From a virus, in IMG/VR virus record IMGVR_UViG_3300025818_000070, positions 1 through 36,398 of that record: a DNA stretch of 36,398 nucleotides. One strand, given 5' to 3'. Below, piece after piece: positions 1 to 36,398 of this stretch. Every line of letters starts with the position of its first letter. Position 1 is the first letter of the stretch. The notes below the pieces were generated by a model. It did no database searches. It was not told the origin of the DNA and worked only from the letters and a program-made list of their open reading frames with translations. Made by a program: the position numbers and the translations under genes.

Positions 1-54
1 CAAACGTCTCGCAACCCATCGGACTATGCTGCTGCGTAGGAACTTGAATTTCAT
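1..54 (-). CDS. Partial hypothetical protein, N-terminus only
   Basis: The gene runs off the left edge, so only the first 18 codons are visible (MKFKFLRSSIVRWVARRL). The ATG at 54-52 is preceded on the minus strand by AAAAGGAG, a strong ribosome-binding site about nine bases upstream. The peptide is basic with hydrophobic residues. No family can be assigned. It follows the 115-residue gene at 116-463 in the same direction, with a hairpin element between them. Confidence 0.55.
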   Translation of the reverse strand, partial: MKFKFLRSSIVRWVARRL

Positions 55-80
55 ACGTCACACTCCTTTTGTTCAAGTAG

Positions 81-147
81 GTCGGTTGGTGCGAAGCGCC
101 AAAGGCGCGTAGCCACTACCTCCCCTCTCCGGCGGGGGAAGGGACGG
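81..147. repeat. Two-hairpin boundary element (copy 1)
   Basis: A GC-rich element between two minus-strand genes. The first hairpin is GCGCC-AAA-GGCGC (96-108). It is followed by a purine/pyrimidine mirror stretch (CCCCTCTCC..GGGGGAAGGG) that forms a second hairpin. On the minus strand it reads TGGCT..CTTCGCACCAACCGACC, closely matching 9612-9645. It also supplies the C-terminal tail VPSPAGEGR of the gene at 116-463. Confidence 0.6.
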
Positions 148-463
148 CATCAGACATGTCGATCTCGACGGCTGGGCCTTCCAGCGCGGCGCGTATGGCG
201 CACGAAATCGCATATTCGATCTGGAAATCAGGCACCTGGAAGACGCCGTTATCAAAGGCTCCAGAATCTGAGGCCGCGCGGATCATGTCGTCTGTAGGCG
301 GCCACATGGCCTCAATAGCCGCTCGGGCGCCGTGTCGCCACACGTCGCGAGTTTCTTCCGCTTCGTCCATCCATTTGACGAGCCTTGGGCGATCCGCTGC
401 GCGCACGCTGGCGGCATTCCAAAGCGCTTCGGCCACGCGCTCCACCATCTCACTCTCAGCCAT
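116..463 (-). CDS. Conserved phage hypothetical protein, 115 aa
   Basis: The sequence begins MAESEMVERVAEALWNA and contains WKM-type aromatic and alanine-rich helices. This layout is common in small proteins of alphaproteobacterial phages that open with a (M)VERVAxALW motif. The start is fixed by AAGGAGG about nine bases upstream, and it overlaps the stop of the HNH gene by eight bases, so translation is probably coupled. The last nine residues (VPSPAGEGR) are encoded by the boundary hairpin element and are unlikely to be part of the fold. Function unknown. Confidence 0.65.
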   Translation of the reverse strand: MAESEMVERVAEALWNAASVRAADRPRLVKWMDEAEETRDVWRHGARAAIEAMWPPTDDMIRAASDSGAFDNGVFQVPDFQIEYAISCAIRAALEGPAVEIDMSDAVPSPAGEGR

Positions 464-1046
464 GGTCAGGTTCCTCCTTGCGCGGCTGTGCCGGATATTG
501 TGCCGGGCCTCGGTAGTTGAGTAATCCCGAGTGATTTTGTCGGCCTTTCTGCATCATGTCGTGCATGTTGTCATACTGGGTGCCAAGATCGAGGTGTTCG
601 ATCCGCAGGCATCGGCGGTTGTCGCACTTGTGCATGATGATGCCGCGCTCGGGGATATGCCCGTGGTGGTGCATCCATTGCAGGCGGTGGGCAAGAAACA
701 AGACTTTCCGGCCATCTATGCCCAGCAGCAGGACGCCATATCCCTTGCCGTTCGTCGAGCCCGTCCATTCATGGCAGCCGCTCGGGGACACGGCAAAGCG
801 GGATAGAAGAGCCTCGATAGACTTTACCGGCTTGGCTGGGCGCTGTGCCGGGTCTTGTGCCCGCGCCAATCCCAAATCTTCTCGCGAAAATCGTTGCCCG
901 CGCGGCGTGATTGACGCGGTTTCATTAGGCTTTTGCGGCCTGTCGAACGGATTTACGGTCTCGGCGCGTGGGTTTGCTAAACCGTTATACGGGGATAACT
1001 CGTATCGAGGGTTCGAATCCCTTCCCCTCCGCCATTCCTTTGGCAT
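456..1046 (-). CDS. HNH endonuclease whose reading frame spans attP
   Basis: The body (about residues 79-185) matches HNH endonucleases of the HNH_3 type. It has a Ser-Gly-Cys-His-Glu-Trp-Thr entry motif, a HRLQW segment, and a KCDNRRCLRIEHLDLGT core with the His/Asn residues that bind metal and DNA. The start is uncertain. The ATG at 1046 has a near-perfect GGAGGT nine bases upstream, but residues 5-30 are then antisense translation of the tRNA-derived attP core. Alternatively translation begins at a TTG near 875 or 869. The gene lies downstream of the integrase and is coupled to the gene at 116-463. If the 1046 start is used, integration would separate the ribosome-binding site from the coding body. 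Confidence 0.7.
   Translation of the reverse strand: MPKEWRRGRDSNPRYELSPYNGLANPRAETVNPFDRPQKPNETASITPRGQRFSREDLGLARAQDPAQRPAKPVKSIEALLSRFAVSPSGCHEWTGSTNGKGYGVLLLGIDGRKVLFLAHRLQWMHHHGHIPERGIIMHKCDNRRCLRIEHLDLGTQYDNMHDMMQKGRQNHSGLLNYRGPAQYPAQPRKEEPDHG
486..504 (+). promoter_or_regulatory. Candidate integrase arm-type site 1
   Basis: Direct repeat CTGTGCCGGATATTGTGCC, one of three near-identical 19-mers around attP (others at 843 and 1098). Two TGTGCC half-sites lie 10 bp apart, about one helical turn. Its role as an arm site is inferred from position and repetition. Confidence 0.45.
843..861 (+). promoter_or_regulatory. Candidate integrase arm-type site 2
   Basis: CTGTGCCGGGTCTTGTGCC, two to three mismatches from the copies at 486 and 1098, in the same orientation. 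It lies about 110 bp left of the attP core. Confidence 0.45.
971..1034 (+). other. attP: attP core: 3' half of tRNA-Ser(GCU)
   Basis: The sequence contains TTTGCTAAA (GCU anticodon loop context), a long variable arm (TACG..CGTA), the T-arm GGTTCGAATCC and an acceptor strand ending CCCCTCCGCCA. This matches the 3' half of a class II serine tRNA. The 5' half is absent: there is no GGAGGGG partner strand around position 945, and pairing at the base of the anticodon stem fails. This is what a phage attachment site that restores the host tRNA on integration looks like. It lies 57 bp from the integrase stop codon. Only one copy occurs in the window. Confidence 0.8.
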
Positions 1047-1075
1047 AAGCGTTTTACCTCCGTGGTAGGGCGCTT
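1047..1075 (-). promoter_or_regulatory. Hairpin between int and attP covering a ribosome-binding site
   Basis: AAGCG (1047-1051) pairs with CGCTT (1071-1075), and TACC (1055-1058) pairs with GGTA (1064-1067). In leftward RNA the GGAGGT ahead of the HNH start falls in this hairpin. The hairpin follows the integrase stop, so it could also act as a weak terminator or RNase processing site. No long U-run follows. Confidence 0.4.
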
Positions 1076-1091
1076 ATTCTATCAGAAACCG

Positions 1092-2117
1092 TTACGACTG
1101 TGCCGGATTTTGTGCCGACCCCATGGCCGCGCGGCGCTCATCCGGGGTCAGATAGTCGAGGTAAATCTCCGTCGTCTTGATCGACCCGTGCCCAAGGATG
1201 CGCTGCAGATCGTAGATGTTCCCGCCGCGCGTCAGGTAGGTAACGGCGAACAGGTGCCGCAGGTCATGAAACTTGAACTTGACGCCATTTTTGGCCCGCC
1301 ATGCGGCGTACCGGCTGGGGAAGTTCTTTAGCTCCTTGTCCTTCTTGTGCCCGAACACGAGGCTTTCTCCCCGCGTCATGGCCGCTTCCAGGATCGGCAC
1401 GGCATCGGCCAGCAGGGGGCCTGTGAGGGGCACCACACGCAGGCGGCGGCCCTTGGTCTTGCTCAGGGTCACGGCGCGGCGGGCAAGGTCCACGCGGCGC
1501 TTTTCCAGGCTCAGTATCTCGCCCTCGCGCATGCCGGACTTGCTGGCAAAGTCCATGATCTGGCCCCAAAGCGGGGTGGGTGCCTTGGCAATGGCGGCGG
1601 CGACTTCCTCCCACGATGGCAGGTCGATCGGGTCGCGCTTCTCCCGGTTCATAGAGCGGTCGTAATCTTTGGCCGGATTGTGCAGGTTCGCGCCTTCGCC
1701 CAGCCCAGCCGCCATGACGCGCGAGATTGCCGTCAGGTCCCGATTAATGGTTGCGTTGCTGGCGCCTTCCTTGCGGCGCGCGGCAATGAGGGCGGTGATC
1801 TGGCGCGGCCCGATTTCGTCTAGGTGGTATGGCGTGAGGTGTGGCTCGACCATCCGGAAGCTGACGCGGTAGCGCTTGGCGGTGCTGTCAGTGACGGCGG
1901 CGGGCATCACATTGCCTGCGTAGTGGATGACGGCCTCTTTCCACGTCATCCGCTGGGCGCCGTAGAACTTGGCGCGGCCGGCGTCCTCGCGAAACTTCTC
2001 GATCCGCTTTAGCGCTTCTGTCCGGTTGCTTGTCTGTAGGCTTCCTCGGTATTCCTTCCCGGCAACCTGAACACGAGCCCAGTAGATTTTGCCGCGCTTG
2101 TAGAGGTTTCCCGCCAT
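1092..2117 (-). CDS. int: Tyrosine-family phage integrase
   Basis: This 341-residue site-specific recombinase inserts the phage into the tRNA-Ser gene. The N-terminal arm/core-binding region (about 1-160) is followed by a catalytic domain with the full set of residues: Arg197 (GMREGE), Lys in SKTKGRR (220-222), His284-x-x-Arg287 (HDLRH), His310 (LGHGSIKTTE) and the nucleophile Tyr319. The length is normal for the family. GGGAGAA precedes the ATG. Its first 109 bases overlap the excisionase-like gene in another frame. The last codons form a candidate arm-type site (1098-1116), so the gene end doubles as att DNA. It lies directly beside attP, as expected. Confidence 0.95.
   Translation of the reverse strand: MAGNLYKRGKIYWARVQVAGKEYRGSLQTSNRTEALKRIEKFREDAGRAKFYGAQRMTWKEAVIHYAGNVMPAAVTDSTAKRYRVSFRMVEPHLTPYHLDEIGPRQITALIAARRKEGASNATINRDLTAISRVMAAGLGEGANLHNPAKDYDRSMNREKRDPIDLPSWEEVAAAIAKAPTPLWGQIMDFASKSGMREGEILSLEKRRVDLARRAVTLSKTKGRRLRVVPLTGPLLADAVPILEAAMTRGESLVFGHKKDKELKNFPSRYAAWRAKNGVKFKFHDLRHLFAVTYLTRGGNIYDLQRILGHGSIKTTEIYLDYLTPDERRAAMGSAQNPAQS
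1098..1116 (+). promoter_or_regulatory. Candidate integrase arm-type site 3
   Basis: CTGTGCCGGATTTTGTGCC within the end of int, on the opposite side of the attP core from the other two copies and in the same orientation. Confidence 0.45.
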
Positions 2118-2293
2118 TTGTTCTCCCTCGCGCTGATCCAGCGCTTCACCACGTCTTCCCGATAGGTCCAGAGTTTGCCGAGCTGGGCCGCGCTCGGGAT
2201 CGTGCCATTGGCCGATAGGGCCTGCACCTGGCGCCGCGACAGGCCCGTGATTTCGCAGATGCGATCAACCCGGACTCGCTCACTCATCTGCAT
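2009..2293 (-). CDS. Excisionase-like helix-turn-helix protein
   Basis: Residues 5-52 form a MerR/AlpA-type winged HTH. The recognition-helix motif ITGLSRRQVQAL is followed by the wing segment IPSAAQLGKLWTYREDVVKRWI, typical of HTH_17 and phage excisionases. The C-terminal part (about 36 residues) overlaps the start of int in another frame, giving tight translational coupling. Position and fold suggest a recombination directionality factor or an int regulator, but the activity is inferred. It is followed upstream by a 131-bp gap holding a boundary hairpin. Confidence 0.75.
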   Translation of the reverse strand: MQMSERVRVDRICEITGLSRRQVQALSANGTIPSAAQLGKLWTYREDVVKRWISARENKWRETSTSAAKSTGLVFRLPGRNTEEAYRQATGQKR

Positions 2294-2366
2294 TCTCCGT
2301 CATAGAGGGGGTGGGGGAGGCGATCTTTTCACGCTCTGTCATTAGACTGTTCCTTTTGGATGAGAT

Positions 2367-2405
2367 GAGCTGGCTCCGCCGAAGACGGCTCCGCACCCAT
2401 CACGA
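2367..2405 (+). repeat. Boundary hairpin element (copy 2)
   Basis: GCTGGCTCCGCCGAAGACGG followed by CTCCGCACCCATCACGAG. The hairpin is GCCG-AAGA-CGGC (2378-2389). It matches the minus-strand element at 3027-3064 over most of its length, but lies in the opposite orientation to the surrounding genes. It fills the intergenic gap 2294-2424. Confidence 0.55.
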
Positions 2406-2424
2406 GTACAGAGCCAGTCGTGCG

Positions 2425-2991
2425 TCAGGCCGCAACAGCCATAGTCTTCGCGTCAGCCTTGATGCGCGCGATCACGTCGTTGGACAGCGTGACAGGAAGA
2501 GACCTCCCGACACGCGGGCGGAGTTCTGCCGCCATGGGCCAGACGGTTTCGATCTGTTCCAGATTGGTCGATGCCCAAATCAAGGACCTGTAATCTTCAA
2601 GCTTCGTGTCGCGCGCCTTGTCCAAGGCGGCTTTGGCGGACAGGCACACAGAGACAGCCTCCGATGTTTCCTTGTCGGCTTCGTGAATCTGGTTCCACGG
2701 GCGACTGGCTGGGCCAAGCGGTCCTTCTTTTTCGCCACGGAACTCAAATTGCACTATGCCGCCAGCGGTCAGCTTAAGGCGCAGGCTGGAAACGGGTTCC
2801 GTCTGCGTGTACTTAGCGAGCACCTTCATGTCACGCTCGGGCCACTTGGCAAGCGCCATCGCCTTCACGAGTTTCGCTGCCTTCGCATATGCCGACTTGT
2901 CGGCCGCCTCCTCTACCGGGCAACGCACGCGCTCTTTGGCGAGGCGAAAGAGAAAATTGCGGTGGTCTTCGTTCATCCTGATATTAGCCAT
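2425..2991 (-). CDS. Phage protein, possible Nmad5-like
   Basis: The product is 188 residues. The N-terminal half is helical and rich in Lys/Ala (AKAAKLVKAMALAKWPERD) and is followed by a central beta-rich stretch (SLRLKLTAGGIVQFEF). The layout recalls the putative nucleotide-modification-associated Nmad5 family found in phage early operons, but no catalytic residues can be named, so this is weak. CAGGAGACAGC precedes the ATG. A composite boundary element lies upstream (3027-3098). Confidence 0.5.
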   Translation of the reverse strand: MANIRMNEDHRNFLFRLAKERVRCPVEEAADKSAYAKAAKLVKAMALAKWPERDMKVLAKYTQTEPVSSLRLKLTAGGIVQFEFRGEKEGPLGPASRPWNQIHEADKETSEAVSVCLSAKAALDKARDTKLEDYRSLIWASTNLEQIETVWPMAAELRPRVGRSLPVTLSNDVIARIKADAKTMAVAA

Positions 2992-3026
2992 TGCTGTCTC
3001 CTGTTGATCGTACTGTTGATGAAATG

Positions 3027-3098
3027 CGAGATGGGAGCGGAGCGGCTTTAGCCGCGAGCCAGCCCCTATTCCCCCTGGGAGAGGGGATGGCGGGGGAG
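3027..3098. repeat. Two-hairpin boundary element (copy 3)
   Basis: The first hairpin is GCGGC-TTTA-GCCGC (3042-3055). The minus strand reads GGCTGGCTCGCGG and then CCGCTCCGCTCCCATCTCG, as at 2367-2405. The adjoining second part (CCCCCTGGGAGAGGGGATGG) forms another hairpin, as at 111-147 and 15690-15718. It fills the gap between the gene ending at 3100 and the one starting at 2991. Confidence 0.6.
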
Positions 3099-3099
3099 G

Positions 3100-3426
3100 T
3101 CATAGCTTCCTCCTCCACACAGCTTGAAACTCCATCAGGACGCGCTTCACTAGCAGTCGATTGGCGTCGGCTATGTCGCTGAACACGCCGATGATCGCGT
3201 CGTCATTGTCGTCGAAGGCCTCCCGCTCGTCGTAGACGTAATAATTGCTTCCCAAGCGTTCGATCCGCATGGCCGAATATGCGAGCGCCACAGGGCGCAG
3301 CACGTCGTCGGGCATGTCGGTCAAAACCGCTCGCGCGTCCCGAAGAAGGGCGTGCAGGCGCTCCCCCTGCGGCCACTCCAGCCGTTCAAATAGTGTGCGC
3401 TTGGTAGCGGTTGCGTCGTCGCTCAT
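3100..3426 (-). CDS. Hypothetical phage protein, 108 aa
   Basis: The product starts MSDDATATKRTLFERLEWPQ. It is acidic in the middle (YDEREAFDDNDDA) with a basic C-terminus (FQAVWRRKL). The ATG at 3426 overlaps the stop of the upstream HNH gene as ATGA, which fixes the start; the frame is open further upstream, but that part reads as shadow of the HNH gene. No family recognised. Confidence 0.65.
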   Translation of the reverse strand: MSDDATATKRTLFERLEWPQGERLHALLRDARAVLTDMPDDVLRPVALAYSAMRIERLGSNYYVYDEREAFDDNDDAIIGVFSDIADANRLLVKRVLMEFQAVWRRKL

Positions 3427-3755
3427 GTCTCTATCCTTCTGGTCCAGTAGTTGTAACCCGGAGGCGGTTTCCTGAAGCCGCTGGGCTTCTTGATGCCGAG
3501 GTGTTTGCGGGATTGCCGCTTGGCCTTGGCAATGCGGGGAGCGTCTTCGGTGGCCGTGTGGACCCTGTGACAGGCGCGGTGGGCGACCTTGAGGTTGTCG
3601 CCTCCATCCTCGCCCAGCAGGGCCAAGGGCCGGTCGTGGCTCACGTCCCAAGGCTCCCCAACGCGGACTTTGCGCTCACAGAGGTGGCAGACGCCGCCGT
3701 TGGCGAGGAAGATCCGCTCGCGCTGCATATCCGAGATTTTGCGGCGGGCGGTCAT
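3423..3755 (-). CDS. HNH endonuclease
   Basis: A 110-residue HNH nuclease. CHLC (residues 23-26) is the first half of a structural zinc site. The core reads DVSHDRPLALLGEDGGDN-LKVAHRACHRVH, with the catalytic His, the metal-binding Asn and the final His. The C-terminus is basic (KAKRQSRKHLGIKKP), suited to DNA binding. It is coupled to both neighbours by ATGA overlaps. Such small HNH proteins occur in phage early operons as nicking or recombination nucleases. The substrate is not known. Confidence 0.85.
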   Translation of the reverse strand: MTARRKISDMQRERIFLANGGVCHLCERKVRVGEPWDVSHDRPLALLGEDGGDNLKVAHRACHRVHTATEDAPRIAKAKRQSRKHLGIKKPSGFRKPPPGYNYWTRRIET

Positions 3756-4096
3756 CGCATGCTCATTGCCGCACGTTCGGTGCTGGCGTTCGTGCGCAGC
3801 AGTTCGATCCGGGTGCGCTTCAGGTCGTACTGAACGCGGGCACGATCGGCGGCGCGTCCGGCCTTGACCATGCTGTCCAGATGCTCCCGGTACGACGGCT
3901 CTGCCAAGGCCATCATCTCAGCCTTGTTGTAGGGCATGCCGTCGCCTAGGTGGCTCTTCGTGCCCACGGCCAGAACTGACTTGCGGGTCTGCTCCAGCGC
4001 TTCATAGGCGGCCTTTGCGTCGGCCCATGCAAGGCCCGCTTCCTCTGCCTCGTGGCAGAGGCGGTCTACGTCGATGAAGGGCGTGTTGCGGGTCAT
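3752..4096 (-). CDS. Hypothetical phage protein, helical, 114 aa
   Basis: The product is almost entirely helical with alanine-, leucine- and arginine-rich segments (AWADAKAAYEALEQTRKSV; KAGRAADRARVQYDLKRT). A coiled coil is likely. ATGA overlaps join it to the genes on both sides, placing it between the annealing protein and the HNH nuclease, so it may belong to a recombination module. No family recognised. Confidence 0.6.
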   Translation of the reverse strand: MTRNTPFIDVDRLCHEAEEAGLAWADAKAAYEALEQTRKSVLAVGTKSHLGDGMPYNKAEMMALAEPSYREHLDSMVKAGRAADRARVQYDLKRTRIELLRTNASTERAAMSMR

Positions 4097-4860
4097 GCTG
4101 CAATCGCCGGAAGGGCGTCGCGCTTGGCCTCGACGGCGGCGTAGACGGCCTCGTATGCATCATCCGGAAGCTTTTCCTTCAACTCGTCCCGGTTCTCGGT
4201 CCACCACGTCTTGAGCTGGAGACGGTCGTTGCACAGGCCAATGGCCATCCGCGCGCCGCTCTCCAGGGTGGCAACGGCCTTGCGGTCCTTCTGTACTTGA
4301 TAGGTGGAGCGGGTTTCCGTGGTCAGACCATCCGCGCGGGCCTCGTCGGCAAACTCCTCCGGCGAGCGCATGCTGCCAGCCGGGCGCTTAAAGCTCTCCG
4401 GGTCGTGATCGTAGGCGCCCTGCATTTCTTCGGCCGGCGTGGTTCCAAGGCTCTTGTCGATCAGGATCACCACATGGGCAAAAGCCGACCGGCAGGCGCG
4501 GGAGATGGCGCGGGTCTGCGCCATGGCGCGGCGGGCGAACATCGGGCGCTTGGCCCACATCTGTTCGTCGTCGCCAAGGAACCCTTCGGCCGTGGCGATG
4601 ACGCCACCGTCCGACATGCGCCGGATTTCCCCAATGGCCCGGATACCGCCCTCGACCAACTCCACATCGCGGGAGGAGGCAACGCAGCCATGGGCAACGG
4701 CGATGGCCTGCCAGCCTTCCACAGTCACGTAGCGCTTGCCTTGGATCTTGGTTGCGGTCGCCTTCACGATGTCGCCGCAGAGCGTGGCGGCGTCGGTTGA
4801 CGTGCGGTAGGTTTCGACGCCCGAGCGGGTATCAATGGGAACGAGGTCGGTGACGCTCAT
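4093..4860 (-). CDS. Probable phage single-strand annealing protein (Rad52/ERF-like group)
   Basis: The product is 255 residues, starting MSVTDLVPIDTRSGVETYRT. A compact domain contains IQGKRYVTVEGWQAIA (about 44-60) and, near residue 125, the motif MFARRAMAQTRAISRACR, which ends in a SxAFAHV segment. This GW...AxTRAxSxAxR pattern is typical of phage proteins described as Rad52- or ERF-like annealing proteins. That assignment comes from remembered family resemblance, not a profile search. The acidic C-terminus could bind partner proteins. The start at 4860 overlaps the upstream gene as ATGA. The setting beside HNH nucleases in the leftward early operon fits recombination. Confidence 0.55.
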   Translation of the reverse strand: MSVTDLVPIDTRSGVETYRTSTDAATLCGDIVKATATKIQGKRYVTVEGWQAIAVAHGCVASSRDVELVEGGIRAIGEIRRMSDGGVIATAEGFLGDDEQMWAKRPMFARRAMAQTRAISRACRSAFAHVVILIDKSLGTTPAEEMQGAYDHDPESFKRPAGSMRSPEEFADEARADGLTTETRSTYQVQKDRKAVATLESGARMAIGLCNDRLQLKTWWTENRDELKEKLPDDAYEAVYAAVEAKRDALPAIAA

Positions 4861-5045
4861 GCTGCCTCCTGCAGGTTGACGGGGCGGTCCTTCGTGACGG
4901 CCGGGCCGTCCACATCGGCGGCAACGCGCTTCAGCCACGCGGGCCACTCGCGATCACGCAGGATGTATTCCAGAGTGGCGTAGGCCTCGGCCTCGTTGTG
5001 CTGGGCCTGCCGGGCTGCGGCTGCGATCTTTTCTGCAAGAGTCAT
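4857..5045 (-). CDS. Small hypothetical protein, 62 aa
   Basis: Reads MTLAEKIAAAARQAQHNEAE and ends PAVTKDRPVNLQEAA. GGAGAG sits about eight bases before the ATG at 5045, and the stop overlaps the next start as ATGA. Helical, unknown function; possibly a partner of the annealing protein it is coupled to. Confidence 0.65.
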   Translation of the reverse strand: MTLAEKIAAAARQAQHNEAEAYATLEYILRDREWPAWLKRVAADVDGPAVTKDRPVNLQEAA

Positions 5046-5047
5046 GT

Positions 5048-5149
5048 TCACTCTCCGATCAGTGCTGAGAAAAAGAATTGAAGAACGACGGGAATGACGA
5101 AGGTGTAGAAGCCAAATCCCGCTAGCTCCTTGAAGGCTTCGAGGATCAT
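5048..5149 (-). CDS. Very small membrane protein, 33 aa
   Basis: MILEAFKELAGFGFYTFVIP followed by VVLQFFFSALIGE. A single hydrophobic helix spans about residues 11-30. The ATG overlaps the stop of the zinc-ribbon gene as ATGA, and its last codons contain the ribosome-binding site of the next gene. Coupled spacing on both sides argues that it is real. Confidence 0.55.
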   Translation of the reverse strand: MILEAFKELAGFGFYTFVIPVVLQFFFSALIGE

Positions 5150-5298
5150 TTGACTGGCTCGCTTTCGGCCTCGGATTCGTCCACGCACTCGGCACAAAGA
5201 AGCTGATGCGCTGGGTAATACTTGGACGCGGGCGCTTCCTCGCAGCCGTCGTCGCTGTCGCTCAGGCGCTGGCACTCAGCGCAGAAGAACATGCCCAT
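5146..5298 (-). CDS. Small zinc-ribbon protein, paralogue 1 (50 aa)
   Basis: The product starts MGMFFCAECQRLSDSDDGC and includes EEAPASKYYPAHQLLCAEC. CxxC at residues 6-9 and a second CxxC near residue 38, plus Cys19, suggest a one-zinc ribbon. TGATG overlaps the upstream gene's stop, and the stop overlaps the next ATG. A paralogue on the other strand (15102-15281) shares a block of about 40 identical bases, so the gene was duplicated or acquired twice. Function unknown. Confidence 0.75.
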   Translation of the reverse strand: MGMFFCAECQRLSDSDDGCEEAPASKYYPAHQLLCAECVDESEAESEPVK

Positions 5299-5471
5299 CA
5301 CGCCACCTTCGCCAAGAAGGCATCGAGGTCGGAGAGGGCTTTATGTGCGATGTCCATGCGGCGCTGAAACTCAACGGTCAGCATCTGATCGCCTCGGGCC
5401 AGGAATGGCGCGGCGCACTGCTCCAGCGTCTCTCTCATCCCTTGAAGGATCTCAATTTCGCGGTCGCTCAC
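5298..5471 (-). CDS. Small helical hypothetical protein, 57 aa
   Basis: A GTG start at 5471 overlaps the upstream stop (GTGA). The sequence begins MSDREIEILQGMRETLEQC and ends SDLDAFLAKVA; it is mostly amphipathic helix. The frame is open upstream, but that part is arginine-rich shadow. The TGATG overlap with the zinc-ribbon gene supports coupling. Function unknown. Confidence 0.6.
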   Translation of the reverse strand: MSDREIEILQGMRETLEQCAAPFLARGDQMLTVEFQRRMDIAHKALSDLDAFLAKVA

Positions 5472-5761
5472 GCCTGCCTCCCTTCGCGGATCATGGCCGC
5501 AACCTTCCGCAGCGGAAGTTCGCCGATGACGCGGCCGTCGCCGAACGCGGTGATCGTGCCGGCGGTGCCGTCGCGCTCGCCGCTCTCGATCTCGCCGTAG
5601 AAGTCGACCGCCTCGTTCACGTCGAAGAACGTCTCGGCGCTCCACAAGGTCTTTTGCAGCAGGCGGCTCCAGTGGCCGACCATCACCACCCAGGTATCGG
5701 CGCGGCGCATCCGGATCTCGTCGTCCGTCGGTGCCGGGCGTGTGTCGAGCAGCGTGTCCAT
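5468..5761 (-). CDS. Hypothetical phage protein, 97 aa
   Basis: The product starts MDTLLDTRPAPTDDEIRMRR. A mixed alpha/beta protein with an aromatic-rich centre (ETFFDVNEAVDFYGEIESGE). It sits in the leftward early operon. No family recognised. Confidence 0.65.
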   Translation of the reverse strand: MDTLLDTRPAPTDDEIRMRRADTWVVMVGHWSRLLQKTLWSAETFFDVNEAVDFYGEIESGERDGTAGTITAFGDGRVIGELPLRKVAAMIREGRQA

Positions 5762-5763
5762 TG

Positions 5764-6087
5764 CTAGGCCCTCACCTTCGGGTGGATGCCGAGCAGCGCG
5801 CTCGCCCGGCGGCAGTCGCCCAGCGTGACGGTGACGTGCCGGGTCTGCTCGTTGTCGAGGTCGCTGTCGCCAATCGGATCGGCCGCGTCGGCGTAGGCGG
5901 TCGCAAACACGGTCAGTAACCGCAGCAATTCCGGCGCCTTTGCGATCAATTCAGCGCGGGCCGCCAAAGCCTCATAGTCGTTGTCGTAGTCGCCCTCGAC
6001 CTCGGCCACCTCAACACGATCGCGGTCGATGACCAGAATCTCGTCGGTGGGGTGAACGCGCCACGGTCCCTTGATGTGGTCGGTCAT
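5764..6087 (-). CDS. Phage protein with GPW...AxLIAxAPELL signature, 107 aa
   Basis: The ATG at 6087 overlaps the upstream stop as TGATG. The N-terminal MTDHIKGPWRVHPTDEILVI and the later AARAELIAKAPELLRLL match a very widespread phage early-protein pattern (GPW followed by a NARLIAAAPELLxAL helix). The function of the family is not known. Confidence 0.75.
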   Translation of the reverse strand: MTDHIKGPWRVHPTDEILVIDRDRVEVAEVEGDYDNDYEALAARAELIAKAPELLRLLTVFATAYADAADPIGDSDLDNEQTRHVTVTLGDCRRASALLGIHPKVRA

Positions 6088-6302
6088 CACGCGGTCTCCG
6101 ACATGAGGCCCAGATCGGCGGCTGACACCACTCGGGGCATCTTGTCGGCCTGCGCGATCAGCATGCCGGCCAGCCTGCGCGCGTCGGCCTCGCTGAAGTC
6201 CATCGACAGGTGCATCTCCGTCCCAGCCGGCCAGAACGACAGATGCACGGCGCCCTTGTATTCGGACACGTAGAACTTCGGCGCGATCTTGGTGGGTTCC
6301 AT
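6087..6302 (-). CDS. First gene of the leftward operon, 71 aa
   Basis: The product starts MEPTKIAPKFYVSEYKGAVH. Mostly beta in the first half, then a helix (FSEADARRLAGMLIAQADKM). AGAGGAGATGAGAG precedes the ATG, and the PL promoter lies 30-60 bases upstream, so this is the first product made from PL. Function unknown. Confidence 0.7.
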   Translation of the reverse strand: MEPTKIAPKFYVSEYKGAVHLSFWPAGTEMHLSMDFSEADARRLAGMLIAQADKMPRVVSAADLGLMSETA

Positions 6303-6338
6303 CTCTCATCTCCTCTGGGCGGTGCGCCCGTGAGGAGG

Positions 6339-6366
6339 ATTATAAACGGAGTGTTTATATTGGCAA
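6339..6366 (-). promoter_or_regulatory. Leftward early promoter PL
   Basis: Minus-strand TTGCCA (6366-6361), 16-base spacer, then a perfect TATAAT (6344-6339). The predicted start is near 6332, giving a 30-base leader to the first gene. A 19-bp operator occupies the spacer and the -10. Confidence 0.75.
6341..6359. promoter_or_regulatory. Repressor operator on PL
   Basis: Perfect palindrome TATAAAC-GGAGT-GTTTATA. The same 19-bp pattern occurs twice at PR. It covers the PL -10 and spacer, so binding would block polymerase. Confidence 0.75.
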
Positions 6367-6389
6367 CAGAAAACGTACACGCTACGTTG

Positions 6390-6405
6390 ATCACGAACGC
6401 GTGAT
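6390..6405. promoter_or_regulatory. Inverted repeat upstream of PL
   Basis: ATCACG-AACG-CGTGAT, perfect 6-bp arms, centred about 30 bp upstream of the PL -35. Unlike the repressor operators in sequence; could bind another regulator. Confidence 0.35.
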
Positions 6406-6419
6406 AACGCGCGATTCAC

Positions 6420-6505
6420 CCTGCACCGCCAGTGCAGGCTCGACTCTCAGGGCAAGCAAAAGCACAACGGCCAAGTGGACTTCAATTCCACCCAGCGATT
6501 GTGCT
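6420..6505. other. Nested hairpin region downstream of the repressor gene
   Basis: Two structures: CCTGCAC (6420-6426) with GTGCAGG (6432-6438); and AGCACAA (6461-6467) with TTGTGCT (6499-6505), enclosing GTGGA (6475-6479) with TCCAC (6487-6491). It occupies the 120-bp gap between PL and the repressor stop. It may end the repressor transcript or be a small RNA; no U-run is obvious. Confidence 0.35.
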
Positions 6506-6522
6506 GTTACGCGTGTTCTTGT

Positions 6523-6837
6523 CTAGTTCTTGAGGCCATCGGTCCCCCTGAGTTCCAGGCGCCCTTCTTCGGAAGCGAGGCGCTGAATGACTTCAAAGGG
6601 TAAGCCCGCGTGAATGCCCCTGTAAAGGTAGTCCAGCGTGCCTTGCAGGTTCTCACAGATGGCGATTGCCTGCTCTATATCGAGTGGGCGTTCCCCGCGT
6701 TCGTAATTGCTTAGTCGTTGCGGGGATATTTTGAGATGCCGCGCGAGTTGGGCTTGCTTCACCCCTTTGGCAGCTCGCAACATCACAATTCTGTGACCTA
6801 CGAGTTCCTGCCAAGCCCCGTTTTTGGCGATCTTCAT
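6523..6837 (-). CDS. Short XRE-family lysogeny repressor
   Basis: The product is 104 residues from the ATG at 6837, or 116 from 6873. Residues 11-72 form an XRE/Cro-CI helix-turn-helix (LRAAKGVKQAQLARHLKISP, then QRLSNYERGERP). There is no S24 peptidase or LexA-like C-terminal half, so RecA-driven self-cleavage is not expected. Neither start has a good ribosome-binding site. It is divergent from the Cro-like gene, with two operators between them and a third on PL. This is the CI position of a lambdoid switch, although its biochemistry is inferred. Confidence 0.8.
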   Translation of the reverse strand: MKIAKNGAWQELVGHRIVMLRAAKGVKQAQLARHLKISPQRLSNYERGERPLDIEQAIAICENLQGTLDYLYRGIHAGLPFEVIQRLASEEGRLELRGTDGLKN

Positions 6838-6872
6838 AGATACACGGATACCGGAGGAGATTAGCAGGCGCA

Positions 6873-6891
6873 TCTAAACGGACTGTTGACA
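6873..6891. promoter_or_regulatory. Right operator, promoter-distal copy
   Basis: TCTAAAC-GGACT-GTTGACA fits the operator pattern with one good half-site. It contains the PR -35 (TTGACA) and touches the upstream start of the repressor gene. Confidence 0.65.
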
Positions 6892-6913
6892 CATTCAACG
6901 GTGTGTTTATAGT
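6886..6913 (+). promoter_or_regulatory. Rightward early promoter PR
   Basis: Consensus TTGACA (6886-6891), 16-base spacer, TATAGT (6908-6913). The start of transcription is predicted at about 6919-6921, one to three bases before the Cro-like ATG. Confidence 0.8.
6893..6911. promoter_or_regulatory. Right operator, -10 copy
   Basis: ATTCAAC-GGTGT-GTTTATA. The perfect GTTTATA half overlaps the PR -10 in the same geometry as at PL. It is separated from the 6873-6891 site by 1 bp, so two repressor units could bind side by side. Confidence 0.7.
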
Positions 6914-6921
6914 TGCTGGGC

Positions 6922-7128
6922 ATGACAGACACCGAAGCCCTCGACTTCCTTGCCGGCAGGCTTAGCGGAAAGCAGGCCGTTGCCGACGCCCTCCATGTCT
7001 CCATCCAGCGCATGACGAACTGGTACGAGCGCGGCATCAGCGCCAACAAGCGCCCGGCCGTGTGGGCCATGGTCAACGACCACGGCGGCAACCTCTCGCG
7101 CGACTGGCTGATGCAGAGGGCCGCATGA
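6922..7128 (+). CDS. Cro-like helix-turn-helix regulator
   Basis: The product is 68 residues. KQAVADALHVSIQRMTNWYE (about 17-36) is a YdaS/Cro-type HTH, followed by a segment typical of these proteins (RGISANKRPAVWAMVNDHGG). It starts at ATG 6922 without a ribosome-binding site, and the predicted PR start is one to three bases away, so the mRNA is probably leaderless. It is first in the rightward operon and divergent from the repressor, the classic position for the lytic regulator. Confidence 0.75.
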   Translation: MTDTEALDFLAGRLSGKQAVADALHVSIQRMTNWYERGISANKRPAVWAMVNDHGGNLSRDWLMQRAA

Positions 7129-7424
7129 CCCGCATAGACCCCGCCGCTCTGCGCGAGGCGCTGGACTATTACGACGCCAAAAACGCGCCGGAGGGGATGA
7201 AAATCGGCCTCATCTTCGCAGCCGCTCGTGCGTACCTCGACGGAGAGGCATGGCAACCAATAGAGACGGCGCCGAAGGATGGGACGGAAATCCTTTGGCG
7301 TGGCGACAACGGAGAGTATGCGCGGAAACGCTACACCTACAGCGTCATTCGTTGGCCTGAGTACAGCGAATGTTTTGCGGAGGGCGTTTGGCGCCCGCTC
7401 CCCGTTCTTCCTGAGTCCACCTGA
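7125..7424 (+). CDS. Phage protein with WQPIETAPKDGT motif, 99 aa
   Basis: An ATGA overlap with the Cro-like gene fixes the start (MTRIDPAALREALDYY). The C-terminal half carries AWQPIETAPKDGTEILW, a motif of a widespread small phage domain (DUF551-like) of unknown role. A helical N-terminal part (EALDYYDAKNAPEG..AARAYLDG) has been joined to it. Confidence 0.7.
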   Translation: MTRIDPAALREALDYYDAKNAPEGMKIGLIFAAARAYLDGEAWQPIETAPKDGTEILWRGDNGEYARKRYTYSVIRWPEYSECFAEGVWRPLPVLPEST

Positions 7425-7425
7425 C

Positions 7426-7551
7426 ATGTGGTGGTCCACCCTCCTGGAACTCGCCGCGTTCGTCGGCTTCCTGATTGCCGCCCTCTCTGTCTGGGGCATC
7501 GGCGCGGCTCTCCTTCTCATTGCTGAGATGATTATCGAGGGGAACCCGTGA
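7426..7551 (+). CDS. Small membrane protein, 41 aa
   Basis: MWWSTLLELAAFVGFLIAAL followed by SVWGIGAALLLIAEMIIEGNP. It is hydrophobic over about 35 residues, giving one long or two short membrane helices. It starts one base after the preceding stop and its stop overlaps the next ATG. Function unknown. Confidence 0.6.
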   Translation: MWWSTLLELAAFVGFLIAALSVWGIGAALLLIAEMIIEGNP

Positions 7552-7736
7552 TGAGCGATTGGCTGGACGCCGTAGACCCGACTCAGCCGGTCAGGGAGCG
7601 GGAGGAGCGCCGCTCCAACAAGGCCCGCGCGCACTGGCAGAAGCTCCGCCAAGCCAAGGGCGATGTCGCCGGGAAGATCACTTCCCTGCAGGGCCATTCC
7701 ACCGCCGTTGACCACGATTTCGACGAGAGATTTTAG
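7551..7736 (+). CDS. Small basic hypothetical protein, 61 aa
   Basis: The ATG at 7551 overlaps the preceding stop (TGATG). Highly charged: SDWLDAVDPTQPVREREERR then SNKARAHWQKLRQAKGD. It lies just ahead of the DnaA-like gene. No family recognised. Confidence 0.6.
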   Translation: MSDWLDAVDPTQPVREREERRSNKARAHWQKLRQAKGDVAGKITSLQGHSTAVDHDFDERF

Positions 7737-7737
7737 C

Positions 7738-8352
7738 ATGGAACGCCTTGGGATTGTTGACGATCTGGTGGAGCGGCGCGAGTCCATTGCGGCAACCCTG
7801 AGCCCGTCCGCTCGCCATCAGGCGTTCCCTACGATCTATGCGCGGCCGGTTCCCGTTGGCGACAAGCGCGGCGAGCAGGTGCCGAAGCTGGCGGCGGAGA
7901 TCGCCAAGCTCAAGACCGAGAACACCGCGCTGAAAGAGGAAAACGCCCGGCTGCGGACGCTCCAGGGCGCGAAGTTCGAGGACCCGCTGGAGCCGGTCAC
8001 GATCCCGATTGTCGCCGTCATGCACAAGTTCTGCGACGCCATGAACGAGGCCGGGCTGACGGTCGGCGATGAGAAGTGGTCGTTGGAGATGCTTAGGTCC
8101 GCCCGCCGTTCGCATCCGATAAGCCATCCCCGTCACGTCTGCATGTGGATCGTCCGCACGGTCTGCTCGCAGCCGTCCTACCCCAAGATCGGCCATGCGT
8201 TCGGTGGCATGGATCACACGTCGGTCATGAACGGTCTGAAGAAGACCCCGGACCACCTGTCCAGCTACCCCGCGCTTTTGAAGGTCGCGACGGAAGTGCT
8301 GCGCTCCTTCGGTGTCGTCCTCGCGCGGTTGGAAGAGGGATGCAAGCCATGA
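7738..8352 (+). CDS. DnaA domain IV (DNA-binding) protein with coiled-coil N-terminus
   Basis: The product is 204 residues. Residues 45-77 form a leucine/glutamate coiled coil (LAAEIAKLKTENTALKEENA). Residues 120-170 match the DNA-binding domain of DnaA: a PRHVCMWIVR helix, then PKIGHAFGGMDHTSV, which corresponds to the DnaA signature FGGRDHTTV. The AAA+ ATPase part is missing. It may bind DnaA boxes to start phage replication or to compete with host DnaA; which of the two is not decided by the sequence. Confidence 0.75.
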   Translation: MERLGIVDDLVERRESIAATLSPSARHQAFPTIYARPVPVGDKRGEQVPKLAAEIAKLKTENTALKEENARLRTLQGAKFEDPLEPVTIPIVAVMHKFCDAMNEAGLTVGDEKWSLEMLRSARRSHPISHPRHVCMWIVRTVCSQPSYPKIGHAFGGMDHTSVMNGLKKTPDHLSSYPALLKVATEVLRSFGVVLARLEEGCKP

Positions 8353-8783
8353 CGGGGCGCTTGCTTGAGACTTGCATCCCCCGGCGGCAACAGCGCCGCG
8401 TCTTGAATTTCTGTTCCCACGCTGGCGGGCATAGCTTCCCGAACTCGCCCAGCAACGGCCCTGCGGTCCTCACCGATGAACTCCCGCCGCAGGGCCACCC
8501 CTTTGAAACCCCGGCTGCGGCTTGCCTCGTTGCCGCATCCTCCCCCGCCGGGGCACCTGGCGGTCACGTCGTCGAGCGTGTGGGCTCCGACGTGACCGCC
8601 ATTTTCAATCCTCTGCGCCGCCAGCCTGGCAGCAACACGGCGCAGGACATCTCCGAGTCGTTCGGTTCGGTAGCTCCTCAGATCATCGGTTCGCGTCATG
8701 GCAACAACCATGGGGCATCCAATGATCGCGAAGTCGTCAATTTCTGCCGGGGTTTCGGCAATGTCTGCCGTGTCGGCGCTTGA
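8349..8783 (+). CDS. Doubtful open frame after the DnaA-like gene
   Basis: An ATGA overlap with the stop of the DnaA-like gene gives a plausible start (MTGRLLETCIPRRQQRRVLN). The product is compositionally flat and has no domain, and its 3' part overlaps the better-supported gene starting at 8698. The 8353-8697 stretch holds no other convincing gene on either strand. Confidence 0.3.
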   Translation: MTGRLLETCIPRRQQRRVLNFCSHAGGHSFPNSPSNGPAVLTDELPPQGHPFETPAAACLVAASSPAGAPGGHVVERVGSDVTAIFNPLRRQPGSNTAQDISESFGSVAPQIIGSRHGNNHGASNDREVVNFCRGFGNVCRVGA

Positions 8784-9132
8784 TCGCGTCCGCCCCATGC
8801 TGGTCGCCATCGGCGGCCCGCGCTCGTGGGACGATACCAAGGACCACTGGCGGAATCGTCTCGCCAGAAAGGTCGGCATCAACGCCCGGCGCATCCGGGC
8901 AATCCTCTCTGGCGAAAAGATCAAGGTTTCAGCCGATGAATATCTCAGCATTGAAGCGCGGTTCCTCGCGCTTGGTCAGCGCCTTGAAGAGGACCTGCGG
9001 GCGCTCTCCGGAGCGTCTGGGGATGAGGCTTCTGGCCCGAGCGGAACGGCGCGAGCGCCGGGTGCGCGAGGAGATCGCGATCATCCAGGCTATGCGCGCC
9101 CGAGCCAAAGCGTTGCTGGGCTCGCGGACTAG
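8698..9132 (+). CDS. Probable DNA-binding phage protein, 144 aa
   Basis: The central part (about residues 28-95) is convincing: PRSWDDTKDHWRNRLARKVG, then INARRIRAILSGEKIKVSAD. This is an HTH-like arrangement with a basic recognition segment. The start could be 8698, 8719 or 8761; none has a good ribosome-binding site. The last 35 residues (GASGDEASGPSG onward) look out of frame, while the frame shifted by one gives a coiled-coil peptide (9023-9145). Confidence 0.5.
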   Translation: MATTMGHPMIAKSSISAGVSAMSAVSALDRVRPMLVAIGGPRSWDDTKDHWRNRLARKVGINARRIRAILSGEKIKVSADEYLSIEARFLALGQRLEEDLRALSGASGDEASGPSGTARAPGARGDRDHPGYARPSQSVAGLAD

Positions 9133-9145
9133 GGGAGGCAAGTGA
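9023..9145 (+). CDS. Small coiled-coil peptide, 40 aa
   Basis: MRLLARAERRERRVREEIAI then IQAMRARAKALLGSRTRGGK. It overlaps the 3' end of the previous gene in another frame. Its stop overlaps the next ATG as TGATG, and its last codons contain that gene's GGGGAGG, the usual coupling here. It could be a separate small gene or the displaced C-terminus of the preceding protein. Confidence 0.4.
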   Translation: MRLLARAERRERRVREEIAIIQAMRARAKALLGSRTRGGK

Positions 9146-9417
9146 TGGGCATGTTCCGGAAGAAGCCGGTCGTCGTTGAGGCAATGCAGCTCAAGTACGA
9201 GGATGGTGGTGTCACTGCCATCATGGACTGGGCGGCGACGCACTACACGATCATTCAATTTGATCCAGTTCGCGGCCTCAGCATCGACACCTTGGAAGGC
9301 GTCATGCGAGCCGAGATGGGCGATTGGATCATCAAGGGCGTTGCCGGCGAACTTTACCCCTGCAAGCCAGACATCTTCGCCGCGACCTACGAGCCCGCCG
9401 ACCAGGAGGGCAAGTGA
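9145..9417 (+). CDS. Phage protein of the PGDYG-like type, 90 aa
   Basis: Opens MGMFRKKPVVVEAMQLKYE and ends MGDWIIKGVAGELYPCKPDI..FAATYEPADQ. This (RKKPVVVEA ... GDWIIKG..GELYPCKPDIFxATYE) is a very common conserved phage pattern, close to the PGDYG family; its function is unknown. GGGGAGG precedes the ATG. Confidence 0.8.
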   Translation: MGMFRKKPVVVEAMQLKYEDGGVTAIMDWAATHYTIIQFDPVRGLSIDTLEGVMRAEMGDWIIKGVAGELYPCKPDIFAATYEPADQEGK

Positions 9418-9608
9418 TGGCACTTCGACTCAAGCCTGAGACGCGCGAGCGGTGGAGGTTGCGGGTGGAACAGCAGTTTGTGACGCCGCGCAGTTTTAGG
9501 GGCGAACACACGTCGATTGAACTCGACTCTCCATGGCGTCCGGTTCCCCGCTCCGAGCCCGAACCCCCGGAACATACCGACATGTTCATCAAGGGATACG
9601 TGGATTGA
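9417..9608 (+). CDS. Small hypothetical protein, 63 aa
   Basis: A TGATG overlap gives the start (MALRLKPETRERWRLRVEQQ). Arginine-rich first half and proline-rich end (RSEPEPPEHTDMFIKGYVD). A boundary hairpin follows it directly. No family recognised. Confidence 0.6.
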   Translation: MALRLKPETRERWRLRVEQQFVTPRSFRGEHTSIELDSPWRPVPRSEPEPPEHTDMFIKGYVD

Positions 9609-9611
9609 TGA

Positions 9612-9645
9612 ACTGGCTCGGCCTTCGGCCTCCGCACCAACCGAC
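9612..9645 (+). repeat. Boundary hairpin element (copy 4)
   Basis: ACTGGCTCGGCC-TTC-GGCC followed by TCCGCACCAACCGAC. It matches the minus strand of 81-116 through CGCACCAACCGACC and, like it, lies just ahead of an AAGGAGTG ribosome-binding site. Confidence 0.6.
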
Positions 9646-9671
9646 CGCCTGCATCTGAAGGAGTGCTCCCA

Positions 9672-10079
9672 GTGACCAGCTATTCAACCTTTGTCGTCGG
9701 TTCCGAACACTTCGACTGCTTCAAGGCGCCGGAAGACAACAAGCCGCATTTGGCGAAGAAGATCATCTACAACGGGCGTCACGTCTCTTACGTCACCGAC
9801 GCAGGGAAGATGCATTCAACCCGCGTTGCTCCCGGTAAGTGGTTCTTCGGAGCCCGGTGGGGAAGCCGCATGGACATTGTGCGTGATGCCATTGCGCTTG
9901 GGGTGATCTCCAAGGCGGCCAATGCCGCGCTCGTGAAGGCCGAAGAGGCCCAGCGCGCACGACGGGCGACCGCAGAGGCCGCGCGCGACGTTCTGCGCTA
10001 CGCCAAGGAAGCGGGCCTGAGCCTGACCGTTGCGCAGAGCAAATCGCTGAAGCGCAAGGCAAAGGTGCGCAAGCCATGA
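9672..10079 (+). CDS. Hypothetical phage protein, 135 aa
   Basis: A GTG start at 9672 is set by GAAGGAG eight bases upstream; an upstream in-frame GTG at 9663 lies inside that site. The N-terminal half is beta-rich (TSYSTFVVGSEHFDCFKAPE). The C-terminal half is a basic helical region (KAEEAQRARRATAEAARDVL) ending KSLKRKAKVRKP, suggesting nucleic-acid contact. The stop overlaps the GapR-like gene as ATGA. Confidence 0.65.
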   Translation: MTSYSTFVVGSEHFDCFKAPEDNKPHLAKKIIYNGRHVSYVTDAGKMHSTRVAPGKWFFGARWGSRMDIVRDAIALGVISKAANAALVKAEEAQRARRATAEAARDVLRYAKEAGLSLTVAQSKSLKRKAKVRKP

Positions 10080-10870
10080 GCAAACCCGGTCACAACAGCA
10101 GGGCCAAGGCTGGCCGGGTCAACGCTGAACGCCTCAAGTCCTTCATCGAGCGTATCGAGAAGCTTGAAGAGGAGCGCAAGGCTATCGGCGGCGACGTCAA
10201 GGACGTGTACGCCGAGGCCAAGGGCGTCGGCTACGACGTCGCCACCATACGCAAGATCGTGGCGCTGCGGGCCAAGGATGCGGCCGACATAGCCGAGCAG
10301 GAAACGCTGCTTGATGTCTACAAGCACGCGCTGGGCATGGAGACGAGCGGCCCGGTGACGGTGGTGCGGACGGACCCCAGCGAGGAAGAACTTGAGGCGC
10401 TGGCAGGCCGGATCGTGGCGGAAGTTGACCGCTGCATGGATCTGGTCGGAGACGGCAACCAGTTGCCGACCATCCGCGCCATTCAGGACGCCATCGGCTG
10501 CAGCACAGGCAAGGCGAGCAAGCTGCGCGGCATGGTGCAGGAGCGGATTTCACGCTCCGGAGCCGTTCAGCGTGAAATGAAATCGGATCACGACGCAGAC
10601 GGCGTGGTCACAGAGACACAGGATGCGGCCTCGCAGGGTGACTCCACACCCATGGCCCCGCAGACGGCCGAGGCTGCTACCTTTGCCGTCACGCCAGACA
10701 CCCAAGGCGAGGTTGGGACTGGCACTCATTCAGACAAAGCGCCCGCCCCGCGATCGGTCGGCGCGGTAGGCCCGTCTTCGGGCCGCGTAGCACCCACCCC
10801 CTTCATGGGAGATGATCCAGGGCCTCCTCCTCCCTTTCTCATCCGCGCGCAGGCGGGGAGGGGGGCATGA
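10076..10870 (+). CDS. GapR (DUF2312) DNA-binding protein with long C-terminal extension
   Basis: Residues 14-90 match GapR, the alphaproteobacterial nucleoid protein that clamps overtwisted DNA: RLKSFIERIEKLEEERKAIG, then DVKDVYAEAKGVGYDVATIR. Cellular GapR is about 90 residues; this one is 264. The extension has a second helical part (GDGNQLPTIRAIQDAIGCST, HTH-like), a low-complexity Thr/Ala/Gly region, and a tail made by a boundary hairpin (10755-10866). It may help phage replication or transcription at supercoiled DNA. Its domain is a good marker of an alphaproteobacterial host. Confidence 0.85.
   Translation: MSKPGHNSRAKAGRVNAERLKSFIERIEKLEEERKAIGGDVKDVYAEAKGVGYDVATIRKIVALRAKDAADIAEQETLLDVYKHALGMETSGPVTVVRTDPSEEELEALAGRIVAEVDRCMDLVGDGNQLPTIRAIQDAIGCSTGKASKLRGMVQERISRSGAVQREMKSDHDADGVVTETQDAASQGDSTPMAPQTAEAATFAVTPDTQGEVGTGTHSDKAPAPRSVGAVGPSSGRVAPTPFMGDDPGPPPPFLIRAQAGRGA
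10755..10866 (+). repeat. Two-hairpin boundary element (copy 5), inside the end of the GapR-like gene
   Basis: GCCCG-TCTT-CGGGC and CGCGTAGCACCCACC are followed by CCTCCTCCTCCC ... GGCGGGGAGGGGGG. This is the same two-part layout as the elements at 81, 3027 and 15651. Here it encodes the proline/glycine tail of the preceding protein. Confidence 0.45.
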
Positions 10871-11106
10871 CCCAGACCGAGACAATCCTCGCGCACCTCC
10901 AGGCTGGTGGCAGCATCACGCCAATCGATGCGCTGCGGGAGTTCGGCATCTTCAGGCTGGCGGCGCGGATCAAGGACATCCGCGACGAGGGCCACGCCGT
11001 GCAGACGGATTGGGAGACTGACGGCGTGAAGAAGTGGGCGCGCTATTCGCTGAAGCGCGCGCAGCCGGCATGCACCGCTGATGGACAGGGGCTGCTCGCA
11101 CTATGA
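10867..11106 (+). CDS. Helix-turn-helix protein (HTH_39 type), 79 aa
   Basis: MTQTETILAHLQAGGSITPI then DALREFGIFRLAARIKDIRD and EGHAVQTDW. This matches the small winged HTH found in phages (GGSITPxEALRExGxxRLAARIxDLRxxG). It is coupled to the GapR-like gene as ATGA. The family is predicted to bind DNA; the target is unknown. Confidence 0.8.
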   Translation: MTQTETILAHLQAGGSITPIDALREFGIFRLAARIKDIRDEGHAVQTDWETDGVKKWARYSLKRAQPACTADGQGLLAL

Positions 11107-11186
11107 CCCGCCCCAAGTACGGCGCAAAGCCATATACAGGCTCGCTGCGCTCGCACCCATCGCGTGAACAGATGGGCTTCGCGTAA
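11103..11186 (+). CDS. Tiny reading frame, 27 aa, carrying a boundary element
   Basis: MTRPKYGAKPYTGSLRSHPS then REQMGFA. ATGA overlap upstream and TAATG overlap with the nuclease gene downstream. Most of it is the hairpin element 11137-11171, so it may be a linker that keeps translation coupled rather than a functional protein. Confidence 0.35.
   Translation: MTRPKYGAKPYTGSLRSHPSREQMGFA
11137..11171 (+). repeat. Boundary element (copy 6)
   Basis: CAGGCTCGCTGCGCTCGCAC followed by CCATCGCGTGAACAG. The CACCCATC.CGTGAACAG part recurs at 11551-11587; both copies lie just upstream of a gene start. Confidence 0.55.
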
Positions 11187-11509
11187 TGGCGCGCATGTCC
11201 AGAAACAAGGGCAAGGTCGGCGAGCGCGAGGTCGCGGCCTTGCTGCGGGAGCACGGCTTTGAGGGCGCGCGAGGCGTCCAGTATCAGGGCGGCCGAGACA
11301 GCGCCGACGTGGTCGGCCTTCCGGGCTTCCATATCGAGGTCAAACGCGCCGAGACCTTCAGTGCCTACAAAGCTCTTGAACAGGCTGTAGCGGACAGCGC
11401 GGGCACCGGGACGCCCGTCGTGTTCCACCGGTCGAACTCGCGCCAGTGGATCGTGGTTCTGAACGCCGACAGCTTTCTTGATCTGGTGAAGGAGAAGCCG
11501 TCCCCATGA
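11186..11509 (+). CDS. PD-(D/E)XK nuclease, Holliday-junction-resolvase-like
   Basis: The product is 107 residues. SRNKGKVGEREVAALLREHG supplies the first glutamate helix. GGRDSADVVG then gives the catalytic Asp, and FHIEVKRAE the E-x-K pair. This order (E, D, ExK) and the small size fit Hjc-like or VRR-NUC-like phage nucleases that process recombination intermediates. Its start overlaps the tiny frame upstream as TAATG. Confidence 0.8.
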   Translation: MARMSRNKGKVGEREVAALLREHGFEGARGVQYQGGRDSADVVGLPGFHIEVKRAETFSAYKALEQAVADSAGTGTPVVFHRSNSRQWIVVLNADSFLDLVKEKPSP

Positions 11510-11550
11510 AACTCCCGCCCACCTCCATCGCCCCCGTCCATCAGGATGAT

Positions 11551-11587
11551 CTGGTTCCGCTTCGCTCCACACCCATCCCGTGAACAG
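11551..11587 (+). repeat. Boundary element (copy 7)
   Basis: CTGGTTCCGCTTCGCTCCAC then ACCCATCCCGTGAACAG. It lies in the 92-bp gap after the nuclease gene, which otherwise holds only an 18-codon frame (11506-11562 region) not called as a gene. Confidence 0.55.
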
Positions 11588-11601
11588 AAAGGATTCGAGC
11601 A

Positions 11602-11967
11602 ATGAATGGCGACGCAAAGACTTTGGAAGGACTGGTAGCCAGAGCGCGGGCCATCCGTGAGGCCGGTTCGGACGTTCTGGACCTTGCGGGCTTCTGGCCG
11701 CTGATCGAAATCGCCGCCGCTAATCTGCCGGCACCCGACTACACGGCGATGAGTGGCCCGGAACTGCTTTATGCGTGCCGCGATGACGCCCATATGTGGG
11801 CCACCGCATTCTGTCAGCACGCGAAGAAGCAAGGGCACGACATAGACTACGGCTGGATGGTGGGTTGGTTCGCCAACGCCATCGAACACTCGCACGACGT
11901 GCGGACGGGCGGCGGCCCTGTGGTGATGCCGGACGGGTCGGCCTTCTTCGTGGCTGAAATCAAATGA
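11602..11967 (+). CDS. Conserved phage hypothetical protein, 121 aa
   Basis: The product contains ELLYACRDDAHMWATAFCQH and YGWMVGWFANAIEHS, matching a conserved phage early protein (ELLxACGDDAxxWAxAFCQ..GWxxGWFANAIE). The role is unknown. AGAAAGGA precedes the ATG, just after a boundary element. Confidence 0.8.
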   Translation: MNGDAKTLEGLVARARAIREAGSDVLDLAGFWPLIEIAAANLPAPDYTAMSGPELLYACRDDAHMWATAFCQHAKKQGHDIDYGWMVGWFANAIEHSHDVRTGGGPVVMPDGSAFFVAEIK

Positions 11968-12140
11968 CGGAGCAAGAGCGCGCCGACATGCGGACAGCCT
12001 TCCGCCCTCTGGTTGAGGGTCTTGCGGGTAAGGCCGGGACGGTCAGCTACGACGAATGGGCGGCTGCGGTCGACCGTGCGTTTCCGCCCGTGCCCACCGA
12101 TGGCGCGCCAGAAGAAACACCAAAGGTCAGGCACAAATGA
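11964..12140 (+). CDS. Small hypothetical protein, 58 aa
   Basis: MTEQERADMRTAFRPLVEGL then AGKAGTVSYDEWAAAVDRAF, ending PTDGAPEETPKVRHK. ATGA overlaps on both sides. Its last 40 bases resemble the ends of the genes at 14286 and 15102 (a shared PTDG tail). Confidence 0.6.
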   Translation: MTEQERADMRTAFRPLVEGLAGKAGTVSYDEWAAAVDRAFPPVPTDGAPEETPKVRHK

Positions 12141-12256
12141 TCTTCTCACCCGCTCCCGTGGACAAGCCTCCTCTATGGGGTGTGATCCTGCCTGTAGCCG
12201 CCGCAGTGGCGGGGGTGGTTGCGTTTGTCGGCGCGCTGGTATGGGGGCTGATGTGA
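12137..12256 (+). CDS. Small membrane protein, 39 aa
   Basis: MIFSPAPVDKPPLWGVILPV then AAAVAGVVAFVGALVWGLM. One clear membrane helix (about residues 14-38), with a short proline-rich N-terminus. Coupled at both ends. Function unknown. Confidence 0.6.
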   Translation: MIFSPAPVDKPPLWGVILPVAAAVAGVVAFVGALVWGLM

Positions 12257-12960
12257 GCCGCGTCGAGGTCATCGGGGATTGCACGCTGTATCTGGGCGAC
12301 TGCCTCGAAATCTTGCCGACGCTCGGCAAGGTGGATGCTGTAGTCACGGACCCGCCTTATGGGATTGGGTTGAACACGGACAATAGCCGATTCAGCGGGG
12401 GAAACACGGCGTCTATTGCAAGGCGAGGAAATGGCATCGGGTCGGCCAACGGCGCTCCGATTGCCAACGATGCCGAGCCATTTGATCCATCCCCTTTGTT
12501 GGCAATGTCATGCGAGAAGATTGTCTGGGGCTGGAACAACTACCCCGACAAACTACCGCGTGGCGCGTGCCTTGTCTGGTTGAAGCGCAATGACGACGCA
12601 TTCGGCTCGTTCCTGTCGGACGCCGAGCTTGCATGGATGAGCAAAGGGCACGGGGTCTATTGCCGACGCGACCTCACGAACAACGCCATTGCGCTTGAGC
12701 GCTCGCACCCGACGCAAAAGCCGGTCGCGCTTATGGAATGGTGCCTCGGTTTTTTGCCTAAAGCCGAGACGATACTCGATCCGTACTGCGGCAGCGGCAC
12801 GACAGGCGTTGCCTGCGTCAACCTAGGCCGGAGCTTCATCGGCATCGAGATCGAGCCCCGCTACTTCGACATCGCCTGCCGCCGCATCGAGGAAGCCTAC
12901 AAGCAACCTCGCCTCTTTGCCGAGCCTCAACCCAAGCCGAAACAGGAGGCGCTGTTATGA
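12253..12960 (+). CDS. Phage DNA adenine methyltransferase (beta-type order)
   Basis: The product is 235 residues from the GTG at 12253 (GTGA overlap); an ATG at 12241 is also in frame. Catalytic motif IV is DPPYG (33-37). The SAM-binding motif DPYCGSGTTG (about 176-185) comes after it, giving the beta-class order. SHPTQKPVALMEW lies between them, and FIGIEIEPRYFDIA follows. DPPY favours N6-adenine as the target. No restriction partner is visible, so it is probably an orphan enzyme that protects phage DNA or alters host methylation signals. The recognition site cannot be read from sequence. Confidence 0.9.
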   Translation: MSRVEVIGDCTLYLGDCLEILPTLGKVDAVVTDPPYGIGLNTDNSRFSGGNTASIARRGNGIGSANGAPIANDAEPFDPSPLLAMSCEKIVWGWNNYPDKLPRGACLVWLKRNDDAFGSFLSDAELAWMSKGHGVYCRRDLTNNAIALERSHPTQKPVALMEWCLGFLPKAETILDPYCGSGTTGVACVNLGRSFIGIEIEPRYFDIACRRIEEAYKQPRLFAEPQPKPKQEALL

Positions 12961-13178
12961 GCGCTCCACACAACGGTTTGTTGTTGTTCCCGTTGCGTTT
13001 CGCTATACTTGGTGCCGGAGTCGGAAGCCTAGAAGGCGGCCGGCGCTTCGGCTACACGCAGGTTGTCAGAGGGCGGCAACCGCGAGGCCCGCGCCCGGCT
13101 GCTCCTAGCTGGGTTTTCACCTCTGACACCAACACCTCCTCGCACGTCCTGAAAAGCGGGCGCGGGGGGAAACCATAG
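12957..13178 (+). CDS. Doubtful frame overlying a structured RNA
   Basis: An ATGA overlap with the methyltransferase gives MSAPHNGLLLFPLRFAILGA. The rest (VGSLEGGRRFGYTQVVRGRQ and so on) is dominated by bases that form hairpins. It recalls the Ash-type open frames over structured RNA in P4-like and other prophages, from memory only. It may not be translated. Confidence 0.35.
   Translation: MSAPHNGLLLFPLRFAILGAGVGSLEGGRRFGYTQVVRGRQPRGPRPAAPSWVFTSDTNTSSHVLKSGRGGKP
12981..13009 (+). promoter_or_regulatory. Possible promoter ahead of the structured RNA
   Basis: TTGTTG (12981-12986), 17-base spacer, TATACT (13004-13009). The predicted start (about 13016) falls inside the first stem, so the fit with the RNA below is imperfect. 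Confidence 0.4.
13012..13130 (+). ncRNA. Candidate structured RNA between methyltransferase and HNH genes
   Basis: Nested stems: GTGCCGG (13012-13018) with CCGGCGC (13040-13046), enclosing GCCT-AGA-AGGC (13027-13037). Then TGTCAGAGG (13064-13072) pairs perfectly with CCTCTGACA (13120-13128), enclosing GCGG-CAA-CCGC (13073-13083) and CCCGGCT (13094-13100) with AGCTGGG (13107-13113). Such stacked pairing in 120 bases is unlikely by chance. It could be a regulatory leader or a free small RNA. Confidence 0.5.
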
Positions 13179-13187
13179 GAGCTGTTG

Positions 13188-13484
13188 ATGGCGCAACCAC
13201 AATTGCGTGCAGATTTCTTCGCGCGTCCCGATGGCGTCTGTATTCCCAAAGCGCCGCCGCTCAAGGAGCGGGAACGATACGAGTTCTTTCAGGCCAGCGA
13301 CCGGCTCTGCAATGCTTGTGGGCGCGAAATCCGCTCACTTGGGCGCGATACCCCGCCGTACCGCGCGGAGTGGTCCTACGGGCAAATAGACCACCTTCTC
13401 GCGCGCTCTCGCGGCGGGCAGAACGACCCGGCCAACCTTCGCCTTCTCTGCGTGTCCTGCAACACCAGCAAGGGAGCGAGCTAA
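13188..13484 (+). CDS. HNH endonuclease, 98 aa
   Basis: CNACGREI (first zinc half-site) is followed by IDHLLARSRGGQNDPANLRL and LCVSCNTSKG, a standard HNH core with a two-CxxC zinc site. TAGGAGCTGTTG precedes the ATG at 13188. The stop overlaps the DUF1376 gene as TAATG. Early-region location suggests a role in replication or recombination rather than packaging. Confidence 0.85.
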   Translation: MAQPQLRADFFARPDGVCIPKAPPLKERERYEFFQASDRLCNACGREIRSLGRDTPPYRAEWSYGQIDHLLARSRGGQNDPANLRLLCVSCNTSKGAS

Positions 13485-14047
13485 TGGCCGGCTATCCCTA
13501 TCTGCCGTTGTGGGTGAACGCTTTCCTTGGCGACACCATGCACATGGATAACCGCGAGTGCGGCGCATACCTGCTCCTGCTCATGGTCGCGTGGAAGAAG
13601 GCGGACGGCGGCCTCCCCGACGATGACAAGATCCTGGCGCGCTGGGCGCGTTGCTCAAAGTCGGAATGGGCGCGCGTGAAGCCTGCCGTGATGGCCTTCT
13701 GGACGAAGGACGCACGAGGCGACTTCGTTCAAAAGCGTCTCGAAATCGAGCGCACTTATGTTGTTGGTCGCACGCAGAAAGCCAGCGCTGCCGCAAATGC
13801 TAAGTGGTTGAAAGAACAACAAAAGCGTGATGCGGACGCATTATCCGAGCAGAGCCGGAGCAGCCGCCAAGCATCTGCACTCATACCAAGACCTATAGAT
13901 ACTATAACTTCTAATCATACTGATCCCGCGCGCGCCGCTTCGCTTAGCCCTACGGGCTTCGCGGCGCACGCGAAACCCCCAAGCATGAACCAGCGCATGG
14001 CCGCCATCGCAGCCAAGAGCCGCAAAGCCTTCGTGGGGAACGCATGA
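13484..14047 (+). CDS. DUF1376 phage replication protein
   Basis: The product is 187 residues. MAGYPYLPLWVNAFLGDTMH, then CGAYLLLLMVAWKKADGGLP and DDDKILARWARCSKSEWARV, match DUF1376, a winged-helix family in phage replication genes of the O/YdaU type. The C-terminal third is low complexity and contains a large hairpin (13932-13967). It probably loads or recruits the replisome; the origin is not identified. Confidence 0.85.
   Translation: MAGYPYLPLWVNAFLGDTMHMDNRECGAYLLLLMVAWKKADGGLPDDDKILARWARCSKSEWARVKPAVMAFWTKDARGDFVQKRLEIERTYVVGRTQKASAAANAKWLKEQQKRDADALSEQSRSSRQASALIPRPIDTITSNHTDPARAASLSPTGFAAHAKPPSMNQRMAAIAAKSRKAFVGNA
13932..13967 (+). repeat. Long hairpin inside the DUF1376 gene
   Basis: GCGCCGC (13932-13938) pairs with GCGGCGC (13961-13967), enclosing GCCC-TAC-GGGC. 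It encodes ARAASLSPTGFAAHA in a variable part of the protein. It may be a related boundary element caught inside a gene. Confidence 0.5.
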
Positions 14048-14289
14048 GCGACGATGCACGCGGGAAGGACGAGCGGGGAGGGACCAAGATCGTCTCTCTC
14101 GGCAACATCACGTATCTCGACTTGCCCGCCGACCGCATCCTTGAGGGCGCCGTCGGCAACATGCAGGGCGTCGTTGTGATGGGCTGGAACGCTGAGGGCG
14201 AATTGTACTTCGCCTCGTCATACGCGGATGGCGGCCTCGTCCTGTGGCTCATGGAACTGGCGAAAAAGCGCCTGATGGAGGACGTATGA
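14044..14289 (+). CDS. Conserved phage hypothetical protein, 81 aa
   Basis: The product contains VGNMQGVVVMGWNAEGELYF then ASSYADGGLVLWLMELAKKR, a frequent phage pattern (GNMxGVxxxGxxxDGxxYFASSxxDGGxxLWLLE). ATGA overlaps at both ends. Role unknown. Confidence 0.75.
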   Translation: MSDDARGKDERGGTKIVSLGNITYLDLPADRILEGAVGNMQGVVVMGWNAEGELYFASSYADGGLVLWLMELAKKRLMEDV

Positions 14290-14570
14290 CGGACCCGGCG
14301 CACTTCACAGATCCCAAATGGGCAGCCCAAGAGCGAGCGCGACAGGCCCGCGAGGCCCTTCGCGCGAAAGGCCTGCCAAAGGCTTTTTGGGCCGCTCGCG
14401 GCGCTACGCTCCTCCGAGACGGGCAAGAAGTGGCTTACATCATGCGCCTGCGCTGGGCATTGACGCTGCCTGAAGCCAAAGCGCTTTGCTCGCATATCGC
14501 CGACGCGCTCAATGCGATACCCACCGATGGCGCCGCGCCCGACCCGAGCAAAGGTCAGGCACCTCAATGA
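14286..14570 (+). CDS. Hypothetical phage protein, 94 aa
   Basis: MTDPAHFTDPKWAAQERARQ, then a helical basic body, ending IPTDGAAPDPSKGQAPQ. The tail is the same PTDG cassette as at 12097-12140. It is the last gene before the minus-strand cassette at 14603-14988; an 11-codon frame follows (14567-14602). Confidence 0.6.
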   Translation: MTDPAHFTDPKWAAQERARQAREALRAKGLPKAFWAARGATLLRDGQEVAYIMRLRWALTLPEAKALCSHIADALNAIPTDGAAPDPSKGQAPQ

Positions 14571-14602
14571 TCACCCAATGGCGACCGGAGACGCTGCAAT
14601 GA

Positions 14603-14818
14603 CTAGCGGGGCAGCTTTCGTCGGATGGCAGCTAGTGCCACGCCGCGCGTTGTCAGCAGCGTCCGGAGTTCGACCCACACGCCGGGCGGTATCTCGTTTT
14701 GACCGGCGTCCCAGCGGCGCACCGTGCGGTCTGAGACGCGCAGGTCGCGCGCTAGGTCGGACTGCCAGCGCGGCCCGTACAGCGCCTCACCAGCCTGCCG
14801 AAGCAGGGCGGGGCTCAT
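14603..14818 (-). CDS. HTH regulator, Aca-like by position
   Basis: The product is 71 residues. WQSDLARDLRVSDRTVRRWD (about 18-37) is a clear helix-turn-helix. It is the second gene of a two-gene operon opposing all its neighbours, and its ATG overlaps the stop of the first gene. A perfect palindrome fills the operon promoter, so autorepression is likely. The same layout is seen for anti-CRISPR-associated (Aca) regulators, but this HTH type also occurs widely in phages without any such link. Confidence 0.75.
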   Translation of the reverse strand: MSPALLRQAGEALYGPRWQSDLARDLRVSDRTVRRWDAGQNEIPPGVWVELRTLLTTRGVALAAIRRKLPR

Positions 14819-14988
14819 CGCCCCACCGCCATCTTTTCGGCCGTGATGAAAATCGGCTTGTGTTCCTGATGCTTTGCGTAGTGAGCGGCCTGCACCTTTT
14901 CGGCCCGCGCCTTAACCACTTCGTAAGAGCCCGAGAAAAGAACCTTGGTCGGGCGGCTGTTGGTCATTTCGTAAGCGATGTAGGTCAT
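14815..14988 (-). CDS. Small protein, 57 aa, candidate anti-CRISPR or other inhibitor
   Basis: MTYIAYEMTNSRPTKVLFSG then SYEVVKARAEKVQAAHYAKH and QEHKPIFITAEKMAVGR. A beta-alpha-beta layout is plausible. GGGAGAG precedes the ATG at 14988. No family recognised. It is first in an antisense operon with its own promoter and a following HTH gene, the context that has led to most anti-CRISPR discoveries. The function is inference from context only. Confidence 0.7.
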   Translation of the reverse strand: MTYIAYEMTNSRPTKVLFSGSYEVVKARAEKVQAAHYAKHQEHKPIFITAEKMAVGR

Positions 14989-15037
14989 TTGGGTCTCTCC
15001 CGTTCTGGCTGGCCTGAGTGCCTCGCCGCTGAAAAGG

Positions 15038-15066
15038 AATATGTCCTAAAAAGCGGACATGGTCAA
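15038..15066 (-). promoter_or_regulatory. Promoter with built-in operator for the antisense cassette
   Basis: Minus-strand TTGACC (15066-15061), 17-base spacer, CATATT (15043-15038). The palindrome ATGTCC (15041-15046) / GGACAT (15055-15060), with an 8-bp centre, fills the spacer and touches the -10. Confidence 0.65.
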
Positions 15067-15101
15067 GCGCCAAAAGAAGAATTTTTTTGCGGAGAAATGC
15101 G

Positions 15102-15281
15102 ATGAGCATGTTCGTTTGTGCCGAGTGTGGGGCTTTTGCCGACAGCGACGACGGCTGCGAGGAAGCGCCCGCGTCCAAGTACTACCCAGCGCACCAGCTT
15201 CTTTGCGTTGATTGCGCGGAAGAAGACTCCCCCACAGATGGCACCGAACGATCGACCACCAAAGGGGAGGGCCCCCAATGA
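15102..15281 (+). CDS. Small zinc-ribbon protein, paralogue 2 (59 aa)
   Basis: MSMFVCAECGAFADSDDGCE, then EAPASKYYPAHQLLCVDC. The CxxC pairs and the middle block are shared with the minus-strand gene at 5146-5298. The C-terminus is replaced by the SPTDGTERSTTKGEGPQ tail. GGAG lies seven bases before the ATG. It is divergent from the antisense cassette and coupled to the next gene. Confidence 0.75.
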   Translation: MSMFVCAECGAFADSDDGCEEAPASKYYPAHQLLCVDCAEEDSPTDGTERSTTKGEGPQ

Positions 15282-15718
15282 CCAAAGCAGATGAAATGAA
15301 CGCCCTTGCAGATCGGTGCGAGAGGGAGAGGGCGAGTCGGAAGTTAGACGGCGCTATCGCTGCGGCGCTCGGCTTGAAGCATGGGCCGTGGGAGAAAGGT
15401 CACATTGAATCGCGCTCGATCAGCAGTGGCCCGGAAGCTGCCCTCGCCTACACCACCAGCCTGGACGCGGCCTTCACGCTCGTGCCGGAGGGTATGGAAT
15501 GGACCATCACCCACAAAAACGGGGGCCTTGACTGCCCTTCGGTTTTTGTCGGGCGCAGCCTCGATTGGTCAAGTGAAGAGGCGCACACACCCGCGCTTGC
15601 CCTCTGCGCCGCCGCTCTCCGCGCCAAAGCCGCCCTCTCCCACCCAGACCCCGCTCCCATGCGGAGTGAGCGAAGCGAACGAGCCACATCTCTCCTCCCG
15701 GTAAAGGAGGGGGAATGA
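15278..15718 (+). CDS. Conserved phage protein, 146 aa
   Basis: Starts MTKADEMNALADRCERERAS. The region SLDAAFTLVPEGMEWTITHK and the helix ALALCAAALRAKAAL match a common phage early protein (SLDAALxLVPEGWxW..ALxAAALRA). Role unknown. The tail APMRSERSERATSLLPVKEG is encoded by a boundary element, not by the conserved domain. Confidence 0.75.
   Translation: MTKADEMNALADRCERERASRKLDGAIAAALGLKHGPWEKGHIESRSISSGPEAALAYTTSLDAAFTLVPEGMEWTITHKNGGLDCPSVFVGRSLDWSSEEAHTPALALCAAALRAKAALSHPDPAPMRSERSERATSLLPVKEGE
15651..15718 (+). repeat. Two-hairpin boundary element (copy 8)
   Basis: CCGCTCCCATGCGGAGTGAG, then CGAAGCGAACGAGCCACATC, and a second part CTCCTCCCGGTAAAGGAGGG. The minus strand reads TGGCTCGTTCGCTTCGCTCA, like the other copies. 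Confidence 0.55.
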
Positions 15719-15924
15719 GCATGAGCGAGACCATCGAACTGGTTGCATTTTTGGGCTGCGCGGCGGTCATCCTGACTGTGCTGGCTCATTGCCTGAGTTT
15801 GTTGTGGCTATTAGCGCAATTCCGGAACTTCGATCCGCCGCCAACGGTCACCTACGTCCAGCCGCCATTTCTCGGCTCGTGCCCCAAATCCGATGCCACC
15901 CCCAATCAGGACACCCCTGAATGA
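15715..15924 (+). CDS. Small membrane protein, 69 aa
   Basis: IELVAFLGCAAVILTVLAHC continuing LSLLWLLAQF is one long membrane segment near the N-terminus. The tail is soluble and proline-rich. Lone membrane proteins in this position can be holins or accessory proteins; nothing specific points to a holin. Confidence 0.55.
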   Translation: MSMSETIELVAFLGCAAVILTVLAHCLSLLWLLAQFRNFDPPPTVTYVQPPFLGSCPKSDATPNQDTPE

Positions 15925-16139
15925 CCCGAACCTGGACCCCAGACGACACCGCCACCCTCAAGAGGATGGCGGGAAGGCCGGACGCCGAGATTGCCGACGC
16001 CACCAAGTTCTCGATCCGGACTGTCCGGGAGCATCGCCGCGCCCTCGGGATCAGCGCCTTCCAAGGCCGCGCTCACTGGACCCGCAGGGATTGGTTGCTT
16101 GCCGACGCAGCAGGGCTTGACTTTTCCATGTCACTTTGA
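15921..16139 (+). CDS. Small DNA-binding protein (SANT/Myb-like HTH), 72 aa
   Basis: TWTPDDTATLKRMAGRPDAE then IADATKFSIRTVREHRRALG. The W-spaced three-helix pattern and arginine-rich third helix suggest a Myb/SANT or GcrA-like fold. It is the last gene before the terminase genes, a common place for a late-gene or packaging regulator; the role is inferred. Confidence 0.6.
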   Translation: MTRTWTPDDTATLKRMAGRPDAEIADATKFSIRTVREHRRALGISAFQGRAHWTRRDWLLADAAGLDFSMSL

Positions 16140-16180
16140 CGCCTATGGGCTGCTGACCGCCACAACCGAGCGATCAGCCC

Positions 16181-16624
16181 ATGGCCGGAAGAGGCCGCCC
16201 GACCAAGTTCAACCCAGAATACAGCGAGACCGCCCGCAAGTACTGCCTGTTGGGCGCGACGAACGCTGACTTGGCAAACTTCTTTGAAGTGGCTGAAAGC
16301 ACAATCGGCAAGTGGCTGGCTGAGATTCCCGAATTTTCGGATGCCGTAAAAGAGGGTCGGGAAGAAGCTGACGCCAAGGTGGCTGAGCGCCTGTATGCGC
16401 GCGCCGTTGGCTACAGCAACCCGCACGCCGTCAAGATATTCATGCCGGCTGGTGCGTCTGAGCCGGTTTATGCCCCATACACCGAGCATTACCCGCCAGA
16501 GACAGCAGCCGCCATCTTTTGGCTGAAGAACCGCCGCAGGGCCGACTGGCGAGACAAGATCGAACACACAGGCGAGGACGGCGGCCCAATCACCGTGGTC
16601 ATTCGGAAGTTCTCCGATGACTGA
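16181..16624 (+). CDS. terS: Terminase small subunit
   Basis: The product is 147 residues. MAGRGRPTKFNPEYSETARK, then GATNADLANFFEVAESTIGK, form the DNA-binding HTH typical of small terminases. AERLYARAVGYSNPHAVK is the oligomerisation region, and a WLKNRRRADWRDKIE segment is characteristic of the family. It recognises the packaging site and recruits the large subunit, whose gene it overlaps by eight bases. Confidence 0.9.
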   Translation: MAGRGRPTKFNPEYSETARKYCLLGATNADLANFFEVAESTIGKWLAEIPEFSDAVKEGREEADAKVAERLYARAVGYSNPHAVKIFMPAGASEPVYAPYTEHYPPETAAAIFWLKNRRRADWRDKIEHTGEDGGPITVVIRKFSDD

Positions 16625-18017
16625 GATCGTATTGCCTAACAACTGGAGCCCGCGCCCGTACCAGATGCCGTTCTGGACGGCCATGGAACGCGGCTGCAAG
16701 CGCGCCATCCCGATCTGGCATCGCCGCGCCGGCAAGGACGACGCCGTGCTGCACTGGACGGCAACGGCGGCTCACCAGCGCAAAGGTGTGTATTGGCACA
16801 TGCTCCCGCAGGCCAACCAGGCCCGCAAGGCGGTCTGGGATGCCATCAACCCGCATACAGGCCTGAAGCGCATAGACGAGGCGTTCCCCGTTGAATTGCG
16901 CTCCAGCACCCGCAAGACGGACATGGCGATCGAGTTCAAGTGCGGGTCCATGTGGCAGCTCGTCGGCTCCGACAATTTCAACAGTCTGGTCGGCTCGCCC
17001 CCCATCGGCATCGTGTTTTCCGAGTTCGCCTTGGCGGACCCGGCGGCGTGGGCCTACCTCTCGCCCATCCTTGAGGAGAACGGCGGCTGGGCGGTGTTTA
17101 TCACCACGCCGCGCGGCAAGAACCACGCTTATCGCATGCTGCAAAATGCCAAGAAGCAGCCGGATTGGTTCGCCGAGGTCCTGACCGTTGACGACACCGG
17201 CATGCTGAGTCCGGAGCGCTATCAGGCTATCCGACAGGAGCGCATTGCCGAGTTCGGCGAAGCCTATGGCGACGCCATGTGCGAGCAGGAATACCGCTGC
17301 AGTTTCGAGGCCGCGGTGCTGGGGGCTTATTTCTCGAAGGAGATGGCGAACGCCGACCGGGAAGGCCGAATTTGCGACTTGATGGCCGACCCGAGCCTGC
17401 CTGTGCATACCGCATGGGATCTTGGCGTCGATGACAGCACGGCCATCTGGTTCTTTCAGGTGTTGGCCGGCGGACTCAACATCATCGACTATTACGAAGC
17501 GTCGGGTGAAGGCGCAGACCACTACGTCAAGGTGTTGGAGGAGCGCGCTTACCCATATGGTCGGCACTTCGTCCCGCATGACGCCAAGGTCAAAGAGTGG
17601 GGAGCGCCTGGCGCTCGTACTCGCGTCGAGACGCTGCAGAAGTTGGGCATCAATCCCGAGTTAGTGCCGGATGAATCGTTCGCCGACGGCATCCAGGCTG
17701 CACGCACGACGCTGGCCCGCTGCAGGTTCGACGCAGAGCGCTGCGAGCGGGGGCTAGATGCCCTCCGTAGCTACCACACCAAGTACGACGAGAAGCTGCG
17801 CACGCTGGCCAAGAACGCCGTGCACGATTGGGCAAGCCATGGAGCGGACGCCTTCCGGTATCTGTCGCTGGCGTGGCGCGAACTGCGTGCCGCCCCGCCG
17901 CCCGTTCCCTCCAAGGCTGAGGTCTACGTCGGCCAGCCCGACGGCACCATTAAATCCAACCTGACCTTCCGGGAGATGGTCGAGCGCAACAAGAAACGGC
18001 GACTGGAGACGCAATGA
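16617..18017 (+). CDS. terL: Terminase large subunit
   Basis: The product is 466 residues, the packaging motor and nuclease. Walker A-like HRRAGKDD (35-42), Walker B IGIVFSE (130-136) and coupling motif TTPRGKNH (163-170) form the ATPase. The RNase H-like nuclease carries acidic residues at AWDLGVDDS (near 268-272), IIDYYE (near 291) and HGADAFRY (near 411). Length and order are normal. It overlaps the small subunit upstream and the portal gene downstream. Confidence 0.95.
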   Translation: MTEIVLPNNWSPRPYQMPFWTAMERGCKRAIPIWHRRAGKDDAVLHWTATAAHQRKGVYWHMLPQANQARKAVWDAINPHTGLKRIDEAFPVELRSSTRKTDMAIEFKCGSMWQLVGSDNFNSLVGSPPIGIVFSEFALADPAAWAYLSPILEENGGWAVFITTPRGKNHAYRMLQNAKKQPDWFAEVLTVDDTGMLSPERYQAIRQERIAEFGEAYGDAMCEQEYRCSFEAAVLGAYFSKEMANADREGRICDLMADPSLPVHTAWDLGVDDSTAIWFFQVLAGGLNIIDYYEASGEGADHYVKVLEERAYPYGRHFVPHDAKVKEWGAPGARTRVETLQKLGINPELVPDESFADGIQAARTTLARCRFDAERCERGLDALRSYHTKYDEKLRTLAKNAVHDWASHGADAFRYLSLAWRELRAAPPPVPSKAEVYVGQPDGTIKSNLTFREMVERNKKRRLETQ

Positions 18018-20017
18018 GCACCGAAATCGCCGAACAGGGCTCCGCGACCATCGAGACCCAACAGGAGTTCGCCAAGTCTCCGACCGAGTTCTGCAAGAAC
18101 TGGATGTCTGCCATCGAGCTTGCCTCCAAGGAGGAGGAGCAGTGGCGGGACGATGCGGACGCGACCGTCCGGCGCTATCGCAAGAGCCGGCCCGGCCAGT
18201 TCAACATCCTGTTCGCCAACACTCAGACCACTGTGCCGGCGCTCTACAACAGCGAGCCGGTGCCGGACGTGCGCCGCCGGTTTGGCGATGCAGACCCGGA
18301 CGGCAAGGCTGTCGCCATGGCCTTGGAGCGGGGCATTTCCATCCAGGCTGAACTGTACGACTTCAACGCGTGCATGGAGGCTGCGGTCAAGGATCGCCAG
18401 CTCCCAGGGCGTGGTGTGACGCGGGTGCGGCTGGTCACAGGACCGAACGGCTCCCGCCGCATTGAGTGCGAGCCGGTCATCTGGGACGACTTCCGCCGTG
18501 GCCCGGCGAAGCTGTGGCGTGACGTGCCGTGGATCGCCTTCCGTCACCGCATGACCCGCGACGAACTGGTTGCACTCTCGCCGAAGTACGGCAAGGAGGT
18601 CACGCTCGACGCCACCATCGGCGACGTGAAAAAGGGAGAAGACATCCCCGAGATGTTCAAGCGCGCCGTTGTCTGGGAGATTTGGGACAAGGCGCTGGGC
18701 AAGTATTTCTTCATCGCGGAATCGTTCAAGGACGGGCCGCTCCTCGTGGAGGATGACGGCTACAAGCTGCGGGATTTCTTTTGCGTGCCCGAGCCGCTGT
18801 ATGCGGTGCGGACCAGCGACAGCCTCGTCCCGGTCTGCGAGTTCATGATCTGGAAGCCCCTCGCCGATGAGGTGGACACGCTCACCGAGCGCATCGGGAA
18901 GATCGTCAAGGTGATGAAGTGGCGGGGTCTGTACGACGGCACCTTCGCCAACATCGTGGAGAAGCTGGAGGGGCTCGAAGACGGCCAGCTTGCGGCGGCC
19001 GACGATCCGGCCCGCTCCATGCAGCAGGGCGGCATCGAGAAGGCCGTGTGGATGATGCCGGTGGCCGACGCGGCAAAGCTGGTGGAATCGCTCTACCTTG
19101 CCCGCGAGCAGGCCAAAAACCAGCTTTACGAGTTGACGGGCGTTGCCGACATCCTCCGGGGCTCGACGCAGGCCAGCGAGACGGCTACGGCGCAGCAGAT
19201 CAAGGCGCAATGGGGATCGCTACGCCTTCAGGAGGCGCAGGCCGAGGTGCAGCGCTACGCCCGCGACCTGTTCCGCATGATGGCGGACCTGATGGCCGAG
19301 GTGATGGAGCCGGCCGAAATCGCGGCCATGACGGGCATCCAGCTTACGCCGCAGCAGATCGACCTGATGCAGGGTGGGGACCTGCGGCGCGAGTTCGTGA
19401 TCGAGATCGAGACGGACTCGACCATCCGGGCAGACCTTGCGCGGGCACAGGAGAACGTTTCTGGCTTCGTCACGGGATTCGGCACGTTCATTCAGTCGGT
19501 CGGCCCCGCTGTGCAGGCGGGCATGATGCCCGGCCCCATCGCCGTGAAGCTGCTTTCCTCGTTCGCGCGCAACTTCAAGCTGGGGCGCGAGGCCGAGACC
19601 ACCATGGACGAGTGGGTCAAGTTCTTGGAGGAGCAGGCCAAGCGGCCGCCCGCACCGCCGCCGCCCGACCCGAAGGCCGAGGCTGATAAGGCCAAGGCTG
19701 AAGCTGCAATCCAGAAGACCCAACTCGACGCCAAGCGCGACCAGCAGAAGCACGGCATGGACATGCAAAAGCTGTCCGCTGAGGCCGCCCGTGACGAGCG
19801 CAAGGGCCAGCTTGAGGAACAGAAGCTCACCCGAGAGATCCAGGCCGAACAGATCCGCGCGGGCCTCAACCAACAGCAGATGGTCGGCGAATACCAGATT
19901 AAGGCCGCCGAGCAGGAAATGATGGGCGAGCACACCGTGCGAAATCACGCCCTCAACATGGACGCGCTGAGGGCCAAGCAGGCGGCGGCGAAGAAGCCGA
20001 ACGGAGCGGACCAATGA
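18014..20017 (+). CDS. Portal protein
   Basis: The product is 667 residues, starting by ATGA overlap with terL. The N-terminal region (FNILFANTQTTVPALYNSEP) is typical of large podoviral portals. The C-terminal 150 residues are a Lys/Gln/Glu coiled coil (barrel-like region) ending MDALRAKQAAAKKPNGADQ. It forms the 12-subunit ring through which DNA enters the head. No large-domain loss is visible. Confidence 0.85.
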   Translation: MSTEIAEQGSATIETQQEFAKSPTEFCKNWMSAIELASKEEEQWRDDADATVRRYRKSRPGQFNILFANTQTTVPALYNSEPVPDVRRRFGDADPDGKAVAMALERGISIQAELYDFNACMEAAVKDRQLPGRGVTRVRLVTGPNGSRRIECEPVIWDDFRRGPAKLWRDVPWIAFRHRMTRDELVALSPKYGKEVTLDATIGDVKKGEDIPEMFKRAVVWEIWDKALGKYFFIAESFKDGPLLVEDDGYKLRDFFCVPEPLYAVRTSDSLVPVCEFMIWKPLADEVDTLTERIGKIVKVMKWRGLYDGTFANIVEKLEGLEDGQLAAADDPARSMQQGGIEKAVWMMPVADAAKLVESLYLAREQAKNQLYELTGVADILRGSTQASETATAQQIKAQWGSLRLQEAQAEVQRYARDLFRMMADLMAEVMEPAEIAAMTGIQLTPQQIDLMQGGDLRREFVIEIETDSTIRADLARAQENVSGFVTGFGTFIQSVGPAVQAGMMPGPIAVKLLSSFARNFKLGREAETTMDEWVKFLEEQAKRPPAPPPPDPKAEADKAKAEAAIQKTQLDAKRDQQKHGMDMQKLSAEAARDERKGQLEEQKLTREIQAEQIRAGLNQQQMVGEYQIKAAEQEMMGEHTVRNHALNMDALRAKQAAAKKPNGADQ

Positions 20018-20199
20018 TCGCCAACAAGTACGAGCGCCCGACGTGGATTCCCCTGTCCAAGCCCGCGTGGGAAGCCCTGCGCGCTGAGTTTCGCAGCCTT
20101 GGGCCGCGCCATCGCAACATTGACCGCTGGGAAAACGACCTTGGCTGGCGGATCGACCCCGACGTGGTGGACGCCTATCTCGCGCCGGAGGTCCAGTGA
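20014..20199 (+). CDS. Small hypothetical protein, 61 aa
   Basis: MIANKYERPTWIPLSKPAWE then ALRAEFRSLGPRHRNIDRWE. ATGA overlaps on both sides, between the portal and the next virion gene. No family recognised. Confidence 0.65.
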   Translation: MIANKYERPTWIPLSKPAWEALRAEFRSLGPRHRNIDRWENDLGWRIDPDVVDAYLAPEVQ

Positions 20200-20549
20200 C
20201 CCGCTACCGCCTTTCCCCTGACGGACTATGGATCGACAAGGCCACGGGCTTGCCCATGGAAGCCCCCGAGCGCGTCTGCCGCCCCATGGTCATCAAGGAC
20301 GTGACCTACAAGTCGCCCCTGTCCGGCAAGGAGATCACCAGCCGCAGCGAGCGCCGCGAGGAGATGAAGCGGCACAACGTGCGCGAGGTCGATCCGGGCG
20401 AGTTCACGCCGACCTACAACAGCAAGAAGCGGGCGGATGCCGCGCGACGCGACCACAACCCGCGCGAGACGCCGAAGCTGGAAGAGGGCGTGTATCACCG
20501 GCTGAAGAAGTCGGACCTCCCCGAGCGTATCGCCAAGACGATTGCCTAA
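20196..20549 (+). CDS. Hypothetical head-region protein, 117 aa
   Basis: YKSPLSGKEITSRSERREEM then KRHNVREVDPGEFTPTYNSK. The SPxSGKxITSRxERxEdMKRHxxREVD pattern recurs in small proteins next to the portal and scaffold of podoviruses. It is basic; role unknown. Confidence 0.65.
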   Translation: MTRYRLSPDGLWIDKATGLPMEAPERVCRPMVIKDVTYKSPLSGKEITSRSERREEMKRHNVREVDPGEFTPTYNSKKRADAARRDHNPRETPKLEEGVYHRLKKSDLPERIAKTIA

Positions 20550-20568
20550 CCCCTTACCCGGTGATAGC

Positions 20569-21582
20569 ATGAGCGACGAGATTGAGAACGTAAGCGTCGA
20601 GACCCCGGTAACCGAAACTCCGGTTGTCGAGGCACCCGCGCCGACGTTCGAAGAGACGGCAGACCGAATTGCCCGTGAGATTGCTGAACGCGATCCGATC
20701 CACGGGCCGGATGGCAAGTTTCAGCCCAAGGTCGTAGCGCCGAGCGCTCCCACGGGCATCGATGTTCCTGGCAAGCCCGAGCTTGCAGCGCCCGAACCGG
20801 TAAAGCCGGCCATCGAAGCGCCGCAGTCATTGTCAGACGCCGTGAAGAAGGTTTGGCCTTCGCTTCCACCCGACGTTCAGGCCGAATGGGCCAAGCGGGA
20901 AAGCGAAGCCACACAGAAGATCACGACGGACGGGCAGCGGCTCAAGTCTCTCAGCGCATTCGAGGAACTCAGCAACTCCATCCAAGACAGGTTGCGCGAG
21001 GTCAACGCACCGGCCCCGGAGTACTTCCGGCGCCTGTCGGCGGCCGACCAACTTCTGTCACGGGACGGACCGGCTGGCCTTCGCGAAGTCGCCAAGATGT
21101 ACGGGATCGACCCGCGAGCCGCTTTCGGACAACCCGGCCAACAGCCGGACCCCTCAAGCGCCCTGCATTCCAAAATCCACGAACTCGAAACCAGACTCGC
21201 CGAGCGCGAGGAGGCGGACAAACAGGCCCGCCTGAACGCAGCACTGAAGCAGATCGAGCAGTTCAGCAAGGACAAGCCGCATTTCAGCGCGGTGGAAGAC
21301 CTGATGGACAAGTTCCTCCGCTCCGGCGCCGCCAAGGGCTTGGACGACGCCTACGACATGGCGATCAACGCACACCCGGAAATCCGGGCCAAGCGGGAAG
21401 CCGAGGCAAAAGCGGAGGCCGAGAAGAAGGCCGCCGAGGAAGCCAAGGCAAAAGCCGCGCGTGATGCGAAGATCACTCCTCTTGCAAGGCGTCCCGGCTC
21501 CACGCCGACGGCGCCCATCAAGGGCAAGTCTATCTGGGAAACGATCGACAAGGTGGACGCGGAGATCAGGGCGCGCGGATAA
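20569..21582 (+). CDS. Capsid scaffolding protein
   Basis: The product is 337 residues, acidic and proline-rich at the start (VSVETPVTETPVVEAPAPTF). It is followed by helical and coiled-coil segments (LETRLAEREEADKQARLNAA; EAEKKAAEEAKAKAARD) and a basic tail. The position directly before the capsid gene and the composition are those of a podoviral scaffold. Confidence 0.8.
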   Translation: MSDEIENVSVETPVTETPVVEAPAPTFEETADRIAREIAERDPIHGPDGKFQPKVVAPSAPTGIDVPGKPELAAPEPVKPAIEAPQSLSDAVKKVWPSLPPDVQAEWAKRESEATQKITTDGQRLKSLSAFEELSNSIQDRLREVNAPAPEYFRRLSAADQLLSRDGPAGLREVAKMYGIDPRAAFGQPGQQPDPSSALHSKIHELETRLAEREEADKQARLNAALKQIEQFSKDKPHFSAVEDLMDKFLRSGAAKGLDDAYDMAINAHPEIRAKREAEAKAEAEKKAAEEAKAKAARDAKITPLARRPGSTPTAPIKGKSIWETIDKVDAEIRARG

Positions 21583-21598
21583 GCGAAAGGCCCTTTAA

Positions 21599-22564
21599 AT
21601 GGCATCCCCCAACTCGACCTTCACGGAAATCGTCACCACGACGCTCCGTGAGCATCCGTCGGAAATCACCGACAACGTGAGCGACCACAACGCCCTTCTT
21701 CGGCGCATGAAGAAGCGCGGCAACATCAAGAAGATCGACGGCGGATACGAGATCGTCCGGCCGCTCGACTATGCCGAAAACGGCACCTACCAGCGCTTCA
21801 GCGGCTTCGACACGCTCAACGTGGCGGCGTCCGACGTGCTGAGTGCGGCCAAGTACGACTGGACCCAGGCGGCGATTCACGTCACCGCGTCGGGCCAGCA
21901 GCTTCGCATGAACTCGGGCGGCAACCGCATCGCCGATCTGGCGAAGGCCCGCCTGAAGAACGCGATCCGCACCGCCGCCAACTACCAGTCGATCGACCTC
22001 TACTCGTCCGGCGCGCTGACGAACCAGATGGGCGGCCTTGCCCATATCGTCACAAACGACGGCACGGGCACGGTAGGCGGCATCGTCGCCGGCACCTATA
22101 CGTTCTGGCAAAACCAGTACTACGAGGCGCCGTCGAGCAACGCGGTCAGCAAGTCCAACATCAAGGGGTACATGAACACCCTTTGGCTGCGCTGCGTGCG
22201 CGGCACGGACAAGCCGGACCTGATCGTCTCCAGCCACGACTTCTACTCGTACTACTGGGAGTCGCTGCAGGATCTCCAGCGCTTCGCATCGGCCGACAAG
22301 GCCGAGGCTGGCTTCCCCGAGCTGAAGTACAACACCGCCGACGTGGTGTTTGACAGCAACAGCAACTTCTCGACCACGGCCGAGAAGATGTACTTCCTGA
22401 ACACCGACTATCTGGAGATGGTCGTCCACAAGGACGCCGACTGGTCGCAGATGGACGACAAGATGTCGGTGAACCAGGACGCCGTCGTGATCCCCCTGCT
22501 GTGGATGGGCAACCTTGTCTGCTCCAATCGGAGCCTGCAGGGCGTGTTCATCGACGCCGCGTAA
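21599..22564 (+). CDS. Major capsid protein
   Basis: The product is 321 residues. FTEIVTTTLREHPSEITDNV then NALLRRMKKRGNIKKIDGGY open a phage capsid pattern seen in podoviruses, with a glycine/aspartate-rich body and an HK97-fold-compatible length. AAAGG precedes the ATG. It forms the head with the decoration protein encoded next. Confidence 0.85.
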   Translation: MASPNSTFTEIVTTTLREHPSEITDNVSDHNALLRRMKKRGNIKKIDGGYEIVRPLDYAENGTYQRFSGFDTLNVAASDVLSAAKYDWTQAAIHVTASGQQLRMNSGGNRIADLAKARLKNAIRTAANYQSIDLYSSGALTNQMGGLAHIVTNDGTGTVGGIVAGTYTFWQNQYYEAPSSNAVSKSNIKGYMNTLWLRCVRGTDKPDLIVSSHDFYSYYWESLQDLQRFASADKAEAGFPELKYNTADVVFDSNSNFSTTAEKMYFLNTDYLEMVVHKDADWSQMDDKMSVNQDAVVIPLLWMGNLVCSNRSLQGVFIDAA

Positions 22565-22588
22565 CCGGAACGAGAAGGAGAACAGATC

Positions 22589-23083
22589 ATGACGTTCCGT
22601 ATCACCTCGCAGGGCTTCATCGGCCACCAGCCGATTGCCGACACGAGCACCACCGCCCTCCACCCCGTCGGCACCATCGTTCAGGCGGTGTCGGCCACCT
22701 ACGGTGGCGGCGAGTTCATCTACCTGAAGGGCGTGGCCGACACTGTCGTCGGCTCGGTCGTGACCTACAATACCGACGACGGTTCCACGACGCTGGCGGT
22801 TGCCAATGCCGTGGGGCCGATCGCGCTCGCCATGTCCATCAACGTGGCCAACCAGTACGGCTGGTATCAGATCCAGGGCAAGGGCGTCGCCAAGGTGCTG
22901 TCGGGCTTCCTCGACAATGCCGACTGCTACCTGACCGCCACCGACGGCAGCATCGACGATTCCGACGTTGCAGGCGACTACATCAACCGCATGAAGGGCG
23001 CGTCGGCTATCGACACGCCCTCGACCGGACTCGCGGAAGTCGAGCTGGCCCGTCCCTCCGTCTCTGACGGCAAGGACAACTGA
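22589..23083 (+). CDS. Head decoration (cement) protein
   Basis: The product is 164 residues and all beta: FIGHQPIADTSTTALHPVGT, then VVGSVVTYNTDDGSTTLAVA. Small beta-rich proteins directly after the capsid gene usually coat and stabilise the head. AGAAGGAG lies ahead of the ATG. A terminator follows it, so capsid and decoration are made in excess of later genes. Confidence 0.75.
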   Translation: MTFRITSQGFIGHQPIADTSTTALHPVGTIVQAVSATYGGGEFIYLKGVADTVVGSVVTYNTDDGSTTLAVANAVGPIALAMSINVANQYGWYQIQGKGVAKVLSGFLDNADCYLTATDGSIDDSDVAGDYINRMKGASAIDTPSTGLAEVELARPSVSDGKDN

Positions 23084-23091
23084 CCTGTGGG

Positions 23092-23120
23092 GCGGGGGCT
23101 TCGGCCCCCGCTCTTTCTTT
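23092..23120 (+). terminator. Rho-independent terminator after the capsid genes
   Basis: GCGGGGGC-TTCG-GCCCCCGC, an 8-bp stem with a UUCG tetraloop, followed by CTTTCTTT. It is probably partial, because virion genes continue on the same strand. Confidence 0.85.
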
Positions 23121-23136
23121 CCACCGAGGAGCCAGC

Positions 23137-23712
23137 ATGTTCGACGCCAAGCCGGAAGATCGCGAGAAGTTCGCCGTATTCGTCCTCGACATCGAGACGG
23201 ACCACAAGACGGACGGGGCCGGCAATCTGGTGGCCTTCGACCGCATCATCCTCGGCAAGAAGGGCGCCCCGAACTACCAGCAGCCTTGGGACGTGTCCCG
23301 GCTGATGAAGGACGACCCCACCCTGTGGGAGCATGTCCGGCCGATCTACGAGAAGTGGAAGGCCACCAACACGATCACCACCGACGGGCATCCGCTGGAG
23401 GCGTGGCCGATTCTGACCAAGGGTCAGTTGAAGCAGGCCAAGAACCTCGGCCTGCGCTCCGTGGAGGATTTCGCGTCCGCCACCGACGTGATCCGCGAGA
23501 AGTTCGGCATGGGCTTTGCCGACCTTCAGAAGGCCGCCAAGGCGTTCCTCGCCAACAAGGAGGACAGCGCCGCCTCGCAGCGCGTCGCCACGCTGGAGGA
23601 CCAGATCAAGGCCATGGCCGAGCAGCTTCAGCAGGCGCAGGGCACCATCGACGCGCTGATGGCCGCGCAAGGCAAGACCGCGCAGAAGCCGCCGTCCAGA
23701 AAGGCCGCCTGA
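23137..23712 (+). CDS. Virion-region protein, 191 aa
   Basis: The product contains WPILTKGQLKQAKNLGLRSV then EDFASATD, a helix-hairpin-helix-like segment, and a C-terminal coiled coil (LEDQIKAMAEQLQQAQGTID). It lies between the head decoration and adaptor genes, so it is likely a minor head protein. No firm family match. Confidence 0.6.
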   Translation: MFDAKPEDREKFAVFVLDIETDHKTDGAGNLVAFDRIILGKKGAPNYQQPWDVSRLMKDDPTLWEHVRPIYEKWKATNTITTDGHPLEAWPILTKGQLKQAKNLGLRSVEDFASATDVIREKFGMGFADLQKAAKAFLANKEDSAASQRVATLEDQIKAMAEQLQQAQGTIDALMAAQGKTAQKPPSRKAA

Positions 23713-23713
23713 C

Positions 23714-24409
23714 GTGTCGCTGCTGACCCTCGTCCAGAAGGCCGCCGTCCGCGTCGGCGTGGCGAAGCCCAGCGCGGTCATGGCCGCGACGGACTCGGGC
23801 ACTCAGCAGTTGCTTGAGTTCGCACAGGAAGAGGGCGACCAGCTTTCCCGCTTCGGCGACTGGCGCGTCCTGCGCAAGGAAAAGACCTTCACCACGGTTG
23901 CGGCCGAGACGCAGACCGACACGCCGATCCCGACCGATCTTGGCGCCTTCATCGACCAGACCTTCTGGAATCGCAGCCGCCGCGAGCGCATCTACGGCCC
24001 GGTTTCCCCCGAGACGTGGCAGAAGTGGAAGGCCACGACGACCTTCCCCATCACGGACACCTTCTGCCTGCGCGGCACGTCGTGGCTGATGGCCCCCACA
24101 CCGGTTGCCGGGCACACCATCGCCTATGAGTACCGGTCCAAGAACTGGTGCCAGTCGAGCGGCGGCACCGGGCAGGACGCATGGGCGGCCGACACCGATA
24201 CGGGGGTCTTGAGCGAGCGCCTGATGCTGATGGGCCTCGTCTGGCGCTACAAGCAGGCCAAGACGCTGGCTTGGGAGGCTGACTACGAGAAGTACCTGTT
24301 CGAAGTGAACCAGGCGCTCGCGGCCGACCAGCCGCGCAAGATCCTCAACATGGGCGGCGAGAAGATGGCCTTCGGGTTCACCACGCCCGATGGGTCGTGG
24401 AATCTCTGA
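23714..24409 (+). CDS. Head-tail adaptor protein (P22 gp4-like position)
   Basis: The product is 231 residues from a GTG start. The leading helix (LLTLVQKAAVRVGV) and later YEYRSKNWC and MLMGLVWRYKQAKTLAWEAD, followed by YEKYLFEVNQALA, match podoviral adaptor/tail-accessory proteins that sit on the portal. The order portal, scaffold, capsid, adaptor supports this. Confidence 0.75.
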   Translation: MSLLTLVQKAAVRVGVAKPSAVMAATDSGTQQLLEFAQEEGDQLSRFGDWRVLRKEKTFTTVAAETQTDTPIPTDLGAFIDQTFWNRSRRERIYGPVSPETWQKWKATTTFPITDTFCLRGTSWLMAPTPVAGHTIAYEYRSKNWCQSSGGTGQDAWAADTDTGVLSERLMLMGLVWRYKQAKTLAWEADYEKYLFEVNQALAADQPRKILNMGGEKMAFGFTTPDGSWNL

Positions 24410-24789
24410 TGGCAGATCAGGCAAAGCTGGCGCGCACCCTTGCTGGCCTCCCTCCGGAGCAAGAGCAGCAGTTTCAGACGTTCATGGCGTTTGATCCGAG
24501 CGTTCGCCAGTGGCGCAACTCTTTCCAGAATCGCTATGGTGAGCCCCCCCAAATCGAGGGCGGCGACTACGATTACCGGGCTGCATGGGCAGATGGTGCG
24601 CGTCCGCAAATGGTCCCGGGGGACACCGTCCCGCATTGGTCGAGCGTAGGGAAAGCCGCCGACCACCCCACAATGTGGAAGCAAGAGTTCATGACGCAGT
24701 TCGGGGTCGACCCGGACGCGCAGGCGCAGCAGGGCTTCTCGCCTGCGATGCAAGAGTTCATGAAGGCCAAGATCGGGCGGGGCTTCTGA
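24409..24789 (+). CDS. Conserved virion-region protein, 126 aa
   Basis: MADQAKLARTLAGLPPEQEQ; later DYDYRAAWADG and VPHWSSVGKAADHPTMWKQE, matching a widespread phage pattern (DYDxRxAWxxG..HWPxxGKxxNHPTF). TGATG overlaps on both sides. Role unknown. Confidence 0.65.
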   Translation: MADQAKLARTLAGLPPEQEQQFQTFMAFDPSVRQWRNSFQNRYGEPPQIEGGDYDYRAAWADGARPQMVPGDTVPHWSSVGKAADHPTMWKQEFMTQFGVDPDAQAQQGFSPAMQEFMKAKIGRGF

Positions 24790-26357
24790 TGCTGCTGCGC
24801 AGGAGCAAACAGGCGCGCACGCAGCCCCGAGTCGGGCAGGGCATGATTCCGTTCCCGTCGCGCGGCCTGCAACTGCGCAAGGGCCTGACGGAGATGCGCC
24901 CCGACGAGGCCCTGATCCTCGACAACTGGTTTCCCTCCAGCGGCTCGGGCCGGGTGAGGGGCGGGCAAGCCTCCCATGCCACGGGGCTGGGCGGCCCGGT
25001 GCGCTCCCTGATGGAATGGGCGGGGCCGGCGTCCCGCCGTCAGTTCGGAGCCACCCCCAGCGAAATCTATGACGTGACGGCATCCGGCGCGGTGGGCGCT
25101 GCGTCCGTCTCCGGCCTGACGAACGGCTATTGGCAGCACGTCAACTTCACGACTGCGGGCGGGCACTTCCTCGCCTGCGTGAATGGGTCGGACGCCTATC
25201 GCAATTTCGACGGTTCAAGCTGGACCGCGCCCAGCGTGACGGGCGTTTCCGGCGCCAATCTGATCGGCATTGCCTCCTACGGCTCGCGCCTATGGTTCGT
25301 CGAGAAGGGCAGCACCAAGGCTTGGTATCTCGGCACGTCGAGCATTTCCGGGGCGGCCACGGCGCTGGAGTTGGGCGACAAGTTCCTGAAGGGCGGCAAG
25401 CTGCAGGCCATCACGACGGTATCGCGCGATGGCGGCAGCGGCACGGCGGACCTGATCTGCTTCATCTCCTCGACCGGCGAAGTGGTGAGCTATCACGGGA
25501 CGGACCCGGCCGACACGGCGAGTTGGGGAATCGACGGGCGCTACATGTCGGCGCCCCCCATCGGCAACCGCGCCACGGTCCGGATCGACGCCGACGCGGC
25601 CATCCTGACCGAGCGGGGCATCATCTCGCTCAAGCAGCTCATGGGCTCGGGCGCCTCGTCTGCCGAGCGGTCGGCGATCACCAGCAACATCGACCAGGGC
25701 ATCATCGACGACTTCGCGACCTACGGCCTCAATGCCGGCTGGGAGATGGTCGTCCACCCGCGCACCCGTCAGGCCATCGTGAACGTGCCGACGAACGCCA
25801 ACGCGGCCACGCAGTACGCCATGAACATCCAGACGGGGGCATGGTGTACCTACGGGCGCTATGCCTCGCGCCTCGATGCCCTGTGCTGGGGCCTCTACAA
25901 CGAGGGCCTGTACTTCGGCCGCGCCGACGGGACGGTCTATCAGGCCGAGCGCGGATCGCAGGACGCCGGACAGGCGATCACCTGCGAACTCAAGACCAGC
26001 TTTCAGCCCTACGGTTCGGCCGGCGCGCTCAAGCGGATGACGCTGGTGCGCCCGCAGTTCACCGCAGCCTCCTCCGTCAGCGTCGCCATCCGGGCCGACT
26101 TCGATTACCGCAACACGACGCCCGGCACGACGGACCAGTACCCGGCCGTCAGTTCGGCCACCGGCGGTGCATGGGACGTGGGCCTGTGGGATACCGCCGT
26201 CTGGGGCGACAGCAACACGCCCTTTGCCGACTGGCTCCCCGTCAACGGCCTCGGCACCACGGCAGCCCTGCACATGGTCATCCGGCCGAACGGAACGCCC
26301 GTGAAGCTGCAGGCCTTCGACGTGAAGTACGAGATGGCGCAAGGGGTCGCTCTATGA
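24789..26357 (+). CDS. Large tail-hub/tail-tube-like virion protein
   Basis: The product is 522 residues and beta-rich with many glycines and aromatic repeats (RNFDGSSWTAPSVTGVSGAN; RADGTVYQAERGSQ). It begins GMIPFPSRGLQLRKGLTEMR, then ALILDNWFPSSG, an opening found in podoviral tail proteins in the same position as P22 gp10 or T7 gp12. Blade-like repeats suggest a propeller. It is coupled upstream by TGATG and downstream by ATGA. Confidence 0.65.
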   Translation: MLLRRSKQARTQPRVGQGMIPFPSRGLQLRKGLTEMRPDEALILDNWFPSSGSGRVRGGQASHATGLGGPVRSLMEWAGPASRRQFGATPSEIYDVTASGAVGAASVSGLTNGYWQHVNFTTAGGHFLACVNGSDAYRNFDGSSWTAPSVTGVSGANLIGIASYGSRLWFVEKGSTKAWYLGTSSISGAATALELGDKFLKGGKLQAITTVSRDGGSGTADLICFISSTGEVVSYHGTDPADTASWGIDGRYMSAPPIGNRATVRIDADAAILTERGIISLKQLMGSGASSAERSAITSNIDQGIIDDFATYGLNAGWEMVVHPRTRQAIVNVPTNANAATQYAMNIQTGAWCTYGRYASRLDALCWGLYNEGLYFGRADGTVYQAERGSQDAGQAITCELKTSFQPYGSAGALKRMTLVRPQFTAASSVSVAIRADFDYRNTTPGTTDQYPAVSSATGGAWDVGLWDTAVWGDSNTPFADWLPVNGLGTTAALHMVIRPNGTPVKLQAFDVKYEMAQGVAL

Positions 26358-26902
26358 GCCACACGATCTTCTTTCCGAACGAGGAAGAGAACCAGATCCT
26401 CCTGGAGTGGGCAGGCCGTCGCATCCCCTGGCTGACGCCGCATAGCGCGATGAAGGCGCTGGGCGTGATCGAAGGGCCGGACCTGTCATGCCCCCTGTTG
26501 GCGGTCTGCATCTATCACAACTTCACGGCGTCTCGCCGGATCGGCGACGAACTGTGGTACGGCACCTGTGAGATTTCATTTGCGGCGGCGAGCCCGAAAT
26601 GGGCAACCCGTCGCACGATTTCGTCCTTGTTGAGCATACCTTTCCTGCAGTATAGTTGCCGGAAGGTAGTTACGGTCATTCCCTCCACGAACAAGCGGGC
26701 CATCCGCTTCAACGAAGGGATCGGCCTCAAGCCGGAAGGGACGCTACGGCACCAATACGCCAAGGGCGTTCATGCCTGCATTCACGGAATGATGCGCTCG
26801 GAATGGGAAACGCGGTGGAAGCACCCGAAGCCCAACATCCGGCGCCCAACCGGGTCGCAGGTAAATGGGCAAGAGCACACCTTCCACACCGCAAGCGCCT
26901 GA
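26354..26902 (+). CDS. GNAT-fold acetyltransferase-like protein in the virion cluster
   Basis: The product is 182 residues. LLAVCIYHNFTASRRIGDEL, then TRRTISSLLSIPFLQYSCRK and NKRAIRFNEGIGLKPEGTLR, follow the GNAT fold. RAIRFNEGIGLKPEG corresponds to the end of the acetyl-CoA site, where NxRAxxxxExxGFxxEG is usual. Similar genes sit among tail/ejection genes of many podoviruses. The substrate is unknown. It overlaps the next gene by 38 bases. Confidence 0.75.
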   Translation: MSHTIFFPNEEENQILLEWAGRRIPWLTPHSAMKALGVIEGPDLSCPLLAVCIYHNFTASRRIGDELWYGTCEISFAAASPKWATRRTISSLLSIPFLQYSCRKVVTVIPSTNKRAIRFNEGIGLKPEGTLRHQYAKGVHACIHGMMRSEWETRWKHPKPNIRRPTGSQVNGQEHTFHTASA

Positions 26903-27950
26903 TCCCGCCTACGTCTCGCAGCAGCAGACGCAGAGCAACGTCAATACGGCGGTCGCAAACGGCTACCTGAACCGGGTCAACCAGTACGGCCCGACCGGCT
27001 CCAAGACATACGACATCGTCGGCGCAACGAATGTCGGCGGCGTGTCCGTTCCCCAGTGGGCTGAGACCACGAAGCTCAGCCCCGAGCAGCAGCGGATCTA
27101 CGACTCCCAAACCCAGCTCACGCAGGGCACGTCGGACCTCGCAAATCAGTACGTTGGCCGCATCGGCGAAGCGACTTCGAAGCCCTATAGCTACGACGGG
27201 TTGCCGGCGGCGCCGGTCTACAACGACCAGTACCGCACGCAGCAGCGCGACGCGATCCTGCAGCGCAACCAGCCGCAGATGGACCGCGACCGGGCCGCGC
27301 TGGAGCAGCGCCTTGCCGATCAGGGCATCGGGCTTCAGGACCCGGCCTATCGCACGGCCATGGACCAGTACGGGCGCTCCGTAAACGACTTCCGCCTTGG
27401 GGCCGACATACAGTCCGGCACCGCCGCAGCGCAGCAGTATGGGCTGGAAAGCAACACCCGCGACCGCGCCATCCAGGAGATGACCGCGCTGCGGACGCAG
27501 CCGATCAACGAGGTGGCAACCCTATTGGGGACGGGGACGGGCGTGCAGTCGCCGCAATTCTCACAGGTCGCGCAGACGCAGGTCGCCCCGACCGATGTCT
27601 CGGGCAACTACTGGAACGCCTATCAGGGTCAAGTCGCTCAGCAGCAGATTGCCCAGCAGGCCAACAACGCCACTACGGGCGGCCTGTTTGGTCTAGGCGG
27701 AACGGCGCTCGCGGCCGGTGCGAAGTATGGCCTGCCCCTCCTGATGGGCTCCGACATCCGCATGAAGGAGAACATCCGCCGCGTTGGCTACACCGACGAC
27801 GGCCAGCCGCTCTACTTCTTCACCTACAAGAACGATCCCGCCACACCGCATGTCGGCCTCATGGCGCAGGACGTGGAGAAGATCCGGCCGGATGCCGTGG
27901 TCGAGATCGACGGCATGAAGTACGTCGATTACGGGAAGGCGCTGTCGTGA
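26865..27950 (+). CDS. Virion protein ending in a Peptidase S74 chaperone domain
   Basis: The product is 361 residues. Residues 1-280 are glutamine-rich and helical (QQTQSNVNTAVANGYLNRVN), with a short hydrophobic stretch (GLFGLGGTALAAGAKYGLPL). The last 66 residues start SDIRMKENIRRVG and contain PATPHVGLMAQDVEKIRPD, the S74 intramolecular-chaperone domain. Ser296 and Lys301 are spaced as the self-cleaving dyad. In fibres the domain helps trimerise and is then cut off. Here it sits on a non-fibre-like body that could be an ejection or tail protein. Confidence 0.75.
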   Translation: MGKSTPSTPQAPDPAYVSQQQTQSNVNTAVANGYLNRVNQYGPTGSKTYDIVGATNVGGVSVPQWAETTKLSPEQQRIYDSQTQLTQGTSDLANQYVGRIGEATSKPYSYDGLPAAPVYNDQYRTQQRDAILQRNQPQMDRDRAALEQRLADQGIGLQDPAYRTAMDQYGRSVNDFRLGADIQSGTAAAQQYGLESNTRDRAIQEMTALRTQPINEVATLLGTGTGVQSPQFSQVAQTQVAPTDVSGNYWNAYQGQVAQQQIAQQANNATTGGLFGLGGTALAAGAKYGLPLLMGSDIRMKENIRRVGYTDDGQPLYFFTYKNDPATPHVGLMAQDVEKIRPDAVVEIDGMKYVDYGKALS

Positions 27951-27955
27951 GCGCC

Positions 27956-28231
27956 CTAGTAGCGCACGACCGTCCCGCCGCCCACGGGCTGGTAGGTGGC
28001 AGGCCCGTCGCCGCCGCTTACCATGCGGGCGTAGTTGCGGCGCCATTCTGCGTCGATGTCCTCGCGGGCGCGGGCCATGACCAGATCGCCTTCGGCCTTG
28101 GTCATCTGCCCGGCCGCGACGCGCTCGTTCACGACGTTCTGAAGGGCCGCCAGTTTCTCCTTCTGGCTGGCCGTGGGGCCGCCACAGGCCGCCACCAGAA
28201 GCGCAACGCAGATCACAAGTCCAACTCGCAT
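27956..28231 (-). CDS. Small lipoprotein, candidate superinfection-exclusion moron
   Basis: The product is 91 residues. MRVGLVICVALLVAACGG is a lipoprotein signal peptide with lipobox VAAC (Cys16), so the mature protein would be anchored in a membrane. The rest is a charged helical region (QKEKLAALQNVVNERVAAGQ). It is the only minus-strand gene inside the late operon, with GCAGGAGACGG before the ATG and a weak promoter of its own, so it is probably expressed in lysogens. Phage lipoproteins such as T5 Llp block receptors or DNA entry; that role is inferred here. Confidence 0.7.
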   Translation of the reverse strand: MRVGLVICVALLVAACGGPTASQKEKLAALQNVVNERVAAGQMTKAEGDLVMARAREDIDAEWRRNYARMVSGGDGPATYQPVGGGTVVRY

Positions 28232-28252
28232 GTCCGTCTCCTGCCCCGCGTC

Positions 28253-28279
28253 ACGATAGCACTCGGGCTGAACGGGCAA
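28253..28279 (-). promoter_or_regulatory. Possible promoter of the lipoprotein gene
   Basis: Minus-strand TTGCCC (28279-28274), 15-base spacer, TATCGT (28258-28253). The spacer is short and the -10 imperfect. It lies between the lipoprotein gene and the divergent gene at 28291. Confidence 0.3.
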
Positions 28280-28290
28280 AAGGGGGCCGC

Positions 28291-30099
28291 ATGACCCTCA
28301 TGCCGGACGACAATCTGGCCTACACCCTCGCCGGTATCGGCCGCCGCAAGGACCCGTATTCCGAGCGCCGCACGATGGCGCAGAGGCTCATTGCACAGGG
28401 CACCGATACCAGCCCCGTGCAATCCCCCTGGCAGGGCGCGGCCCGCCTCGCGCAGGCCCTGATGGGCGGCGTGGACAGCTACATGGCCGACCGGGACGAG
28501 AAGAAGGCCACGGAAGACCGAAACACCAAGCTGTCCGAGGCTATGTCCGAAAAGGACCCAGCAAAGCGCATCGGGCTCCTGAGTGCGCTCGATCCCGAGC
28601 TTGGCGCCCGCCTGTCGGGGCAGATGGCGCTGGATCAGGCCAAGACGGCACAGCAGCAGGAAGGGCTGCAGGCCGCCGCCACAAACTTCGGATCAAGCTA
28701 CGGCACGCCGCAGACCGGCCCCATGGGCTCTGGGCCACCGTTGCCGCAGGGCACGCCGAACGCCTCGGGATTCAACAACAACCTGGGGAATATCCGGGCC
28801 AGTGCCGCGCCGTTTGCCGACAAGGGCGCACCGCACAACGGGTTTGAGACGTTCAACACGCCGCAGGCCGGCGCGAACGCCATGGTTCAGAACCTCGGGG
28901 CGTACCTGAAGCAGAACCCCGGCATGACGGTCGCGCAGGCAATCGCCAAGTGGGCGCCGCCGAACGAGAACGACACGAATCTGTATATCCGACAAGTCGC
29001 AGAGGGGACGGGCATCAACCCCGGCATGCCGCTTGCCCAGTTGATGCAGGACCCGGTTGCCGCCGCCCAGCTTCTCGACGCCATGACGCGCAAGGAGAAG
29101 GGCGGACTGCCGCAAGGCGTCACGGCGGACACCTTCGTCAACGCCACCACGCCGCGCGCCACGGGTGCGCCTACGCCGCTCACGATCAACATGGGTGGCC
29201 CCGGTGGTATGCCGCAAGGCTCTGCCGAGAACGTCGGCATGCCGCCGACTCCTTCGCCGCAGGGCATGCCCGGCCCGGTGATGATGGCACAGGCTCCGGG
29301 ACCGCAGGCTCCGGCCATCCCCGACGTGCCGCGCCCGCAGCCCACGCCGCAGATGATCCAGCAGTACCAGACCCGTCTGGCCTCGGGTGAGTTCGGCAAC
29401 GATCAGGGCGCCGTGAACCGCGCCCGTGCGGCTCTTGAGGCCGAACTTGACCGGGATTGGGCCGTCCAGCGCGACCGCGCCAAAATGCAGTTCCAGCAGC
29501 AGACGACGGACTTTGCCGACCAGCGCCGCGCGCAGCGCGAAATTGATCAAGAGGCCCGTAAACCGACAGAGGCGCAAAAGGCTGTAGATACTACGTTTGG
29601 CAAAGATTACGCCGAATGGGTTGCGGGCGGCGGACAGGCGGACACGCGCCGACAGATCGTCCAGCTTGAAGAGGTGTTGGGTAAGCTCAAGTCGGGCAAG
29701 AACCTCACGGGCGCGTTCGTCGGCAACACGCCGGACTTCCTGCTCAACGTCTTCAACCCCGAGGCGGTCTCGGCCCGCAACGCCGTCGAGGAGGTGGTGC
29801 AGCGCAACCTTCGCCTCGTGCTGGGCGCGCAGTTCACCGAAAAGGAAGGCGAGCGGCTGATTGCCCGCGCCTACAACCCGTCTCTCAGCGAGGAAGAGAA
29901 CGCAAAGCGCGTCGGCCGCCTGCTGGAGCAGATCAAGGCTGGCGCCGCCGCCAAGGTTTCAGCGGCTCAATACTACGAGCAGAACGGCACGCTTCGCGGC
30001 TGGAGCGGGAAGCTGCCGACACTGGCTGACTTCGACCCTTCGGCCGGCGCGGATCGCGGCAGCGCGTCAGACCTCAAGAAGAAATACGGGCTTGAGTGA
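28291..30099 (+). CDS. Ejection protein with muramidase-like domain
   Basis: The product is 602 residues. Residues 160-270 read GFNNNLGNIRASAAPF, then GFETFNTPQAGANAMVQNLG, TVAQAIAKWAPPNENDT and NLYIRQVAEGTGINP. This matches the NPGNIR..GFxxFxSPExGxxA..WAPPNENDT pattern of phage structural murein hydrolases. The flanks are low-complexity Pro/Gly/Gln and helical, as in internal virion proteins that open the peptidoglycan during DNA entry. AAAGGGGG precedes the ATG. Confidence 0.75.
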   Translation: MTLMPDDNLAYTLAGIGRRKDPYSERRTMAQRLIAQGTDTSPVQSPWQGAARLAQALMGGVDSYMADRDEKKATEDRNTKLSEAMSEKDPAKRIGLLSALDPELGARLSGQMALDQAKTAQQQEGLQAAATNFGSSYGTPQTGPMGSGPPLPQGTPNASGFNNNLGNIRASAAPFADKGAPHNGFETFNTPQAGANAMVQNLGAYLKQNPGMTVAQAIAKWAPPNENDTNLYIRQVAEGTGINPGMPLAQLMQDPVAAAQLLDAMTRKEKGGLPQGVTADTFVNATTPRATGAPTPLTINMGGPGGMPQGSAENVGMPPTPSPQGMPGPVMMAQAPGPQAPAIPDVPRPQPTPQMIQQYQTRLASGEFGNDQGAVNRARAALEAELDRDWAVQRDRAKMQFQQQTTDFADQRRAQREIDQEARKPTEAQKAVDTTFGKDYAEWVAGGGQADTRRQIVQLEEVLGKLKSGKNLTGAFVGNTPDFLLNVFNPEAVSARNAVEEVVQRNLRLVLGAQFTEKEGERLIARAYNPSLSEEENAKRVGRLLEQIKAGAAAKVSAAQYYEQNGTLRGWSGKLPTLADFDPSAGADRGSASDLKKKYGLE

Positions 30100-31916
30100 T
30101 GGCCGATACCGACCGCATCAAGCGCAACCTCAACAAGATGATCGACGCGAACGCGCCAGAGGCAGACCTCGACGCGTATCTGCGCACAGAGGGGTTCAAT
30201 TCGCCGGCTGAGTGGCGGGAGGCAAGCGCAGGGACGCCGACCACAGCCCCGCGCCTTGTCGGGCAGGTCGCGCAGAACACGAACGACGCCATTGCCTCGA
30301 CCGTGGGGGCGCCTGTCGACCTTGTGGCCGCTGGCCTGCGTCAGATCGGCGTGCCGGTGAACAACCCTGTAGGCGGCTCGGAAAGCCTCAAGAGCGGGAT
30401 CGACTACGTCGCCACGCTGCCGGGGCGTGTGGGCGACGCCGTGTCTCAGCGCAGCCTGTCGCCCTTCACGGAAGACCGCACGTCGCGCTTTGAGCCGCAG
30501 AACCGCGCGGAGAAGATCGCGGCCGGTGTGGGGCAGGGCGTCGGCACCGTGGCCTCGACGCTGTTGCCGGCGGGCGCCATCGCCAACGCGGCCAAGCCCG
30601 GCACCGTGACGCAGGGCATCGCGCAGGCGCTGGCCTCTCAGCCCGTCACGCAGCTCGCATCGGGCGTTGCCGGCGGTGCCACCACGGGCGCGACCGACAG
30701 CCCGGCGCTTGGCCTCGCGGCCAGCCTTGCCGTGCCCTTGGGGGCCTCTGCCGTGCGCGGCGCCATCTCGCCCGTCACCAACACGCTCACCGAGGCCGAG
30801 AAGCGCATCGTCGAGACCGCGCGCCGTGAGGGCGTGCCGCTCACCCCCTCGCAGGAAACCGGCAGCAAGACGCTGCGGACCCTGGAGGAGACCATGGCGA
30901 AGCTGCCCCTGTCGGGCGGCCCCATGAACAAGACCTACGACAAGCAGCGTTCGGCCTTGAACGAGGCGATCATGTCGCGCACGGGCACGGCGGCCAAAGA
31001 CGCCTCGCCGGAGACTCTGACGGGCGTAGCCAAAACGCTGGGCGGTCAGTTCGACGACCTCGCGGCGCGGACCACGCTCAAGCCTGACAAGCAGTTCGCC
31101 GACGACGTTTTGAAGGTCGCGACCAACTACGGGCGCCGTCTCGAAACCGACGTGGCTCCCGTCTTCAAGTCCTACATGGACGACCTGCAGCCGGTCATCG
31201 ACGCGGTTGCCAGCGGGCAGAACCCTCAGATCGCAGGGGAAGCCTACAAGCAAATCCGCAGCGACCTCGCGCGCCGCGCCCGCTCGACCAGCAACGGCGA
31301 GTTGAAGCAGGCACTATCGGCCCTCGGCACGGCCTTTGACGACGCGGTGGAGCGCACCGCATCGCCGGGCCTGCGCAGCGAGTGGCAGAACCTTCGCCGG
31401 GAATATGCGGCCTACAAGACCGTCGACAAGGCCATGGCGAGCGGCCGGCAGGCGGACCGGGTGACGGGCGATGTTCCCTTGGGGGCGTTCTCCAGCGCCG
31501 TCCGCGCGTCCGACCGGGAGGGCTTTGCCCGCGCACGCGGCCAGTACGGCGAACTGTCCAAGCTGGCCGACTTCCTTGCGCCCAAGATCCCCGACAGCGG
31601 CACGGCCACGCGCGGCGTCACGGCGAACCTTCTGAGCGGCGGTGCGCTCGCGGCGGGCGCCGGCGGCCTTGGCGCCTCCATGGGAACCGCAGCGGCCACG
31701 GCTGTTGCCCCTTGGATAGCCTCTCTCGCCTACAACACGCCGGCAGCGCGCGCCTACCTCACGAACCAGATTGCAGGTCGGACCGATCTTGCTGGCCTGT
31801 ACGGCTCGGAAGCGCTTCGCCGCGCCATCGAGTCGGGGCGGGGCGAGGGAGAGCCGACGGCCCTTGCGCGAGCCTTGATGCAAGCCAACGAGCGCCGGGC
31901 CGGAGCCGCACGATGA
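30099..31916 (+). CDS. Large internal virion/DNA-ejection protein
   Basis: The product is 605 residues, starting by TGATG overlap. Alanine-, glycine- and threonine-rich helices contain two hydrophobic stretches (TLLPAGAIANAAKPG; LLSGGALAAGAGGLGASMGT then AAATAVAPWIASLAY) that could insert in a membrane. Position and composition match podoviral ejection proteins. No enzyme motif seen. Confidence 0.65.
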   Translation: MADTDRIKRNLNKMIDANAPEADLDAYLRTEGFNSPAEWREASAGTPTTAPRLVGQVAQNTNDAIASTVGAPVDLVAAGLRQIGVPVNNPVGGSESLKSGIDYVATLPGRVGDAVSQRSLSPFTEDRTSRFEPQNRAEKIAAGVGQGVGTVASTLLPAGAIANAAKPGTVTQGIAQALASQPVTQLASGVAGGATTGATDSPALGLAASLAVPLGASAVRGAISPVTNTLTEAEKRIVETARREGVPLTPSQETGSKTLRTLEETMAKLPLSGGPMNKTYDKQRSALNEAIMSRTGTAAKDASPETLTGVAKTLGGQFDDLAARTTLKPDKQFADDVLKVATNYGRRLETDVAPVFKSYMDDLQPVIDAVASGQNPQIAGEAYKQIRSDLARRARSTSNGELKQALSALGTAFDDAVERTASPGLRSEWQNLRREYAAYKTVDKAMASGRQADRVTGDVPLGAFSSAVRASDREGFARARGQYGELSKLADFLAPKIPDSGTATRGVTANLLSGGALAAGAGGLGASMGTAAATAVAPWIASLAYNTPAARAYLTNQIAGRTDLAGLYGSEALRRAIESGRGEGEPTALARALMQANERRAGAAR

Positions 31917-32061
31917 GCACCGTGGCGACATACGCCGTCCCGACGCCGGACAGGATCACGCCCAGAAACCACGCCTGCGGTGTCAGCAGCGGGTCCTGCC
32001 CGACCGTGCGGTCAAAGACCCACGCGGCCAGCACCGAAACGACGAATTGGAAGGCTTGCAC
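31759..32061 (-). CDS. Doubtful antisense membrane protein
   Basis: From a GTG at 32061 the minus strand reads MQAFQFVVSVLAAWVFDRTV, then QAWFLGVILSGVGTAYVATV, two convincing membrane helices. It occupies the 175-bp gap between two late genes but has no ribosome-binding site, and its C-terminal half runs antisense to the previous gene. The plus-strand frame 31913-32098 (MSTVATYAVPTPDRITPRNH) starts by ATGA overlap and ends by overlapping the next gene, but is Ser/Thr-rich and protein-unlike. Only one of the two can be real. Confidence 0.3.
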   Translation of the reverse strand: MQAFQFVVSVLAAWVFDRTVGQDPLLTPQAWFLGVILSGVGTAYVATVLIVRLRPGARWLASRLAQGPSALPRPAPTRWRGEALPSRTGQQDRSDLQSGS

Positions 32062-32090
32062 GAGCCAATCATACAGCGAGGAGGCCGCCA

Positions 32091-33428
32091 GTGGCTAGGG
32101 ACGGCGCCGGCAACTACAGCAACCCATACCCCGACTTCGTGGCGGGGACGACCATCGAGAGCGCGCAGATCGACGCGAACAACGCCGATATTGCAGCGGC
32201 GCTGACGGCCTCGCTCGCAAAGGATGGGCAGACGGTCCCGACTGCGCATCTGCCGATGAATAATTTCAAGCATACCGGGGTCGGGGCGGCTTCCGCGCGC
32301 ACCGACTACGCCCGCGCGGATCAGGTAATCGGCTCGGTTCTCGACTATGCAATCGACACCGGCACGGCGACGGCCTACGCCATCGCGCCATCGCCCGGCA
32401 TCTCTGCCTACGTCGTGGGCCAGCGGTTTGCCCTCAAGGCGATCAACGCCAACTCGGGCGCGGACCCGACCCTGGCTGTAAACAGCCTGACGGCAGGCAT
32501 CATCTACTGGCCAAACGGCGCGTCGCTTGCGGCGGGAGACATCCCGGCCAGCGCGCAGGTCGTGGTGCAGGTCGCCACGGTGACGACGGGCACGCCGACC
32601 TATCACCTGCAGACCGTTGCCAAGCCCACGCTGGCCCGCACGGGCGGGACGATGACCGGCGCGCTTGCGATGAGCGGCGCGGCCATCAACGAAGCGCAGG
32701 GCGCGGACATCGCATCGGCCACCACCACCGACATCGGCGCGGCGACGGGCAATTACGTCAAGGTCACGGGCACGACGACCATTACCGGGCTCGGGACCGT
32801 GCAGGCGGGCACCGAACGCACCGTCGAGTTCACGGGCGCCCTGACGCTCACGCACAACGCCACCAGCCTCATTCTGGAAGGCGCGGCCAACATCACCACG
32901 GCGGCGGGCGATACCGCCATCTTCCGCTCGCTGGGCTCGGGCAACTGGAAGTGCATCCGGTACACCCGCGCGGCTTACGCCCCGACGGGCGGCCAGATCG
33001 TCAGCACGATCAGCAGCGCCGTGGATACAACCAGCGCGGCAATCCCCATCGACGACACCAAGCCCCAAAGCGGTGAGGGCAAAGAGGTCATGACGCGGGC
33101 GATCACGCCCAAAAGCGCCACCTCGCAACTCATCATCGACGTGGTGGTTGTCGGCGCCGTCGATACAGCCACGGCCTATTTCGTGGCGTCTCTGTTTCAG
33201 GACAGCGGCACGGACGCGCTCGCGACGGTCGTCTCCAACTCCCCGGACGCCAACGCACTCAACACGATCTCCTTCAGGTACGTGATGACTTCGGGAACCA
33301 CCAGCGCGACCACATTCAAGGTCCGCGTGGGTCCGTCGTCCGGCACGTTCACGCTGAACGGCAACGGCGGCGCGCGACTGTTCGGCGGCGCCATGGCCTC
33401 CAGCATTGTCATCGAGGAGCGCGCCTGA
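32091..33428 (+). CDS. Tail fibre-like protein, 445 aa
   Basis: A GTG start at 32091 is set by GAGGAGG seven bases upstream. The N-terminus MARDGAGNYSNPYPDFVAGT then TIESAQIDANNADIAAALT is a common opening of podoviral tail-fibre proteins. The body is a Thr/Ala/Gly beta-repeat (TGGTMTGALAMSGAAINE), a motif seen in fibre shafts. The C-terminal region (about 330-445) forms a separate beta-rich tip, likely for receptor binding. Confidence 0.75.
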   Translation: MARDGAGNYSNPYPDFVAGTTIESAQIDANNADIAAALTASLAKDGQTVPTAHLPMNNFKHTGVGAASARTDYARADQVIGSVLDYAIDTGTATAYAIAPSPGISAYVVGQRFALKAINANSGADPTLAVNSLTAGIIYWPNGASLAAGDIPASAQVVVQVATVTTGTPTYHLQTVAKPTLARTGGTMTGALAMSGAAINEAQGADIASATTTDIGAATGNYVKVTGTTTITGLGTVQAGTERTVEFTGALTLTHNATSLILEGAANITTAAGDTAIFRSLGSGNWKCIRYTRAAYAPTGGQIVSTISSAVDTTSAAIPIDDTKPQSGEGKEVMTRAITPKSATSQLIIDVVVVGAVDTATAYFVASLFQDSGTDALATVVSNSPDANALNTISFRYVMTSGTTSATTFKVRVGPSSGTFTLNGNGGARLFGGAMASSIVIEERA

Positions 33429-33778
33429 TGGACGGCGCAAACTCACAGAACCAGGCGCGCTCTTACTGGATTTCTGACTATCCATTCGAGATGCCTAATG
33501 GCGGGCTGGGCGTCTCGCTCGCCTGCACGACGACGAGCGCGCGCACGGCTCTGGTGGGCGAGGGCAACACCTTCTGCATCAGCAACGTGGGCGATCTGTG
33601 GGGGCATATCCGGTTTGGCAATTCCAGCGTCGAAGCGACAACGGCCTGCTTCGCTGTTCCGCCGGGCACAAGCATCACGCTTTCGCTCAACGCCCGAGAC
33701 GCCGAGTGGACGCATGTTGCGGGCATCACCGCATCCGGCACGACCACGATTCAAATCACCCGAGGCTTCGGAATCTAG
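33428..33778 (+). CDS. Fibre-associated beta-rich protein, 116 aa
   Basis: MDGANSQNQARSYWISDYPF, then a Ser/Thr-rich beta region (TACFAVPPGTSITLSLNARD). ATGA overlap with the fibre gene. Likely a virion tip or fibre-assembly protein; no family match. Confidence 0.6.
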   Translation: MDGANSQNQARSYWISDYPFEMPNGGLGVSLACTTTSARTALVGEGNTFCISNVGDLWGHIRFGNSSVEATTACFAVPPGTSITLSLNARDAEWTHVAGITASGTTTIQITRGFGI

Positions 33779-33787
33779 GAGGCAGGC

Positions 33788-34105
33788 ATGTACGACGACA
33801 TGAGAAAGACCGGCTGGTATTACGAAACAGTCGCGGCCAGCCAAACGGATCAGGTTCTGGGCGGCACGGGTGCGTCTGGCGACTATCTCGACGGGGTGCT
33901 TATCATCCCGGCCACCACCTCGCCCGGCGCGGTGCAGATCCAGGACGGCAGCGGCTCCGAAATCACCATCTTCACGGGCGGGGCGGGTAGCGTCTCGAAT
34001 CTCGTGCCGTTCATGGTCCGGGTCGGGGCATGCTCCAGGTCCGGGGCTTGGTCGGTGACGACCGGGACGAATGTGTCGGCCGTCGGCATCGGAATGTTTA
34101 CCTGA
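33788..34105 (+). CDS. Fibre-region beta-rich protein, 105 aa
   Basis: MYDDMRKTGWYYETVAASQT then DGVLIIPATTSPGAVQIQDG. Resembles small beta-sandwich phage tail proteins. AGGAGGCAGGC precedes the ATG. The TGATG overlap couples it to the next gene. Confidence 0.6.
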   Translation: MYDDMRKTGWYYETVAASQTDQVLGGTGASGDYLDGVLIIPATTSPGAVQIQDGSGSEITIFTGGAGSVSNLVPFMVRVGACSRSGAWSVTTGTNVSAVGIGMFT

Positions 34106-34851
34106 TGCGCTTTCGCCGCTCCTATGATGCGTCGATTGCGGCGATGGGCTGGTTGCCGTCTGCCTTGGGCTCGTCGTTGCTCGCCCTCTGGGATGCGGAG
34201 CGGACAGACCTCATCACGGAAGGCGCGACGCTATCGGTCAAGGATACGGTTGCCGCCTACGATGCCGTGCAGGCCACCGCCGCCTCGCAACCGGCCTACA
34301 GCGCCACATCCTTCAACGGCAGGCCCGGCTTCACCCATGACGGCACCGCAGACGAACTGACCTGCACAGCCTCGGGGCTCCTGACCCAGCTTGGCGGCGC
34401 GGCGTCCTATGAGATGTGGGGTGTGGTGGACCAGACGGCGCTGGTCGCCGACACGACGACGCGCACGTTCCTGTCGGTTGGCGCTGCCAACGCCACGACC
34501 CGACGCGCGGGCCGCGCGGTCGTGTCGGCGGTCAACCGGGCGAACGCGGCAACAGGCGACGGCGTGTCGGCAACGACGGTCAACAACACGTCCGTTGACT
34601 TCTCCGGTAGGCACGTCGTGCGCGTCAAGTTCACGGCCACCGGCACCACCACCGAAATCGACGGCGTCACCATGACCGAGTCGGCGGTGGTGCCATCCAC
34701 GACGGCAACCCGCGTCCGCATCGGCGCTGCGGCAAATACCAGCGCCTCGCTGTTTTGGCAGGGTGTATGGAACGCCGTTGCGTTCACCGGCCCGCTCAGT
34801 GCTGCCCAAGCCGCGCAGATGTTGGCGTGGGCCAATGTGCGCAGGGGCTAA
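34105..34851 (+). CDS. Lectin-like virion protein, 248 aa
   Basis: The product contains LLALWDAERTDLITEGATLS, then PAYSATSFNGRPGFTHDGTA and SYEMWGVVDQ. The pattern of WDA.R...T..G.V..W.D..G and NGRPGxxFDG is that of concanavalin/laminin-G-like domains in phage fibres. It probably binds a surface sugar; inferred from the fold pattern. Confidence 0.65.
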   Translation: MRFRRSYDASIAAMGWLPSALGSSLLALWDAERTDLITEGATLSVKDTVAAYDAVQATAASQPAYSATSFNGRPGFTHDGTADELTCTASGLLTQLGGAASYEMWGVVDQTALVADTTTRTFLSVGAANATTRRAGRAVVSAVNRANAATGDGVSATTVNNTSVDFSGRHVVRVKFTATGTTTEIDGVTMTESAVVPSTTATRVRIGAAANTSASLFWQGVWNAVAFTGPLSAAQAAQMLAWANVRRG

Positions 34852-34854
34852 GCC

Positions 34855-36300
34855 ATGATTCGCAGCGTCAGCCCCGCCGGGTCCACCACCACCATCATCA
34901 CCGAACTTATTGATTCGGTCGTGCAGGAAGACGCGCACCTGAACGACGTTCTGATGGCGGCTGCCGACCAGGAGGGCAACGTGGGCGGTTTCATCGTGCG
35001 CGAGGGCGGCGCGATCGAGACGCCCGCTGTAACCATCTCCAACGACGGAGAAATAGAAACCGCCCGCCTTTACGCCGTGGACGATGGCGACGGCAGTTTT
35101 CTTGTCACCGACCCGCTGGGCAATGTGGGTTTTGCCGTGAGCGCGTCGGGCGAAACCCGGACATCCACCTCGGCCGATAGCGGGGAGGTCGATGTCTCGC
35201 CCATCGTCGCCACCGACTTCTTCCTGATCGAGGGCAAGCCGCTGCCGTTCTACGCCGGCAATGTTCTGTCCGAGCGCTACGACCCGGTGCCGGCCATAAT
35301 GGCGATCTCCTCGGGCTCCCTGGCGGTGGAGGGTTCCGGACAGATCGTGATCGACCCGGACCTGTGCGACGCGACCGGTCGGCTGACCGTGCGCCCGACG
35401 GATTCGTCCGGCCTGCGCAAGATCCTCGACATCAACATGAACATCGCCCCGGCTGGAAGCGCCGAGACCGTGTCCTATCTGCTGATCGGAGACTCGATCA
35501 CCAAGGGCAACGTGGCTCTGGGGACGTACCTGTCTGATCTTGTGGCCGACGTTCTGACGGATGCAGGTTACACGCCGGACGCCCAAGGCACGATCACGCC
35601 GAGCGGCGGCGGCGAGCTGAACGAAGGCCGGGCGTCTCGCGACATGGACGACTATGTCGGCGTCCGCCTGACTAACATGCTTCCGATCGACGGGACGGGA
35701 GGCAACACCGACGCGGCCTATATCGCAGGGGATGCGGCCTACAAGGCGGCACACAATCCGTTCGTGGTCGCGGTGACCGGCCCGGATGATATCTGGGGCA
35801 CCGGCTGGGCAATCGACTTCGCGCAGTACCGCACGCGCTTTTCGATCCCGGCGCTGGACTTCATCGCCATTGGGTTGGCGACCAATAGCCTGATCGGCGT
35901 GACGGTCGAGGACGGCATTGCCTCAATCCTGGCCGGCATGGATCACTGGCGGGAGAAAATCCGCGACGACCTCCCGGATGTCTTGATCGCATTCTGGGTG
36001 CCCACGGTGCCGCGCGACCCGGAGAGCGACGTGCGCCACGCCGAGCGACGGGCGCCTACCCTGTTAGCCATGATCGAGCGCATCCGCAGTTATGCCGACG
36101 CGCGCTGTGTCCTGCTCAATTCGCACGCCCAGATGAGCCAGGAGGCGGGATGGGCGCTGGGCGACACGACGACCGATGCCGATACGGGAGTTGTGACCAG
36201 TACGCCCTCGACCTCGCTCGACAACATCCATCCCAATTTGCCCGCGGCGAAGGAACTCGCCCGCGTCCTTGCCGCTGCGGCGGCCTATTCGGTGGTGTGA
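34855..36300 (+). CDS. Tail spike with SGNH/GDSL hydrolase domain
   Basis: The product is 481 residues. Residues 1-200 are a beta-rich attachment part. The C-terminal half is an SGNH hydrolase: YLLIGDSITKGN with nucleophile Ser214, LATN (Asn344) at the block III position, and DNIHPN with Asp456 and His459. Such spikes deacetylate or cleave host surface polysaccharide. The block III sequence is LATN rather than the usual GxND, so activity should be tested. Confidence 0.8.
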   Translation: MIRSVSPAGSTTTIITELIDSVVQEDAHLNDVLMAAADQEGNVGGFIVREGGAIETPAVTISNDGEIETARLYAVDDGDGSFLVTDPLGNVGFAVSASGETRTSTSADSGEVDVSPIVATDFFLIEGKPLPFYAGNVLSERYDPVPAIMAISSGSLAVEGSGQIVIDPDLCDATGRLTVRPTDSSGLRKILDINMNIAPAGSAETVSYLLIGDSITKGNVALGTYLSDLVADVLTDAGYTPDAQGTITPSGGGELNEGRASRDMDDYVGVRLTNMLPIDGTGGNTDAAYIAGDAAYKAAHNPFVVAVTGPDDIWGTGWAIDFAQYRTRFSIPALDFIAIGLATNSLIGVTVEDGIASILAGMDHWREKIRDDLPDVLIAFWVPTVPRDPESDVRHAERRAPTLLAMIERIRSYADARCVLLNSHAQMSQEAGWALGDTTTDADTGVVTSTPSTSLDNIHPNLPAAKELARVLAAAAAYSVV

Positions 36301-36301
36301 C

Positions 36302-36398
36302 ATGGCCGTTATCTTCCCGATCTCAGACGCCGATTTCGACGCGTTGCCGGTGCAGTTCCGCCTTGGCGTGAGCGACGGCTTGGTGGCGATGGGCTTCC
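36302..36398 (+). CDS. Partial hypothetical protein, cut by the right edge
   Basis: MAVIFPISDADFDALPVQFR then LGVSDGLVAMGF, continuing past the window. It starts one base after the spike stop. Too short to assign. Confidence 0.5.
   Translation, partial: MAVIFPISDADFDALPVQFRLGVSDGLVAMGF

Follow-up and report, generated by a model that had tools for sequence, protein, structure and literature searches.

A candidate self-regulated accessory operon with an Aca2-like regulator, a promoter palindrome and a two-hairpin mRNA leader in a likely temperate phage

A two-gene antisense cassette of a virus genome is a member of a large family of modules, apparently unreported so far, that share a regulator, a DNA operator and an mRNA leader, reused before dozens of unrelated small phage genes. 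The cassette lies in the window, i.e. the whole stretch of 36,398 nucleotides analysed here (positions 1 to 36,398 of IMG/VR record IMGVR_UViG_3300025818_000070); since this encodes an integrase, a cI-like HTH regulator, terminase subunits and structural genes, the virus is likely a temperate phage. Across the sequences compared, the operator is conserved, the leader covaries, one regulator is combined with many cargo genes, the fold predicted for the regulator is Aca-like and the cargo of one relative is AcrIE3-like. With moderate confidence, the cassette may be regarded as a self-regulated accessory operon of the acr-aca kind, whose HTH protein would repress at the operator and probably also at the leader RNA. 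What is new here is the reduced, Aca2-like regulator, a leader outside Rfam and the broad set of interchangeable accessory genes; in the open-licence literature no description was found of this HTH family or of its leader.

The cassette, its promoter and the operator

The first gene of the cassette encodes a protein of 57 residues and the second an HTH protein of 71 residues (Table 1). As the initial annotation had it, the two reading frames overlap in ATGA and lie opposite to the genes around them, all of which are on the plus strand. The promoter of their own that it had assigned to the pair, TTGACC-17-CATATT (15066-15038, minus strand), is borne out, with 9/12 matches vs 0.2 in shuffles, as the sole sigma-70-like site in the interval 14450-15200. 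The palindrome ATGTCC-N8-GGACAT is likewise exact; it is the sole zero-mismatch copy within the window, and it overlaps both the spacer and the -10 box, the inverted repeat thus lying inside the core promoter. A terminator-like call at 15060-15041 was set aside, being the same sequence as the operator.

Table 1 Features of the cassette and of its control region (positions in the window)
Feature	Position	Strand	Remark
-35 box TTGACC	15061..15066	-	TTGAC[AG] at the same place in many relatives
DNA operator (candidate), perfect palindrome ATGTCC-N8-GGACAT	15041..15060	-	core shared by relatives
-10 box CATATT, overlapping the palindrome end	15038..15043	-	sigma-70-like site scan
mRNA leader stem-loop 1	15007..15027	-	models R1 and R2, built without the window sequence; covariation in relatives
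mRNA leader stem-loop 2, GGG-AGAGA-CCC	14991..15001	-	Shine-Dalgarno-like GGAGAG inside
57-residue cargo protein, no known family	14815..14988	-	predicted beta-beta-alpha-beta
71-residue HTH regulator, Aca2-like	14603..14818	-	relative of phrog_12690 / phrog_3626

Relatives of the HTH protein were collected from IMG/VR and GTDB genomes. They occur in Rhodospirillales, Reyranella, Methylosinus, Phenylobacterium, Rhodoblastus, Stappia, Shinella, Paracidovorax and Burkholderiales MAGs, and the motif YGPRWQSDLARDL.VSDRTVRRW is almost invariant among them. The palindrome upstream of the HTH gene is more frequent than chance: GTCC-N8-GGAC is found within 1 kb upstream in 48 of the 76 HTH-relative loci, a set that includes a few near-duplicate contigs, the background being 0.042 per kb (19 copies in the remaining 453 kb of these loci). 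In the relatives, TTGAC[AG] often lies 5' of the operator, and at most loci a -10 box (TANNNT) is found inside the palindrome.

A gene for a small cysteine-rich protein (MSMFVCAECGAFADSDDGCEEAPASKYYPAHQLLC) is present in two copies in the window, at 15101-15224 (plus strand) and 5176-5299 (minus strand), 83-91% identical in DNA; one of them begins right beside the cassette promoter.

The two-hairpin leader

Directly 3' of the operator lies an element overlooked by the initial annotation, namely an mRNA leader of two hairpins (14986-15028, minus strand). In the family, the outer stem of stem-loop 1 counts 3-4 pairs and is separated by a bulge from the inner stem, which has 4 pairs and closes a loop of 4-6 bases; the start codon comes after stem-loop 2, inside which lies the Shine-Dalgarno sequence (AGGAGG family-wide). 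Judging from their covariation, RNA stem-loops are conserved at the ribosome-binding site across the family. The outer stem of stem-loop 1 occurs as GCGC/GCGC, CGGC/GCCG, GGAC/GTCC or CAGC/GCTG, its inner stem passes from GGGC/GCCC to GGGG/CCCC, and hairpin 2 exchanges TGGC/GCCA, GGGC/GCCC and GGGT/ACCC. A first model-fitted alignment has 10 of its 12 pairs changed on both sides (0/500 shuffles), with a covariation score of 0.411 vs 0.105 in shuffles (0/500) and at most 0.055 in slid controls, and a second one has compensatory changes in 8 of 12 pairs (0/500 shuffles). Alignments of this type are biased towards their own structure; therefore, most weight is given to the slid controls and to the alignment made with MAFFT only, in which compensatory changes are seen in 6 of 12 pairs and the covariation score is attained in 0/500 shuffles.

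Upstream sequence of 400 bp or more is available for 69 loci, 52 of which have the leader at E <= 0.05; among the 17 others is L039, which duplicates the cassette of the window, so that some of them are false negatives. On six whole bacterial genomes, model R2 gave 7 leader matches, all 7 at HTH loci. Of 289 genomes from the class to which the Methylosinus genome belongs, no more than 6 encode an HTH relative at E <= 1e-4; in this set there was a single strong leader match, which also lies at an HTH locus, and there were three further ones at E 0.003-0.009 per genome, which is about chance level. Along the same line, two loci retrieved by the operator-leader DNA pattern alone (L106 and L115) both encode the HTH protein on the same strand, a blind success of the pattern; its matches in L108, L118, L119 and L120 are without an HTH relative and are probably due to chance. 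Rfam 15 gave no family at E <= 5 for the leaders of the window, L056 and L057, and Rfam gave nothing at the leaders of the four loci scanned.

The leader of the window itself is best called a degenerate member of the family, supported mainly by context. In placement, orientation, loop sequence (ACTCAG) and start codon it agrees with the family; its stems are shorter, stem-loop 1 reading GGC, bulge, A-A mismatch, GGC, loop, GCC, GCC; folded in isolation, the leader favours a structure without hairpin 2. Among all positions of the 36 kb, it ranks first with model R1 (filters off, E 0.045) and second with R2 (E 0.18). The second-best R1 match, at 4857-4895 on the minus strand (E 0.053), lies at an ATG start (MSVTDLV) and its stem-loop 1 is poor; it is likely a chance match driven by a Shine-Dalgarno hairpin. 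Another hairpin resembling stem-loop 1 (14807-14827, minus strand, GGT-GGGGC-GATGA-GCCCC-GCC), the loop of which contains the start codon of the HTH gene, was rejected as not conserved across loci.

An Aca2-like regulator and its mode of control

By profile comparison and modelled structure, the HTH domain of the 71-residue protein, which groups near phrog_12690 and phrog_3626, is of the Aca2 type; to this extent the anti-CRISPR/Aca layout proposed in the initial annotation stands. In sequence, the four best matches of the HTH profile among PDB sequences are all Aca2 chains (E about 0.009), and hhalign with the Aca2 of Pectobacterium phage ZF40 gives P 2.9e-5 and 28% identity over 53 columns. 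In structure (AlphaFold model, mean pLDDT 95.7), Foldseek puts Aca2 (7vjq) first (E 0.03), Aca10 second and Aca7 lower down, and HigA2 is also among the matches. The VIA-align Z-scores are 8.6 for Aca10 and AcrIF25, 8.3 for Aca2, 7.2 for Aca7 and 7.1 for Aca1, which are middling values of a common fold, for which scores of less than about 8 may be generic. Aca10, Aca7 and Aca1 are likewise small single-domain HTH proteins; the sequence match to Aca10 is weak (phmmer E 0.13), and Aca7 and Aca1 were not found by sequence.

The acrIF8-aca2 operon of ZF40 is laid out as in the window: the cargo is followed by an HTH autoregulator, whose HTH domain is distantly related to that of the 71-residue protein, and the promoter palindrome (TGTTCGC-N4-GCGAACA) is directly followed by a hairpin, i.e. 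a second inverted repeat (CGGTTCGAG-N4-CTCGAATCG), and then by GAGG. Three differences concern the operator, the sequence of which is unrelated, the bacterial groups, the relatives of the window protein being found in Alphaproteobacteria and Burkholderiales, and the size of the regulator. In Aca2 a C-terminal dimerization domain comes after the HTH domain (PMC8434428); it is absent here, for the protein stops at residue 71, which is where the aligned part of Aca2 ends (71/116). The score stays under the gathering cut-off of PF08965, the Aca2 family (14.8 vs 23.8 bits). Moreover, model R2 does not match the acrIF8-aca2 leader on the ZF40 genome; the two leaders are therefore alike in layout, not in sequence. 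In the Mannheimia phage vB_MhS_535AP2 (2177-2695), the annotation has a protein of 172 residues whose C-terminal part is an HTH relative, which could reflect a fusion or a misplaced start.

The HTH gene product would thus be an Aca2-like autoregulator, controlling accessory genes most likely through DNA and probably through RNA as well. From the arrangement described above I infer operator binding, repression and RNA binding by the HTH protein, and an activity of the 57-residue protein, in the following manner. The sigma-70 promoter would transcribe the variable cargo gene, here that of the 57-residue protein, and then the regulator; as it accumulates, the HTH protein would bind the TGTCC-N8-GGACA operator overlapping the promoter and stop transcription. 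The mRNA would begin with the two hairpins, right before the start codon and with the Shine-Dalgarno sequence in the second, and on the most economical reading the same HTH protein would also bind this leader and block translation, as Aca2 reportedly does. Cargo would then be made in a burst upon infection and scarcely thereafter; it is interchangeable and most likely acts early, against the host or its defences, possibly as an anti-CRISPR. A precedent for recognition of both nucleic acids is given by the title of a report on Aca2, which names it a DNA- and RNA-binding HTH protein (Nature 631:670-677, cited in PMC12456014).

It is doubtful, albeit conceivable, that the HTH protein represses transcription only, at the palindrome, as the known Aca families do at acr-aca promoters (PMC9410906), the leader being a separate cis element, e.g. 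a structured ribosome-binding site by which translation is limited or coupled, or an element recognised by a host factor. Since the Shine-Dalgarno sequence lies within it, hairpin 2 could act without any protein, and what bears on RNA binding here is the co-occurrence of HTH gene and leader. Against a separate element, however, the leader is nearly confined to HTH loci in the wholly searched genomes, and it is repeated before several genes within one operon (L071, L073, L101 and L065), the operator accompanying only some of the copies; the first three of these are large operons with 3-5 leader copies, several of them before different small genes. The near confinement to HTH loci and the repetition within an operon together point to an operon-encoded factor.

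Interchangeable cargo

The leader precedes 67 ORFs, which fall into 53 clusters (blastp). Nearly all cargo proteins are without a known family, Pfam, NCBIfam and PHROGs being mostly silent, and PADLOC gave no match on 58 of them. A leader precedes a hexapeptide acyltransferase-like gene in L065 (2998-3444) and, in a weak form (E 0.04), a DnaJ-domain gene in L060 (3429-3914); therefore, the cargo does not consist of tiny proteins only.

The cargo of the window is, as initially described, a protein of no known family: it has no match in Pfam, NCBIfam, PADLOC or phage records, the best E in PHROGs is 0.17, and its sequence relatives are identical copies in two contigs. Comparison with the other 66 leader-led genes gave nothing convincing (best phmmer E 0.044). 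Its structure, now predicted from the single sequence, is a beta-beta-alpha-beta fold (pLDDT 80), with no significant fold match; AcrIIC1 appears among the top Foldseek matches at E 2.9-8.7 and a probability < 0.1, and was discarded as noise. An early role against the host or its defences is probable for the 57-residue protein.

A case in point for anti-defence cargo is L055, where the protein encoded behind the leader resembles, by distant homology and at one locus, the type I-E anti-CRISPR AcrIE3. The match is at E 1.4e-4 with phrog_8786 (about 0.008 allowing for the 58 proteins scanned) and at E 0.0012 with the solved AcrIE3; the identity with AcrIE3 of Pseudomonas phage DMS3 is 35% over 51 ungapped residues, from residue 1, and the alignment score is 80 vs 25.5 +/- 4.9 in shuffled sequences (maximum 49 in 2000 shuffles). 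Phage records hold no relative of this protein and IMG/VR gives only itself. Its gene sits in the operator-leader-HTH arrangement of the family; in DMS3, acrIE3 is likewise followed by an overlapping HTH gene, which differs in being annotated as a winged HTH. The expectation that HTH homologues occur beside known anti-CRISPR genes is thus realised in this one relative, not in the window, and in one of the 53 cargo clusters.

Within the preferred reading of a self-regulated accessory operon, the narrower claim of the initial annotation, i.e. that the 57-residue protein is itself an anti-CRISPR, is unlikely. The Aca-like regulator and the operon layout speak for it, as does the AcrIE3-like cargo in the same position in L055. 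Yet the protein is unlike AcrIE3, has no relative beyond the two contigs with an identical copy and shows neither homology to a known Acr (Pfam, NCBIfam, PHROGs) nor a recognisable fold, a single cargo cluster resembles a known anti-CRISPR, and Aca genes occur also without known acrs (PMC9410906).

A type II toxin-antitoxin pair, with the first gene as toxin and the HTH protein as antitoxin and autorepressor, would share with HigBA-type operons the gene order, the HTH autorepressor, the palindrome and a HigA2-like fold, and the ATGA overlap is compatible with it too; this is nevertheless very improbable and was rejected because the cargo turns over while the HTH persists. An antitoxin must fit its toxin, whereas here unrelated first genes precede regulators that are 80-90% identical (only 2 of 26 such locus pairs share cargo), several genes per operon are led by the RNA leader, a further point of difference from the HigBA type, the leader of L089 immediately precedes the HTH gene with no intervening cargo, and Pfam and NCBIfam give no toxin family among the cargo.

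Returning to a self-regulated operon, a broader proposal, tentative and somewhat short of even, is that the modules represent a second compact HTH family, devoid of the Aca2 dimerization domain, in which both DNA and RNA are recognised and translation is repressed gene by gene, through the leaders, for a large and rapidly exchanged set of anti-defence genes, the phages being those of Alphaproteobacteria and Burkholderiales. To my knowledge, Aca2 is the one family in which a single HTH domain exerts control at both DNA and RNA, and few anti-defence genes are known from these bacterial groups. If the proposal is true, the existence of a second, smaller family, with another operator and another, strongly covarying leader, would point to this mode of control being common, and would narrow the minimum required for it to one 71-residue domain; the operator and leader would be a ready bait, already marking > 50 unrelated candidate gene families. 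As a search tool, the operator-leader pair is independent of any knowledge of the cargo, and it marks interchangeable small phage genes of no known function, one of them AcrIE3-like.

Two further loci illustrate the arrangement of these modules. L050 carries back-to-back divergent operator-leader units, at 112-163 (minus strand) and 282-326 (plus strand). In the Acidovorax phage Aval (OP131589), the interval 2077-2752 comprises the operator, the leader (2095-2139), which like those of L056 and L057 is stronger than the leader of the window, a cargo of 119 residues and an HTH gene missing from the annotation; gp45 is annotated to start at 1986, which is upstream of the operator, and this start is probably wrong.
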